Under the pieces are notes generated by a model. It had not been told where the DNA came from. It saw only the letters and a program-made list of their open reading frames with translations, and did not search any database. Positions 1 to 64,000 of a stretch of DNA of 64,000 bases are shown in pieces. How positions within the stretch are numbered: the first letter of the stretch is position 1; every line of letters begins with the position of its first letter. Origin of the DNA: Sphingosinicellaceae bacterium (GTDB lineage Bacteria > Pseudomonadota > Alphaproteobacteria > Sphingomonadales > Sphingomonadaceae); contig CP079108.1 in the NCBI GenBank assembly GCA_019285715.1, positions 2,557,001 through 2,621,000 on the forward strand. The letters are read 5' to 3'. The translations under genes were made by a program, and so were the position numbers.

Positions 1-2
1 AC

Positions 3-122
3 GAGGACGTCATCGCCAAGTTGCAGGCCGATCTCGGCAGCCTCGCCACCGACGCCGAGATTCGCGCCCAGCTCCAGACTGCTTTCATCGAGGCCGAGCG
101 CCAGTATCGGGAAGCGGTCTGA
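3..122 (+). CDS. 3' end of an unidentified gene
   Basis: An open frame enters from the left edge and ends at TGA 120-122, giving the last 39 residues of a protein. The tail is charged and probably helical (it ends in RQYREAV). It lies 25 bp upstream of bolA on the same strand, so it may head the bolA-glutaredoxin operon. Too little is visible to name a family. The only thing seen directly is the in-frame stop and the absence of earlier stops. Confidence 0.5.
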   Translation, partial: EDVIAKLQADLGSLATDAEIRAQLQTAFIEAERQYREAV

Positions 123-147
123 TGCCTGTTGCCGCAGGTCCGCGCTG

Positions 148-381
148 ATGGCGATGACCGCCGCCGACATTGAGAGCGCGATTCGCGCAGCTCTCCCCGA
201 CGCTGTGATCGAGATCACCGATCTGGCGGGCGACGGCGATCATTATGCCGCGCGGGTGGTGTCGACTTCGTTTGCCGGCGTGCCCCGCGTCCGGCAGCAC
301 CAGATGGTTTATAATGCGTTGGGTGGACGGATGGGCGGCGTGCTGCACGCACTGCAGCTGACCACCGCAACGCCGGTTTAG
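148..381 (+). CDS. BolA family protein
   Basis: A 77-residue protein of the BolA/IbaG class, a small fold that partners monothiol glutaredoxins through a shared 2Fe-2S cluster in iron sensing and cluster trafficking. Family features visible are the N-terminal helix with IESAIRAALPDA, the central GDGDHYAARVVS strand-turn, and the RVRQHQMVYNALG segment matching the conserved H-(R/Q)-x-V-Y region with its candidate cluster-ligand histidine. Length is typical. The next gene is the CGFS glutaredoxin, 29 bp downstream of the stop from its preferred start. This BolA-Grx4 pairing is common in alphaproteobacteria and supports the call. Confidence 0.93.
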   Translation: MAMTAADIESAIRAALPDAVIEITDLAGDGDHYAARVVSTSFAGVPRVRQHQMVYNALGGRMGGVLHALQLTTATPV

Positions 382-410
382 GAGTGATGACGATGGCTGG
401 AGTAAGCACG

Positions 411-746
411 ATGGTAGACGACCAGGCCCAGGCGCGGATCGGCGCGCTTGTCGGATCGAACGACGTGGTGCTGTTCATGAAGGGTACGCCGATCTTCCCC
501 CAGTGCGGCTTTTCGTCGACCGCGGTCCAGATCCTCGAGGAGCTGAACGTCGCTTTCGAAGGCGTCGATGTGCTGCGCGATCCGGCCGTCCGCGCCGGCG
601 TGAAGGTTTTCTCGGACTGGCCGACCGTGCCCCAGCTTTACGTCAAGGGCGAGTTCGTCGGCGGCTCCGACATCATGATGGAAATGTACCGCTCGGGTGA
701 GCTCGAGACCCTGATGACCGAGAAGGGCGTGGCCAAGGCCGCCTGA
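411..746 (+). CDS. grxD: Grx4-type monothiol glutaredoxin
   Basis: Monothiol glutaredoxin of the CGFS class, a 2Fe-2S cluster carrier working with BolA in iron-sulfur assembly. The active site is PQCGFS at about residues 30-35, preceded by the glutathione-contacting Lys of VVLFMKGTP. The cis-proline segment (PTVPQLY) and the GGSDI glutathione loop follow. The frame is open from GTG 384 with ATGs at 387, 393 and 411. I chose ATG 411: it gives 111 aa, the usual family length, and has GGAG 8 bases upstream. ATG 393 also has a GGAG at 381-384, so the start is not certain. Confidence 0.93.
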   Translation: MVDDQAQARIGALVGSNDVVLFMKGTPIFPQCGFSSTAVQILEELNVAFEGVDVLRDPAVRAGVKVFSDWPTVPQLYVKGEFVGGSDIMMEMYRSGELETLMTEKGVAKAA

Positions 747-766
747 ACGGGCGCCGGGGGCAGTCT

Positions 767-1579
767 ATGGCAGGTTTGAGCGTCGTGGGCGTCTGGCGGG
801 AGACGCGCGCCGTCGTCGCACGTCATCGCGGTGCGCTGATGACGCTGGGGGCCGCGACCGTGTTCCTGCCCAATGCGGCACTGCGCCTGCTCGCACCCGC
901 GGTTGCCAGCCCGAGCTTCGACCCGGCGCGCCCGGTACAGGTCCCGCAGGGCTTCTGGCTGATGGTGATCATGGTGATCATGCTACAGTTCATCGGGGTC
1001 TTCGCGGTCGCCGCGATCACCGCCGACGCTCGCGAAGGCGGCGGCCGGACGCTCGGCCAGACGCTCGCTGCAGCGATACCGGCGCTGGGCAAGTTCCTGG
1101 TCGCGCTGCTGGTCTTCTTCGGGGTGTATTTCGTCGGTTCGATCGTCTTCGGCCTGCTCCTCGCGATCATCGTCGCGATTTGGAGCGTCGCCTCGCCGGG
1201 CCTGCTGGCGGGGGCCAAGGCCGGTCAACCGCCGCTCGCGCTGGCGGTCCTGATCCTCGCGTTCTTCGTGCCCCTGATGATCTGGCTGTGGGCCCGCCTG
1301 GCGCCGCTGGTCGGCGTCTACCTGCGTGAGCCGCTTGGCGTCGTCCCCGGCATCCGGCGCGCCTGGAGGCTGTCGCGGCCCGCCGTGCGGCCCCTCGTGG
1401 GGCTGGTTATCACCTACATCGTCGCCGCCTTCGCGATCGGCGCGGTGCAGGTCGGTGCCGCCAGCGACGTCGGCATCGTCAGTATCGTCGTCAACCTGCT
1501 GTTCGCCGCGCTCAGCGCCGTGATCTTCGTCTACGGAGCGGCGGGTACGGGCATCGTCTACCGCGAGCTTGCCGGGTAA
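767..1579 (+). CDS. multi-pass inner-membrane protein
   Basis: A 270-residue hydrophobic protein with about six membrane segments (near residues 24-45, 63-85, 110-142, 153-180, 200-222 and 230-262). A cytoplasmic stretch between segments 4 and 5 carries LREPLGVVPGIRRAWRLS. That pattern, and the overall topology, resembles the membrane domain found in glycerophosphodiester phosphodiesterase-like and other uncharacterised alphaproteobacterial proteins, but there is no catalytic motif. It follows grxD by 20 bp on the same strand and may be co-transcribed. Function unknown. Confidence 0.75.
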   Translation: MAGLSVVGVWRETRAVVARHRGALMTLGAATVFLPNAALRLLAPAVASPSFDPARPVQVPQGFWLMVIMVIMLQFIGVFAVAAITADAREGGGRTLGQTLAAAIPALGKFLVALLVFFGVYFVGSIVFGLLLAIIVAIWSVASPGLLAGAKAGQPPLALAVLILAFFVPLMIWLWARLAPLVGVYLREPLGVVPGIRRAWRLSRPAVRPLVGLVITYIVAAFAIGAVQVGAASDVGIVSIVVNLLFAALSAVIFVYGAAGTGIVYRELAG

Positions 1580-1673
1580 GGTGCCTTCGGGTCGGGGCGT
1601 CGTCCTTGCGCCATCGTTGGGTTTCGGCGCCATCCTAGAGTCGCGCCGTCGGGGCGCACGCCATCGTGGCTCC

Positions 1674-1800
1674 ATTGTCATCCCCGGCCACATTGTCATG
1701 CCGGGCCCGATTGTCATCCCGGGCTTGACCCGGGACCCAGCTAACCACTGAGTCCGAGCGCTGGGTGAGCTGGGTCCCAGTTCAAGCCCGGGATGACAAT
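1674..1800. repeat. palindromic repeat with tandem 18-mers (GTCATCCCGG family)
   Basis: A hyphenated inverted repeat: arms 1710-1742 and 1768-1800 (33 bp each, 31 of 33 matching) around a 25-bp loop. The left edge is amplified as three tandem 18-bp units at 1674, 1692 and 1710, each beginning ATTGTCAT. Related palindromes lie at 16065-16153 and 50797-50890, so this is a dispersed element of the genome. It sits downstream of the plus-strand membrane-protein gene and could fold as a hairpin in its 3' RNA. Confidence 0.85.
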
Positions 1801-1816
1801 GGGGCCGGTCGCCCTA

Positions 1817-2018
1817 TCCTACATCTCACCGATCTGGTACAATTACCCCGTGCCGAACCTGTCGTCACGCGGTCTTTCTCATCGTCGAAGAGCAGCACGT
1901 CGCGCGTCCACCCCTACGCCCGACACCCACGCGACCGAATTCGCAAGACGCGCCAGGGTGTAAACTCTGACAACTCTCGCTCTTGCTCAGTCCCTCGCCG
2001 CGCCGCGTAAACTCGCTC
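1817..2018. repeat. intergenic element, copy A (conserved block pair)
   Basis: This spacer beside hemF shares two short blocks and a similar right flank with the spacer beside the aldose epimerase gene (37766-37966). Block 1 (1817-1843) has TCCTACA, TCACC and CTGGTACAAT. Block 2 (1954-1979) has CAGGGTG, then AACTCTGACAACTCTCG. Block starts are 137 bp apart here and 146 bp in the other copy, with a diverged middle. In both copies the element abuts the stop codon of a minus-strand gene. No credible protein is encoded. It may be an RNA, a terminator-like region or a decayed mobile element. Nothing else is seen in the spacer apart from the palindromic repeat at 1674-1800. Confidence 0.6.
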
Positions 2019-2870
2019 CTAATCCCACTTCGCCAGCGGCGGCAGGCTCATCAGGATCGCCTCGGTATTGCCGCCGGTCTTCAGCCCGAAGGTCGTGCCG
2101 CGGTCGTAGACGAGGTTGAATTCCGCATAGAGGCCCCGATAGCGCAGCTGGGCGTCGCGTTCGGCTTCGGTGAACGGCGCATGCATGTGCCGCCGGACGA
2201 TCTCCGGGAACTTCGCCAACAATGTCCGACCCACGTCCTGGGTGAAAGCGAAGTCGGCCTCCCAGTCGTCGCCGAGATAGTCGTAGAAAATTCCGCCGAC
2301 TCCGCGGTGCTTGTTCCGATGCGGGACCCAGAAATACTCGTCGCACCATTTCGAGAATCGCGCCCAATAGTCGCTGCCGTGGGCATCGCAGGTCGCCTCG
2401 AACGCCGCCTTGAAGTCGCGCGTATCGGCCTCGACCGGGAGCGCAGGGTTGAGGTCGGCGCCGCCCCCGAACCAGCGCTTGGTGGTCACCAGGAAGCGCG
2501 TGTTCATGTGGACCGCCGGGACGTGCGGATTGGCCATGTGCGCGACCAGGCTGATCCCCGTGGCAAAGAATCGCGGGTCCTCGGTCGCGCCGGGAATCGC
2601 CTTGGCGAACTCGGGCGAGAAAGTGCCGTGGACGGTCGAGGTGTTGACCCCGACCTTCTCGAACACGCGGCCCTTCATCACCGACATGACGCCGCCGCCG
2701 CCCGGAACACCGCTCGGATCGGGCCGCTCCCAGGCGCTCTGCGCGAATCGCCCGGCCGGTGCGAGGCCGTCGCCCTCGTCCTCGAGCGTCTCGAAGGCCG
2801 CGCAGATCTGGTCGCGCAGCGACTGGAACCATGCCTGGGCGCGTAACTGTTGTGCATCGAATTCGGTCAT
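2019..2870 (-). CDS. hemF: aerobic coproporphyrinogen III oxidase
   Basis: Oxygen-dependent decarboxylation of coproporphyrinogen III to protoporphyrinogen IX in haem synthesis, a soluble homodimer. The 283-residue protein shows the family signatures [12 protein letters not shown], the [21 protein letters not shown] region, and [16 protein letters not shown] followed by [13 protein letters not shown] near the C-terminus. The frame stays open upstream to 2921, but ATG 2870 gives the usual N-terminus (MTEFDAQQ). It is divergent from the cytochrome bc1 operon, which consumes haem. The 122-bp spacer between the two should hold both promoters. Confidence 0.96.
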
Positions 2871-2992
2871 GTCCCGCTCATGCCGGGCGGCGATAAGCTC
2901 GGCAACCCGCACCCGCGCCAAAATGCCCGTTGCGCTGCAGCACCTCGGGAGGCTAACAGCCCTGCAACAATTGCGTGAGAGTTCGAACCCGC

Positions 2993-3550
2993 ATGGCCAC
3001 CCAGCCGCACGACGACAATCTGACGGATACCGGCGAGCGTCGCCGCGACTTCATCTATATCGCGACGGGAGCCTTCGCGGCTGCCGGCGCGGCCGCCGTG
3101 GCGTGGCCGCTGGTCAACCAGATGAACCCTTCCGCCGACGTTCTCGCACTGGCCCAGATCGACGTCGACATCTCGTCGATCGTCCCCGGCCAGGCGATCA
3201 AGGTTAGCTGGCGCGGCAAGCCGGTGTTCGTGCGCAACCTGACGCCGAAGGAAATCGCCGAGGCGAACGCGGTGAATATCAGCACCCTGCGCGACCCGCA
3301 GACGCTGGCGCAGCGCACCAAGGCGGGCCACAACAACTGGCTGATCACGCTGGGCGTCTGCACCCACCTCGGCTGCGTGCCGCTGGGCGCCGGCGAAGGC
3401 GAGAACCGCGGTGATTTCGGCGGGTATTTCTGCCCGTGCCACGGCTCGACCTACGACACTGCAGCGCGTATCCGCAAAGGCCCGGCACCGAAGAACCTCG
3501 AAGTGCCGGACTACGCCTTCAAGACCCCCACCCAAGTCACCATCGGTTGA
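2993..3550 (+). CDS. petA: ubiquinol-cytochrome c reductase Rieske iron-sulfur subunit
   Basis: The 2Fe-2S subunit of complex III, taking an electron from ubiquinol and passing it to cytochrome c1 in the periplasm. The 185-residue protein has a Tat-like N-terminus ([18 protein letters not shown]) that becomes the single membrane anchor, then the soluble Rieske domain with both cluster boxes, CTHLGC and CPCHGS, and the closing [12 protein letters not shown] loop. The start was placed at ATG 2993: the alternative GTG 2975 only adds six residues and has no ribosome site at a suitable distance. First gene of petABC, 10 bp before petB. Confidence 0.97.
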
Positions 3551-3560
3551 GGCACGTAGC

Positions 3561-4901
3561 ATGAGCTTCCCCTGGGCACGCCACTACGAGCCGACCACCG
3601 CCTTCGGCAAATACGTCGACAGCCGCCTGCCGCTGCCGCGCCTCGTCTATGACAGCGTCGGCGCGGGCTATCCGGTGCCGAAGAACCTGAATTATTTCTA
3701 TAACTTCGGCGTTCTCGCCGGGGTCGCGCTGGTGCTGCAGATCATCACCGGCATCGTGCTGGCGATGCATTACGCCGCCAACACCCAGGTCGCTTTCGAC
3801 AGCGTCGAGCACATCATGCGCGACGTCAACGGCGGCTGGATGATGCGCTACATGCACGCCACCGGCGCCAGTTTCTTCTTCGTCGCGGTCTACATCCACA
3901 TCTTCCGTGGCCTGTTCTATGGCTCGTACAAGCCGCCGCGCGAGGTGCTGTGGCTGCTCGGCCTCGTCATCTTCCTGTTGATGATGGCGACCGCGTTCAT
4001 GGGTTATGTGCTGGTCTGGGGGCAGATGAGCTTCTGGGGCGCGACCGTTATCACCAACCTGTTCTCGGCGATCCCGCTGGTCGGTGACGTCATCCACACC
4101 TGGCTGCTGGGTGGCTTTTCGCCGGATAACGCGACCCTGAACCGCTTCTTCTCGCTGCACTATCTGCTGCCGTTCGTCATCCTCGGGGTCGTCATCCTGC
4201 ACGTCTGGGCTCTGCACATCCCGGGCTCGAACAACCCGACCGGCATCGACGTCAAGGGTCCGCAGGACACCGTGCCGTTTCACCCTTATTATACCGCCAA
4301 GGACTTCTTCGGCCTGTGCGTCTACCTGACGCTGTTCGCTGCGGTGGTGTTCTTCGCCCCGAACGCGCTCGGCGAGGCCGACAACTACATCCCGGCCAAC
4401 CCGCTCTCGACCCCGGCGCACATCGTCCCGGAATGGTATTTCTGGCCATTCTACGCGATCCTCCGCGCCTTCACCGTCGACTTCGCTTTCGTGCCCGCCA
4501 AGCTGTGGGGCGTGCTGGCGATGTTCTCGGCCATCCTGCTGCTGTTCTTCCTGCCGTGGCTCGACACATCGCCGGTCAAGTCGAACAACTACCGGCCGAT
4601 GGCCAAGATCGCCTTCTGGATCTTCGTCGTCGACGTCATCATCCTGGGCGTCTGCGGTGGCAAGCCTGCGGAGGAGCCGTGGGTGCGCCTCAGCCAGTTC
4701 GCGTCAGCCTATTACTTCGCGCACTTCCTCATCATCCTGCCGATCATCAGCCGGATCGAGACGCCGCTGCCGCTCCCGAATTCGATCTCGGAAGCCGTGC
4801 TCAAGCATCACACCAATCTCGGCGCGCCAGCGGCTCAGCAGCTGCCCGGTGCCGGGATCGCCGAGCTGCCGCCCACCGGCCACGCGCAGCCGGCCGAATA
4901 A
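3561..4901 (+). CDS. petB: cytochrome b of the bc1 complex
   Basis: The membrane subunit of complex III holding two b haems and the quinol oxidation and quinone reduction sites. The 446-residue protein has the eight-helix pattern. Haem-ligand histidines lie in the helices with [19 protein letters not shown] and [19 protein letters not shown]. The quinol-site [13 protein letters not shown] motif is present, and the C-terminus has a short proline-rich tail. ATG 3561 follows petA by 10 bp. The upstream in-frame extension to 3411 runs inside petA and is not used. Confidence 0.97.
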
Positions 4902-4914
4902 GGGGCAACGACAC

Positions 4915-5760
4915 ATGGTCCGCCTGATCGCCGCTTTCGTCGGCATCGTCTTCTGCGCCGCGCTGTTCCTCGCCGCCTTCACCCCGCGTGACGCGGTGAC
5001 GCCGGACCCGGTGAAGAAATATCATCTGGAACCGAAGGAGGTTTCGTTCAGCTTCGACAACCCGGTGGTCGGCACCTACAACCGGGCACAGCTGCAGCGC
5101 GGCTTCCAGGTGTACAAGGAAGTCTGCTCGGCCTGCCACAGCCTCAACCGTATCGCGTTCCGCAATCTCGCGGAGCTCGGCTTCACGGTTCCTGAGGTCA
5201 AGGCACTGGCGAAGGGCTATGACATCCCCTCGCTCGACGACAAGACCGGTGAAGCGAACACCCGCAAGGGCCTGCCCAGCGACCACTTCCCGCCGCCGTT
5301 CCCGAACGAGATCGCCGCGCGTGCCGCCAACAACAACGCGCTGCCGCCGGACTTCTCGCTGCTGGCCAAGGCGCGTGAGGGCGGTGCACACTACATCCAT
5401 GCGCTGATTACCGGTTACCGGGACGCACCCGCTGACTGGAAGGTGCCCGACGGCCTGTACTACAACCCGTATTTCCGCAGTCTCAACATCGCGATGCCGC
5501 CGCCCCTGGCCGCCGACCAGATCACCTATGCCGACGGCACCAAGGCGACGCTCGACCAGGAAGCCACCGACGTCGCAGCATTCATGATGTGGGCTGCCGA
5601 GCCGAAGCTCGAGGCGCGCCACCGCACCGGGCTCGGAGTGATCATCTTCCTGATCGTGCTCACGGGCTTGGCCTACATGACCTACAGCCGGGTCTGGGCG
5701 GACGTGAAGGGCAAGAAGACTGCGACCCCCAGCGGAACCGAGCCTGTCCCGCATCATTGA
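4915..5760 (+). CDS. petC: cytochrome c1 of the bc1 complex
   Basis: The haem c subunit of complex III, delivering electrons to soluble cytochrome c. The 281-residue precursor has a signal segment (MVRLIAAFVGIVFCAALFLA), one haem-binding CSACH motif near residue 70 with the usual SLNRIAFRNL continuation, a likely axial-Met segment in SLNIAMPPPLA, and a C-terminal membrane anchor (LGVIIFLIVLTGLAYMTYSRVW) before a Lys-rich tail. It lies 13 bp downstream of petB and closes the operon. Confidence 0.97.
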   Translation: MVRLIAAFVGIVFCAALFLAAFTPRDAVTPDPVKKYHLEPKEVSFSFDNPVVGTYNRAQLQRGFQVYKEVCSACHSLNRIAFRNLAELGFTVPEVKALAKGYDIPSLDDKTGEANTRKGLPSDHFPPPFPNEIAARAANNNALPPDFSLLAKAREGGAHYIHALITGYRDAPADWKVPDGLYYNPYFRSLNIAMPPPLAADQITYADGTKATLDQEATDVAAFMMWAAEPKLEARHRTGLGVIIFLIVLTGLAYMTYSRVWADVKGKKTATPSGTEPVPHH

Positions 5761-5841
5761 TGCAATGGTCGACGGTGCGCCGGTGGACACACGCTGGCGA
5801 AAGTGACAGCATCGTCGACGGTTCAACGCCGGAGGGACGCC

Positions 5842-6042
5842 ATGACCCGCACGCTCGCTTTCGCCGCCGCATTCGCCGTCGCGCTCGGGGGCATGTCCGC
5901 CCCGGCGATTGCCGCGCCCTGCAAGGACGCCAAGGGCAAGTTCATGAAGTGCCCGCCCGCTCCAGCTGCGCGATGCCGCAAGGACGGCAAGTTCGCCAAG
6001 TGCGGCACGCCCGGCGCGGTCCCTGTGGCCGCCAAGAAGTGA
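5842..6042 (+). CDS. small secreted cysteine-repeat protein
   Basis: A 66-residue precursor with a clear signal peptide (residues 1-24, ending PAIAA). The mature part is about 42 residues and consists largely of two related units, CKDAKGKFMKC and CRKDGKFAKC, so four cysteines are spaced as two C-x8/9-C pairs. Secretion makes disulfides likely. GGAGGG precedes ATG 5842. The stop is 4 bp before apt, so the two are probably co-transcribed. No named family recognised. It is too short and too Lys-rich to assign an enzymatic role. Confidence 0.75.
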   Translation: MTRTLAFAAAFAVALGGMSAPAIAAPCKDAKGKFMKCPPAPAARCRKDGKFAKCGTPGAVPVAAKK

Positions 6043-6046
6043 GGCG

Positions 6047-6604
6047 ATGAGCGAGGCGGCGGGCGGGACCGCGAACGCCGACCTCGCCGCGCTCATCCGG
6101 ACGATCCCCGACTATCCCAAGCCCGGGATCCAGTTCCGCGACATCACCACTCTGCTGCTCGATGGCGCAGGCTTCAACGCATCCGTCGAGCGCCTGGCGG
6201 CGGCGACCAGCCATCTCCGGCCGACACTGGTCGCCGGTATTGAAGCTCGCGGGTTCGTCTTCGGGGCCGCGCTGGCGCAGCGCCTTGGCTGCGGGCTGCT
6301 GCTGATCCGCAAGCAGAACAAGCTGCCGGGCGCGGTGCTCGGGATCAACTACGCGCTCGAATACGGCCACGACCGCATCGAGATGCACGCCGATGCCTGC
6401 GCACAAGGTGCGCGCGTCCTTATCGTTGACGACCTGATCGCGACGGGCGGTACCGCGCTGGCGACGGTCGCGCTGCTCAGGCAGGCACAAGCCGAGGTTC
6501 TCGGAGCCGCCTTCGTGATCGATCTGCCGGAACTGGGCGGCGCCGAACGGCTGCGCCAGGCCGGGGTCGAGGTCAGTACGCTGGTCTCGTTCGAAGGCGA
6601 CTGA
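6047..6604 (+). CDS. apt: adenine phosphoribosyltransferase
   Basis: Salvages adenine to AMP using PRPP, in the cytosol. The 185-residue protein opens with the family segment IPDYPKPGIQFRDITTLL, carries GIEARGFVFGAALA and the RKQNKLPG flexible-loop region, and has the PRPP-binding loop VLIVDDLIATGGTALA at about residues 126-141. Length is standard. It starts 4 bp after the small secreted-peptide gene and ends 5 bp from the convergent minus-strand gene at 6610. Confidence 0.97.
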   Translation: MSEAAGGTANADLAALIRTIPDYPKPGIQFRDITTLLLDGAGFNASVERLAAATSHLRPTLVAGIEARGFVFGAALAQRLGCGLLLIRKQNKLPGAVLGINYALEYGHDRIEMHADACAQGARVLIVDDLIATGGTALATVALLRQAQAEVLGAAFVIDLPELGGAERLRQAGVEVSTLVSFEGD

Positions 6605-6609
6605 ACCTA

Positions 6610-6819
6610 TTAGCGACGCCGTGCCGCGCGCACGATCTCGGCACTCGACAGCAGCATCGCCGACACCATGGCGCCGATCGCCAGTAGTCCGGCCGGCGTG
6701 ATCTGGACCCGCACCGAGACCCTCATTGCCCGGCCCAGCCGCCAGTCGACGCGCCCCGTCTGCACGGTGTCCAGCACCCCAGCCCTCGGACTCCGCGGCT
6801 TGAGTTCGCGCCCCGTCAT
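6610..6819 (-). CDS. small single-TM protein coupled to ychF
   Basis: A 69-residue protein with a basic N-terminal half and one probable membrane helix (TPAGLLAIGAMVSAMLLSSA), ending in RAARRR. Its ATG (6817-6819) overlaps the ychF stop as ATGA, which implies translational coupling and is the main reason to believe the gene is real. No family recognised. It ends 5 bp from the convergent apt stop. Confidence 0.6.
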   Translation of the reverse strand: MTGRELKPRSPRAGVLDTVQTGRVDWRLGRAMRVSVRVQITPAGLLAIGAMVSAMLLSSAEIVRAARRR

Positions 6820-7916
6820 ACGTTGAATCGGAAGTTCAGGATGTCGCCGTCCGCAACGACATACTCCTTGCCCTCGGAGCGAAAGCGCCCGTGGTCGCGG
6901 GCGCCAGCCTCGCCCTTGAACTCGATATAGTCCGCGTAAGCGATCGTCTCGGCGCGGATGAAGCCTTTCTCGAAGTCCGAATGGATCGCACCCGCGGCCT
7001 GCGGGGCGCGCGAGCCGGCGGGAACCGTCCAGGCGCGGGTCTCCTTCGGGCCGACGGTGAAGAACGTCAGCAGCCCGAGCAGATCGTATCCGGCGCGGAC
7101 GACGCGGGCGAGGCCGGTCTCGGTCAGTCCCAGTTCGGCGAGGAAGTCGGGGCGGTCGGCGGGGTCCATCTGGGCGATCTCGCTCTCGATCGCGGCGGAG
7201 ATAACGACTGCCGCTGCACCCTGAGCCTTGGCCATGGCAGCGACCTTGTCGGACAGCGCGTTGCCCTTGGCCGCCGACGCCTCCTCGACGTTGCAGACAT
7301 AAAGCACCGGCTTGGCAGTCAGCAGCTGCGCCTGGTCGAGCGCGCGCTGCTCCTCCTCGTCGGTGGGAACCGTCAGGCGCGCCGGCTTGCCGTCGCGGAG
7401 CAGGTCGAGCGCGCGTCCAAGCACGGCGGCCGCGATCTTGGCTTCCTTGTCGCCCTGCATCCCCTTCTTGGCGAGCGCCGGCACGCGCTTCTCGAGGCTC
7501 TCAAGATCGCTGAGCATGAGCTCGGTGTCGACCGTCTCGGCGTCGGAGATCGGGTCGATCTTGCCTTCGACATGGGTGACGTCGTCGTCGATGAAGCAGC
7601 GCAGGACGTGGACGATGGCATCGGTCTCGCGGATATTGCCGAGGAACTGGTTGCCCAGCCCCTCCCCCTTGGACGCGCCGCGCACCAGGCCGGCGATGTC
7701 GGTGAAGCCGAGTTGGGTCTCGATGATCTTGGCCGAGCCGGCGATCTTCGCCAGCGGCGCCAGGCGTGGGTCAGGCACCGGCACGTTACCGACGTTGGGC
7801 TCGATCGTGCAGAACGGATAGTTAGCCGCCGCCGCCGAGGCTGTCTCGGTCAAAGCGTTGAACAGCGTGGACTTGCCGACGTTCGGCAGCCCGACGATCC
7901 CGCAGCGGAAGCCCAT
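6816..7916 (-). CDS. ychF: redox-regulated ATPase/GTPase YchF (OLA1 family)
   Basis: A translation-associated P-loop NTPase that binds ribosomes and, in this subfamily, prefers ATP. The 366-residue protein begins MGFRCGIVGLPNVGKSTLFN (P-loop), continues with the ANYPFCTIEPN switch region and the DIAGLVRGASKGEGLGNQFL segment, and ends in the TGS domain (GLLTFFTVGPKETRAW to NFRFNV). ATG 7916 gives the universal family N-terminus. The longer frame to 8021 only reads through a palindromic repeat. Downstream gene overlaps by ATGA. Confidence 0.97.
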   Translation of the reverse strand: MGFRCGIVGLPNVGKSTLFNALTETASAAAANYPFCTIEPNVGNVPVPDPRLAPLAKIAGSAKIIETQLGFTDIAGLVRGASKGEGLGNQFLGNIRETDAIVHVLRCFIDDDVTHVEGKIDPISDAETVDTELMLSDLESLEKRVPALAKKGMQGDKEAKIAAAVLGRALDLLRDGKPARLTVPTDEEEQRALDQAQLLTAKPVLYVCNVEEASAAKGNALSDKVAAMAKAQGAAAVVISAAIESEIAQMDPADRPDFLAELGLTETGLARVVRAGYDLLGLLTFFTVGPKETRAWTVPAGSRAPQAAGAIHSDFEKGFIRAETIAYADYIEFKGEAGARDHGRFRSEGKEYVVADGDILNFRFNV

Positions 7917-7936
7917 GCTCGTTCCTTCTGTCTGCC

Positions 7937-8069
7937 CCCTCCCCTTCAGGGGAGGGGCGAGAGACGCTGCCCTTGCAGCGGCCCGGGGGTGGGTCTCGCT
8001 TATCCGGCGCAGAAGGCCCACCCCCGGGCCGGCTGCGCCGTCTCTCGGACCCTCCCCTGAAGGGGAGGG
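7937..8069. repeat. palindromic repeat between pth and ychF
   Basis: A large imperfect inverted repeat with arms 7937-7993 and 8017-8069 and a 23-bp loop. The outer 20 bases of each arm are themselves palindromic (CCCTCCCCTTCAGGGGAGGG), so the element can fold into a branched hairpin. It fills the pth-ychF gap almost exactly, ending 5 bp from the pth stop codon, and would be transcribed between the two genes. It resembles the shorter C/G-rich palindrome at 33735-33858. Confidence 0.85.
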
Positions 8070-8073
8070 TAAG

Positions 8074-8643
8074 TTAGTCGGCCGTCCGCCGCGCGACCTC
8101 GTTCATGAACCGCGCATCGTCGCCGGTCACCAGCCACGGCATCTCCGCCGCGACCGCGCCGAGCATGTCGGCCAGCCAGTCCTGCTCGACCTTGGCGAAG
8201 TTCGAAAGAACGTGGCCGAGCACCCGGTCCTTGTGCCCCGGGTGGCCGATGCCGAGGCGGACCCGGCGATACTCCGGCCCGACATGCGAGTCGATCGAGC
8301 GGATGCCGTTGTGGCCCGCTGCACCGCCGGCGGTCTTGGCCCGGACCTTGCCGGGCGCGAGGTCGAGCTCGTCGTAGAACACCGTGAGTGCGTCCGGCCC
8401 GAGCTTGTAGAAGCGTAGCGCTTCACCCACCGACCGACCGCTGTCGTTCATGAAAGTCGCGGGCTTGAGCAGCAGCAATTTCTCGCTGCCGATGCGCCCC
8501 TCCGCGACCAGGCCCTGGAAACGCACGCGCCACGGGTCGAAGCGGTACAGGTCGTGGGCCGTGTCGACCGCCATGAAGCCGACGTTGTGCCGGTGCAGCG
8601 CGTAGGACGCGCCCGGGTTGCCGAGGCCGGCGAAGATCTGCAT
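8074..8643 (-). CDS. pth: peptidyl-tRNA hydrolase
   Basis: Releases tRNA from peptidyl-tRNA that drops off the ribosome. The 189-residue protein has the Pth signatures: GLGNPGASYALHRHNVGF with the catalytic His and the substrate-contacting Asn, LLLKPATFMNDSGRSV, the YDELDLAPGKVR segment with a catalytic Asp, and GGAAGHNGIRSI. ATG 8643 is unambiguous. It sits 23 bp downstream of rplY and upstream of ychF. This rplY-pth-ychF order is widely conserved. Confidence 0.97.
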   Translation of the reverse strand: MQIFAGLGNPGASYALHRHNVGFMAVDTAHDLYRFDPWRVRFQGLVAEGRIGSEKLLLLKPATFMNDSGRSVGEALRFYKLGPDALTVFYDELDLAPGKVRAKTAGGAAGHNGIRSIDSHVGPEYRRVRLGIGHPGHKDRVLGHVLSNFAKVEQDWLADMLGAVAAEMPWLVTGDDARFMNEVARRTAD

Positions 8644-8666
8644 CTGCGCCAGCCCCAGAGAACGCT

Positions 8667-9326
8667 CTACTCGGACTTCTCGGCTTCAGCCTCGGCGGTC
8701 GAGGCGGCCGAAGCAGCAGCGGCGATCTCCTCGTCGGCGGCGGCGTCTGCGCTCTGCAGGGCCGACGGCGCAACCACCGTCGCGATGGTGAAGTCGCGGT
8801 CGCTGATCACCGGCGTGACGCCGGCCGGCAGGGTGATCGCCGAGATGTGGATCGAATCGCCGATGTCGAGACCGGCCAGCGAGAACTCGAGCTGGTCGGG
8901 GATCGAGTCGGACGGGCAGTTGAGCTCGACCTCGTGGCGGACGATGTTGAGCGTGCCGCCGCGCTTCATGCCCGGCGACTTGTCTTCGTCGCTGAAGTGC
9001 ACGGGCACCTCGACGGCGATCGTCGCACCGGCGGCAAGGCGCAGGAAATCGACGTGGATGGGGCGGTCGCTGACGACGTTGAACTGGACGTCGCGCGGCA
9101 GGGTGCGGTGCTTGGCACCGTCCAGCTCGAGCTCGACGACCGAGTTCATGAAGTGCCCAGTGTGGAGGAGCTTGGTCAGCTCCTTCAAGGGCACGTGGAT
9201 GATGACCGGGGTCTGTTTGTCACCGTAGATGACGGCGGGTACACGACCGGATAGACGCACGGCACGAGAGGCTCCCTTGCCTGCCCGATCGCGCACCACG
9301 GCCGCGAGTTGCATCGCTTCGCTCAT
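8667..9326 (-). CDS. rplY: 50S ribosomal protein L25/Ctc family
   Basis: A 5S-rRNA-binding ribosomal protein of the long Ctc-type. The 219-residue protein has the N-terminal L25 domain (residues 1 to about 95, including [19 protein letters not shown]) and the C-terminal beta domain ([21 protein letters not shown], then [19 protein letters not shown]). It finishes with an Ala/Glu-rich tail typical of alphaproteobacterial versions. AGGAG sits at a good distance before ATG 9326. The frame is open to 9578, but that extension enters the divergent polymerase gene. Confidence 0.95.
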
Positions 9327-9422
9327 GTTGCTGCTCCTGAGATACCGTGCGCCTCCAGGGATGCGGGCACGGGAAGCGGGCCTATAGTGGCCGGGAACGC
9401 GAAAGGCAACCCGCCGCTCCGT

Positions 9423-9437
9423 GTTCTCCGAATGTTC
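9423..9437 (+). promoter_or_regulatory. LexA (SOS) box
   Basis: A direct repeat GTTC-N7-GTTC (9423-9426 and 9434-9437, spacer TCCGAAT), exactly the alphaproteobacterial LexA recognition pattern. It lies 21 bp before the ATG of the Y-family polymerase gene and should place that gene under DNA-damage control. It is in the 132-bp divergent spacer shared with rplY. Confidence 0.88.
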
Positions 9438-9458
9438 TAGCCGTGCTACACAGTCAGT

Positions 9459-10724
9459 ATGGACGAGTCGCCGCCCCTTCGCTGGCTGTATTTCGATCTC
9501 AACAGCTATTTCGCGAGTGTCGAGCAGCAGCTCCAGCCCGAACTCCGCGGGCGGCCGATCGCGGTTGCCGCGGTCCACACCGACTCAACTGCGGCGATTG
9601 CCGCGAGCTATGAAGCGAAAGCCTTCGGCATCAAGACCGGTACGCCGATCTGGCAGGCCAAGGCGATGTGCCGCGACCTCGTCGTCGTGCCAGCGCGCCA
9701 CGAGGCGTATGTGCGCTTCCACCACGACATCATCGCCGAGATCCAGACCCATATTCCGGTCACCGCGGTCTGCTCGATCGACGAGGTCGCGTGCCGCCTG
9801 ATGGACAACGAGAACCGCCGCGACCAGGTCGAAGCCCTCGCCTACCGGATCAAGGCCGGGGTCGCGGCCAACGTCGGGATCTGCCTGAAGTCCTCGATCG
9901 GCGTCGCGCCGAACCGCCTGCTCGCCAAGATCGCCAGCGACATGATGAAGCCCGACGGGCTGACCGTGCTCGATGCTGGCAACCGCCACGAGCGGCTGTG
10001 CTCGCTCAGCCCGGGCGACATTCCCGGCGTGGGACGCAACATGGAGAAGCGGCTCGCGGCGAAGGGCGTCGTTGACATGGCGCGCATCCTGTCGCTGTCC
10101 CCGCGCGAGGCGCACGAGGTCTGGGGCAACGTCTGGGGCGAGCGGCTGTACTGGCTGCTGCGCGGTGCCGACCTGCCCGAGCGCGCCGTCCAGCGCCGCA
10201 CCATCGGCCACAGCCACGTCCTCGGCCCCGAGAAGCGCAGCCCCGACCGCGCCCGGCTGGTCGCGCGCCGCCTGCTGATGAAGGCCGCGACCCGCCTGCG
10301 CCGGATGGAGTGCCGGACCTCGCTGGTCGTGCTCACCGTCAAGGGCGAGGACAAGACCAAGTGGTCGCACGGGCAGCGGCTGGTCGCGGCCCAGGACAGT
10401 TTCACCCTGCTCGACGCGCTCGATGGCCTGTGGACCCGGATGCTCGGCGAAATGTCCGAAAACCGCTATCGGCAGGTCTCCGTCACTTTCCTCGAACTGA
10501 GCCCCGCCAGCGAGGCACAGCTGTCGCTGTTCGACGCCGGCACCAGCATCAGCGCCGCCACCGAGGCCAAGCGCCTGTCGCTGAGCCGCGCACTCGACAA
10601 GGCCAATTCGCGCTGGGGGCGGGATGCGGTGACGGTCGGCCACGATGCCTACGGTGCGACGCGCTCGTCGGGGCCGAAAATCGCTTTCACGCGGATCCCG
10701 GAACTGGCGGAGTTCAGCGAGTGA
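9459..10724 (+). CDS. Y-family DNA polymerase, divergent DinB/UmuC type
   Basis: A translesion DNA polymerase of 421 residues, often labelled ImpB-like in databases. Palm motifs are present but unusual: [14 protein letters not shown] carries the first metal-binding Asp and the steric-gate aromatic, and [10 protein letters not shown] carries the SIDE metal ligands. The helix-hairpin-helix segment [19 protein letters not shown] and a little-finger region ([23 protein letters not shown]) follow. Length exceeds classical Pol IV by about 70 residues, mainly C-terminal. An upstream LexA box indicates SOS control. No imuA or dnaE2 is visible next to it, so it is not the usual ImuB cassette. Confidence 0.88.
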
Positions 10725-10728
10725 GGGT

Positions 10729-11457
10729 TCAGGCCATCGCGCGGACGGTGACCTCGAGCTCTCGCCCCGCCACTGTGAGCAAGTTGAACGACGGCCGCGT
10801 CGCGCGCGTGCGCTCCGACAGCGTGCCCGCGCCGATCAGGCGGACGGGACGAGCGCCGCCTTCCCACAGCCGGTCGAATGGGTCGTGGACATGGCCGGTG
10901 CAGACCGCATCGGCCCCGGCGGCGGCAAGCACCTCGAGCGCTGCCGCTCCACCCCGCGTCCGGCCCGAGCTGCGGGTGCCCTGGTCGATCAGGGGGTGGT
11001 GGCAGGTGACGAGCGCGAGCTTCGCCGGGTCGCGTTGCTTCAGCCCCGCCAACGCCGCCGCCAGCGTCGTGCTGCCGACACGCCCGAGCGACCAGTTGCG
11101 CCGCAGCTGCACCCGCGCCGTGGTCTTGAGCGACACCAGTGTCACGTCCGACAGTTCGAGGGGCTTGTGATAGCGCGCGATCACGGCCCGCATCCGGGCG
11201 TAGGGATCGAGCAGGCGCAGCAGCGGGCGATAGACCGGGAGGTCGTGGTTTCCGGGCTCGACCCGGATCGGCACCAACAGGCTGTCGAGCCAGTCGCAGC
11301 AGGCAGCGAACTCGCTGCGGCGGGCGGATGCGGTCAGGTCGCCGGTGAGCAGCACGAGGTCGGGGCGCTCGGCGGCGACGGTGGCAGCGAACCACAACAA
11401 GGCGTCGCGGTCCTCGGTGCCGAAATGGACGTCCGAGACGTGGAAGATGCGCGTCAT
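10729..11457 (-). CDS. calcineurin-like metallophosphoesterase
   Basis: A 242-residue two-metal phosphoesterase of unknown substrate. The blocks of the superfamily are in order: HVSDVHFG (D-x-H), LTGDLT (GD), EPGNHD (GNHD), TCHHPL, and GHVHD (G-H-x-H). No signal peptide, so it should be cytosolic. It begins at ATG 11457, which overlaps the stop of the upstream lipid-kinase gene as ATGA, so the two are translated together. A role in lipid or nucleotide phosphate turnover is inferred only from that pairing. Confidence 0.9.
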   Translation of the reverse strand: MTRIFHVSDVHFGTEDRDALLWFAATVAAERPDLVLLTGDLTASARRSEFAACCDWLDSLLVPIRVEPGNHDLPVYRPLLRLLDPYARMRAVIARYHKPLELSDVTLVSLKTTARVQLRRNWSLGRVGSTTLAAALAGLKQRDPAKLALVTCHHPLIDQGTRSSGRTRGGAAALEVLAAAGADAVCTGHVHDPFDRLWEGGARPVRLIGAGTLSERTRATRPSFNLLTVAGRELEVTVRAMA

Positions 11458-12290
11458 TCGGCGGGGGCCGTGGCAAGAAAGGCGAGACGGGTCTGGCCGT
11501 GGCGGATGCAGGCGGGTGTCTCGAGCTTGGCCGGTTCGCCGTCGAAGAGCGCACGCACGAAGCGGTGACCGACGAGCGTCACCTCCGCCCCTTCCGCGAC
11601 GCTGACGCCGGCGTCGCTCCGCCAGTCGCCGAGCAGCCAGTTCCAGCCGAGGCGGATCGCGTCGCTGACCCCGGCGGTGCTGATCGTCGCATAGTCGAGG
11701 CCCTCCGTGCGCGGCGTAACGATGACCGCGCGGTGGTGACCGGGCGCTCCGGCGACGCGGATTGTGCGCCCGAACGAGCGCGCCCAGGCAATGCGCGCGG
11801 CCCGGATGGCGCGGGCGAACCGCCCCTTGCGGACACCCTCGCGGGCATGAACCCAAGACGCCGCCGGGCCGAGGATGACGCCGACCAGCGCGGTGCGTCC
11901 TTCTGCGTTGGCGGTCGGCGGATGGACGAGTGTCGCGCCTGCGGCAGCCTGCACGATTGCCTCGCGTGCCGCGTCACCGTGGAGCGCTTTGGCGAGCCCG
12001 TTCATCGTCCCGCCGGGCAGCACGAGGCACTGACCACCCCAGTCGCCAGTGGCGACGACCGCCGCGTTTATGGTCCCATCACCGGCGCAGATCATCAGCG
12101 TGTCTGCCCTGGCGGCATCGAGCCGGGACGCATCTGGCAGCGGCTCGTCGGGAAAGTCGGTCTTGCCGACGACTTCTGCGCCTTGCCCGGCGAGCGCCGC
12201 CGCCATCCAGTCCAGTCCATCCGCCTCGGTCGAGCCGGAACCGGCATTGGCCACCAGCCAGGCGCGTCGGATGGGAGCAGCGGCGGTCAT
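11454..12290 (-). CDS. diacylglycerol kinase-family lipid kinase
   Basis: A 278-residue protein of the DAGK catalytic-domain superfamily (YegS/BmrU-like), likely phosphorylating a membrane lipid. Motifs seen are WLVANAGSGS at the N-terminus, the nucleotide loop ICAGDGTIN, LPGGTMNGLAKALHG, and the C-terminal FDGEPAKLETPA. ATG 12290 gives the usual family start. The frame upstream of it is open but lacks homology-like sequence. The stop overlaps the phosphoesterase start by ATGA. Substrate not predictable from sequence. Confidence 0.88.
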   Translation of the reverse strand: MTAAAPIRRAWLVANAGSGSTEADGLDWMAAALAGQGAEVVGKTDFPDEPLPDASRLDAARADTLMICAGDGTINAAVVATGDWGGQCLVLPGGTMNGLAKALHGDAAREAIVQAAAGATLVHPPTANAEGRTALVGVILGPAASWVHAREGVRKGRFARAIRAARIAWARSFGRTIRVAGAPGHHRAVIVTPRTEGLDYATISTAGVSDAIRLGWNWLLGDWRSDAGVSVAEGAEVTLVGHRFVRALFDGEPAKLETPACIRHGQTRLAFLATAPAE

Positions 12291-12351
12291 TGCGCGGGCA
12301 AGCGCTTGGTCACGGGCAGAGTTCCATGACAGATCCGCGACAGCCGTCGCC

Positions 12352-13339
12352 TCAGACGTTCTCCGCGCTGTCGCCGCCAGTGACCTCGAATGCCGCGCCA
12401 GTCGCCATCGCCGAGGCGTCGGACGCAAGAAACACCGCCATCGGGGAGATGTCCTCGGGACGCAACCACGCGACGCGGAGCGGCACCCGCGGCGCACGGT
12501 TGTTCCAGGTCTCCGCCTCGGTCGGTTTCTTGGGCGGATTCTCCTGCGTTTCGCCGATGACGTGGCTCCACCGCTCAGGGTAGCGGGTCAGCGCGGTGTC
12601 GACGAGGCCGGGCAGGATGCAGTTGACCGTAACGCCGTACTTGCCGAATTCCATCGCCGCCGACTTCATCAGGCCCATGATGCCCCACTTCGATGCCGAA
12701 TAGCTGCTCGCGCCGGCGGTGCCGTGCTTGCCCTGCAGCGACGACACCAGGATCATCCGCCCCGACTTCTGTGCCACCAGCTTCGGCGCGAAGGCGCGTA
12801 CCGTGTTGGCGGTGCCGTTCAAATTGTTGTCGATGACGTCGCGCCAGTCGCTGTCCTCCATCTCGAGCAGAGGCTTCCAGCGCTGAATCGCGGCGTTGGC
12901 GACGACGATGTCGACTTTCCCGAACTCGCTCTCGGTGCGGTCCGCTGCGCGGCGCAACGCCCCGATGTTGCGGATATCGGCCTCGATCGAAAGCGCCCGG
13001 CGGCCAAGCGCCTTCACTTGGCGCTCGGTCTCGGCGAGTTCGCCCGACGTCGCCGGCCGGGCGTTCGAGGCCGGGCTAACCGGCCCGGCAATATCGATCA
13101 GGACCACATCTGCGCCGTTCGCCGCAAAGCTCGACCGCGATGGCACGCCCGATGCCGCGCGCCGTTCCGGTGACGACCGCGACCTTGCCCGCCAGCACCG
13201 TGTTACGCGACGGCACGATCGGCCCGGCACTGCGCGGGTTCGCCGGGACCTGCGCGGCGGCGGCGCTACCCATCGCGGCCGCAGCAAGCGCGCCCGCGCC
13301 GAAGATAACTGCGCGACGATCCGAGCCGGGCAGGCTCAC
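12352..13339 (-). pseudogene. Tat-exported short-chain dehydrogenase, frameshifted
   Basis: Two overlapping frames together encode one SDR of about 328 residues. The first (GTG 13339 downwards) has a Tat-like leader (SDRRAVIFGAG), then GKVAVVTGTARGIGRAIAVEL, the NAD(P)-binding TGxxxGIG motif. The second continues with ADVVLIDIAG, NAAIQRW, VSSLQGKHG, and the catalytic YSASK. The break is at the AAA run 13126-13128: removing one base joins the frames at the expected residue. Either a recent inactivating mutation or a sequence error in a homopolymer. All catalytic residues lie after the break. The GTG overlaps the previous stop as GTGA, supporting this start. Confidence 0.85.
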
Positions 13340-13674
13340 TTACTCTTGTCCAGCTGCGACTTGACGCGGTCGGCCCAGCGCTCGCCGGGATCGCCGCCCC
13401 ACAACAGCCACGCGACGTAGCCCGGCGACGGGTCGTTGATGTCGCCCCACTTATGGGACTTGGCGTCCTTGTCGACGACGTGGCGCTTGAAATAGCTGCT
13501 GATCGCGGTGATGTCGGCGGCCGACACCGGCTTGCGCTCGCTAAGCTGGTGGGCCCGGTTGACCCCAACGTCGGTGCCGCCGCGGTTGAATTTCTCACGC
13601 AGCTTGAGGCCCTTGGCGGCCTCGCGCGCTACCCCGGCGGGCGGGGTGAGGTCGATCGGCTTGGGGCGAGCCAT
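13336..13674 (-). CDS. conserved small basic protein, unknown function
   Basis: A 112-residue protein, soluble and charged, with the pattern KPVSAADITAISSYFKRHVVDKD followed by GDINDPSPGYVAWLLWGGDPG and a basic tail. The latter stretch looks like a conserved aromatic motif of small alphaproteobacterial proteins, but I cannot name the family. ATG 13674 overlaps the stop of the DUF2945 gene (TGATG), and its own stop overlaps the SDR start (GTGA), so the three genes form one translationally linked unit. Confidence 0.7.
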   Translation of the reverse strand: MARPKPIDLTPPAGVAREAAKGLKLREKFNRGGTDVGVNRAHQLSERKPVSAADITAISSYFKRHVVDKDAKSHKWGDINDPSPGYVAWLLWGGDPGERWADRVKSQLDKSK

Positions 13675-13889
13675 CACTTGGCCTTCTTGAGGCCGGAGGG
13701 CTTGTGCGCGGCGACGCCGCCGCCCTTGTCTGACTTGACGATGTATTCGGGATTATCCTTCGACGCAGCGACCTTGTGGCCCTTGATCTGCGTTGGGCTG
13801 GTGACCTTCTTGACCACCTTGCCGACCGAGTGCCCGCCGCTCGAGTCCCACTCGACCTTGTCGCCGGCTTTCAGGGTTTTCGTCGCCAT
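13674..13889 (-). CDS. DUF2945 (HVA1 TUDOR-like) protein
   Basis: A 71-residue protein with the DUF2945/HVA1 signature: AGDKVEWDSSGGHSVGKVVKKVTSPTQ at residues 7-33 and KDNPEYIVKSDKGGGVAAHKP near the end. Members are small beta-barrel, TUDOR-like proteins of unknown role, sometimes near stress genes. The gene heads the coupled trio with the 112-aa protein and the SDR, and starts 86 bp below the XpaC-like gene. Confidence 0.88.
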   Translation of the reverse strand: MATKTLKAGDKVEWDSSGGHSVGKVVKKVTSPTQIKGHKVAASKDNPEYIVKSDKGGGVAAHKPSGLKKAK

Positions 13890-13975
13890 TGCTCGTCTCC
13901 CGCTTATTGGAGCGACAACCGGCTGGCGAAGATAGCGGTTCCGCGTCGGAACGTCGCGCTATCCGACGACGCGGC

Positions 13976-14701
13976 TCATTGGACGACGCCCTCGGGCTTG
14001 TAGCGATTCTCGAGGAACTTGCCCTGGATCAGGAACGCGTCGCGGTCACCGGAGGCGAGGCTTTCCGACGCGCGCGCCAGTTCGCCGTCGACGGTCTTCA
14101 GCCCCTCGACCAGCCGCGCCTCGATGCTCGGGCCGCCGTCGGCATCGGGGGCGGTGCGCAGCGACGCCGGCACCTTGGTGTAGCGCTCGACCAGTTCCGG
14201 CAGGTGGGTGTTGAGCAGGCGGCTGACGTCCTGCGCCACCGGGTCCATCTCCGGCACCGCGGCGAGTTGCGGCGCGATCTGGTTGAGGTGCGCGGAAATC
14301 CGGTCGAGCGTCGGCGCGGCAAGGCGCGGCAGGTCGGCGCGGCGCTGGTCGAGCCACATTTCCGCGCGCTTCGGCAGCTGCGCCGGCGGGGTCTTCTTCA
14401 GCATCTCGGGCGCGACGTCGGCGTTCCGCAGCGGCAGCGACGCGGCGATCACGAACAGCAGCGGGATCAGCAGCATCGCCAGGAGGAACCCGACCACCCC
14501 GATCGGCCCGATGAACAACGAGTAGGCGAGCAAAGCCAGCAGCTCGACCGCGACCGCGATGACACCGCGCCGCATCCGCCGCCCGGCGTTGGTCACGGTG
14601 CGCTGGATGCGCCGCGTGGTGACGCCGCGCCCGATGCCGCCCGGTAGCCGGTCGAGGACCTCGTCGAAGCGGCGGATCGCGTTGTCGACCTCGCGTGACA
14701 T
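13976..14701 (-). CDS. membrane protein paired with TelA (XpaC-like, tentative)
   Basis: A 241-residue protein: a basic N-terminal region with RRIQRTVTNAGRRMRRG, a double hydrophobic segment (about residues 47-90), and a soluble, helical C-terminal region rich in Leu, Ala and Glu. TelA genes often sit with XpaC-family genes encoding proteins of this size and topology, hence the tentative name. I see no diagnostic motif. It begins 1 bp after the telA stop, so co-translation is likely. The frame upstream of ATG 14701 is open but lies inside telA. Confidence 0.65.
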   Translation of the reverse strand: MSREVDNAIRRFDEVLDRLPGGIGRGVTTRRIQRTVTNAGRRMRRGVIAVAVELLALLAYSLFIGPIGVVGFLLAMLLIPLLFVIAASLPLRNADVAPEMLKKTPPAQLPKRAEMWLDQRRADLPRLAAPTLDRISAHLNQIAPQLAAVPEMDPVAQDVSRLLNTHLPELVERYTKVPASLRTAPDADGGPSIEARLVEGLKTVDGELARASESLASGDRDAFLIQGKFLENRYKPEGVVQ

Positions 14702-14702
14702 G

Positions 14703-15932
14703 TCAGCCCTCGAGCGCCGCGAAGGCCGGCGACGCACCGGCCAGTGCCTTGTTCTGCGCACCCTCGGCACGCGCGATGTAGCCGCGCGACTTCTCGACCT
14801 CGGACGTCAGCACGTTCACCGTGGTCTTCATCGACTCCAGCGCCTGGCCCTTGAACGTGTCGATCGCGTCCATGGTCTGGTAGATGTTCTGGAACGCCCG
14901 CTGCAGCGTCGCGATCGGGATCGTCGAGGACGCCGCCTGCTGGTGGATAACCGCGGTCTGGGTCTTGAGCAGCTCGCCGGTCGAATCGATCATGCCGGCG
15001 GTGGTCGTGTTGAGCGCGGTGATCTGCTCCAGCACCAATTTCTGCGCGGTCAGCGCCTGCGCGACGGTGACGGCGGTGCGCAAAGCGGCGACGGTCGTCG
15101 TCGAGGCACGGTCGACGCCCTTGACCAACTCGACGTTGTTCTTCTTGACGAGGTCGAGCGCAAGGTAGCCCTGCACGCTGACCGCCATCTGGGTCAGCAG
15201 ATCGGTGGTGCGCTGGCGGATGTAGAACAGCGCGCTCTCGCGGATCGCCTTGGCCTTAGCCGGTTCGCTGTAGTCAAGCTCGGCGGCCTTGGCCTCGAGC
15301 CGCGAGTCCAGCGTCTTGGAGACGTGGATCATCTGCTCGAGCTTGCCCATGGTCTTCCACAGGTTGGCGCGCTCCAGGTCGACGGCGGCGTTGTCGTGGA
15401 GAAGCTCGTCCTTGCCGCTGGCGAGGCGCGACAGGATCGCGCTGATGTTCGACTGCGCCGACTTGTAGCTGTCGAAATACCCGCGCAGCTTGTTGCCGCC
15501 GAACGGGATCAACCCGAACAGCTTCTTGCGCGACAGGAGATTGCCGCGCTTGCCGGGGTCGAGGTCCTCGATGGTGGCGCGCAGCTCGGTCAGGTTCGCG
15601 CCGATGCCGGTGTCACGGTCCATGGCACGGACCGGGCGGTCGAGGAAGCGGTTCGACTGGCCGGCGGCCTCGGCGATCTCGCGCGCGCCGAGGTTGGTCA
15701 ACTGGTCGACCTTGGCGCCGAACGCGGGCGACGCGGCGTCCTCGGCGACCAGCTCGGCGATGAACTTGTCGACGTTGGCGTCCAGTTTGGTCCGCGTGCC
15801 GTCGTCGACCGGGACCAGCCCCGACGACGCCTCGGGCGCGATCGCCGCGATCGGCGACGGCGGGGTCAGCGTGATCGCCGGCTCCGCGCTCAGCGTCGGG
15901 GCGGCAGTCGGTGTCGGGGCCTGGGTGGCCAT
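14703..15932 (-). CDS. TelA-family toxic anion resistance protein
   Basis: A 409-residue soluble protein of the TelA/KlaA family, linked to tellurite and other toxic-anion or envelope-stress resistance by unknown mechanism. After a Pro/Thr-rich N-terminal 45 residues come the family regions: SNRFLDRPVRAM, KLFGLIPFGGNKLRGYFDSYKSAQ with the conserved GLIPFG loop, and a long helical C-terminal half (from VQGYLALDLVKKNNVELVKG onward). No membrane segments. Operon with the downstream double-TM protein. Confidence 0.92.
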   Translation of the reverse strand: MATQAPTPTAAPTLSAEPAITLTPPSPIAAIAPEASSGLVPVDDGTRTKLDANVDKFIAELVAEDAASPAFGAKVDQLTNLGAREIAEAAGQSNRFLDRPVRAMDRDTGIGANLTELRATIEDLDPGKRGNLLSRKKLFGLIPFGGNKLRGYFDSYKSAQSNISAILSRLASGKDELLHDNAAVDLERANLWKTMGKLEQMIHVSKTLDSRLEAKAAELDYSEPAKAKAIRESALFYIRQRTTDLLTQMAVSVQGYLALDLVKKNNVELVKGVDRASTTTVAALRTAVTVAQALTAQKLVLEQITALNTTTAGMIDSTGELLKTQTAVIHQQAASSTIPIATLQRAFQNIYQTMDAIDTFKGQALESMKTTVNVLTSEVEKSRGYIARAEGAQNKALAGASPAFAALEG

Positions 15933-16064
15933 AAGGCGAAGCTCCGGTAGTTGCTTAGGCGAGGGTTAGCAGATCGGGACGCGGCGCTCTACTGTGTTGC
16001 GAGGGTATGTCGGTGGGGGTGGCGGGAGTTCAAGGGGCGCGGGCTTCGCCGCCCACCCGCCTTC

Positions 16065-16153
16065 TTGTCATCCCGGCGAACGCCGGGACCCAGCTTCTCC
16101 ACGCTCACCGAGCCTGGGACAAAGCTGGGTCCCGGCGTTCGCCGGGATGACAA
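16065..16153. repeat. palindromic repeat, perfect 32-bp arms (GTCATCCCGG family)
   Basis: Arms 16065-16096 and 16122-16153 are perfect reverse complements (32 of 32) around a 25-bp loop. The core GTCATCCCGGCGAACGCCGG is shared in part with the repeats at 1710-1800 and 50797-50890. It occupies the divergent gap between telA and the acyl-CoA ligase gene, 28 bp before the latter's ATG, so it probably overlaps or displaces a promoter. Confidence 0.9.
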
Positions 16154-16181
16154 TGTGGGGGCGGGCCCGCATAGTCCTACT

Positions 16182-17717
<1,536 letters not shown>

Positions 17718-17818
17718 CGCTAACGTGATGAAGACGTTAACAATTGTCGATTTTGTCCAATCCGCGAGGCGTGATCGAGACTAGGCCAGTAATGAGACGG
17801 CTGATCCTGGGAACCGAC

Positions 17819-18496
17819 ATGTCGATCCGCGCAATCCTTGCTGCGAGCGTTCTTGTTTCCGGGTTCAGCAGCGCGGCTATGGCCGTGCCGCTGCCGTTCA
17901 CCTCGCCGCCCTTCACCCAGACCGCGCTTCCCGGAACGACTCTTGACGCCCGCCCGGAGCTTGCCGGCATCGTCCTGGAGGACCGGCTGACCCCTTACCT
18001 CGTCACCTCGGGTGGCCAGCAGGCGAGTGGCAGCATACTGGCACGGGTCGTGCGTGAAACCGCCAGCGGCACGCTCGACTTCTATTGGCAGGTCAGGGGC
18101 GACGAAATGGGTGCATCGCCCGTCACCATCTTCAGGGTCGACGGTTTCACGACCTATGTCAGCGATGGAGACTGGCGGATCGACAGCAGCGGTAACGAGG
18201 GGCCGGAGACCGCCTATAATTTCGGCACTGGCGCCGTCAATTTCGGGTTCGACCGCGGTATCGCCAGTGACGATTATTCTTACCTGTTCTTCCTGCGCAC
18301 CAGCGCGACCAGCTACGCTGAAACTGGCCGCTACGACATTATTACCGGCGCCGGTTTTAGCGGTCTGTTCTCGACCTTCGCACCATCGACCACGGTGCCC
18401 GAACCGGCCCAGTGGGCACTGATGCTGGGCGGGCTGGCGCTGGTTGGCGGTATCGCCCGGCGGCGGCGGGCGGGCAGCACCGCGCTCTACGCCTAG
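17819..18496 (+). CDS. PEPxxWA-CTERM sorting-domain protein
   Basis: A 225-residue secreted protein: signal peptide (MSIRAILAASVLVSGFSSAAMA), a beta-rich Ser/Gly/Thr body, and a C-terminal sorting tail VPEPAQWALMLGGLALVG followed by ARRRR, the PEPxxWA-CTERM type recognised by exosortase. Such proteins are exported and processed at the envelope, often linked to exopolysaccharide. No catalytic motif seen in the body. Two upstream in-frame ATGs exist (one at 17792), but 17819 gives the cleanest signal peptide. It overlaps the convergent transglutaminase gene by 4 bp. Confidence 0.9.
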   Translation: MSIRAILAASVLVSGFSSAAMAVPLPFTSPPFTQTALPGTTLDARPELAGIVLEDRLTPYLVTSGGQQASGSILARVVRETASGTLDFYWQVRGDEMGASPVTIFRVDGFTTYVSDGDWRIDSSGNEGPETAYNFGTGAVNFGFDRGIASDDYSYLFFLRTSATSYAETGRYDIITGAGFSGLFSTFAPSTTVPEPAQWALMLGGLALVGGIARRRRAGSTALYA

Positions 18497-19263
18497 ATCT
18501 CGACCACGCTGATCCGCATCGCGATCTGCTCGACCGGTCCGCTGGTCGTCAGGAACGCGATGTCGGCGGCGTCGCGACCATGGGCGATGCGGATCAGGCC
18601 CGCGACGGGGGCAAGGCCGGTCGGGTCGATCAGCCACCAGCCGTTGCCCAGCCAGACCTCCAGGACCGCGTGGAAGTCGGGTGGATCGAGCGCCAGCGCA
18701 TAAGCGGCGACAGCGCGGGCCGGGATGCCGGCGGCGCGGCACATTGCGATCGCCAGGTGGCTGAAGTCACGGCACACCCCGGCGCGGTCGACGAAGGTGC
18801 GCTCGGCGGTGGTCTCGGCGTTGCTGACGCCGTGGACGTAGTCGACGTGCTCCTGGATCCACGCGATGATCGCCAACACCTTGGCCCCCCCGAAGACCTT
18901 GCCGAACTCACGGCCGGTGAATCGCAGGAACTGGTCAGCGGGCGAGAATCGGCTCGGCATCAAGTAGGGCAGGACGTCGGCGGGCAGGTCGCTCCAGGCG
19001 TGCTGGATCAAATTCGCGTGGACGTCGACCCGCGGCTCGACGTCGACGACAGCGTGGTAGGCGATCTCGACATCGCCCTGCACGACGCCGCGCAGCAGCC
19101 GCCCGTCGGGCAACTCGTCGCTCTTGAGCTTGTGGAACGGCGTCACCGTCAGCCCCTCGCTAACCAATGTCTGCCCCGGCGCGTGCGCGACCTGGACCTT
19201 GGCCATGATCTCGGTCGGCATCGCGAAGCGGTTCGCAAGGTGCGATTGGGCGAGCAGGCGCAT
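18493..19263 (-). CDS. transglutaminase-like cysteine protease-fold protein
   Basis: A 256-residue cytosolic protein of the bacterial transglutaminase-like superfamily. The triad is visible: Cys in DRAGVCRDFSHLAIAMCR, His in DPPDFHAVLEVW, and Asp in WWLIDPTGLAP. The N-terminal 90 residues form the beta domain typical of this class. Substrate unknown; peptidase or amidase activity is the usual guess. AAGGA lies 5 bases before ATG 19263, favouring it over ATG 19269. It starts 32 bp downstream of the DUF2891 stop on the same strand. Confidence 0.88.
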   Translation of the reverse strand: MRLLAQSHLANRFAMPTEIMAKVQVAHAPGQTLVSEGLTVTPFHKLKSDELPDGRLLRGVVQGDVEIAYHAVVDVEPRVDVHANLIQHAWSDLPADVLPYLMPSRFSPADQFLRFTGREFGKVFGGAKVLAIIAWIQEHVDYVHGVSNAETTAERTFVDRAGVCRDFSHLAIAMCRAAGIPARAVAAYALALDPPDFHAVLEVWLGNGWWLIDPTGLAPVAGLIRIAHGRDAADIAFLTTSGPVEQIAMRISVVEI

Positions 19264-19294
19264 CGGCATCCTTCGGGTCGAGGCAGAGCGCCCG

Positions 19295-20281
19295 CTACGG
19301 ACTATCGGGCAGTAGCGCCAGCAGAGCGAAGCTCGCCAGCCAATGTTCCCCCATATAGTCGCCAGCGACGTGGGGCATCGCGGCGGCGAGGTGGCGCTCG
19401 GCGGCACCGTGGACGATATGCCCGAGCGGCAGCCCCCGCCCGAGCGCGCGCCAGCTCCACGCGCGGCTGAGATTGAGCCCGTCGAGGTGCGCGATCTTGC
19501 CGTCGCTGCGGTCGCTGACATGGGCGGGCTCGAACAGCACCGCCGGCTCGCCGTCGTTGAGGCGCGGCAGCAGTTCGGCGAACCACGGCTCGAATTCGCC
19601 GGGCGGGAGCAGTCGCTGCATGCAGTGCGCCTCGGTCAGCAGCGGCGACAGGAAGGCATCGCCGTCCGGTTCGTGCGGATCGGCGGCGCGGTCACGACCG
19701 TACCAGTCGCGCGCCTTCGCGGACAATGCGAGGGCAAGATCGGCGTGATACTCGGACGCCCAGGCATGGGCGTGGATCAGCGCGAACGCGGTGTTGCCGT
19801 GCGCACCGCTGCGGATCGGGTAAGTGGCGCGCGGTAGCCAGTCGGCGAACCGAACCGCAAACGCCGCTGCCAGCGGGTCGAGCGCGCGGGCCCACGGCTG
19901 GTGATGGCGCGCCGCCTCGGCATGGAGGGTCAGCAGCCAGGCCCAGCCATAGGGCCGCTCGAACCCCGCCGCGCCGGGTCGCGCCAGATACGTTAGCTCG
20001 CCCTCGATGTTCTCTCGGGTGAAGGTCGCGATGGCGAGGTCGCGGACGCGCGCCGCCTCCGGCAGGCCGGGGTACAACCGCGCCAGCGTCAGCAGGGTCC
20101 ACCAGCCGTGGACGCAGCTGTGCCAGTCGAAGCTACCGAAAAACACCGGGTGGAGGTCGCGTGGCGTGCGCGCATCGCCATCCTCGGCGAGCACGTGGTC
20201 GAGCTTGTGCGGGTACTCGCGCGCGACGTGGCCGAGCGCGATGCGCATGAAGCGCGCCGCCATTACCGAAGTCAGCTTCAC
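19295..20281 (-). CDS. DUF2891 protein of the 5-oxoproline locus
   Basis: A 328-residue soluble protein of the DUF2891 family, probably an alpha/alpha-barrel enzyme. Family-type segments are HPVFFGSFDWHSCVHGWW, ERPYGWAWLLTLHAEA, YPIRSGAHGNTAFAL, and LSPLLTEAHCMQRLLP, rich in His, Trp and acidic residues. The preferred start is GTG 20281, whose codon overlaps the DUF979 stop as GTGA. ATG 20263 is the alternative. Coupling to the DUF969/DUF979 transporter pair suggests a role in 5-oxoproline use, but no activity is established from sequence. Confidence 0.85.
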   Translation of the reverse strand: MKLTSVMAARFMRIALGHVAREYPHKLDHVLAEDGDARTPRDLHPVFFGSFDWHSCVHGWWTLLTLARLYPGLPEAARVRDLAIATFTRENIEGELTYLARPGAAGFERPYGWAWLLTLHAEAARHHQPWARALDPLAAAFAVRFADWLPRATYPIRSGAHGNTAFALIHAHAWASEYHADLALALSAKARDWYGRDRAADPHEPDGDAFLSPLLTEAHCMQRLLPPGEFEPWFAELLPRLNDGEPAVLFEPAHVSDRSDGKIAHLDGLNLSRAWSWRALGRGLPLGHIVHGAAERHLAAAMPHVAGDYMGEHWLASFALLALLPDSP

Positions 20282-21198
20282 CGGAACGCCAGGAAGTACA
20301 TCAGCGCGGTGTTGACCACGAGCAGCGGCAGCGCGGTCGGAGCCTGCGCCCGGATCACCCCCATGCGGTCGTCGAGGTCGAGCAAGGTCGCGGGCACGAT
20401 GTTGTAGTTCGCCGCCATCGGCGTCAGCAGCGTGCCGCAAAATCCCGACAGCATGCCGATGGCACAGATCACCGCCGGGTCGCCGTGCTGCTGGTGGATC
20501 AGCAACGGCAGTGCGACCGCCGCGGTCATCACCGGGAATGCCGCGAAGGCGTTGCCCATGATCATCGTGAACAACGCCATGCCGCCGGTGTAGGCGAGGA
20601 CAGCGGCCAGCCGACTGGCATCGGGGATGACCGCGCTCGCGCCCTGCCCGACCAGCGCGCCTACGCCCGCGACGGCGAATACCGCACCGAGGCTGGCAAG
20701 CAACTGCGGCAGCACGCACGCCCAGCCGACCGCGTCGATCAGCCGGCGGCCTTCCTGCAGCGGCGCGAGCAGCGGCGGCCGCAGCCACGCCCCGATTGCG
20801 ACAAGGGCGATCATCACTCCCGCGGCGAGCGCGATCAGGGTCACCTGCTTGGGGTCGACGAGGCCTGAATCCTTGAGCAACAGCGTCCCGAGCAGGGCCG
20901 CGGCGGGGACGATCAGCGCGGGCAGGAACAACCGGTTACCGAGGCGCGCGGCGGTAGCGGTGCGTTCGGCAGGCGTGGTCGTCGCCGGGTCGCTGCGCCT
21001 GAGCCCGCCGCCCAGGCCGACCAGGCCAAGCACCAACACGCCATTGCCCGCATCGCCGAGGCGGTCGCCCGCGAGGAAGCTCAGCGCGATCAGCCCGTGG
21101 AAGCCGGCATTGAGGGGCCGCTTGTCGAACAGGCCGAGGACCGCGAACGCCGCGAACATCAGGCCCGCAAGAATGTAGGCGAAGGTCAGCGTGATCAT
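20278..21198 (-). CDS. 5-oxoproline transporter subunit, DUF979 family
   Basis: A 306-residue integral membrane protein with about 9 hydrophobic helices. DUF979 proteins pair with DUF969 proteins and are associated by gene context with uptake of 5-oxoproline (pyroglutamate). Visible conserved-looking stretches are MIMGNAFAAFPVMTAAVALP and GFCGTLLTPMAANYNIVPA. ATG 21198 overlaps the DUF969 stop as ATGA; the open frame upstream of it lies inside that gene. Its own stop overlaps the DUF2891 start. A 5-oxoprolinase lies 1.2 kb upstream, supporting the substrate. Confidence 0.9.
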   Translation of the reverse strand: MITLTFAYILAGLMFAAFAVLGLFDKRPLNAGFHGLIALSFLAGDRLGDAGNGVLVLGLVGLGGGLRRSDPATTTPAERTATAARLGNRLFLPALIVPAAALLGTLLLKDSGLVDPKQVTLIALAAGVMIALVAIGAWLRPPLLAPLQEGRRLIDAVGWACVLPQLLASLGAVFAVAGVGALVGQGASAVIPDASRLAAVLAYTGGMALFTMIMGNAFAAFPVMTAAVALPLLIHQQHGDPAVICAIGMLSGFCGTLLTPMAANYNIVPATLLDLDDRMGVIRAQAPTALPLLVVNTALMYFLAFR

Positions 21199-21863
21199 GC
21201 GGCAGCAGCCCGACGCCGCAGCGTCCGATCCAGCCACAGCAGCCGCCCGCCGTGGATCAGCAGCGCCGCCACCGCCGTCGGGATCGCCCACACCGACAAC
21301 GCCAGCGGGGCGAGCACGATGCCGTTCGCCTCGAGGAAGGCCTTGATCAGCAGGATCGAGGCGATGGCGAGGAAGATGTCCTCACCGAAGAAGACCCCGA
21401 TGTTGTCGGTCGCCGCCGCCAGCGCCTTGATACGCTGCCGCCCGGGCTCGTCGCTGACGCCCTGTTGCGCCGCCGCCGCCTCCGCCATCGGAGCGACCAG
21501 CGGACGGACGGTCTGCGCATGGCCGGCGATCGCGATCAGGCCGAGTGCCGCGGTGATCTGCCGGAACACCATGTAGACCAGCAGCAGCCGACCCACCGTG
21601 GCGCCGCGGATGCCCTCGATCAGGGTTCGCGCCCGCTCCTGCAGCCCGGACCGCTCGAGCAGCCCGATCACTGGCAGCACGACCCACACGAGGGTGACGT
21701 AGCGGTTGTCGTTGAACGCCTTGCCGAAGGCGGCCAGCACCGCCAACGGCGACATCCCCGCCCCGAGCCCGCTCGCCGCCGCCGCCAGCGCAACCACCAG
21801 CAAAGGGTTCGCCCGTAGCGCGAAGCCCGCGACAATCACCGCAATGCCCGACAACGCCAGCAA
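21195..21863 (-). CDS. 5-oxoproline transporter subunit, DUF969 family
   Basis: A 222-residue membrane protein, about 5-6 helices, of the DUF969 family, the partner of DUF979. Characteristic stretches are FNDNRYVTLVWVVLPVIGLL, ATVGRLLLVYMVFRQITAALG, and AATDNIGVFFGEDIFLAIAS. The first in-frame start that keeps the N-terminal helix is TTG 21863. A 108-bp spacer separates it from the divergent secreted-protein gene, where the promoter should lie. First gene of the DUF969-DUF979-DUF2891 run. Confidence 0.88.
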   Translation of the reverse strand: MLALSGIAVIVAGFALRANPLLVVALAAAASGLGAGMSPLAVLAAFGKAFNDNRYVTLVWVVLPVIGLLERSGLQERARTLIEGIRGATVGRLLLVYMVFRQITAALGLIAIAGHAQTVRPLVAPMAEAAAAQQGVSDEPGRQRIKALAAATDNIGVFFGEDIFLAIASILLIKAFLEANGIVLAPLALSVWAIPTAVAALLIHGGRLLWLDRTLRRRAAAA

Positions 21864-21971
21864 ACTCGAACCCCTGAACTGCCCTCCGCTCGACCATACA
21901 GCGCGCGTTCAGCGCGACAACTGCGGGATGTGGGCGTACCGACACGTACAGTGCGGATTGGAGTTACGGCG

Positions 21972-22388
21972 ATGAGATTGACGACCCTGGCCTCTGCCGT
22001 CGCCCTGATCGTTTCGACCGGGATTACCGCGACCAGCGCCACCGCGGCCGCCGAAGCCCCCCGCCGAACGACGACCACGACGGTCTATGGCGACGACGCG
22101 TGCCCCACGGCGACCAACGGCGACATCATCGTCTGCGGCCGCCTGCCCGAAGACGAGCGCTACCGCATCCCCAAAAAAATTCGCGAAGCCCAGGCCAAGA
22201 AGAAGGAGCGCGTCGAGCAGAACTGGGCGAGCCGCAACGCCACCCTCGACGACCTCGCACGCGCCGAACGTCCGAACAGCTGCTCCGTCGTCGGCCTCGG
22301 TGGCCAGACCGGCTGCAGCGAGGCGATGCTCAGGCAGTGGGCGGATGAACGCCGCGCCGAGGGCAAGCAAGTGGGGATACCGTTCTAG
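21972..22388 (+). CDS. secreted small protein with paired cysteines
   Basis: A 138-residue exported protein: signal peptide (MRLTTLASAVALIVSTGITATSATA), then DDACPTATNGDIIVCGRLPEDERYRIPKKIR, a pattern I associate with uncharacterised sphingomonad proteins, and SCSVVGLGGQTGC near the C-terminus. The four cysteines could make two disulfides. It is inserted on the opposite strand between the transporter genes and the 5-oxoprolinase gene. Its TAG stop shares three bases with the convergent 5-oxoprolinase TAG (palindrome CTAG, 22385-22388). Confidence 0.75.
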   Translation: MRLTTLASAVALIVSTGITATSATAAAEAPRRTTTTTVYGDDACPTATNGDIIVCGRLPEDERYRIPKKIREAQAKKKERVEQNWASRNATLDDLARAERPNSCSVVGLGGQTGCSEAMLRQWADERRAEGKQVGIPF

Positions 22389-25300
22389 GGCCTGCCGTAG
22401 CCGCCCCCGCCCGGCGTCTCGATCACGAACACATCCCTCGCCGCGAGTTCGACCGTCGCGGTCGCCCCAAGCTCTTCGACCACCCCGCCCACGCGCTCGA
22501 CCCGGTTCCGGCCCGGCGCGCCGTCCGCGCCGCCCGCCAGCCCGAACGGCGGCACCAGCCGGCGGTTCGACAGGATACCCGCGGTCAGCGGCTCAAGCGC
22601 GCGGACGTGGCGGACGACGCCGTCGCCGCCCTGGCGCGCCCCTGCCCCGCCCGACCCGGCGCGCACGGCGAAGCTCTCGACGCGAACGGGGAACCGGGCC
22701 TCGAGCACTTCGGGATCGGTCAGGCGGCTGTTGGTCATATGGGTCTGCACCGCGCTCGCTCCGTCGAAGCCCGGGCCCGCCCCGGCACCGCCCGCGACGG
22801 TCTCGTAATACTGGCGCGTAGCATCGCCAAAGGTGAAGTTGTTCATCGTGCCCTGGCTCGCGGCGCAGGCCCCGAGCGCGCCGAACAGACCGTCGGTGAC
22901 GACCTGGCTGGTTTCGACATTGCCCGCGACCACCGCTGCGTCGCGACCCGGGCTGAGCATCGAGCCTTCGGGGATGATCAATGTCACCGGCCTCAGGCAG
23001 CCGTCGTTCAAGGGGATGTCGTCGCCGACGAGGCAGCGGAAAGCATAGAGCACCGCCGCCCGTGTCACCGAGCGCGGCGCGTTGAAATTGTCGTCGCGCT
23101 GGCCGGACGTGCCGGTGAAGTCGACCGTCGCGGCACGCGTCTCGCGGTCGATGCGGACCGCGACCCGGACGACCGCCCCATTGTCCATCGGGTAGGCGAA
23201 GTCGCCGTCGTCGAGCCGGTCGATGACGCGGCGAACGGCGGCTTCGGCGTTGTCGAGGACATGCGCCATGTACGCATCGATCGTCGCGCGGCCATGCTCG
23301 GCGACGGCGGCGGCGAGCTCAGCGGCACCGCGCGCACACGCCGCCACCTGCGCCTTCAGGTCGCCGATGTTCTGGTCAGGATTGCGTGCCGGGTGGGAGC
23401 CTTCGCCAAGGCGGGCGCGAATATCCGCCTCGCGGAACACGCCACAGTCGACCAGCCGGACGGTGTCGAACAGCACGCCCTCGTCGGCGAGGCAGCGGCT
23501 GCCCGGCGGCATCGAGCCCGGCGTGATGCCGCCGACGTCGGCATGGTGGCCGCGTGCCGCGACGAACCACGCCGGACTAGTTTCATCGCCATCGAACACC
23601 GGCATGACAACAGTAATATCAGGTAGATGCGTGCCACCGTTGAAGGGGGCATTGAGCATCCATACGTCGCCGCGCCGAAGGGTGCCGGCACCGTCGACGA
23701 CGGCGCGGATGCTGTCGCCCATCGAACCGAGATGGACCGGCATGTGCGGCGCGTTGGCGATCAACTGACCACGCGCATCGAATAGCGCGCACGAGAAATC
23801 GAGGCGTTCCTTGATGTTCACCGAGTAAGCCGTGGTCTGAAGCGCTACCCCCATCTCCTCTGCCAAGCCCATGAAACGGTTAGCGAACAGCTCGAGGCGA
23901 ATAGGGTCGACGACCGCGTCTGCAGAAACGGCCGGCGCGACACCTTGGCCCAGGGACAGCACGAGGTTGCCGAGCGAATCGACCTCGACCCGCCAGCCCG
24001 GCTCGACGACGGTGGTGCCGCTCGCGTCAACGATGATTGCCGGTCCGCTGGCGACAAACCTAGCGGGCAGCGAGGCGCGGTCGAACACCGGGCCGAAACT
24101 CGCCTGCCCGAGGATGCGGGGCGGACCTTCGGGCACGTCGAGCGTGGCCGCCGACCCCAGTGTCTCGCCCACCGCCTCGACGGTCAGTGTTTCGATCACC
24201 AGGCCAGCCTCGGCGACGAAGCTGAAGCGCGCGCGGTGGGCGTCAGCGAAGGCCACTCGCATCGCCTCAGGAAGTCCGAGCGGCACCTCGATTGCGCTGT
24301 CCGTGCCAGCGTACTTGATCCCGGCGCGTGCCTCGATCCGGACGGCACGCAGGGGCACGCCTTGTGCATCAAGCTCGGCACGCGCGACTTCCTCCAGCCG
24401 TTCAACGACGGCGTCCAACCCATTGCAATCAAGCACTGCCTCGATGCTCGCGACCCGCACCGCGCGCACTGCGGCTGCGCCGATCCCGTACGCCGACAGG
24501 ACGCCGGCGAGCGGGTGGATCAGGATGCGGGTCATGCCGAGCGCCGCCGCGACCCGGCAGGCGTGCTGTCCGCCCGCACCACCGAAGCAGGCGAGGACGT
24601 GGGTCGCGATGTCGTGCCCCCTGGCGACCGAGATGCGGCGGATCGCACGCGCCATGTGCTCGACGGCGATGGCGAGAAAGCCCTCCGCCAGTGCCTCGGG
24701 AGCGAGGCCGGTGCTCGCCGCGAGCATGTCGAACCCGGTGCGAACCGCAGCGACGTCGAGCGGCTGGCGACCGTCGGACCCGAACAGTGCCGGGAAATAA
24801 TCAGGGCTGAGCCGCCCCAGCAGGACGTTGCAGTCAGTGACCGTCAGCGGCCCGCCGTTGCCATAGGCCGCCGGTCCCGGCACCGCGCCCGCCGACTCCG
24901 GGCCGACGCGCAGGCGCTCGCCATCCAAGCAGCAGATCGAGCCGCCGCCGGCTGCCACCGTGTGGATCGCCAGCATCGGGGCGCGCAGGCGGACGCCCGC
25001 CACCTCGGTCTCATGGGTGCGCTCGAAGTGCCCGGAGTAGTGCGAGACATCGGTCGAGGTGCCGCCCATGTCGAAGCCGATCAGCCGGTCGTAGCCCGCG
25101 GCGCGCCCGGTCTCGACCATGCCGATGATACCGCCAGCCGGTCCCGACAGGACGGCGTCCTTGCCGCGAAAGCCCGCGGCTCCGGTCAGCCCGCCGTTCG
25201 ACTGCATGAACAGCAACGGCACATCGCCGAGTTCGCGCGCAACGCCCTCGACGTAGCGGCGCAGCACCGGCGACAAATAGGCGTCGGCGACGGCAGTGTC

Positions 25301-25930
25301 CCCACGCGGCACGAGCTTGACCAGCGGCGCGACCTCGTGGCTGACCGAGACTTGGGTGAACCCCGCCTCGCGCGCCAGTTCGGCCAATTGCGCCTCGTGT
25401 CCGGTGAAGCGCCACCCGTGCATCAGGACGATGGCGACGGCCTCGCAACCGGCGGCGCGGGCGGCGCGCAGCCCTGCCAATGCGGCGGCCTCGTCGAGGG
25501 AGCGGACGACCTCACCGCCCTCACCCATCCGCTCGTCGATCTCGACGACATGCTCGTACAGCGGCGTGGGCAACCGGATATCGAGGTCGAACAGCCGGGG
25601 CCGGGCCTGGTGTCCGATCCGCAGAGCGTCGCCGAAGCCGCGGGTGATCGCCAGCGCGGTCGGCGCGCCTTGCCGCTCGAGCAGCGCATTGGTCGCGACC
25701 GTCGTGCCCATCCGCACGCCCGCAACGAGGCCGGGCGGCAGCGGGGCACCTTCGGCGAGGCCGAGGACAGCACGGATGCCCGCCACCGCGGCGTCCCCCG
25801 CACCGCCCGGCGAATTCGACAGCAATTTGTGGGTGACCAGGCGTCCGTCAGGGCGGCGCGCGACGATGTCGGTAAAGGTGCCGCCGCGGTCGATCCAGAA
25901 CTCCCAGCCGGTCGCAAGCGTGTCAGGCAT
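22385..25930 (-). CDS. 5-oxoprolinase (HyuA-HyuB fusion)
   Basis: ATP-dependent opening of 5-oxo-L-proline to L-glutamate by a single 1181-residue chain. The HyuA-type half begins FWIDRGGTFTDIVARRPDGR and holds the second phosphate motif IGFDMGGTSTDVS and ACFGGAGGQHAC. The HyuB-type half starts near DPIRLELFANRFMGLAEEMG and has NIKERLDFSCALFD, NDGCLRPVTLIIPEGSML and NVETSQVVTDGL. Ends in the GGGGYG-type tail. Length matches eukaryotic-type OplAH. ATG 25942 would add four residues. With the DUF969/DUF979 transporter nearby, import and hydrolysis of pyroglutamate is the coherent reading. Confidence 0.94.
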   Translation of the reverse strand: MPDTLATGWEFWIDRGGTFTDIVARRPDGRLVTHKLLSNSPGGAGDAAVAGIRAVLGLAEGAPLPPGLVAGVRMGTTVATNALLERQGAPTALAITRGFGDALRIGHQARPRLFDLDIRLPTPLYEHVVEIDERMGEGGEVVRSLDEAAALAGLRAARAAGCEAVAIVLMHGWRFTGHEAQLAELAREAGFTQVSVSHEVAPLVKLVPRGDTAVADAYLSPVLRRYVEGVARELGDVPLLFMQSNGGLTGAAGFRGKDAVLSGPAGGIIGMVETGRAAGYDRLIGFDMGGTSTDVSHYSGHFERTHETEVAGVRLRAPMLAIHTVAAGGGSICCLDGERLRVGPESAGAVPGPAAYGNGGPLTVTDCNVLLGRLSPDYFPALFGSDGRQPLDVAAVRTGFDMLAASTGLAPEALAEGFLAIAVEHMARAIRRISVARGHDIATHVLACFGGAGGQHACRVAAALGMTRILIHPLAGVLSAYGIGAAAVRAVRVASIEAVLDCNGLDAVVERLEEVARAELDAQGVPLRAVRIEARAGIKYAGTDSAIEVPLGLPEAMRVAFADAHRARFSFVAEAGLVIETLTVEAVGETLGSAATLDVPEGPPRILGQASFGPVFDRASLPARFVASGPAIIVDASGTTVVEPGWRVEVDSLGNLVLSLGQGVAPAVSADAVVDPIRLELFANRFMGLAEEMGVALQTTAYSVNIKERLDFSCALFDARGQLIANAPHMPVHLGSMGDSIRAVVDGAGTLRRGDVWMLNAPFNGGTHLPDITVVMPVFDGDETSPAWFVAARGHHADVGGITPGSMPPGSRCLADEGVLFDTVRLVDCGVFREADIRARLGEGSHPARNPDQNIGDLKAQVAACARGAAELAAAVAEHGRATIDAYMAHVLDNAEAAVRRVIDRLDDGDFAYPMDNGAVVRVAVRIDRETRAATVDFTGTSGQRDDNFNAPRSVTRAAVLYAFRCLVGDDIPLNDGCLRPVTLIIPEGSMLSPGRDAAVVAGNVETSQVVTDGLFGALGACAASQGTMNNFTFGDATRQYYETVAGGAGAGPGFDGASAVQTHMTNSRLTDPEVLEARFPVRVESFAVRAGSGGAGARQGGDGVVRHVRALEPLTAGILSNRRLVPPFGLAGGADGAPGRNRVERVGGVVEELGATATVELAARDVFVIETPGGGGYGRP

Positions 25931-26066
25931 GCGGCCGACCATGATTGCGGGGTTGCGGCTTGGCAAGCTTGGCCGGTAGGGCGGGCGGATATTATGTCTC
26001 CGGCAACCAAGCCGGGGTATCCAAGTTAGCTAGCACGTAGTCGCTCATTCAAAGCCTGGAGATTAG

Positions 26067-27316
26067 ATGGCCGACGACCGCGTATACGCTCCGCCGCGCC
26101 GCCGTGCCGTGTCGATCATTGCCGTCCTGCTCGCCATCGCGGGCGGCGTCGCCTTTATCTGGTGGCTCACCCACCGTGCGCCCGCCGACGGCGCTGGCGG
26201 CCCGGGCAGCGGTGGTGGCCCTGGCGGTGGACGCCGGCAGCCCTCCACGGTCGGCATCTTCAAGGTCGTCACCGCCGACGTGCCGCTGACCGTCGACGCG
26301 CTCGGCACGGTTACCCCGCCGGTCACCGCGACGGTGCGGACCCGCATCTCGGGCACGCTCGACAAGGTGCTGTTCACCGAAGGGCAGGAGGTTCGCGTCG
26401 GGCAGTTGCTCGCGCAGGTCGACCCCCGACCCTACAAGCTCGCCCTCACGCAGGCGCAGGGTAACCTGGCGCGCGACCAGGCGCAGGCGAAGTCGGCGCA
26501 GGTCGACCTCGACCGCTACAAGACGCTGCTCCAGCAGGATTCGATCGCGCGCCAGCAGGTGGATACCCAGGCGGCGCTGGTCGGCCAGCTGGCGGGTACG
26601 ATCGCCACCGACCGGGCCGCGGTCGGTACGGCGGAGCTCAACCTCGCCTACACCCGCGTCACCGCGCCGGTGTCGGGCCGGGTCGGGTTGCGGCAGGTCG
26701 ATGTCGGCAACTATGTGACGCCGGGCGACACCAACGGCGTCGTCATCCTGACCCAGGTCCACCCGATCGACGTCGTCTTCACCCTGCCTGAAGCGCAGCT
26801 TGCCCGGGTCGCGGCGGGCGCACGCAAGGGCGGGCTTCCGGTCGCAGCGCTCGACCGCGGCGGGCAGAACGTGCTCGCGCAGGGCCGGTTCGCGACCTTC
26901 GACAACCGCGTCGACACGACCACCGGCACGGTCAAGGCCAAGGCCCGCTTCACCAACACCGACAACGCCTTGTTCCCCAACCAGTTCGTCAACGTCCGCG
27001 TCACCTACGACGTTCTTCAGGGCGCGACCGTGGTTCCGACCACCGCGATCCGCAACGGGCCGCAGGGCAGCTTCGTCTATGTCGTCAAGGACCGCACCGC
27101 CGAGCTTCGTACGGTCAACGTCGGCCCGGCGATCGGCGACCGGGTCGCGGTCATGTCCGGGCTGAAGGTCGGCGAAACCGTTGTCACCGAAGGCGCCGAC
27201 CGCCTGACCGACGGCGGCAAGGTCGTGTTGCCCGGCGACAAGCCCGCGTTCGGTGCGGCTGGAGCCGGCAAGGGTGCCGCAGGTGCGGGTGGCCGACGGC
27301 ACCGCCGCAGCGCCGA

Positions 27317-27320
<4 letters not shown>
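26067..27320 (+). CDS. mdtA: RND efflux adaptor, MdtA-like
   Basis: Periplasmic membrane-fusion protein, 417 residues, bridging inner-membrane RND pump and outer-membrane channel. N-terminal anchor helix (SIIAVLLAIAGGVAFIWWLT), a Gly-rich linker, the lipoyl half-motifs (RTRISGTLDKVLFTEGQEVRVGQLLAQVDP and the later TAPVSGRVGLRQVDVGNYV), an alpha hairpin between them, and beta-barrel and membrane-proximal domains. GGAG precedes ATG 26067. First of a four-gene operon; the next ORF overlaps by GTGA. The divergent spacer to 5-oxoprolinase (about 136 bp) shows no clear operator. Confidence 0.93.
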
Positions 27321-30465
<3,145 letters not shown>

Positions 30466-30469
<4 letters not shown>

Positions 30470-33400
30470 ACATCTCCGCGCCCTTCGTCCGGCGGCCGAT
30501 CGGCACCATCCTGCTGACCATCGGCATCGTCATCGCGGGCGCGGCGGAGTTCTTCGCGCTGCCGATCTCGCCGCTGCCGCAGGTCGACTTCCCGACCGTC
30601 TCGGTCAGCGCCAGCCTGCCCGGCGCCAGCCCCGACACCATGGGCTCCAGCGTCGCGACGCCGCTCGAACGCCGCCTCGGCACCATCGCCGACGTTACCG
30701 AGATGACCTCGAACTCGGGCCTCGGCAGCGCCCGCATTACCCTGCAGTTCGCGCTCAACCGCGACATCGACGGCGCGGCGCGCGACGTGCAAGCGGCGAT
30801 CAATGCGTCGCGGGTCGACCTGCCGGCGACGCTGCGCTCGAACCCGACGTACCGGAAAGTGAACCCCGCCGACGCGCCGATCATGATCCTCGCGCTGACC
30901 TCGAAGACGCGTTCGCCGGGGCAGATCTACGATTCCGTCGCGACGGTGCTGTCGCAGCAGCTCCTCCAGGTCGAGGGCGTCGGCGATGTCGAGCTCGGCG
31001 GCGGCTCGCTCCCGGCGGTCCGCGTCGACGTCAATCCAGCGCAGCTCGCGTCCTACGGCATCGCGCTCGAGGACGTCCGCGCCGCGATCCAGGCCTCGAA
31101 CGCCAACCGTCCCAAGGGCGCGGTCGAGGGCAGCGGCGTCCGCCTGCAGATCTACACCAACGACCAGGGCATCACCGCCGCCGACTACCGCAGCCTGCCG
31201 ATCGCCTACCGCAACGGCGCGCCGGTCCGCCTCGACGACGTCGCCAGCGTCAACGATTCGGTCGAGGACACCCGCACCACCGGATTGTTCAACGGCCATC
31301 CGTCGGTCGTCGCGATCATCAGCCGCCAGCCGGGCGCCAACATCATCGCCACCGTCGACGCGGTGAAGGCGCAGCTGCCGATCCTGCGCGGCGCCCTGCC
31401 CGGCGACGTCCAGCTTCAGGTCGCCTCGGACCGTACCGTCACCATCCGTGCGTCGCTGCGCGAGGTCGAGGTAACGCTCCTCATCGCGACCCTGCTGGTC
31501 GTCGGCGTGGTCAGCGTTTTCCTAGGCTCGTGGCGCGCCACCGTCGTCCCTGCCGTCGCCGTCGTGGTCTCGATCGCGGGCACGCTGGGCGTGATGTGGC
31601 TGCTCGGCTTCAGCCTCAACAACCTCTCGCTGATGGCGCTGACCGTCGCCACCGGGTTCGTCGTCGACGACGCCATCGTCGTGCTGGAGAACATCAGCCG
31701 CTACGTCGAGCGCGGCATGAAGCCCTTCGAGGCGGCACTGCGCGGGGCCAGGGAAGTCGGCTTCACCGTCATCTCGATCTCGATCAGCCTGGTCGCGGTG
31801 TTCATCCCGTTGCTGTTCATGGGCGGTATAGTCGGGCGCCTGTTCCGCGAGTTCGCGATCACGCTTTCGGCCGCGGTGATGATCAGCCTCGTCATCTCGC
31901 TGACCGCGACACCGATGCTCGCGGCGCTGCTGCTCAAGCCCGGCGACCCCGATATCGAGCACCGCCCCGGCTGGTTCGGGCGGACCTTCACCCGCATCGA
32001 GAACCGCTACGCCCACGCCCTCGACTGGTCGCTCGACCACGTCGCGCTGGTCGTCCTGATCCTCGGCGCGACCCTGGCGTTCAATGTCTGGCTCTACGTC
32101 GCCATCCCCAAGGGCTTCTTCCCGCAGCAGGATACCGGCCAGCTCCAGGGCGGCCTGCGCACCGACCAGAGCATCAGTTTCCAGGCGATCCGCGGCAAGC
32201 TCAAGCAGATCGTCGACATCGTCCATCATGACCGTGCCGTCGATACCGTGGTCGGCTTCACCGGTGGCAGTCGGGCGGGCGGCGGCTTCATGCTGGTCCA
32301 GCTCAAGCCCCGGGACGGGCGCAAGGACGACAGCGCCGCCGTGATCAAGCGGCTGCGGCCGAAGCTGGCGCAAGTGACCGGGGCGTCGACCTTCCTGACC
32401 CCCGTGCAGGACGTCCGCATCGGTGGACGCCAGTCGAACTCCGCGTACCAGTACACGCTCAAGAGCGACGACACGGTGCTGCTCGCATCGACCGCCAAGC
32501 GCCTGACCGAGGCGCTGAAGGCCGAGCCGACCCTGACCGACATCGATGCCGACCAGCAGCAAAGCGGCGTCGAGGTCTTCGTCGACATCGACCACGACAA
32601 GGCGGGGCGGCTCGGCATCACCTCGCGCGACGTCGACAACGCGCTCTACAACGCCTTCGGCCAGCGCCAGGTCTCGACGATCTACCGCGCGCTCAACCAG
32701 TATCACGTCGTCATGGGCGTCGCCCCGGCCTTCGCCACCTCGCCTGAGTCGCTCAAGACCGTCTACGTCCCGTCGAAGCCCCAGACAGTGGCCACGGTCG
32801 TCGCCACGACCGCCCAGACCCTCGCCTCGACCGATGCATCGGCCGCCAACCCGCTCTCCGCGACCACGTCCGGCCAACCTCAGGCGGTGCCCGGCGGCAA
32901 CGCGGGCCAGGCCGGGTCCGCGTCGACCGGCAGCACGCTGAGCAACACCGCGACGACGATGGTGCCGTTGTCGGCGATCGCGAAATGGTCGCAGCGCCCG
33001 GCCGCGACGAGCGTCAATCACCAGGACGCCTCCCCCGCGACGACGATCAGCTTCAACCTCGCGCCCGGCGTCAGCCTCAGCGACGCCAAGGCCGCGATTC
33101 AGGCCGTCAGCAACCGGCTGCAGATCCCGGTCAGCGTCTCGGGCAGCTTCGCCGGCACCGCCAAGGTCTTCGAGGACTCGAACCGCACGACGCCGCTGCT
33201 CGTGCTCGCCGCGCTGGTCGTGATCTACATCGTGCTGGGCATGCTGTACGAAAGCCTGATCCACCCGCTGACCGTGCTATCCACCCTCCCCTCGGCGGGC
33301 GTCGGCGCGGTCATCGCGCTGATGCTTGCGGGCATGGAGTTCGACATCATCGCGCTGATCGGGATCATCCTGCTCATCGGCATCGTAAAGAAGAACGCCA

Positions 33401-33717
33401 TCCTGATCATCGACTTCGCCATCGACGCCGAGCGCAACCACGGCATGACCCCGCGCGAGGCGATCCGCGAAGCCTCGCTGCGCCGCTTCCGCCCGATCAT
33501 CATGACGACGCTGGCCGCGTTCTTCGGCGCGGTACCGCTGGCGATCGGCTTCGGCGAGGGCGCGGAACTCCGCCAGCCGCTCGGTGTCGCCATCGTCGGC
33601 GGGCTGCTGGTCAGCCAGGTGCTGACGCTGCTGACGACTCCGGCCGTCTATCTCGCGCTCGACCGCTTCCGCCGGCGTGGGCCGGGCGAAGTTCATGCCA
33701 TGCCGGTGGCTGCCTGA
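30466..33717 (+). CDS. mdtC: RND efflux permease, MdtC-like, with periplasmic insertion
   Basis: Second RND permease of the pump, 1083 residues, with helix-4 GFVVDDAIVVLENISRY and helix-10 GIVKKNAILIIDFAI intact. It is about 55-60 residues longer than MdtC proteins: residues 771-831, between VYVPS and MVPLSAIAKW, form a Ser/Thr/Ala/Gly/Gln-rich low-complexity stretch (TLASTDASAANPLSATTSGQ is part of it) in the periplasmic porter region. MdtB lacks it (VPSSSGSPVPLG). Start GTG 30466 overlaps the mdtB stop as GTGA. Confidence 0.93.
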
Positions 33718-33734
33718 TGGAAATGTCCGCAATG

Positions 33735-33858
33735 CCCCTCTCCCCAGCCCTCTCCCCTCTCCGCTTCGCGGGGGGGCGAGGGAGCAGCAAGGATGGGCCA
33801 CTTTCTAGCTCCCTCTCCCCCCGGCGCAGCCGAGAGGGGAGAGGGTTGGGGAGAGGGG
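33735..33858. repeat. C/G-rich palindromic repeat at the start of the OMF gene
   Basis: Inverted repeat with 51-bp arms 33735-33785 and 33808-33858 (roughly 44 of 50 pair) and a 22-bp loop. The arms begin CCCCTCTCCCC and end in GGGGAGAGGGG. It belongs in style with the repeat at 7937-8069. It lies between the mdtC stop and the lipoprotein signal peptide of the OMF gene. The right arm contains GGGGAGAGGG followed by TTG 33846, a possible ribosome site and start codon. Confidence 0.88.
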
Positions 33859-35324
33859 CACTAGCCCTCCTCCTCACCACCGCCCTCGCCGCCTGCACGG
33901 TCGGCCCCAACTACCACCGCCCGCCGACGGTCGGCACGGCACCGCCCGCGAACTGGAAGGCCGCCCCCGGCTGGCAACCCGCCGCGCCTGCCGACGATCA
34001 CCCCCGCACCGACTGGTGGGCGATGTTCGACGATCCCGTGCTGAGCGACCTCGAGGCCCGCGTGCCCCGCGCCAACCAGGACATCGCGGCCGCCATCGCC
34101 GCCTACGACCAGGCGCAGGCGCTGGTCCGCGAGAACCGCGCGGCGCTGTTCCCGACCATCGGGCTGTCGGGCGGCGCGACCCGCAGCGGCGGCGGTGGCG
34201 GCGGCGGCAACATCGTCTCGAGCGGCGGTACGACCTCGATCAGCACCGGCGGCGGCGCGCGCAACCGCTTCTCGCTCGGCGCCAACGCCAGCTGGGTGCC
34301 CGACCTGTTCGGCCAGGTCCGCCGCGGCATCGAGGGCGCGCGTGCCAGCGCCCAGGCCAGCGCCGCCGACCTGGCGAACGTCACCCTCGCCTCACAGGGC
34401 GACCTCGCCACCAACTACATCGCCCTGCGAGGCCTCGACGCCCAGCTCAAGCTCTATGATGCCACCACCGCCGCCTACCAGCGCGCCCTCGAGATCACCC
34501 GCAACCGCTACAACGCCGGCGTCTCGGCTCGCGCCGACCTCGTCCAGGCGGAGGCCCAGCTGAAGGGCGCTCAGGCCAACGCGGTCGACCTCGAACGCCA
34601 GCGCGCAGTCTACGAGAATGCCATCGCGGTGCTGGCCGGCGAGAATCCGTCGCGCTTCCAGATCGCCGCCGTCGCGTGGCACCCCGTTGTCCCGGCAATC
34701 CCGGCACTGCTGCCCTCGACGCTGGCCGAGCGTCGCCCCGACGTCGCCGCCGCCGAGCGCCGCACTGCCGCCGCCAATGCGCAGGTCGGCGTCCAGACAG
34801 CGGCCTTCTTCCCGACCGTATCGCTCACCGCCCAAGGCAGCACCTCCGGCAGCGCGGTCGGCCAGTTGTTCTCGGCCGCCTCCAACTTCTGGTCGTTCGG
34901 AGCCTCGGTGGCCTACACCTTGCTCGACTTCGGCGCCCGCCGCGCCCGCGTCGACGAAGCCAAGGCCGCCTATGCGCAGACCGTCGCCCAGTACCGCCAG
35001 ACCGTGCTGACCGCATTCGGCGAGGTCGAGAACAACCTGTCCGCCGCCGACGTGCTGGCCCGCGAGGAGGTGCTGCGCCGCGACGCCTCGGTCGCCGCCG
35101 ACCGGGCCGAGGCGATCGCTCTCAACCAGTATAAGGCCGGGCTGATCGCTTTCACCGACGTCATCACGCTGCAGGCCCAGGCCCTCAACGCGCGCCTGAC
35201 TCTCGTCGCCAGCACCCGCGACCGCCAGGCGACGGCGGTGTCGCTGGTGCAGGCGATCGGCGGCGGCTGGGATGCAACGCAGCCCGGCGCGTTCAGCGTG
35301 CCCGCTACTGCGAAATCACCCTGA
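33846..35324 (+). CDS. NodT-family outer-membrane efflux lipoprotein (OMF of the Mdt pump)
   Basis: TolC-like outer-membrane channel of the Mdt pump, lipid-anchored. From TTG 33846 it is 492 residues with a compact signal GRGALALLLTTALAAC (lipobox Cys at residue 16), then TVGPNYHRPP, the standard NodT N-terminus, two OEP domains with coiled-coil repeats, and NRYNAGVSARADLVQAEAQL. The frame is open from ATG 33717, overlapping the mdtC stop as TGATG and giving 535 residues, but its first 43 residues are translated palindromic repeat. Which start is used is unclear. Its 3' end overlaps the convergent tyrosinase gene by 20 bp. Confidence 0.9.
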   Translation: MGRGALALLLTTALAACTVGPNYHRPPTVGTAPPANWKAAPGWQPAAPADDHPRTDWWAMFDDPVLSDLEARVPRANQDIAAAIAAYDQAQALVRENRAALFPTIGLSGGATRSGGGGGGGNIVSSGGTTSISTGGGARNRFSLGANASWVPDLFGQVRRGIEGARASAQASAADLANVTLASQGDLATNYIALRGLDAQLKLYDATTAAYQRALEITRNRYNAGVSARADLVQAEAQLKGAQANAVDLERQRAVYENAIAVLAGENPSRFQIAAVAWHPVVPAIPALLPSTLAERRPDVAAAERRTAAANAQVGVQTAAFFPTVSLTAQGSTSGSAVGQLFSAASNFWSFGASVAYTLLDFGARRARVDEAKAAYAQTVAQYRQTVLTAFGEVENNLSAADVLAREEVLRRDASVAADRAEAIALNQYKAGLIAFTDVITLQAQALNARLTLVASTRDRQATAVSLVQAIGGGWDATQPGAFSVPATAKSP

Positions 35325-36795
35325 TCTTGCCAACCCGGGCGCGGGGCACATCGACCGCAGGCTTCGCCGCACCGGCCCCTTCCGGAGTCCGCAGGACAAG
35401 CACAACGCGCATCTTGGCGGCATCGAAGCCGGGCGTCTGGGCCAGTTGCGCGACCTTGCGGGTGATATCGAAGACCCGGCGCGGTGCCATCTCGGCCATT
35501 CCGCCGTGCCCGCGCATACCCGTGCGGTCGGCTTTTGTCAGCCCGAACAGCACGAGGTTGCCGGCGTAGCTCGGGTCGGTGAAGTCGAGCGTCTTGCCCT
35601 GCGGCGGGTTGAGGTAAATCTCGTAGAACCCTTCCGGATTGACGACGTCGAGGTCGTCGAAGGCGAGGTAGGTGCTCTTGGCAACGGCACCGGCGCTGCG
35701 TGGCGGCAGGTTGACCGTGGCCTCGGCAGCGCGGCCGCCGAGCGCCAGCGACGGCGCAGTGTCGACGGCCCCGACCGGCTGGCGGATGCGGGTCGCGAGC
35801 TGGTCGCTGATCTGCGTGGCGAGAACCTGCGTGGCCAAGATGAACCTCCGACGCGGATATTGGTAACCGAAGCTGTTGCAGGTGGCGAGCGCCCGGCTCG
35901 CCTTGACGGTCCGCTGTGCTCCGGTCTCGTCGAAGAAGCTGAACTCGCGGTTGAGCCAGGCCGCATCGCTCGGGTTGGCACGGCCACCGCCCTGCCCCAG
36001 CCAGGTCTCCCACAACCGATCGATATTGCAGTGATGGAGCCAGAAGATCGGGTCCTGCCCGGCGGTGTTGAAGCTCGACATCCAGCCGCCGACCGAGACG
36101 TGGACCGAGCCGTGTGGTGAGCCCTCGAGGCTGCCGGTGAAGCCGTTGTAGTTGGTCACCGCCAGCGCCGCGGTCGGTGATACCGCGCTCGCCGGGATCA
36201 GCGCGCCGGCGTTGATGCCGTTTGCGCGCTGGCTGACGAACAGCGAATTGCCCGCGGTATTGGCGCGGAACGGGGCCGGCACGGCGCGGTCGGCGGTCCA
36301 GTTCCAGAACGGCAGCATAAGCGTCGGCGACCCGCTGGCGGCGCGCAGGATGCGCTCGAAATAATAGAGGTAGAAGCGGTGCCAGCTGAGGAAATGCAGC
36401 GAGCCGTGCTCGCAGGTGCCCCACAGCGGCCGCTGCGGGTTGAGGTTACTGCCGTGGATACCGGCCTGGTACAGCCAGCTCGTCGGGTCGTCGAGCTTGC
36501 GGGATTGCATGACGGTGATGCCGTGGCGAAGCGCATCGAGCTGCGCCGGCGTCAGGCTGTCGATGTTCGGACGCGTCCGGCACACGCGCTTCAGAATGGC
36601 CGGGTTCAGGGTGGCGGTCGGGCTGAGCCGTCCGGTCGCCAGCTGTTCCGATGGCGGCGCGCCCAGCACACGCGTGCCGGCGCCGGCCGCGAGCGCGGTC
36701 GCGCCGGCCTTGATGATGAAATCCCTGCGGTCCACGGCTTCGCTCCCCGACCGCGCCGGCCCGCCCGCTTTGGGGCTGCGACGACGCATCTGCAT
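35305..36795 (-). CDS. Tat-exported tyrosinase/polyphenol oxidase
   Basis: A 496-residue type-3 copper enzyme that would oxidise phenols to quinones. It has a Tat leader (DRRDFIIKAGATALAAGAG) and then the copper sites: CuA in CEHGSLHFLSWHRFYLYYFE, and CuB in SPHGSVHVSVGG plus DPIFWLHHCNIDRLWETW. The C-terminal part contains TVNLPPRSAGAV and a DDLDVVNPEGFYEIYLN region like the C-terminal domain of plant polyphenol oxidases. ATGs at 36795 and 36789 are both possible. It overlaps the efflux OMF gene by 20 bp. No caddie (copper chaperone) protein is visible nearby. Confidence 0.9.
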   Translation of the reverse strand: MQMRRRSPKAGGPARSGSEAVDRRDFIIKAGATALAAGAGTRVLGAPPSEQLATGRLSPTATLNPAILKRVCRTRPNIDSLTPAQLDALRHGITVMQSRKLDDPTSWLYQAGIHGSNLNPQRPLWGTCEHGSLHFLSWHRFYLYYFERILRAASGSPTLMLPFWNWTADRAVPAPFRANTAGNSLFVSQRANGINAGALIPASAVSPTAALAVTNYNGFTGSLEGSPHGSVHVSVGGWMSSFNTAGQDPIFWLHHCNIDRLWETWLGQGGGRANPSDAAWLNREFSFFDETGAQRTVKASRALATCNSFGYQYPRRRFILATQVLATQISDQLATRIRQPVGAVDTAPSLALGGRAAEATVNLPPRSAGAVAKSTYLAFDDLDVVNPEGFYEIYLNPPQGKTLDFTDPSYAGNLVLFGLTKADRTGMRGHGGMAEMAPRRVFDITRKVAQLAQTPGFDAAKMRVVLVLRTPEGAGAAKPAVDVPRARVGKIRVISQ

Positions 36796-36972
36796 GGGGC
36801 ACACGGTGTTCCGCACTGCCCGGGTTGCGACCGTATGGCGACACTACATGGACCGGCCGGGTAAGGAACTGGTTAAGTTTGCGGCCGGCGGCCCAGGGTG
36901 GAGCTTGACCGCGTGGCATCGCACGCGCCAAACCCTGGACATCTGCACCGCAACATCGATCGGGCGGCAGCG

Positions 36973-37710
36973 ATGAAGGACATCTTCCCAGGGGGTGATC
37001 AGGCGGAGCAGCCCAAGCCGGGCCGCAACCTCACGCGGAGTATGCTCGACGTCATCGGACGGGCGATCGTTACCGGTCACTACGGCGAGCTGCCGTTCCC
37101 GACCGAGGCCGAGCTGTCGCTTCGACACGGCGTCAGCCGCTCGGTGACCCGCGAGGCCGTCAAGATGCTGACCGCCAAGGGTCTCGTCAGCGCGCGCCCG
37201 CGGGCCGGCACGAGGGTCCAGCCGGCGACCGCGTGGAACCTGTTCGATCCCGACGTTCTGCGCTGGTTGCTCGAGCGCCAGTTCTCGGTCGGGCTGCTGC
37301 GCTATTTCAACCAGTTGCGCATTGCCATCGAGCCCGAGGCCGCGGCACTGGCGGCACGCTTCGCCGAACCTGCCGACCTCAGGCGCATCGCCGCCGGCCT
37401 GTCGCGCATGGCGGCGGCGGAGCGTGGCGAGGACAATACCCTCGAGGCCGACATCGCCTTCCACGTCGCAGTCCTGTCGGCGTCGAAGAACCCCTTCTAC
37501 GTCCAGTTCCGGGACCTCGTTGCGACCGCGCTCCGGACCTCGATCCTGTACACCGACCGCATCAAGGGCCGCTCGGCGAGCCTTGCCGACCACGCCGCTG
37601 TCGAACGCGCGATCGCTGCACACGACCCCGACGCCGCCCGCGCCGCGATGCGCACCCTGATCGGCGACGTCCTCGAGCTGATCGAGTCGAACGAAGCGGA
37701 CGTCGGCTAG
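36973..37710 (+). CDS. GntR/FadR-type (FCD) transcriptional regulator
   Basis: A 245-residue repressor: N-terminal winged helix (residues about 20-85, with FPTEAELSLRHGVSRSVTREAVKMLTAKG) and a C-terminal FCD ligand domain with the metal/ligand residues in EADIAFHVAVLSASKNPFY and DHAAVERAIAAHD. The FCD pattern is the DgoR/galactonate-like class, and the convergent neighbour is an aldose epimerase, so a sugar or sugar-acid effector is a reasonable inference. The frame extends to 36898; ATG 36973 was chosen as the first ATG giving a normal N-terminus. Confidence 0.9.
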   Translation: MKDIFPGGDQAEQPKPGRNLTRSMLDVIGRAIVTGHYGELPFPTEAELSLRHGVSRSVTREAVKMLTAKGLVSARPRAGTRVQPATAWNLFDPDVLRWLLERQFSVGLLRYFNQLRIAIEPEAAALAARFAEPADLRRIAAGLSRMAAAERGEDNTLEADIAFHVAVLSASKNPFYVQFRDLVATALRTSILYTDRIKGRSASLADHAAVERAIAAHDPDAARAAMRTLIGDVLELIESNEADVG

Positions 37711-37765
37711 TCGAGAGTCGGAGGATGAGCGGAAGTTGGCTCCGCAGAGGCTGTAACCAGCGCTG

Positions 37766-37966
37766 TCCTACACATCACCTGCCTGGTACAATCTGCTTCG
37801 CGGAAGTCACGGTCGTCTGATCCCTCGTGCTGCTGGAGGCTGATTTACCGTGTTTATCCAGACACTTATGAAACACTACGCCACTTGGTAGCCCAAAAAC
37901 GACAGAGGCGGCAGGGTGCTAACTCTGACAACTCTCGTTCATGTTCGTCACTCGGCTGCGCCATAC
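37766..37966. repeat. intergenic element, copy B (conserved block pair)
   Basis: The second copy of the element described at 1817-2018. Block 1 (37766-37792) has TCCTACA, ATCACC and CTGGTACAAT; block 2 (37912-37937) has CAGGGTG and AACTCTGACAACTCTCG. Block starts are 146 bp apart here against 137 bp in copy A. Similarity continues right of block 2 to the stop codon of the aldose epimerase gene. No credible protein is encoded. Confidence 0.6.
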
Positions 37967-39160
37967 TCAGCGCGCTCCGAACTTGTAGACGATGACGTTG
38001 CGGTAGGTCTGGCCGGGCTCGAGCCGCGCCGATCCGAACGCCGGCTGGTTGGGTGTATCGGGGAACAGTTGTGGTTCGAAAACCAGTGCGTCACCCTGCC
38101 GGTAAAGGTTGCCCGACTTGCCGATGACGGTGCCGTCGAGGAAGTTGCCCGAGTAGAACTGCAGCCCCGGCTGGTTCGACCACAGCGCGAAGCGACGTCC
38201 CGACACCGGCTCGCTGACCGTCGCCATCAGGTGGTTGGCGGGCGTCGGCGTCGGTCCGATCACCCAGTTGTGGTCGTAGCCGCGACCGAGGACGATCTGC
38301 TGGTCGTGGCCGTCGCGGACCCCATTACCGACAGCACGCGGTGTGCGGAAGTCGAACACGGTGCCGGCAACCGGCTTCAGCTCGCCGGTCGGGATAAGCG
38401 TCGCGTCGACGGGCGTGAAGCTGTCGGCGGGGATGGTCACGAGGTGCCCCATCGCGCCGCCGGCCGAGCCCTCGCCGCCGAGGTTCCAGTACGCGTGGCT
38501 GGTGATGTTGACGATCGTCGGCCGGTCGGTGGTGGCGCGGTACTCGATGGTCAGCACGCTCGCCTCGTCGAGCGAATAGACTGCGTCCACGGTCAAGGTG
38601 CCGGGAAAGCCCTGGTCGCCGTCGCGGCTGACGTGGCGCAAGGTGACCGAGGCGGTCGGGCCCGACGTCACGCCGACGACGTCCCACAACACCTTGTCGA
38701 ACCCGACCGTGCCGCCGTGAAGCGAGTTCGGGCCGTCGTTGACGGGCGCTTGGTAGCTGGTGCCATCGAGAGTGAACCTGCCCTTGGCGATGCGATTGGC
38801 GAAGCGCCCGACGGTCGCGCCGAAGTACGACGGCTTGGCGAGATACCCCGCCATGTCCGCGCAGCCGAGCGCGACATCGGCCCGGCTGCCGTCCCGCCCC
38901 GGCAACACCACCGCCTGCAATGTCGCGCCCCAGGCGATCACTGTCACCGCGACGCCCGCCTGGTTGGTCAGCGTCACCGCCGCGACCGGACGTCCGTCGG
39001 CCAACGCTCCGAAGGTCGACGTCGACGCGTCCACGCTCCCCACCGCCGAGCCCGCCGACGCCGTACCGACCCGTCCGTCCATCGCTCGCGACACCCTTCC
39101 CAACACTCCGACCACTATCGCCCCGATACCGGGCGGAGCAACCGGCCGTAAGCGTGTCAT
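37967..39160 (-). CDS. galM: exported aldose 1-epimerase (galactose mutarotase family)
   Basis: Interconverts alpha and beta anomers of aldoses. The 397-residue protein shows the mutarotase motifs GATVGRFANRIAKGRF, NDGPNSLHGGTVGFDKVLWDV, NITSHAYWNLGGEG (catalytic His), YDHNWVIG and VFEPQLFPDTPNQP with the catalytic Glu. The N-terminal 50 residues before STFG are hydrophobic and Ser/Gly/Ala-rich and may be an export signal, though no clean cleavage site is seen. ATG 39160 chosen; 39082 is the alternative. It ends against the repeated intergenic element and faces the FCD regulator. Confidence 0.88.
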   Translation of the reverse strand: MTRLRPVAPPGIGAIVVGVLGRVSRAMDGRVGTASAGSAVGSVDASTSTFGALADGRPVAAVTLTNQAGVAVTVIAWGATLQAVVLPGRDGSRADVALGCADMAGYLAKPSYFGATVGRFANRIAKGRFTLDGTSYQAPVNDGPNSLHGGTVGFDKVLWDVVGVTSGPTASVTLRHVSRDGDQGFPGTLTVDAVYSLDEASVLTIEYRATTDRPTIVNITSHAYWNLGGEGSAGGAMGHLVTIPADSFTPVDATLIPTGELKPVAGTVFDFRTPRAVGNGVRDGHDQQIVLGRGYDHNWVIGPTPTPANHLMATVSEPVSGRRFALWSNQPGLQFYSGNFLDGTVIGKSGNLYRQGDALVFEPQLFPDTPNQPAFGSARLEPGQTYRNVIVYKFGAR

Positions 39161-39247
39161 TGCAGCCACCGCGAACCAGTCTTTTTCGCCGCATGTAACG
39201 ACGGGGTATTCTTCTGCTATGCACCGCACTTGGACGTGGGGGCACGG

Positions 39248-40411
39248 ATGTTTGGTTGGAACGGTGCACGTTCTTCGGCGGGCGCATTGGCGTCCGTGGG
39301 CACGTGGGCAACGGACTGGTTGATGCAGGCGGGTCCCGAGAATGGGCCGGCGATCCGGCAACGCATCACCAGCGAACTGCATCAGGCGGTGCCGATCTTC
39401 GGCGGCGGCGGCATCAGCACGGTGGCCGTAGCGGTCACGCTGGCGCAGCAACTCGGTCATCCGTTGCTCGTCGCGTGGGCCGCCAGCGAGGCCTTGCTAA
39501 TGGCGGCGCGACTGGTGCTGACATGGCTAGGACGGCGTCCGGCGCGCACCGGCCTGCCGTGGACGCCGAAAGGCCTGCTGATCCTTGAGATTGCCGGCGC
39601 GGCGAGCGTCGGATTTGGCACCACGGCGGCAATCCTGACCGGCCAATGGATGGGTATCGTGATCGGCTGGATGTCGGCCACGGCATTCGCCGGCGAGACC
39701 TGTGTCCGCAACCTTGGCACCCTGCGGCTGGTCACGACCATGTTATGCCTCGGCGCGGCTCCGCCGATCGCCGCGTGCCTGTTCACCGGAGTGCCTCTCC
39801 TCCAGATCGCGGGGGTGCTGACGGCAGTCTACACCGCCCGGATGATCTTCTCCGCGACGCGGCTGAGCAGCGTGCTGGTGGATACGATGCGCGCCGAGCG
39901 CGAGAACGATCATCGCGCCCGCCATGACAAGCTCACCGGCCTGCTCAACCGTGCCGGCCTCGAGCGCGAGATCGAGCTTATGCGCAATGATCACCCGCGG
40001 ACCAACCTGACCTTGTTCTTCATCGACCTCGACAGCTTCAAACTGGTCAACGACACCCACGGCCACGACACCGGCGACCAGTTACTGCGCGCCGTTGCCG
40101 AGCAGTTGCTGGAGCTGGTCGGGGCGCGGGACATCGTCGCACGCATCGGCGGCGACGAATTTGTAGTCGTGACTGCACTGAAACTCGTCGAGCCTACAGA
40201 ATTCGGGCGCGCGATCCTGTCTGCGATCAACTCCGCTCAACACGAAGTCAGCCTCAGCCGCACGACCGTCACTGCAAGCATCGGAGTAGCTCAAACGACA
40301 GTCGATGGCAGCGAGCTCGCCGACTTGATGAAGGCAGCCGACCTGCAGCTGTATCACGCCAAACATGCCGGCGGGTCGCGCTGCATGGTTGCGGACATCG
40401 ACGCCGCCTGA
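39248..40411 (+). CDS. membrane-bound diguanylate cyclase (GGDEF)
   Basis: Makes c-di-GMP from two GTP. The 387-residue protein has an N-terminal block of about six hydrophobic segments (residues 40-205) acting as a membrane sensor, a short linker, and a GGDEF domain from about residue 220: [32 protein letters not shown], and an intact RIGGDEF catalytic loop near residue 300. The inhibitory I-site is degenerate: the usual R-x-x-D before the loop reads GARD, losing the Arg. ATG 39248 preferred (39230 and 39323 possible). Heads the signalling island. Confidence 0.9.
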
Positions 40412-41483
40412 GGCGTGCACCGCTGTTGGCAACGCGGCTCGAATTACACTCCCGGGATCGCCTGATGCCCAGATCGTGCAGTGCGGCCTGGGCTAGCTAA
40501 GACCTCGCTTAGGGACCGCTCCCCGCAAACAACGTCCTCGACTTGCGAAGCCTACACCCGACAGGGGCATCGCGACAAAAAAGCGGCAAGCACACTGATT
40601 CGATCCGGCCAGGATCGAGTCTAAAGCACTGCCATCTGGAACCATGTCCAAATAAAAGAACGCACGCAGTTATTGCATGCGCACTACAATGTCCGCCAAC
40701 ACAGCTAGATTGCTCGCTGGCGTACCGATCAACACGGTACGCCAACCACCAGAACAGCTGGCAAGCACGCCAACCCGAATCGCTTACCCGTCGAAACGGC
40801 GGTTCGGACACAACGATCCCCCGGAAATCGGGCGAAAATTATGCAATCACAAATAAAGCCACGGTATGCCGCAGAAATAAATGCGCGACAAAACGCTAGA
40901 GTTAACTATTGTTAATCATTCGGCCACGGCTTCAGACGTTAGATCAGAACTGAAACGATCAGCTGACCGGACGGATATCGCCACCCGAGTGCGAGTCAGT
41001 GGTGAAGCCGAAGAAACGAGCGATAAGATCGAGCATGTAAGCCTCCGCGAGACAACCAAACGTCGTCAGCGGTCGGTTAGCATGCCGAACGCGACCGCGC
41101 AAGCGCCCGCACACAGATTTTTGGAATTTTTTTTCGATCCGCTCGTGTCAGAGGCGGATCGGGCACGACGAAATTCCATCACTGCCAGTGCTGGCCAATT
41201 GCTGGCTCTCGTTAAAAACAGTCAATCCCGAAGACTAGTTCATCACGGGTCGTCATTTCGCTCCTAAACTTATCAATCCATGATAACTTCACAGCCGCAA
41301 TCAAACATAATACTTCGAAATATAAACCTAATCATCACGACTAGCTCACGTCGTTTAACTTGGGTTTAGGAAAATCATTTAGCATCGACGTCAGCCGAGA
41401 CCTTCAAGTCGTTACTTTGTCGATATTGGTCTACAAGTTCAGAGCCACTGTCTAGATTTTCCGGAAACTATTGGTAAGGGAAA
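40412..41483. other. 1-kb AT-richer gap, no confident gene
   Basis: About 1070 bp between the GGDEF gene and the small peptide gene. Base composition is visibly lower in G+C than the flanks, and short frames here (such as 40881-41267 on plus, 128 codons) lack any domain pattern and have unusual codon usage. The region contains a perfect 10-bp inverted repeat at 40718-40744, T-runs near 41117-41134, and many A/T blocks near 41270-41480 suitable for promoters of the downstream signalling operon. It may be a foreign insert, a decayed gene or a long regulatory region. Confidence 0.6.
40718..40744. promoter_or_regulatory. perfect 10-bp inverted repeat
   Basis: TGGCGTACCG (40718-40727) and CGGTACGCCA (40735-40744) are exact reverse complements around a 7-base loop. 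It lies alone in the AT-richer gap, with no T-run after it, so it is better read as a protein-binding site or structured RNA stem than a terminator. No partner gene is obvious. Confidence 0.5.
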
Positions 41484-41588
41484 ATGACTGCAAATATCCG
41501 CTTACTGGCAACCTTTGTGAACGCGCTAATTTTACTAGTACAGATGATTCTGGTAATGCCGTCCTTCGCAGAATGGCTGAGCAAATGA
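41484..41588 (+). CDS. 34-residue membrane peptide coupled to EAL gene
   Basis: A short frame of 35 codons (ATG 41484 to TGA 41586-41588) encodes one hydrophobic helix: MTANIRLLATFVNALILLVQ begins the peptide and ILVMPSFAEWLSK ends it. AAGGGA sits 4 bases before the ATG. The TGA overlaps the ATG of the EAL gene (ATGA, 41585-41588), the standard arrangement for translational coupling. The EAL protein itself begins with a hydrophobic helix. I know of no family for this peptide. It could be a leader peptide or a small membrane partner. Confidence 0.6.
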   Translation: MTANIRLLATFVNALILLVQMILVMPSFAEWLSK

Positions 41589-42598
41589 TTACCTACGCGA
41601 TCGTGATAACGCTTTGTGGCTTGGCATGGGCCCTGCTGTATCGTCTGGTTCCTGACCGGGGCACGGGGGAGCCGGTGATCAGCTCGCCGTCGGCCGATCA
41701 GCGGCGCTTGCTTCGCGACCTGCCGGTGGCCCTCACCAACGGCGAGATTTTCCTCGTCTATCAGCCCAAGTTGCGGCTTCGGAATGGTGAGGTCGATGGG
41801 GTCGAAGCGCTGGTGCGCTGGAACCATCCGACGCTGGGCGGCATCGCACGCAAATCGCTGATACCGCTTGCCGAGGAGCGCGGGCGCATTCGCGAACTGA
41901 CGATCTGGGTGCTGCGCCAGGCACTCGCCGACCAGGCACGTCTAGCTGCGAGCGGCCGCACGATCGCGGTCCACATCAACGTCTCGGCCGGACTGCTGAC
42001 GGATGCCGATTTCGTGCGCGACGTCTGCACGCTGGTCGGGCCGGCGACCGGCGTTATCGGCCTCGAGATAACCGAGACGGCCTTCATCGAAAATTCGCCG
42101 CTGGCGTTGATAAACCTGCAGCGCATGATCAACCAGGGCATCTCGGTATCGATCGACGATTATGGATCGGGAATGTCGTCGCTGGCCTACCTGAAGGAGT
42201 TGCCGGCGAAGGAGCTCAAGATCGACAAGATGTTCGTCAGCGGCATGACCATGAGCCACCGGGACCCGCTGATCGTGCGGTCGACGATCGATCTTGCCCA
42301 TGCGCTCGGCCTCACCGTGGTCGCCGAAGGCGTCGAGAGCCTCGGCGCGCTGGCCCTGCTGCGGGTGATGGGCTGCGACTATGCGCAGGGCTTCCTGATC
42401 AGCCCGGCACTCCCGATCGGCGAACTCGAGGTCTATCTCGACGAGGGCTCCCACCGCACCATCCTGTCGGATGCGGCGGCGAGCGTCAGGCCGCCGACGG
42501 CGTTCTGGGCGCGCATCGGGCGTGATGACGGGTCCGATACGCCCCACGGCGAGCCGCAGCGGGGCGACAGTCCGACGTCCGCCGCCGTCACCGGTTAG
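41585..42598 (+). CDS. membrane-anchored EAL-domain c-di-GMP phosphodiesterase
   Basis: Hydrolyses c-di-GMP. The 337-residue protein has one N-terminal membrane helix (MITYAIVITLCGLAWALLYR) and an EAL domain from about residue 45. Catalytic residues are present: EALVRW, HINVSAG (Asn), LEITETAF, SIDDYGSGMSSLAYLK (DDYG in place of DDFG), KIDKMFV, VVAEGVES, QGFLI. It is therefore predicted active. The C-terminal tail is hydrophilic and Pro-rich. ATG 41585 is chosen because it overlaps the small-peptide stop. The in-frame region upstream of it lacks a good start. Next gene begins 6 bp downstream. Confidence 0.92.
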   Translation: MITYAIVITLCGLAWALLYRLVPDRGTGEPVISSPSADQRRLLRDLPVALTNGEIFLVYQPKLRLRNGEVDGVEALVRWNHPTLGGIARKSLIPLAEERGRIRELTIWVLRQALADQARLAASGRTIAVHINVSAGLLTDADFVRDVCTLVGPATGVIGLEITETAFIENSPLALINLQRMINQGISVSIDDYGSGMSSLAYLKELPAKELKIDKMFVSGMTMSHRDPLIVRSTIDLAHALGLTVVAEGVESLGALALLRVMGCDYAQGFLISPALPIGELEVYLDEGSHRTILSDAAASVRPPTAFWARIGRDDGSDTPHGEPQRGDSPTSAAVTG

Positions 42599-42603
42599 GC
42601 GCG

Positions 42604-45126
42604 ATGCGGCGCTCTGCCCGGTGTGCCATACTCGCACTGCTAGTCGTTGCGAGCTCGCCCATCGGTGCGCAGTCGCTACCCGCCGCGAGCCAGACTGAGC
42701 CCGCCGACTGGGTGACCGGCCTCAGGAAGGTCGTGCAAACCGACCCTGGGCGTGGCGAGGCGCTCGCCGCCGGCATCGAAGCAAAGGCTCGGAAGCTGCC
42801 AGCGACGCCGCAGACGCGGATGACTATCCTGACGGCCCAGTATTTCCGCGCCGAGGCCCTGATCCAGCTCAATCGTTCGGAGGCGGCCGAGCCGATCATA
42901 GAAGCGGCGCTTGCCGACCTGCCCGCAACCGCGGCGGACACCAAGCTCCACGGCGACCTGCTGCTCGCCCGCGCGGGCGTCGCCAGCAGCGCGGGCAAGG
43001 CCGCCAAGGCGCTCCAGGACTATCAGTCCGCGTACCGGATCTTTGTCCGCGCCAGGGTGCCGCGGAGCCAGGCCATCGCGCTGATGGGGATCGGTTCGAT
43101 TTACCAGGACGCCGGCGATTTCCAGAACGTGCTCGAATACTACGGGCAAGCCGAGGACGCCTTTCCGGGAGACACTTCGCTCAGCCTGTCGAGCAGTAAC
43201 AACCAGGCCAACGCGCTGGCCGACCTCCATCAGTATCGTGCCGCCGAGCTCAAGTATCGCGACGCTCTCGGCTACGCCAAGAAGCTCGGGAGTCCGGTCC
43301 TCGAAGCTCGCATCCTCAACAATATCGCCGGCACGCAAATCGATACCGGCCAGCTCGATGTTGCCGAGGCGACACTGCAGCGCGGGCTCGGGATTGCCGA
43401 GTCCGAGGCCGGGGCGGCCGAATGGCGACCGCTGTTGCTCGGGACCAAGGCCCGGCTGGAGGTTGCACGGCACCGACCGGAGGCCGCAATCCGCTTGATC
43501 GAGGAGGCCGTCCGAGGCAAGGCCCCCGCGGACATCGCCGACCAGTCCTACCGCGACCTGCACCGCACCGCGTTCCTTGCCTACAAGGCGGTAGGCGACA
43601 GCCGGCAGGCGCTCGATCACTTCGAAGTCTACAGCAAGCTCGACGACGAGGGTCGTTCGCTGGTCACGCAGACCAATGCGTCGCTGCTCGGCGCGCAGTT
43701 CAGCTCCGAGCGCCTGAAGGCCCGAATTGCCAATCAAAAGGCCAGTATTGCCAATCAAAAAGCCAGCATATCTGATCTGAAGGCGGACCAGTTGCGCATC
43801 CAGGCGCGGCAGAACGCGCTCATCCTCGGCGGCCTGCTCGCCATCGTCAGCATCGTCGTCATCGCGCTGAGTCTGTACCTGCGCAGCCTGCGCCGCAGCC
43901 GCAACACGATCCGCGGCGCGAACGAGACGCTGTCCCGCGTGAACGTCGAGCTCGAGCACGCGCTGACCGCCAAGTCGCGCTTCCTCGCGACGACCAGCCA
44001 CGAGATCCGCACGCCCCTCAACGGCGTCCTCGGCATGACCCAGGTCCTGCTTGCCGACCCGACCGTGCGCAGCGACGTTCGCGAGCGCATCGCGCTGGTC
44101 CACGGGGCCGGCGAGTCGATGCGCGCGCTGGTCGACGACATCCTCGAGTTCGCCAAGATCGATGCCGGCAACGTCGATACCGTGAAAGCCGACATGGACC
44201 TCCACGCCCTCCTCCACACCGTCGTCGAGTTCTGGCAGGCGCAAGCGACGACCAAGGGGCTGAGCCTGACGCTCGAGCTCGGCGACGAGGTCCCGCGGCA
44301 TATCGTGGAGGACGAGCGACGGGTCCGGCAGGTGCTGCTCAACCTGCTGTCCAACGCGATCAAGTTCACGCTTGCCGGCAGTGTCGTCGTCAAGGCGAGC
44401 GTCGTGACGACTGGCTTGGTCGAAAGCCTCGCGGTCGCGGTCGTCGATACCGGAGTCGGCATTCCGGACGAGGCCTTCGAGACGATTTTCGAGAAGTTCA
44501 GCCAGCTCGACACCAGCACGACGCGCAACTTCGGCGGCACCGGCCTCGGCCTCGCGATCTCGCGCAGCATCGCCGAAGCCCTTGGCGGCGACATTGGCGT
44601 CAGCAGTACGTCCGGTTCGGGCTCGACCTTCACCCTGACACTGCCGCTGGTCCGCGCCGCACCGCGGGTCGTCGCGGCCCCCAGCGCCGGTAGCCACGCG
44701 GCCGCCGGAATGGCGCAGGCCCACGTCATGCTGGTCGGCGGCGGCCTGATCGGCCAGAGCGTCATTCGCAACTTGCTTGGCGGAACAGTTGAGGCCTTCA
44801 GCGCCGCTGCAACCCTGGAGGCGGCGCTCGCACACCCGCAGATCGGCGATGCCGACGTCGTCATCGTCGACACGTCGACGGTCGGCAGCGACCTCGACGA
44901 GCTGTTTCAGGGCCTTGCAACGGGTAAAGCGCGACCACGGATCGTCGTAATCCTGCCGGCCGGCGACGCCTCCGCGGGTGCCGGGCTTGTCGCAGACGGT
45001 GTCGACTGCGTCCTTGCGCGACCGATCGGCGGTGCAGGCCTGATTGCGGCCCTGGAGGAACTATTCCGGGGGCTGGACGAATCCGTCAAGAAAGAACAGG
45101 TAAAGGTCGATCACGGAGCCGCGTAA
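42604..45126 (+). CDS. TPR sensor histidine kinase with degenerate receiver
   Basis: An 840-residue kinase: signal peptide (residues 1-23), a periplasmic TPR-type helical sensor (about 30-350), a short coiled segment with repeated ANQKASI units, a membrane helix (about 400-425), HisKA with phospho-His 466 in TTSHEIRTPLNGVLG, and HATPase with NLLSNAIKF, DTGVGIP and GGTGLGLAIS. The C-terminal receiver-like domain (about 700-830) lacks the acidic pair (LVGGGL where D-D is expected) and the Lys (LARPIG). It follows the EAL gene by 6 bp and precedes a free-standing receiver. Confidence 0.92.
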   Translation: MRRSARCAILALLVVASSPIGAQSLPAASQTEPADWVTGLRKVVQTDPGRGEALAAGIEAKARKLPATPQTRMTILTAQYFRAEALIQLNRSEAAEPIIEAALADLPATAADTKLHGDLLLARAGVASSAGKAAKALQDYQSAYRIFVRARVPRSQAIALMGIGSIYQDAGDFQNVLEYYGQAEDAFPGDTSLSLSSSNNQANALADLHQYRAAELKYRDALGYAKKLGSPVLEARILNNIAGTQIDTGQLDVAEATLQRGLGIAESEAGAAEWRPLLLGTKARLEVARHRPEAAIRLIEEAVRGKAPADIADQSYRDLHRTAFLAYKAVGDSRQALDHFEVYSKLDDEGRSLVTQTNASLLGAQFSSERLKARIANQKASIANQKASISDLKADQLRIQARQNALILGGLLAIVSIVVIALSLYLRSLRRSRNTIRGANETLSRVNVELEHALTAKSRFLATTSHEIRTPLNGVLGMTQVLLADPTVRSDVRERIALVHGAGESMRALVDDILEFAKIDAGNVDTVKADMDLHALLHTVVEFWQAQATTKGLSLTLELGDEVPRHIVEDERRVRQVLLNLLSNAIKFTLAGSVVVKASVVTTGLVESLAVAVVDTGVGIPDEAFETIFEKFSQLDTSTTRNFGGTGLGLAISRSIAEALGGDIGVSSTSGSGSTFTLTLPLVRAAPRVVAAPSAGSHAAAGMAQAHVMLVGGGLIGQSVIRNLLGGTVEAFSAAATLEAALAHPQIGDADVVIVDTSTVGSDLDELFQGLATGKARPRIVVILPAGDASAGAGLVADGVDCVLARPIGGAGLIAALEELFRGLDESVKKEQVKVDHGAA

Positions 45127-45152
45127 CTAACCAAACTAAGGGGCGAAGCGCT

Positions 45153-45545
45153 GTGCAGATCTTGTTCGTCGAGGACGATGCGATGAACCGCCGGGTGGTG
45201 CGGGACATGCTGCGCGTCGGCGGCGTCGAGATGAGCGAGGCAGCCGACGCCGAAACCGGCCTGAAGCTCATCGACGAGGAAGATTATGACCTCGTGCTGA
45301 TGGACCTGCGCATGCCCGGCGTTGACGGCCTGACCGCGATCCAGCGGATCCGTGCCCGTGGCGACGTCAAGTCGACGATCCCGATCATCGTCGTGACCGC
45401 CGATACCGCCGCCAACCTGCGCAGCACCTGCCTGTCCAACGGCGCCGACGACCTGCTGCTCAAGCCGGTGGCGATGGAAGACCTGTTCGAAGCCATCGGC
45501 CGGCTGACCGCGTCGCGGTCGAGCGGTTCCACGGTTCCCATCTGA
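45153..45545 (+). CDS. single-domain response regulator (CheY/DivK-like)
   Basis: A 130-residue receiver protein: FVEDDAMNRRVVRDML (acidic pair), phospho-acceptor D51 in VLMDLRMPGVDG, the Thr of VVTAD, and K104 in LLLKPVAMEDL. No output domain, so it acts by protein contact or as a phospho-shuttle. It starts with GTG 45153 and lies 26 bp after the TPR kinase, whose own receiver is degenerate. The natural inference is that it supplies the functional receiver for that kinase. Confidence 0.9.
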   Translation: MQILFVEDDAMNRRVVRDMLRVGGVEMSEAADAETGLKLIDEEDYDLVLMDLRMPGVDGLTAIQRIRARGDVKSTIPIIVVTADTAANLRSTCLSNGADDLLLKPVAMEDLFEAIGRLTASRSSGSTVPI

Positions 45546-45621
45546 GCCGGGTCGGAGCAGCGGCTACCGAAATCGATCGAATGCTATCGATAACATGCCA
45601 ACCTGCGGGCATTGCACAATA

Positions 45622-45651
45622 GTTAAGTACAACTTAGTACAAAGTCTTAAC
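45622..45651. promoter_or_regulatory. hyphenated palindrome/direct repeat upstream of phytochrome gene
   Basis: The segment carries GTTAAG (45622-45627) and CTTAAC (45646-45651) as inverted ends, and inside them two near-identical 10-mers, TTAAGTACAA and CTTAGTACAA, in tandem. It lies about 70 bp before the phytochrome ATG in an otherwise GC-rich setting, consistent with a regulator or promoter site. Confidence 0.45.
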
Positions 45652-45721
45652 ACGAGGCGTGCTAAATTGGCATCGTGACGGAAAGGGATTGCGTTGCCCC
45701 TTACCCAGGGGGCGCAATCAA

Positions 45722-48358
45722 ATGGCGATCAACACCAACGCAGGCACGGTCGACCTGACCAACTGCGACATCGAGCCGATCCACATTCCCGGGACAATCC
45801 TGCCGCATGGCGCCATGCTGGTGCTGGACCCGGATACGCTGGTCGTGCTGCAGTCGGCGGGTGATACTGCTGCGCTGCTCGGGTGGCCGTCGCACACGCT
45901 GACCGGGAAGGCCGTCGATGTCCTGTTCGGCCCGGCGCAGATCGCCTATCTCAGGAAGATCAGTGGTACGTCGGCGCTGGCCAAGCCGCGCCATCTGCTC
46001 GACCCGGCGTTGCGCGTAGTCAGCGACCGCCCGCTCGACGCCAGCCTGCATCGCAACGAGGCCGGGCTGGTTCTGGAGTTCGAGTCCCCCGACGTCGATA
46101 ACCGCTTCGTCGGCGATCCGCTTGCTGCCGTGCAGGAAATGCTCGACGGCCTCGAGGAACAGCCTGCGCTCCAAGGCTTCTGCCAGGCCGGCGCGGAAAG
46201 CGTCCGACGGGTGCTCGGCTACGACCGGGTCATGGTCTACCGCTTCATGCCCGACGAGAGCGGCTGGGTGTACGCAGAGAGCCGCCGCGAAGACATCGAG
46301 CCGTTCCTCGACCTGCATTATCCCGCCACCGATATTCCGGTGCAGGCACGGGCACTATACCTGAAGTCGTGGCTGCGGCTGATCACCGAGGTCGACTACA
46401 CGCCCGCGCCGCTGCTGCCGGTGCTCAGCCCGCTGACTGGCGCACCGCTCGACATGAGCCATGCGACGCTGCGCGATGTCTCGCCGGTGCACCGCGAGTA
46501 TCTGCGCAACATGGGCGTCGGCGCGTCGATGTCGATCTCGATCATCCGGGGCGGCGAATTGTGGGGGCTGATCGCCTGCCATCACTACAGCCCGCGCCGC
46601 CTGCCCCGCCACCTGCGTGCCGTCGCCGAGCTGTTCGGCGCGATGTTCTCGCTGCAGCTCGAAGCCCGCCAGCGCACCGAGCAGCTGAACGCGCGACTCG
46701 CCAACCGGGCGATCCTCCAGACGCTGATGCAGGACCTCTCGCTCGAGGACGATTACGCCGAGGGCCTGCTGCGCCAGGCACCGTTGCTGCTGAGCTATAT
46801 CCAAGGCGGCGGGCTGTCGTTGCGCGGCAGCTTGCAGGGCGGCGTCGCGGTGCGGTTCAGCAGCAAGATCAACTCGTTGGGCGCGACTCCCAACGACGCG
46901 CAGATTGCCGCGCTGGTCGACTGGCTGACTGTCCGGATGGCCGATCACGACGGTGTCTTCGTCACCGACCGGCTCGGCGAACTCTGGCCGCCGGCGAAGG
47001 AATTCGCCGATGTCGGGTCCGGCCTGCTGGCGATCTCGGTGTCGCGGGAGCCCCGTGATTTCATCCTGTGGTTCCGGCCCGAACTGATCGCGACGGTGAC
47101 CTGGGCGGGCAATCCCGACAAGCCGGTCGAGATCATCCCGGAGGGCGAGCGCCTGACGCCGCGAAAGTCGTTTGCAGCCTGGCAGCAGACGGTGCGCGGG
47201 CGTTCCTCGCCGTGGACCGTGCCCGACAGCGATGCCGCGTTCGACCTGCGACTGTCGCTGCTCGAGGTCGTGCTGCGCCGCATCGACGCCGTGGTGCGCG
47301 AACGGACCCGGGTCTCGGAGCGCGACCAGTTGCTGATGGCCGAGCTCGATCACCGGGTGAAGAACACGCTCGCCAATATCCAGGCGCTGGTCGTGCAGAC
47401 GAGCCGGAGCGCCAACTCGCTGACCGGTTTCGTCGAGGACCTCGATGGCCGCATCCGGGCGATGGCCAAGGCGCACAGCCTGCTCACGCAAAGCAACTGG
47501 GAGGGTGTCGCGATCGCGACGCTGATCGGCGACGAACTCGACCCGTATGGCCGGGGCGGCGCCGACCTCAGGGTCGATGGTCCGACCGTCATCCTGACGC
47601 CCAAGGCCTCGCTGTCGCTGTCGCTCGCGGTGCACGAGCTGGCCACCAACGCCGCCAAATACGGTGCGCTGTCGAGGGCCGGCGGACGGGTCAACGTGTC
47701 GTGGCAGAGGCTGGGCGACGGTGAGCTCAGGCTGGTCTGGACCGAGCGCGGCGGACCGCCGGTGGAGGAGCCCAAGCGCCGCGGCTTCGGATCCCGCCTG
47801 ATCGAGCGCGCGCTCGCCCTCGACACCGCGGGCACCTCGACGATCCGCTTCGAGCCCGCGGGCGTGGTCTGCGAGATCACGCTGCCCGCCGCTGCAGTTT
47901 TCCGCCTGACCGATTCCGAACCCGCCCCGCGGGTCATCGAACCAGTGGCGGCGGTGATCGCCGACAACCTGCTGGCGTCGCGACCGCGTATCCTCGTCGT
48001 CGAGGATTCGGCGCTGATCGTGATGACGCTCGAAATGATGTTCGAGGATCTTGGCTGGGACCTCGTCGGCCCGGCGATCAGCGTCGCCGAGGCGCTACCG
48101 TTGGCGCGGGGCGAACAGCTCGACGCCGCGCTGCTCGACGTCAATCTCGATGGTGAACCCTCGTGGCCGGTGGCCGCAATCCTGCAATCGCGCGGCGTCC
48201 CGTTCGCGTTCGCGACGGGTTACGATGCACGGACGGCGCTGCCGGAGGAGTTCAAGGGCGTGTCGGTAATCGGGAAGCCGTTCCGCCTGAACGATATCGC
48301 CGAGCAGCTGCGCCAGCTGATGCGGTCTCCCAGGGTCGACACTCTGGAACCTAGCTAG
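45722..48358 (+). CDS. bphP: bacteriophytochrome histidine kinase (HWE type) with receiver
   Basis: Red/far-red photoreceptor kinase, 878 residues. PAS domain with biliverdin-binding Cys15 in DLTNCDIEPIHIPG, GAF domain with YPATDIPVQARALY and HREYLRNMGVGASMS, PHY domain with the tongue PRKSFAAW, HWE/HisKA2 kinase with H544 in MAELDHRVKNTLANIQ, ATPase ELATNAAKYGALS, and a C-terminal receiver with D806 in LLDVNLDG. ATG 45722 is chosen for the standard N-terminus and preceding leader. No heme oxygenase (bphO) gene is in the window. The 3' end overlaps the convergent tetR by 8 bp. Confidence 0.95.
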   Translation: MAINTNAGTVDLTNCDIEPIHIPGTILPHGAMLVLDPDTLVVLQSAGDTAALLGWPSHTLTGKAVDVLFGPAQIAYLRKISGTSALAKPRHLLDPALRVVSDRPLDASLHRNEAGLVLEFESPDVDNRFVGDPLAAVQEMLDGLEEQPALQGFCQAGAESVRRVLGYDRVMVYRFMPDESGWVYAESRREDIEPFLDLHYPATDIPVQARALYLKSWLRLITEVDYTPAPLLPVLSPLTGAPLDMSHATLRDVSPVHREYLRNMGVGASMSISIIRGGELWGLIACHHYSPRRLPRHLRAVAELFGAMFSLQLEARQRTEQLNARLANRAILQTLMQDLSLEDDYAEGLLRQAPLLLSYIQGGGLSLRGSLQGGVAVRFSSKINSLGATPNDAQIAALVDWLTVRMADHDGVFVTDRLGELWPPAKEFADVGSGLLAISVSREPRDFILWFRPELIATVTWAGNPDKPVEIIPEGERLTPRKSFAAWQQTVRGRSSPWTVPDSDAAFDLRLSLLEVVLRRIDAVVRERTRVSERDQLLMAELDHRVKNTLANIQALVVQTSRSANSLTGFVEDLDGRIRAMAKAHSLLTQSNWEGVAIATLIGDELDPYGRGGADLRVDGPTVILTPKASLSLSLAVHELATNAAKYGALSRAGGRVNVSWQRLGDGELRLVWTERGGPPVEEPKRRGFGSRLIERALALDTAGTSTIRFEPAGVVCEITLPAAAVFRLTDSEPAPRVIEPVAAVIADNLLASRPRILVVEDSALIVMTLEMMFEDLGWDLVGPAISVAEALPLARGEQLDAALLDVNLDGEPSWPVAAILQSRGVPFAFATGYDARTALPEEFKGVSVIGKPFRLNDIAEQLRQLMRSPRVDTLEPS

Positions 48359-48980
48359 AACGCGAGCCGAGATAGGCCGTCAGCAGCATTTCGGCGGTCT
48401 GCACCAGCGTCGATGACGGACCCTGCGACCCGGACGTATGCCGGCTGCTGCTCGCCCCCTCCACCAGCAGCATCAGCCCGTCCGCCAGGCCGTCGGGGTT
48501 AGCGATCGGCAGCTGGCGCGTCAGGTCGGTCATGCGCTTGCGCATCGCCGCCTTGGTGATATCGGTGAGTTGCCGCGCCGGGTGGCTGGCCTCCGGGAAC
48601 TCGACGGCCGCGTTGGTCGAGGCGCAGCCTCGGTAGCTGGGCGCGGCAATCTCGTCGGCGAAATCCTGCATGTGCGCGCTCAATTCGGCGAGCGGATCGT
48701 CGCCGAAACGCGCCGCAGTCGCTGCCCAACGCGCGTTGCCGTCGTCGATCTGCTTCTGCAGGCAGACCACGATCAGGTCGTCCTTCGACGCATAACTGCG
48801 ATACAAAGTCGGCTTGGTGACGCCCGTCTCCATCACGATCTCGTCGACCCCGACGGCCCGAATTCCGCGTGTATAGAAGAGGTTGGTCGCCGTATCGCAC
48901 AGGCGGTCGGCCGCCGAACGGCGCGCCGTTACGGTCCCTGTATCGGGTCTGTTTTCGACGGCCGCTTTTTGAACTGACAT
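48351..48980 (-). CDS. TetR-family repressor of the RND pump
   Basis: A 209-residue regulator with an N-terminal helix-turn-helix (about residues 20-65; GIRAVGVDEIVMETGVTKPTLYRSYASKDDL) and an all-helical ligand domain with a Cys in SYRGCASTNAA, a pattern frequent in TetR proteins. The frame is open to 49061, but ATG 48980 gives a normal start with AAAGAAA upstream. It is divergent from the pump operon and separated by a strong palindromic operator, so it probably represses itself and the pump. Confidence 0.92.
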   Translation of the reverse strand: MSVQKAAVENRPDTGTVTARRSAADRLCDTATNLFYTRGIRAVGVDEIVMETGVTKPTLYRSYASKDDLIVVCLQKQIDDGNARWAATAARFGDDPLAELSAHMQDFADEIAAPSYRGCASTNAAVEFPEASHPARQLTDITKAAMRKRMTDLTRQLPIANPDGLADGLMLLVEGASSSRHTSGSQGPSSTLVQTAEMLLTAYLGSRSS

Positions 48981-49022
48981 TTTTTCTTTGCCTCGCTCCG
49001 CGCTCGAAACCCCAACCGGCGC

Positions 49023-49079
49023 TTGACTTAATGTAACTGACCGGTACGTAACGTCAAGCACGTACCGGTCAGTTACATT
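49023..49079. promoter_or_regulatory. TetR operator and overlapping promoters
   Basis: Perfect 20-bp inverted repeat: AATGTAACTGACCGGTACGT at 49030-49049 and its exact complement at 49060-49079, with a 10-bp spacer. Each arm holds an ACCGGT core like known TetR sites. A minus-strand promoter reads TTGACG (49057-49052), 16 bp, TACATT (49035-49030), inside the left arm. A plus-strand TTGACT lies at 49023-49028. Binding at either arm should block tetR and probably the pump operon. Confidence 0.85.
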
Positions 49080-49125
49080 TTGAAGTCAGCGTCCCATATC
49101 GGGGACCAGAGCGGGGATAGAAATC

Positions 49126-49518
49126 ATGGCGTATCTGCAATTCAACGAAATCGGCAACGCGAGCAACGCGGTCGGTGTCCGCGCTCCCCGTCCGGTCGAG
49201 GTCTACAGCTTTTCCCAGCTGGAATGGACCGTGGTCCGCGTCGCCCGGCTCGACGCATCGCGGTGGAAATTCCACTCCCGGCTGCTAGACCGGCTGCTGC
49301 GGATGCTGCTCGGCGACGTCCGCGACGACGGGCTCGCCAACCCCCGTCTCGAGGCACTGCGCCGCACTGCGCTGGCGATCCGACGGCGCGGGGCCCGGGT
49401 GCCCGGCGACGTGATCGCTGCCTTCCACGCCGCGGGCTTCACCCGCGAGCAACTCACCACACTCATCCACAGCGTCGAACTCGACATCGTCTCGCGCCGT
49501 CAGGGACGCCTCGCATGA
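49126..49518 (+). CDS. unknown 130-aa protein leading the RND operon
   Basis: A soluble, strongly basic protein of 130 residues with no recognised domain. The N-terminal third (EIGNASNAVGVRAPRPVEVY) is followed by a helical, Arg/Leu-rich middle (SRLLDRLLRMLLGDVRDDG) and a C-terminal helix-like part containing AIRRRGARVPGDVIAAFHAAG. It is the first gene after the TetR operator and its stop overlaps the adaptor ATG as ATGA, so it is co-regulated and co-translated with the pump. No membrane or signal segment. Function unknown. Confidence 0.75.
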   Translation: MAYLQFNEIGNASNAVGVRAPRPVEVYSFSQLEWTVVRVARLDASRWKFHSRLLDRLLRMLLGDVRDDGLANPRLEALRRTALAIRRRGARVPGDVIAAFHAAGFTREQLTTLIHSVELDIVSRRQGRLA

Positions 49519-50786
49519 ACATGACCCAACACTCCGAGTTCGCCCGCGCGATCAAGGCGACGCGGCTTCGGCATCGACGCACCGCGATCGCCGTCGTGCT
49601 CGGCTCGGTCGCCCTGATCGGTGTCGGCACGGCAAAGTTCGCCGGTGGTTCGGCCCCCGCCGCCGCGGCACCGCCGCCGCCCGCGGTCACCATCGCGGTG
49701 CCGCTGCTGCGCCAGGTCGACGAGTGGGACGACTACATCGGGCGTTTCGCGCCGAGCAAGTCGGTCGAGATCCGCCCCCGCGTCTCGGGCGCGCTGACCG
49801 GCATCTTCTTCAAGGACGGCGAGATCGTAAAGCAGGGCCAGCTCCTGTTCCGCATCGATCCGCGCCCGTTCGCCGCCGCCCTCGCCGAGGCCCGCGCCAA
49901 GGAAGCCAGCGCCCTGTCGTCGGTCCAACTCGCCCGCAGCGCCCTCGCCCGCGCCACAAGGCTGATCGCCGACGAGGCCGTGTCGGCGGAGGAGATCGAT
50001 ACGCTCCGCGCCAACCTCCGCGCCGCCGAGGCCTCGGTCGGCGCAACCCGCGCCCAGGTCACCGCTCGTGCACTCGACGTCGAGTTCACCGAGGTCCGCT
50101 CGCCGATCATCGGTCGCGTGTCGGACCGCCGCGCCGACGTCGGCAACCTTGTCGCGGGCGGCGAAGCCTCGAGCGCGACACTGCTCACCACGGTCTACGC
50201 CCTCGACCCGATCTACTTCAGCTTCGACGGTTCGGAGGCGCTCTACCTCAAGGCCCGGCGCGACGGCGACAGCGCCAAGGACCGCGTCGAGATCCAGCTG
50301 CAGGACGAGACCGGCTACCGCTGGAAGGGCAAGATCGACTTCAGCGACAACCGCCTCGACCCCGGCGCCGGCACCATCCGTGGCCGCGCCATCGTCGCCA
50401 ACCCGGGCTATTTCCTCACCCCCGGCATGTTCGGCAACATGCGGCTGGCGAGCGGCGCGACCCGTGCGGCGCTGTTGATCCCCGACACCGCGATCGGCAC
50501 CGACCAGGCCCGCAAGGTCGTGCAGATCGTCGGCAAGGACAACGTCGTCTCGACCCGCGCGGTCGTGCTCGGGCCGGTCATCGACGGGCTCCGCATCGTC
50601 CGCAGTGGGCTCAAGCCCGGCGACCGCGTCATCGTCGAGGGCATGCAGAACGCCGCCCCCGGCGCCCCGGTGACACCGCGTTCGACCACGGCAACCGCCA
50701 TCGCCAGCGCCGAACCTGTGCAGACCCCCAACTCCGCCGCACCGATCGCGGCGCAGGCGACCTTCTCCGCGACCGCGACCCGCTAG
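49515..50786 (+). CDS. RND efflux adaptor, AcrA/MexA-like
   Basis: Membrane-fusion protein of 423 residues. It has an N-terminal membrane anchor (TAIAVVLGSVALIGVGTAKF) followed by an Ala/Pro stretch, lipoyl half-motifs (EIRPRVSGALTGIFFKDGEIVKQGQLLF and TEVRSPIIGRVSDRRADVGN), the alpha hairpin between them, and beta domains with PGMFGNMRLASG. Its ATG overlaps the stop of the 130-aa protein. It precedes the permease by a 187-bp spacer that holds a palindromic repeat. Confidence 0.93.
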   Translation: MNMTQHSEFARAIKATRLRHRRTAIAVVLGSVALIGVGTAKFAGGSAPAAAAPPPPAVTIAVPLLRQVDEWDDYIGRFAPSKSVEIRPRVSGALTGIFFKDGEIVKQGQLLFRIDPRPFAAALAEARAKEASALSSVQLARSALARATRLIADEAVSAEEIDTLRANLRAAEASVGATRAQVTARALDVEFTEVRSPIIGRVSDRRADVGNLVAGGEASSATLLTTVYALDPIYFSFDGSEALYLKARRDGDSAKDRVEIQLQDETGYRWKGKIDFSDNRLDPGAGTIRGRAIVANPGYFLTPGMFGNMRLASGATRAALLIPDTAIGTDQARKVVQIVGKDNVVSTRAVVLGPVIDGLRIVRSGLKPGDRVIVEGMQNAAPGAPVTPRSTTATAIASAEPVQTPNSAAPIAAQATFSATATR

Positions 50787-50796
50787 CGCACAAATT

Positions 50797-50890
50797 TGTC
50801 ATCCCGGCGAAATCCGGAACCCAGTTGCCCTCCGGGCACGAAGTTCGGTCCACGCAATGCAACTGGCTCCCGGCCTTCGCCGGGATGACA
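50797..50890. repeat. palindromic repeat in the RND operon (GTCATCCCGG family)
   Basis: Arms 50797-50826 and 50861-50890 (30 bp, 26 pairing) with a 34-bp loop; the outer bases TGTCATCCCGGCGAA match the repeats at 1710 and 16065. It lies between adaptor and permease genes within one operon, so it would form a hairpin in the mRNA between them. Confidence 0.88.
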
Positions 50891-50973
50891 GGACCGACCA
50901 CTGCACCCCGCTGCGGCCCTTTCCGCAGCGCTAGAACAATTCGCTCCAAGCTCATCGTTTCAGGACGAAATCC

Positions 50974-53900
50974 ATGAACTTCTCCCGCTTCTTCATCACC
51001 CGGCCGATCTTCGCCGCGGTGCTGGCCATCGTCATCGTCATCGTCGGGCTGGCGGCCTATTTCCGGCTGCCGATCTCGCAATACCCCGACATCGTGCCGC
51101 CGACGGTAACGGTCACGGCGAACTATCCGGGAGCGACCGCGGAGGTTGTCGCGGACACCGTCGCTGCGCCGATCGAGCAGGAGATCAACGGCGTCGACAA
51201 CATGCTGTACCAGTCGTCGCAGTCGACCGGCGATGGCCGGCTGGTTATCACCGTGACCTTCAAGATCGGCACCAACCTCGATGCCGCGCAGGTGCTGGTG
51301 CAGAACCGTGTCGCCATCGCCGAGCCGCGCCTGCCCGAGGACGTCCGCCGCCTCGGCATCGTCACGCAGAAGACCTCGCCCGACTTCCTGATGGTCATCA
51401 ACCTGATCTCGCCCGACAAGTCGCTCGACCGCAGCTATGTCTCCAACTACGCGCTGACCCAGGTCCGCGACCTGCTGGCGCGCGTCGACGGCGTCGGCGA
51501 CGTTCGCCTGTTCGGGGCTCGCGACTACGGCATGCGGGTGTGGATCAACCCCGGCAAGGCCGCCTCGCTCGACCTGACCGCCGGCGAGATCGTCGCCGCT
51601 CTACGCGCCCAGAACGTCCAGGTGTCCGCCGGCACGCTCGGCCAGCCGCCCTATGACCGCGGCCCCTCTGGACTCAACAACGCCTTCCAGCTCAACGTCG
51701 AGACCCAGGGTCGCCTGACCGACCCCGCGCAGTTCGCCAACATCGTCATCCGCACCGATGCCAGCGGCCGCCAGACCCGCGTCTCCGACGTAGCGCGGGT
51801 CGAGCTCGGCGCGCAGGACTACGGCACCAACACCTATCTGAGCGGCCAGGAGTCGCTGATCATCGCAGTCTTCCAGCGCCCCGGCTCGAACGCGCTGGCC
51901 GCCGCCGACGGCATCAATTCCGAGCTCAAGGCAATGTCGAAGCGCTTCCCCAAGGGCCTGGAGTACCGCGTCATCTACAACCCGACGGCGTTCATCAGCC
52001 AGTCGATCGACGCGGTGAAGCACACTTTGGTCGAGGCGATCTTCCTCGTCGTGCTGGTCATCCTGGTGTTCCTGCAGAGCTGGCGCGCCGCGATCATCCC
52101 GATCATCGCGATTCCGGTGTCGCTGATCGGCAGCTTCACCATGCTCTCGGTGCTCGGCTACAGCCTCAACAACCTGTCCCTGTTTGGTCTGGTGCTGGCC
52201 ATCGGCATCGTCGTCGACGACGCCATCGTCGTGGTCGAGAACGTCGAGCGCAATCTCGAGCGTGGGCTGTCCCCGCTCGAGGCCGCACGGACCTCGATGG
52301 ACGAGGTCGCGGTCGCGCTTGTCGCCATCGTGCTGGTGCTGTGCGCGGTGTTCGTGCCGACGGTGTTCCTGACCGGCATCTCCGGCGAGTTCTACCGCCA
52401 GTTCGCGGTCACCATCACCACCGCGACCGTGATCTCGCTGCTGCTGTCGTTGACCCTGTCGCCGGCACTGGCCGCGATGCTGCTGCGCGGCAAGCACGCC
52501 GACACGCCGGGCCTGCATGGCTGGCGGCGCATCGGCCACAATGCCGGTGCCCTATTCAACCGCGGCTTCGAGAAACTGAGCGACGCCTACGCCGGCATGA
52601 CGCGCTTCCTCGTCCAGCACCCGAAGTCGGTGTTTGTGGCTTACTCTGCGCTGATCGCGCTGACCGTCGGTGCCTTCACCTACACCCCGACCGGCTTCAT
52701 CCCGGCGCAGGACCAGGGCTATTTCCTGACCATCGTCCAGCTGCCGCCGGGCTCGTCGCTGGCGCGTACCGACGCCGTGCTCCGCAAGGTCGCGGCACGG
52801 ATCATCCCGTTGAAGGGCGTCCTCGGCTCGGTCATGCTCGCGGGCTTCGACGGTCCCTCGCAGACTTCGGCGCCCAATTCAGCCGCGGCCTATATCCCAC
52901 TGAAATCGTTCGAAGAGCGCGCCAGACTTGGCGTCACTCTGCAGAGCATCATGGCAGAAGCGCAGGCCAAGATCGCCGACATCGACGAAGCCCGCCTGCT
53001 GGTCGTGCCACCGCCGCTGATCCAGGGCATCGGCTCGGCGGGAGGCTACCGCGTCATGATCGAGGACCACGGCGGCCACGGCTATGCGGCGCTCGGCAAG
53101 GTCTCGTTCGGGCTGATCGGCAAGGCCAATTCGACCAAGGGCTTGAAGCAGGTCTACAGCTTCTTCGACACCAACACTCCCAGCGTCTTCGCCGACATCA
53201 ACCGCGCCAAGGCCGACCTGCTCGGGGTCCCGCCCGCCCGCGTCTTCGAGGCGCTGCAGGTCTATCTCGGCTCGGCGTTCGTTAACGATTTCAATCTGCT
53301 CGGGCGGACTTATCGCGTGACGGCTCAGGCTGATGCGCCGTTCCGCAACACCGTCGCCGACGTCGCGAACCTCAAGACCCGCTCAAACTCCGGCGCCATG
53401 GTCCCGCTTGGCGCGGTCGCCAACTTCCACGACAAGACCGGACCGTACCGCGTGACGCGCTACAACCTGTTCCCCGCGGTCGAGGTTGACGGCGACACCG
53501 CGCCCGGCTTCTCCTCGGGCCAGTCGCTGGCTGCCATGGAAAACCTCGCCGCGACGACCCTGCCCGCCGACTACACCACCGAGTGGACCGGCATCGCCTT
53601 CCAGCAGAAGGCCGCCGGCTCGACTGCGGCACTCGTCTTCGGCCTCGCGGTGGTCTTCGTCTTCCTGGTGCTGGCGGCGCAGTACGAAAGCCTGACCCTG
53701 CCGCTGGCGATAATCCTGATCGTGCCGATGTGCCTGCTCGCGGCCATGGTGGGGGTTAACCTACGGGGAATGGACAACAATGTCCTGACGCAGATCGGCC
53801 TGGTCGTGTTGATTGCGTTGGCCGCCAAGAACGCCATCCTGATCGTCGAGTTCGCACGGCAGGCCGAGGAGATCGACGGCCTCACCCCGGTCGAGGCCGC

Positions 53901-54165
53901 GGTCCGGGCCGCTCGCGACCGGCTCCGCCCGATCCTGATGACGTCGTTCGCCTTCATCCTCGGCGCGCTGCCGCTGGTGCTCGCGACCGGGGCCGGCGCC
54001 GAGCTGCGCCAGGCGCTCGGCACCGCGGTGTTCTTCGGAATGATCGGCGTCACCGGCTTCGGGCTGCTGTTCACCCCGACCTTCTACGTCGTCTGCCGCG
54101 CGCTCTCGGGCTGGCGTCCCATCCCGCGCCCGGCCGAGCCCGCCGCGCTCCAGCCGGCCGAATAG
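50974..54165 (+). CDS. RND efflux permease, AcrB/MexB (HAE1) type
   Basis: Proton-driven drug exporter of 1063 residues, inner-membrane trimer. N-terminus MNFSRFFITRPIFAAVLAI and FRLPISQYPDIVPPTVTV are of the HAE1 class. The helix-4 proton pair is GIVVDDAIVVVENVER and the helix-10 Lys is LAAKNAILIVEFARQ. Two porter repeats and the YQSSQSTGDG region are intact. It follows the adaptor across a repeat-containing spacer and precedes the outer-membrane gene by 5 bp. Confidence 0.95.
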   Translation: MNFSRFFITRPIFAAVLAIVIVIVGLAAYFRLPISQYPDIVPPTVTVTANYPGATAEVVADTVAAPIEQEINGVDNMLYQSSQSTGDGRLVITVTFKIGTNLDAAQVLVQNRVAIAEPRLPEDVRRLGIVTQKTSPDFLMVINLISPDKSLDRSYVSNYALTQVRDLLARVDGVGDVRLFGARDYGMRVWINPGKAASLDLTAGEIVAALRAQNVQVSAGTLGQPPYDRGPSGLNNAFQLNVETQGRLTDPAQFANIVIRTDASGRQTRVSDVARVELGAQDYGTNTYLSGQESLIIAVFQRPGSNALAAADGINSELKAMSKRFPKGLEYRVIYNPTAFISQSIDAVKHTLVEAIFLVVLVILVFLQSWRAAIIPIIAIPVSLIGSFTMLSVLGYSLNNLSLFGLVLAIGIVVDDAIVVVENVERNLERGLSPLEAARTSMDEVAVALVAIVLVLCAVFVPTVFLTGISGEFYRQFAVTITTATVISLLLSLTLSPALAAMLLRGKHADTPGLHGWRRIGHNAGALFNRGFEKLSDAYAGMTRFLVQHPKSVFVAYSALIALTVGAFTYTPTGFIPAQDQGYFLTIVQLPPGSSLARTDAVLRKVAARIIPLKGVLGSVMLAGFDGPSQTSAPNSAAAYIPLKSFEERARLGVTLQSIMAEAQAKIADIDEARLLVVPPPLIQGIGSAGGYRVMIEDHGGHGYAALGKVSFGLIGKANSTKGLKQVYSFFDTNTPSVFADINRAKADLLGVPPARVFEALQVYLGSAFVNDFNLLGRTYRVTAQADAPFRNTVADVANLKTRSNSGAMVPLGAVANFHDKTGPYRVTRYNLFPAVEVDGDTAPGFSSGQSLAAMENLAATTLPADYTTEWTGIAFQQKAAGSTAALVFGLAVVFVFLVLAAQYESLTLPLAIILIVPMCLLAAMVGVNLRGMDNNVLTQIGLVVLIALAAKNAILIVEFARQAEEIDGLTPVEAAVRAARDRLRPILMTSFAFILGALPLVLATGAGAELRQALGTAVFFGMIGVTGFGLLFTPTFYVVCRALSGWRPIPRPAEPAALQPAE

Positions 54166-54170
54166 GACCC

Positions 54171-55637
54171 ATGACGATGCACCGTAATCTCAGCCTCGCC
54201 CTGCTGCTCGCGCTCGCCGCCTGCAAGGTCGGTCCCGAGTACGTCCACCCGGAGGCGGTCTCCAGCGCCGCACCGCCGTTCCTCGGCAGCACGACATCGG
54301 CGGTGTCGAGCACCGAAGGCCCCGACGGCACCTGGTGGCGGCTGTACCAGGACCCGGTCCTCGACGGCCTTGTCGCCGACGCGCTGGCCGCTAACAAGGA
54401 CATCGCGGTCGCCACCGCCAACCTCGACCGTGCCCGCGCAGCCCTGCGCGCGGTCCGTGGCGACCGCCTGCCCAGCGTCAGCCTCGACGCAAACGGCGGT
54501 TACCAGCGCCTGCCGGCGAGCCAGACCCTGCCCGGCACCAGCCGCAGCGGCAGCACCGTCGACGGCGGCTTCAGCGTTGCCTACGAGGTCGACCTGTTCG
54601 GGCGCATCTCGCGCGGTGTCGAGGCGGCGCGTGGTGACGTCGCCGCCGCCGATGCCGACCGCGACGCCGTCCGGGTCGCGATCGTCGCCGAGACCGCGCG
54701 CGCCTATGCCGACCTGGGTTCGCTCGCCGAACGTATCCGCGTCGCGCGGCGCACCGTCGAGCTCGTCGACCAGAGCGTCCAGATCACCGCCAAGCGCTTC
54801 GAGGCCGGGCGCGCCAACCGCCTCGACACCTCGCGCGCCGCGACGCTCCGCGACCAGGTCCGCGCCACCGTGCCACCGCTGGAGGCCGAGCGCGAGGCGG
54901 CGCTGTTCAGCCTCGCTACCCTGACCGGCCGCACCCCACGCGACCTGCCACCCGAGATCGGAGCCAACGCCGTCGTCCTGCACCTCGACCGCCCGCTCCC
55001 CGTCGGCGACGGCCGCGCGCTCCTCGCGCGCCGCCCCGACGTCCGCGCCGCCGAGCGCCGGCTGGCCGCCGAAACCGCCCGCATCGGCGTCGCCACCGCC
55101 GACCTGTACCCGACGATCTCGCTCGGCGGCTCGGTCGGCTCGACCAGCGGCGGCCTTGGCAACGCACTGACCGGCGGCGCCCTGCGCTTCTTCACCGGCG
55201 GGCTGCTGTCGTGGAATTTCCTCAACCAGGAGCCGGCGCGAGCTCGCATCGCCGGCGCCCGCGCCGAGACCGCGGCAGCGCTGGCGCGCTTCGACAAGAC
55301 CATCCTGCAGGCCTTGCAGGAAACCGAGACCGCGCTTTCGGCATTCAACCACGAGCTCGACAGGCGGCAGGCGCTCACCGACGCCCGGACCGAGGCCGCA
55401 ACTGCGGTCCGCATCGTCCGCGCCCAGCTTCGCGAAGGCCGCGTCGATTCGCTTAGCCTGATCGACGCCGAGCGCGCCTTCTCCGACACCGAGGCCTCGC
55501 TTGCCGCCTCGGACGCCCGCGTCGTGACCGCGCAGGTCGACCTGTTCCGGGCACTCGGTGGCGGCTGGCAGGCGGACGTCGTGACAGCGGATGCCACGGT
55601 CGCGACATCACCGGCCACCGCGAGCGCTTTGCCCTGA
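54171..55637 (+). CDS. NodT-family outer-membrane efflux lipoprotein (second pump)
   Basis: Outer-membrane channel of the TetR-controlled pump, 488 residues. Signal peptide with lipobox (RNLSLALLLALAAC), then KVGPEYVHPE, and two OEP repeats with RFEAGRANRLDTSRA and the FRALGGGW ending typical of NodT proteins. An additional in-frame ATG lies at 54177; 54171 is used. Unlike the Mdt-associated channel, its start is not embedded in a repeat. It ends 4 bp from the convergent glycosyltransferase gene. Confidence 0.93.
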   Translation: MTMHRNLSLALLLALAACKVGPEYVHPEAVSSAAPPFLGSTTSAVSSTEGPDGTWWRLYQDPVLDGLVADALAANKDIAVATANLDRARAALRAVRGDRLPSVSLDANGGYQRLPASQTLPGTSRSGSTVDGGFSVAYEVDLFGRISRGVEAARGDVAAADADRDAVRVAIVAETARAYADLGSLAERIRVARRTVELVDQSVQITAKRFEAGRANRLDTSRAATLRDQVRATVPPLEAEREAALFSLATLTGRTPRDLPPEIGANAVVLHLDRPLPVGDGRALLARRPDVRAAERRLAAETARIGVATADLYPTISLGGSVGSTSGGLGNALTGGALRFFTGGLLSWNFLNQEPARARIAGARAETAAALARFDKTILQALQETETALSAFNHELDRRQALTDARTEAATAVRIVRAQLREGRVDSLSLIDAERAFSDTEASLAASDARVVTAQVDLFRALGGGWQADVVTADATVATSPATASALP

Positions 55638-55641
55638 AGGA

Positions 55642-56808
55642 TTAAGCCGCGACCCTAAGTGGCTTGGCAAGTTGGGAATAATGCGCAAAAAGTTCCTCGA
55701 AATGGTCGCGCATGGTCCGCGGCTCGACTGGCTGCGGGACTGAAGCCCCAGCCCGCCGGTCCTCGGCGAACGCGACGATCTCGCGCGCCGCAGCGGCTGC
55801 CGATGCGGGCGTGAACAGGCGTCCCGGCCGCCCCGCCAGCTGGTCAGCGGCACCACCGGTATCGGGCACGATCAGCTCTAGCCCCGAGGCCAGCGCTTCC
55901 GCTGCGACCATGCAGAAGGTCTCCGCCTCGCAGCCGTGGATCAGGGCGTCGGCACTCGCCATCAGACGCGCGAGCTCGGCGCGATTGTTGGTCGGCTTAA
56001 GCATTCGGATGTGTGGGTTAGCACCGATTTTTGCGGCGATACGCGAGCGTTCGCGCCCGTCGCCGACGAGGACCAACCCGACCGCCGCGCTGAACTGCGC
56101 CGAGGTCACTGCGTCGACGATCATCGGCCAGCGCTTCTCCGGGGCATGGCGACCAACGCCGATCAGCAGCGTTGCTTCCGGCCCAAGCCCGCACATCGCG
56201 AGCAAACGGGCGCGCAACGCGAGATCGCGGCGGCGGGGCGAGAACACCCCGGGCTCGACCCCCATGGCGATCGTCGAGACGTGGTGCAGACCGCCCGCCT
56301 CGAGCCGCTCGGTCAGGCTGCGGCTAGCGGTGACGACACTATCGAAACCGGCGTCGAGGCGGCGCAGATGCCGCCAGTACCACTCAAAGCCCCGGTCGAC
56401 CGCCGGCCGGTCCGCCAGCATCTCGAACCAGCGATAAGCATAGGCCGCGAGCGGGTCGGCGTGCATGACCAGTGTCCGGACCGCGGTGCTGCGCCACGCC
56501 GCGACCATCGACGCGCTGCGCCACGGCGACGACACCTCGACCACGTCTGGCCGCTCGCTGTCGAGCACGGCATGGAGCACGGCCGCATCGCCGAAATAAT
56601 GGTAATTCGGGTCGAGCGGGAACTTCGGTGACTTGATCCAGACGATGCGTGCACCCGGGCCGCGGTGCTCGGTCCAGCTCCGCGATCCCGGCGCGATGAC
56701 GACGATCTCGTGACCGGCGCGCGGGCCCTCGACCAGCTTGCGGTCGATATAGGTCCGGACACCGCCGCCTTTCGGGGCATAGAAAGCGCAGACATCGACG
56801 ATTTTCAC
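55642..56808 (-). CDS. GT4-type glycosyltransferase
   Basis: A 388-residue glycosyltransferase of the GT-B fold. The N-terminal Gly-rich acceptor loop is in FYAPKGGGVRTYIDRK; the C-terminal donor half has GVGRHAPEKRW, VLVGDGRER, and the E-x7-E motif in CEAETFCMVAAEALASG. Likely substrate: a nucleotide sugar, with a lipid or glycan acceptor, not determinable. Start GTG 56808 overlaps the DUF2141 stop as GTGA. Third gene of a coupled trio (multi-TM protein, DUF2141, GT). Confidence 0.92.
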   Translation of the reverse strand: MKIVDVCAFYAPKGGGVRTYIDRKLVEGPRAGHEIVVIAPGSRSWTEHRGPGARIVWIKSPKFPLDPNYHYFGDAAVLHAVLDSERPDVVEVSSPWRSASMVAAWRSTAVRTLVMHADPLAAYAYRWFEMLADRPAVDRGFEWYWRHLRRLDAGFDSVVTASRSLTERLEAGGLHHVSTIAMGVEPGVFSPRRRDLALRARLLAMCGLGPEATLLIGVGRHAPEKRWPMIVDAVTSAQFSAAVGLVLVGDGRERSRIAAKIGANPHIRMLKPTNNRAELARLMASADALIHGCEAETFCMVAAEALASGLELIVPDTGGAADQLAGRPGRLFTPASAAAAAREIVAFAEDRRAGASVPQPVEPRTMRDHFEELFAHYSQLAKPLRVAA

Positions 56809-57338
56809 CGGTGCGTGTCTCCAATCGGGCCAAAGCCGAACAGGCCGTGGCGGTAGTTGAGGCGGATCGTCAACGGCGTCAGGCCCGGTCCGGCGACGGC
56901 GCGCACGGCACTCGCGGCAGGCGGACCGAGGCGCAGGACTGGATCGCCCGGGAAGCCGAGGCCGTCGGTGGCCAGCGTGAACTTGCGGTTGCTGTCGCGG
57001 TCGTGCAGCAGCGAAAGCGCGTAGGTCCCCGGCACGGGCACACGGATGCACAACACTGCCGGTCCGGACGCCGGGACCGGCACCTCGACACGCCGGAAGG
57101 TCTTCCCGGCGGCGACGAGGACGTTGTCGTCGGCCAAGAAATCCCCTTGCTCGGGCGGATAGACCTCCAGCCGGAGCTGGCCCTTGCGATCCTTGAGGCC
57201 GGCCGCTGTGACCATGAACGCCGGACCGGGCTCGTCCGGACGGCAACGCCCGGCCGCCATGCCGAGTTCGGGCCGCGACGGGATGATCGCCCCGGCCGCG
57301 ACCGGCAGGGCGAGGGCGATGAGTATTACCCGCTTCAC
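56805..57338 (-). CDS. DUF2141 secreted protein
   Basis: A 177-residue exported protein of the DUF2141 family: N-terminal signal (RVILIALALPVAAGAI), a beta-sandwich body with GQLRLEVYPPEQGDF, CIRVPVPGTYALSLLHDRDSN and DGLGFPGDP, and a final RLNYRHGLFGFG. The family has no proven function. Start GTG 57338 overlaps the previous stop as GTGA, and its own stop overlaps the GT start, so all three are translated in tandem. A role in envelope glycan or lipid work is inferred from neighbours. Confidence 0.85.
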   Translation of the reverse strand: MKRVILIALALPVAAGAIIPSRPELGMAAGRCRPDEPGPAFMVTAAGLKDRKGQLRLEVYPPEQGDFLADDNVLVAAGKTFRRVEVPVPASGPAVLCIRVPVPGTYALSLLHDRDSNRKFTLATDGLGFPGDPVLRLGPPAASAVRAVAGPGLTPLTIRLNYRHGLFGFGPIGDTHR

Positions 57339-58282
57339 GCCAGCCGCTTCCAGCCGGCAATCTCGGCGACAGCGAGCAATGTGCCGAGCACCAGATGCGT
57401 TGCGAAAATCAGGCCGGCCATGAGCGCCATCAGCTCGACGACCTGCTGGTCCTGCCCGACGACAAGGACTGCAATACCCGCGAAGACGACATCCTTGTTG
57501 GGGATCAGCGGCAGCCGTGACAGCAGCAGGCGCAGCGTCGCCAGCAGCAGCCAGATGCTCGCCGACACCGCCGGCAGCGCGACATGCCACATCCACGCCG
57601 CGAGCAGGGTCGTTGCAGCGATGCGTGCGAAGTGCACCCCGATGACAAAGCGGAGATCCGCCTTTGGCAGGCTGAACAGCCGTCCCCGGAAAAACATCAC
57701 GATCAGCGAGGTCACCAGCACGACCGCCACTGACAGCGCGAAGGTGCGACGCTCGACGCCGAGGTCGAGCATCCCGAGCAGCGGGTAGGCGACCGCCAGC
57801 ATTGCCAGCGTGACGCAGTTGCCGACCACCGCCGACAGGATGGCGACGTCCTTGACCGCCCCGAACGGCGCCCCGGTCATCGCCGTGCGCTTGCGAGCCC
57901 AGCTGTAGAAATACAGTTCCCCGACATAGCCGAGCAGCAGCTCGTTACCGATCAGCTTCCGGACCAGCGCTGCGAAACCGGCGGCGGGGATCGTCCACAG
58001 GCGCCGGAAGATGATCCAGTCGGCGAGCGGCGGGGCGAAATAGCTGACCGCAAACAACAGCCAGAAGCCGGGGTTGGTCGGAACCACCGCGCGGATGCCT
58101 GACAGGTTGAAGTGCGACAACTGCGCGACCGCGACGCCGAGTATGGTCAGCGAGATGACCGGGGCCGCGAGACGAGTGAACCACGAGATGCCGGTCTTCA
58201 GGACCTCGGGATCGGCGGTCGCGCTGACGTCGGGCCACTCGCCGGAAGGCTGTTCGTCGAAAGTGCCGCTGCTCCGATACAC
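57335..58282 (-). CDS. multi-TM membrane protein (LPG-synthase-TM-like, tentative)
   Basis: A 315-residue integral protein with 7-8 hydrophobic helices after a hydrophilic N-terminal 40 residues. Several features (GNELLLGYVGELYFYSWARKR, LSRLPLIPNKDVVFAGIAVL) are like the membrane domain of lysylphosphatidylglycerol synthase/UPF0104-type proteins, often flippase-like, but the match is only partial. The start is GTG 58282; the ATG at 58289 is out of frame. First gene of the trio ending in the glycosyltransferase; a 151-bp gap separates it from the deacetylase. Confidence 0.7.
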   Translation of the reverse strand: MYRSSGTFDEQPSGEWPDVSATADPEVLKTGISWFTRLAAPVISLTILGVAVAQLSHFNLSGIRAVVPTNPGFWLLFAVSYFAPPLADWIIFRRLWTIPAAGFAALVRKLIGNELLLGYVGELYFYSWARKRTAMTGAPFGAVKDVAILSAVVGNCVTLAMLAVAYPLLGMLDLGVERRTFALSVAVVLVTSLIVMFFRGRLFSLPKADLRFVIGVHFARIAATTLLAAWMWHVALPAVSASIWLLLATLRLLLSRLPLIPNKDVVFAGIAVLVVGQDQQVVELMALMAGLIFATHLVLGTLLAVAEIAGWKRLA

Positions 58283-58433
58283 GCTTCATCCCTGCGACAG
58301 ATACTGGATGTGCTTAAGACGCCGCCACCATGACATTTGCGCATTTCGGCCTGTCGGGCGGCCGGTAGCAGGACATATTCGCCCAGTTCAAGACGTCACC
58401 CGGCGCCGGGGAAGACGGCGGCACCTATGTCGG

Positions 58434-59186
58434 TCAGCCGCTCAGGTCGGCGTAGCGAGCCACAGTCCGACGCGCCGCGAAGTGCGCGAAGGTTGCGTCG
58501 ATGCTGGCCAGCAGCGCGGGTACGCCGGTGTCGCCGGGATGGACGGCGACCCTTACGGTCGGCAGCACCGCGAGCGCGGTGCGGGCCACGGCCGCGAAGC
58601 CGAGCGAGCTGCGGATGCGCCCCGGCGACCGACTCGCCCAGGTTACCACCGGGCCGCGCGCGAGGATGCGGCCGTCGGCGGGCCGCCACACCCGGAAGTG
58701 ATCCTCGGCAAGCGCGAAGCCCTCGTCGGCCAGCGCCTCGCGGGCCCCGTCGCCGTACAGCCATGCCGGTGCCACGAAGCCCGCCGACGCTCGCCCGATC
58801 GCGTCCTCGACGACGGCGCGGCCATCGCGCATCCGTCGCCCGGCCTCCGCACGCGACAAGCCCAGGAACTCGCCCTCGCCCGCGGTCAGGTGCCGGGCGC
58901 GGACCTTCGCGAGCGCACCGGCGTGCACGTGATCGTCGCGGTGCCGCCAGCCGTGGACGAACATCTCGACCCCCGCGTCCGACCAGCCGCGCAGCTTGCG
59001 CGCGAATGCCGGCGCACGGGACAGCGGGGCCTCGTCCCAGTGGTCGGGTACCACCAGCATGGCAAAGCGCGGACCGCCGAGCAGCCCCGACAGGCGGTCG
59101 ACGAGTGCGTCAATCTGCACCTCGAACCGCGGCCCGACATCGTGGATCGACGCGAGGAGCAGACGGTCGCTACGCTTGGACGGCAT
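58434..59186 (-). CDS. polysaccharide deacetylase-family protein (DUF2334-like)
   Basis: A 250-residue protein of the NodB-fold carbohydrate esterase group. It has LLASIHDVGPRF (metal-binding Asp), VPDHWDEAPLS, FVHGWRHRDD (the His pair), and PAWLYGDGAREAL near the active-site floor. No signal peptide. It probably removes an acyl group from a sugar in the envelope-glycan pathway implied by the downstream glycosyltransferase. The frame is intact from ATG 59186. Confidence 0.88.
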   Translation of the reverse strand: MPSKRSDRLLLASIHDVGPRFEVQIDALVDRLSGLLGGPRFAMLVVPDHWDEAPLSRAPAFARKLRGWSDAGVEMFVHGWRHRDDHVHAGALAKVRARHLTAGEGEFLGLSRAEAGRRMRDGRAVVEDAIGRASAGFVAPAWLYGDGAREALADEGFALAEDHFRVWRPADGRILARGPVVTWASRSPGRIRSSLGFAAVARTALAVLPTVRVAVHPGDTGVPALLASIDATFAHFAARRTVARYADLSG

Positions 59187-59315
59187 GTCGCGCTTCGTTC
59201 TTTCGCGGGCGGCAGGAGACCGCGCTGCACCCTAGACGCCGCGATGGCCGTACGTCAGCAGCCATGGTGCCGCCGGGGTCGAGACGCGGCCCGTCGGGCA
59301 GCCGGTCGTCCCGCG

Positions 59316-60656
59316 TTAGGTCAGCTTGCGGAGCTTTTCGACGTCCTTGGTGGTGACTTTCGACGGCGCCGAGCCGAAGCGCGCGGTGACGTAGTTTGCG
59401 ACCGCCGCAACCTCCTGGTCGGTGTAGGCGGCGCCGAACGACGACATGAAGACCTGGCCTTTCGGCCCGTTGCGACGGACGCCCGACATCACGACCTGGG
59501 CGACATTGACCGCGGTCGGGTCGTTGACGGCGCGAGCCCCGGTCAGCGTCGCCTCGTTGATCAGCGCACCCGAGCCGTCCCAGTTGTGGCAGCTCGCGCA
59601 GGCACCCTCGAAGATCGCCTTGCCGCGCGGATCGCCGTTGAAGCCGAGTTTGGCCGTAGCGGGGGCCGGGCCGGCGAGTTGGTCGGGGACGGCGTCGGTG
59701 TGGACCGCAGGCACGGTCTGCAAATAGGTGACGATCGCCGCGATGTCGGCCGGGTCGAGGTGGCGCAAGCTCATCTCGACGGCCTCGCCCATCGGGCCCG
59801 ACGCCGAGCCGCGGCCCTGCGCGTGCCCGGTCGACAGGAAGGAGGCCAACTCGGGCGCGGTCCATGCGCCGACGCCGGTCAAGCGGTCGCCACTGATGTT
59901 GTAGGCGTTCCAACCGGCCGCCATCGCGCCCGCGAACTTGCGGCGGTTGTCGAGGCTCTGGAACAGGGTGCGCGGTGTGTGGCACTCGCCGCAATGGCCC
60001 GCGGCTTCGACGAGGTAAGCGCCGCGGTTCCACGCCGGGCTCTGCTCGGGCACCGGCTTGAAATTGCCCTCGCGGTTGAACATCGCCGCCCACACCGCCA
60101 TCAGCGGGCGCTGGTTGAACGGGAAGGCGAGGTCGTTCGCCGGCACGACGTTGCGCACGGGCGGCAGCGAGAACAGGTAGGCCTTGATCGCCAGCACGTC
60201 CGCCTCGGCCAGCTTGGCATAGGCGGTGTAAGGGAACGCGGGATACAGCGGCTTACCGCCGCGGCCGACGCCGTGATGGACGGCTTTTACGAACTCGGCG
60301 TCGGTATAGCCGCCAATGCCGGTCGCACGATCGGGAGTGATGTTGGGTGCGTACAGCGTCCCGAACGGCAGCTTGAACGGCAGGCCGCCGGCGTACGGCA
60401 CGCCGCCACCCTTCGCGGTATGGCAGGCAACGCAATCAGCAGCTTGGGCAAGGTATTTGCCACGCGTCACGAGGTCGGCACCGGCGAGCGATGCCGGAAC
60501 TCCGGTCGGGGATGGCCCAGTGTAGGCGGCGAGTTCGACCGGCGTACCCTTGGCAAAGGCGCTCGCACCGGGGCCGAAGACGGTCCAGCCGGTGAACGCC
60601 GCGCCGGCCACCGCGGCGGTGGCTCCGGCGATCAGCAGGATGCGCCAGACCCTCAT
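59316..60656 (-). CDS. three-haem cytochrome c subunit of a dehydrogenase
   Basis: A 446-residue periplasmic or membrane-anchored cytochrome of the alcohol/gluconate/isoquinoline-dehydrogenase type. Signal-anchor at the N-terminus (RILLIAGATAAVAGAAFTG), then three haem motifs: CVACH, CGECH and CASCH, each in its own domain. It takes electrons from the adjacent molybdenum hydroxylase and delivers them to the respiratory chain. ATG 60656 overlaps the stop of the large subunit as ATGA. Confidence 0.93.
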   Translation of the reverse strand: MRVWRILLIAGATAAVAGAAFTGWTVFGPGASAFAKGTPVELAAYTGPSPTGVPASLAGADLVTRGKYLAQAADCVACHTAKGGGVPYAGGLPFKLPFGTLYAPNITPDRATGIGGYTDAEFVKAVHHGVGRGGKPLYPAFPYTAYAKLAEADVLAIKAYLFSLPPVRNVVPANDLAFPFNQRPLMAVWAAMFNREGNFKPVPEQSPAWNRGAYLVEAAGHCGECHTPRTLFQSLDNRRKFAGAMAAGWNAYNISGDRLTGVGAWTAPELASFLSTGHAQGRGSASGPMGEAVEMSLRHLDPADIAAIVTYLQTVPAVHTDAVPDQLAGPAPATAKLGFNGDPRGKAIFEGACASCHNWDGSGALINEATLTGARAVNDPTAVNVAQVVMSGVRRNGPKGQVFMSSFGAAYTDQEVAAVANYVTARFGSAPSKVTTKDVEKLRKLT

Positions 60657-62824
60657 GCCTTGAGCAATTTGCGGTCGATCGGCATGCGCGTCATCTGCAC
60701 GCCGGTCGCGGCATAGACGGCATTGGCGACGGCGGGCTGGACGACGACCGTGCCGGGCTCGCCGATGCCGCCGGGTGCCTCGGTGCTGGGGATAATGTGG
60801 ACCTCGATGCGAGGGGTCTCGTTGATCCTGAGCATGCGGTAGTCGTGGTAATTGCTCTGCTCGACGCGGCCCCTGGCAAGGGTGATGTTGCCGTGGAGTG
60901 CCGCCGTCAGGCCGAAAATCATGCCGCCCTGTAACTGCGCCGCGATGGTGTCCGGGTTGACGATGCTGCCGCAGTCGACCGCCACCGTCAGCCGGCTGAC
61001 ACGGACCTCACCGTCCTCGTCGACCGCAACCTCGGCGACGCAGGCGATGAAGCTGCCGAATGCGGACTGCAGGCACACGCCGCGCCCCGACCGTGCCGGC
61101 AAAGCTCCGCCCCATCCGGCCTTGGCGGTCACGAGGTCGAGCACGCCGAGCGCACGCGGGCTGTGGCCGAGCAGGCTGCGCCGGAACGCGACCGGGTCGG
61201 CACCAGCTTCTTTGGCCAGCCGGTCCATGAAGCATTCGGCCGAGAAGATGTTGCTGTTCGGCCCGACGCCGCGCCAGAAGCAGGTGTCGACGCCGACGGG
61301 CTCGTGGCGGACGTAGTCGAGGTGGAAGTTGGGCAGGTCGTAGGGCAGCTCGGTCGCACCATCGACGGCGTCGATGTCGATGCCATCCTTAAACGCCGGC
61401 GGCAGGAATCGGGCGATGATCGCCGAACCGACGATGCGCTGGCTCCACGCGACGGGCTTGCCGTTCTCCAGCCGCGCCGACATGCGGTTGTGATACACTG
61501 GGCGGTACGTCGAGCGCGCGATGTCCTCCTCCCGGGTCCACACCACCTTGACCGGGCCGTCGACCTTCATCGCGATGCGGACCGCCTTGCCGATGCCGTC
61601 GACCTCCAGCCGTCGCCCGAAGCCGCCGCCGATGAGGTGGTTGTTGAGCTTGATCTGGTCGACCCGGAGGCCGGTTTCCTTGGCCGCGATCCGCACCGCG
61701 TTGGTCGCGACCTGGGTCCCGACCCAAAGCTCGCAGCCGTCGGGGCGGACGTGGACGGTGCAGTTCATCGGCTCGAGCGCGGCGTGCGCGAGGAAGGGCA
61801 GTTCGTAGCGCGCCTCGATGAGGCCGTCGCCGCCGAGCTTCGCCTGGTCGCCGGTCTTCTTGACGGTGACCCCCGGCTTGTCGCCTGCAGCCGCCAATGC
61901 CTGCCAGATCCCGTCGGAGTCGACAGCGGCGTTGGCACCTTCGGCCCACTCGATGACGAGGGCGTCGAGGCCCTGCTTCGCTGCCCACATGTGGTCGCCG
62001 ACGACCGCCACCATGTCGTCGAGCACGACCACCTGCCGCACGCCCTTGACCGCCAGCGCCTGGGTCTGGTCGACGTGCGCGACCTTGCCGCCGAGGACCG
62101 GGCTGCAGGCTAATGAGGCGAACTTTACGCTTATCGGCATTGCGTCGATACCGTAGACGGCCTTGCCGTTGACCTTGTCGGCGGTGTCGAGGCGCTTGGC
62201 CGGGGTCCCGAGCAGGCGGAAGGCGCTGGCCGGCTTGAGCAGCGGGTTGGCCGGCGGGGTCATGCCGGAGGCGCGGTCGACGAGGCTGCCGTACTCCGCC
62301 TTGCGGCCGGAGGCGTCGTGGTACACCACCCCTGCCAAAGTCCTACAGCTTGTAGGATCGACCCCCCAGCCCTTGGCGGCAGCGCCGACCAACAGTGCGC
62401 GGGCGCTCGCCCCGGCCTTGCGCATCGGCAGCCACAAAGCACGGATCGAGGTCGAGCCGCCGGTCATCTGGATCTGGAAGATCGGGTTGCCATACTTGGC
62501 GTCGTCGGGCGGCGCTTCCTCGAGCCGGACATGGTCCAGCGTCACGTCGAGCTCCTCGGCGATCAGCATCGGGATCGAGGTGTGGGTGCCCTGCCCCATC
62601 TCGACCTGCGCCATGACCAGCGTCACGAGCCCGTCGCGTCCGATGCGGATGAAGGCGTCGGGCGCGAACACTCCGGGCGTCCCCGTGCCGGCGGCATCGG
62701 CGTGGCCGCGCGGAAAGCTGACCGCGACCAGCAGCCCGCCGCCGACCGCCGCACCGGTCTTGAGCAAGCCGCGCCGCGATAGCCCGCCGGAAAGGCCGCC
62801 GGAAAGGATCGCCGGCACCGTCAT
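60653..62824 (-). CDS. molybdopterin hydroxylase large subunit (IorB-like)
   Basis: A 723-residue molybdenum-containing hydroxylase subunit, xanthine-oxidase family, of the isoquinoline 1-oxidoreductase type. Tat leader [15 protein letters not shown], then [65 protein letters not shown], and the catalytic Glu in [15 protein letters not shown]. The substrate, likely an aldehyde or N-heterocycle, is not determinable. Start ATG 62824 overlaps the stop of the 2Fe-2S subunit (ATGA). A chaperone for the cofactor is not seen in the window. Confidence 0.93.
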
Positions 62825-63276
62825 GACGCTTTGGCCGCCCGCTTGATCGCGTCGCGGATGCGGACGTAGGTGCCGCAGCGGCAGATGTTGCCCGCCATCG
62901 CGGCGTCGATGTCGGCGTCGTCGGGCGCGGGGATCGCGGTCAGCAGCGCGGCCGCGGACATGATCTGCCCCGACTGGCAATAACCGCACTGGACCACTTC
63001 GAGATCGAGCCACGCGCGCTGCACCTTCGCGCCTGCCGGGGTCGCGCCGACCGCCTCGATGGTGGTGACCTTGCGACCGGCAATCGAGCCGATCGGTAGC
63101 AGGCACGACCGTACCGCCTGCCCGTCGAGATGGACCGTGCATGCGCCGCACTGCGCGATGCCGCAGCCGAACTTGGTGCCGGTCAGCCCGAGCACGTCGC
63201 GCAGCGCCCACAGCAGCGGCATGTCGTCGGTCGCATCGACCGTCCGCACCTCGCCGTTGATATTGAGCTCAGCCAA
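62821..63276 (-). CDS. 2Fe-2S subunit of the molybdenum hydroxylase (IorA-like)
   Basis: A 151-residue electron-transfer subunit. Plant-type ferredoxin cluster cysteines are in [19 protein letters not shown] with a fourth in RSCLLP; the second 2Fe-2S cluster is in [12 protein letters not shown] and [15 protein letters not shown]. It has the usual SmallSub fold length. First gene of the three-gene operon (2Fe-2S, molybdenum subunit, cytochrome c), each overlapping by ATGA. Confidence 0.95.
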
Positions 63277-63408
63277 TGCGGATCCTCACGCGGACACGGG
63301 CGCAAATGTTACGCCTGTGTAGCATGTCGGCCCGGCTCCGTTCCGAGTCAATCGGGCGTTCGTATTCGTACAGTCGGTTGGTCGGCCTCGCGAACCTGCT
63401 GAGCGCCG

Positions 63409-64000
63409 CTAGTGACGCGTCGCCTTCGCTGCGCCCTGCAGCGCACCCCGACGACCCGGCGCTTCGACGAGCGCGGTCCTGAAGTTCGCCAGCGCAGCCT
63501 GCCGCTGATCCAACTTGAGGTAGAGCTCGCCGAGCTGCTCGCGCGCCGGCACGATCGGGCCAGGCGTCAGCGGCAGCTTCTCCAGCGCATCCTCCTCGTC
63601 CGCTGCCACGGTCAGGGCGGCGATCGCCCCGGCACTGTCGCCCGCCGCCGCCGCCCGCCAGCCCTCGGCAGACTTGAGCAAGGCGTCGACCTGCGGCGCC
63701 CAATACGCATCGCCTGCGGCGCGGACGGCATCGCTGCACAGCTTGAGCTGCGCAATGTCGGAGTCGGCGGAGACCGGGTTCGGCCCGCGCAGGCGGCCGA
63801 GCGCCCGGGCCCACCAGACCAGGGCGGCGACTTGCGGGGCCGATCCGGGCAGCGGCGTGAGCTCGGCCGCGGTCTGCCAGTCGCGGCTCTCGACCGCCAG
63901 CCGCACCGTCATGGCGTTGCCCGCGTAGCCCACCTTGAACACCTTCGCCGGGAGCGGCCCGAGGCGCGCCAGGCTGGCGACGACCTGCCTGGCATCGCTG
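63409..64000 (-). CDS. tetratricopeptide-like protein, 3' part
   Basis: An open frame runs off the right edge of the window; 196 codons are seen. The visible part is helical and Ala/Leu-rich, with repeats such as REQLGELYLKLDQRQAALANF near the C-terminus, typical of TPR modules. A GTG/ATG inside (63942, 63912) could be misread as a start, but the frame continues upstream without a stop. No catalytic motif. The true start lies outside the window. It is separated from the hydroxylase operon by 132 bp. Confidence 0.7.
   Translation of the reverse strand, partial: SDARQVVASLARLGPLPAKVFKVGYAGNAMTVRLAVESRDWQTAAELTPLPGSAPQVAALVWWARALGRLRGPNPVSADSDIAQLKLCSDAVRAAGDAYWAPQVDALLKSAEGWRAAAAGDSAGAIAALTVAADEEDALEKLPLTPGPIVPAREQLGELYLKLDQRQAALANFRTALVEAPGRRGALQGAAKATRH

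Follow-up and report, generated by a model that had tools for sequence, protein, structure and literature searches.

The small open reading frame (ORF) studied here lies in a window of 64,000 nucleotides, the whole stretch of DNA that was analysed, and occupies positions 41484..41588 on the + strand. It starts with an ATG at 41484, stops with a TGA at 41586-41588, and its 34 codons specify the product MTANIRLLATFVNALILLVQMILVMPSFAEWLSK. This 34-aa peptide is one long hydrophobic stretch (best 19-residue Kyte-Doolittle mean 2.47) with one predicted membrane helix at about residues 7-25, and AlphaFold, run with single-sequence input, models it as one helix over residues 2-33 with a mean pLDDT of 89.7. 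An earlier note on this DNA had called the peptide single-helix, as the model does, and had found no known family that fits it. In searches of Pfam (E 0.1) and NCBIfam (E 1) the peptide likewise matched no family, and on this basis a known small protein family was rejected. Just 5' of the frame, 2-4 nt from its ATG, lies the Shine-Dalgarno (SD)-like stretch AAGGGA (41476..41481, + strand), with a duplex energy of -4.5. All duplex energies assume the usual anti-SD letters.

The small ORF runs directly into a gene for an EAL-domain protein of 337 aa (41585..42598, + strand). The ATG of this gene occupies 41585-41587, so that the two frames share exactly the letters ATGA (41585..41588, + strand), confirming the overlap reported in the earlier note. 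The EAL protein begins with an N-terminal hydrophobic segment (best 19-residue mean 1.97), in keeping with the membrane helix claimed for it before, followed by an EAL domain at residues 44-274 (PF00563, E 6.9e-61, 206 bits). Solved EAL domains in the PDB match it at E 3.1e-43, and it was aligned to the EAL domain of MucR. It carries QPK, EAL, INVSA, EITE, DDYGSG, KELKIDK, AEGVE and YAQGF, signature motifs of the domain with known roles. Judged by its domain and motifs, the protein would belong to the EAL phosphodiesterases; the domain is an ordinary one that looks complete, and the protein is probably an enzyme that degrades c-di-GMP.

The EAL frame stays open 5' of 41585 and offers two further starts, an ATG at 41573 and a TTG at 41471..41473 (+ strand), the latter giving a longer EAL protein that spans the small ORF. 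The ATGA junction thus depends on choosing the ATG at 41585. SD duplex energies at the three candidates are -2.0 (ATG 41585), +0.7 (ATG 41573) and -3.5 (TTG 41471). Counted from ATG 41585, 43 residues precede the conserved domain; in six relatives from the nearest genus, with starts chosen by the analyst, the number is 28-48.

Two more genes follow closely on the same strand: a TPR histidine kinase of 840 aa (42604..45126; TPR, HisKA and HATPase_c domains) 5 nt past the EAL stop, and a single-domain response regulator of 130 aa (45153..45545; Response_reg) 26 nt past the kinase. The operon is therefore compact, with a 4-nt overlap between the small ORF and the EAL gene and then gaps of 5 nt and 26 nt. 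Directly after this set, at 45716-48355, lies a bacteriophytochrome with PAS_2, GAF, PHY and HWE kinase domains and a C-terminal receiver domain that scores below the Pfam cut-off. It may provide a light input beside the c-di-GMP genes.

On its 5' side the small ORF is preceded by about 1.07 kb in which no clear gene was seen, beyond which lies a diguanylate cyclase gene (39230-40411). The single longer frame scanned in this stretch, of 128 aa, had no Pfam match above cut-off. The GC content is 51.5% over the ~1.07 kb and drops to 39% immediately before the small ORF, compared with 68% for the genome (400 kb). A consensus scan of 40380-41750 found no sigma-70-like promoter on the + strand; its two promoter-like and four terminator-like sites all lie on the minus strand and are uninformative on where the mRNA starts. 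Two further possibilities were tried and rejected. A riboswitch or structured RNA 5' of the EAL gene found no backing in Rfam at E 5 over 39000-42700, where mir-6790 was the only hit, at 18.4 bits when the gathering score is 78, nor in the folding of 41440-41660, which 197 of 200 shuffles matched or exceeded in stability. A programmed frameshift fusing the two frames was set aside when inspection by eye revealed no slippery heptamer at the junction.

Words that resemble regulatory sites occur upstream of some related EAL genes. The full-site pattern of CtrA is given in the available part of PMC8921679 as TTAA-N7-TTAA, and this pattern is present in seven of 20 loci (L072-L091), namely L072, L075, L077-L080 and L086, where it lies 546-649 nt upstream of the aligned EAL start. 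In the window, TTAA-N6-TTAA occurs once, at 40902-40915 (0.01 expected in 64 kb), and L050 has a similar one. A CtrA-regulated phosphodiesterase, Gene1094, described in the same source (PMC8921679, available part), may be related to the EAL protein. In addition, five of eight loci (L010, L048, L050, L051 and L052) carry the DnaA-box-like words TTATTCACA, TGTGGACAA and TGTGGATAA at 36-80 nt upstream of the aligned EAL start; the window contains no TTWTNCACA.

Conservation of the small ORF and its neighbours

The EAL protein was searched in 397 family genomes, which were drawn from a larger group, and 49 matched at E 1e-60 or better, its own included; the best of the others was 62% identical. 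All six genomes examined of the nearest genus have it, and a pattern-based scan of a collection of 84,980 species returned as its best EAL loci what are apparently the same contigs, with identical upstream DNA. Among plasmid sequences, 48 records match the EAL protein, with 51% as the best identity among the matches listed, and the 105 bases of the small ORF match none. At 55 EAL loci, some of them one contig counted twice and many too short to reach the regulator, a kinase match was found in 49 and a response regulator match in 26; at L063 the regulator sits upstream. The EAL gene, the TPR histidine kinase and the single-domain response regulator (41585-45545 in the window) thus form a recurrent cluster in sphingomonads, of which the literature searched held no description.

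The peptide, on the other hand, was found at none of 14 related EAL junctions (L039-L044, L010, L048-L053 and L057), a set of distant relatives (51-63% identical). Other EAL homologues, many with long N-terminal domains, are outside this set and were listed only where they lie on the plus strand of their locus. A search of the 397 family genomes yielded no free-standing homologue: besides itself, the peptide weakly matched 11 other genomes at E 0.05-0.98, each time within an open frame of 159-1116 aa. Only one of the 14 junctions, that of the metagenome-assembled genome L041, has a frame overlapping the EAL start by 4 nt. This frame is unrelated to ours, encodes 46 aa with a hydropathy of 1.70, overlaps as GTGA and is preceded by an SD of dG -5.5; since coupled frames arise in 5-9% of random sequences (see below), one case in 14 is unsurprising. 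Small frames end 14-16 nt 5' of the EAL start in L039 and L057, and a hydrophobic-looking 20-aa frame ends further 5' in L049. In five of the six nearest-genus relatives the EAL start is poor in SD (-3.5 or weaker) and has no such leader.

The first ~35 residues of the EAL protein are themselves poorly conserved, so loss of similarity in this region would be expected even of a real coding sequence. The only other genome of the genus gave no EAL match at E 1e-50, with EAL domains present at 2.8e-43 or weaker, and no kinase match at E 1e-30, an empty answer that alone shows nothing. When its DNA was compared with the window (40 of 830 candidates scored), matches were found at 37.06-37.70 kb and from 49.3 kb onward; between 37.7 and 49.3 kb the 25 matches reported were short patches only, mostly in the GGDEF and EAL genes. 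From 49.3 to 55.6 kb the two genomes are collinear at 70-81% identity. The 37.7-49.3 kb block, which holds the diguanylate cyclase, the small ORF, the EAL gene, the kinase, the regulator and the bacteriophytochrome, may be an island here or a loss in the genus-mate. With only distant relatives (51-63%) to compare and a genus-mate that apparently lacks the block, these comparisons are not a fair test of how conserved the small ORF is.

Codon use and comparison with chance

Codon adaptation of the small ORF is 0.23, compared with 0.62 for the whole EAL gene, 0.43 for the EAL N-terminus and a median of 0.69 for 34-codon windows of genes. This value is lower than that of 99.6% of such windows and of 94% of 179 intergenic ATG frames, and all three frames of the stretch are similarly poor (0.23, 0.22 and 0.29). 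One frame that resembles an Flp pilin has a codon adaptation of 0.25, so a low value does not exclude a gene.

The overlap and the ribosome site distinguish the small ORF little from random sequence. Because the EAL gene begins with ATGA, the TGA is present anyway, and the overlap comes free and is weak evidence. Markov sequences carried an ATG frame of 25-60 codons ending at the EAL ATGA in 1800 of 20000 cases, and in two larger runs in 9142 of 100000 (whole intergenic composition) and 4861 of 100000 (local AT-rich composition). As to the claim that the small ORF has its own ribosome site, the SD-like AAGGGA is indeed present; it is weak, however, since 29% of 3000 random genome positions reach -4.5 or better, and among 7952 random ORFs with the local composition 846 do so.

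Hydrophobicity behaves differently. Over 800 kb of this genome there are 2646 ATG frames of 20-60 aa, and six of them, the small ORF included, reach a hydropathy of 2.2. On inspection by eye the remaining five resemble genes: a 32-aa and a 59-aa membrane protein, and three that we take to be two Flp-type pilins and one DUF1328-like protein. When ORFs of 25-60 aa are considered, 25 of 2098 have a GC content below 50%, and the small ORF is the sole one of these at 2.4 or above, where 0.02-0.06 would be expected from the local nulls. In local AT-rich nulls a hydropathy of at least 2.4 was reached by 11 of 4861 coupled frames and by 7 of 7952 frames in general, and in the null of whole intergenic composition by 1 of 9142 coupled frames; in the Markov null of 1800 coupled frames none reached 2.0. 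These rates, about 0.01-0.2% per frame, come from nulls that preserve dinucleotide composition only, for a frame chosen after the fact from the 64-kb window. A count over 400 kb took ATG frames of 15-60 aa whose stop overlaps, as NTGA, a possible start of a long ORF. Of 56 such frames three reach 2.0: the small ORF and, by eye, two ends of longer membrane-protein genes. Most thymine in the small ORF falls at the second codon position (18 of 29). The hydrophobicity of the small ORF exceeds what simple chance models give.

Elsewhere in the same genome, at C1:585097-585195 (L188), a 32-aa single-helix frame, MAKRRSRSIALGVLLGALALLFFGITIVRMVK, is about as hydrophobic as the small-ORF peptide and ends in GTGA; it presumably resembles the small genes of cytochrome oxidase assembly.

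A proposed translated leader and its rivals

The reading that we tentatively favour, and consider short of probable, is that of a young translated leader, specific to this lineage, in which termination on the small ORF would feed initiation of the EAL gene. The standing given to this reading and to its three rivals is a matter of judgement and was not computed. The small ORF would be the first cistron of the EAL-kinase-regulator operon, presumably transcribed from upstream. Ribosomes would enter at the SD-like site, synthesise a short membrane helix and terminate at the TGA, and then may reinitiate on the overlapping EAL ATG, whose own ribosome-binding site is poor. The main effect would be to set or help translation of the EAL gene, with the peptide possibly a by-product; its origin would be recent and the peptide itself dispensable.

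Several features count for the translated leader. The SD-like site before the small ORF (-4.5) is better than that at the EAL start (-2.0), and a poor EAL site, preceded at 101 nt by a better one and reached by a frame ending exactly on the EAL start, is the layout of termination-reinitiation. The high hydrophobicity, the second-position thymine and the compact operon point the same way. Genes are most commonly spaced by a 4-nt overlap, and a gap of ~20 nt nearly abolished coupling (both in PMC10666635, available part); of 14 overlapping pairs from two other organisms, 13 were strictly coupled in the part of PMC6728339 that could be consulted. Counting against the leader are the poor codon use, the lack of a free-standing homologue in the 397 family genomes, the absence at 14 junctions and the commonness of SD-like sites, as well as the nearest-genus EAL starts that are SD-poor with no leader and the absence of a promoter-like site on the + strand. 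Reinitiation may, moreover, be poor. At native NTGA overlaps in this genome the SD before the second start has a median of -5.45, with only five of 18 at -2.0 or weaker, and removing the SD of the second gene lowered reinitiation in four of five E. coli pairs (PMC6728339, consulted in part).

The most serious rival, which we regard as unlikely, holds that an AT-rich stretch merely happens to be open and is not effectively translated, with the EAL gene starting alone at 41585, 41573 or 41471. Codon use that resembles noncoding DNA and is equally poor in all three frames would be explained in this way, as would the missing peptide in the relatives examined; a coupled frame of 25-60 codons and an SD-like site are both common enough by chance, and the frame was singled out of 64 kb with hindsight. 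AT-rich intergenic DNA itself favours hydrophobic products according to the available part of PMC11188072, although more transmembrane segments are predicted there than for shuffled sequence in most genera. What speaks against a chance frame is that such hydrophobicity is rare in the nulls (11/4861, 1/9142 and 7/7952) and that the other five equally hydrophobic frames of the genome look like genes by eye.

In a second rival, to which we give little credence, the peptide would be a functional subunit with a single helix; by binding the helix of the EAL protein, or the kinase, it would modulate the phosphodiesterase, the overlap serving to match amounts. A hydrophobic segment is present in the peptide (2.47) as in the EAL protein (1.97), a helix is predicted for the peptide, and overlapping pairs in E. 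coli are enriched 4.5-fold for subunits of one complex (PMC10666635, available part). The peptide, however, is not conserved with the EAL gene, which relatives have without it, and the literature searched gave no report of such a partner. The earlier note had offered a regulator and a leader side by side. Of the two, the leader has come out better supported, through the poor EAL SD (-2.0) and the hydrophobic frame ending on the EAL start. What favours a regulator is its position and a membrane helix; the EAL gene and kinase occur together without the peptide, and no result to date points to control of the enzyme by the peptide. As a speculative and improbable elaboration, the peptide and the EAL helix might form a hairpin of two separate chains, a membrane anchor divided at the ATGA junction. 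The peptide would then act in trans on the EAL phosphodiesterase and, through it, on the kinase operon, as a newly born control subunit.

The weakest rival, which we think very doubtful, derives the small ORF from an EAL anchor that once had two helices. A frameshift just before the ATG would have cut off the first helix, and ATGA reinitiation would rescue the second helix with the EAL domain. In its favour are two frames that differ by one base exactly at the junction, a better SD-like site before the first helix and low codon adaptation in both peptide (0.23) and EAL N-terminus (0.43) relative to the EAL gene (0.62). Against it, the six nearest-genus relatives, with 28-48 residues before the domain, much as the 43 from ATG 41585, have no two-helix anchor, although L051, from another genus and with an uncertain start, might have one.

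Under the translated-leader reading, the small ORF would adjoin a signalling enzyme that relatives run without such an ORF. Should the peptide also touch the enzyme, c-di-GMP turnover would have an unusual small control part in it. If neither is true, the locus is a warning that an ATGA overlap with an SD-like stretch is by itself weak evidence for a gene.

Comparison with known systems

Nothing in the literature searched describes the arrangement of a small ORF with an EAL gene, and the locus is best placed by comparison with three described kinds of system. MgtS, AcrZ, CydX and BcsF are single-helix membrane regulators of under ~65 residues that lie beside, or act on, a larger membrane protein, and they are conserved with their partners and have been tested. 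The small ORF likewise encodes a small single helix next to a larger membrane protein but is not conserved with its neighbour: the EAL gene and the kinase occur together in 49 of 55 loci, and the peptide was found at 0 of 14 junctions.

Similar in layout are the termination-reinitiation pairs of PMC6728339 and PMC10666635, which, in the available parts of these sources, share with our locus the -4 nt ATGA overlap, the co-directed genes and the compact operon. Provided that 41585 is the EAL start, the stop/start overlap is present here at 41585-41588. Such pairs usually, though not always, carry an SD ahead of the second start, and at a dG of -2.0 this is lacking here. The locus further differs from these pairs, as far as those parts describe them, in that its upstream gene has 34 codons and is unconserved, in addition to its poor second SD, and in that coupling is predicted.

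The third kind comprises the intergenic ismORFs of Enterobacteriaceae (15-70 codons; PMC11188072, 'The Cryptic Bacterial Microproteome', available part), which are likewise short, hydrophobic, likely transmembrane, encoded in AT-rich DNA and, in part, joined to the next gene by a stop/start overlap. Among co-directed ismORFs about 13% have their stop no more than 10 nt from the following start, and in ~37% of these the two overlap by 1-4 nt (same part of PMC11188072). As a short hydrophobic intergenic frame (34 aa, 2.47) the small ORF resembles this class. The ismORFs of that source were picked as clusters under purifying selection, whereas the small ORF comes from a sphingomonad and showed no homologue in 397 family genomes or at 14 junctions of distant relatives, and for that reason we do not file it as a conserved microprotein. 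Its kind is nevertheless already known, since hydrophobic intergenic small ORFs that end on the start of the next gene are a described class; if translated, the small ORF would show cleanly how a very young hydrophobic ORF can join an operon through overlapping stop and start codons.
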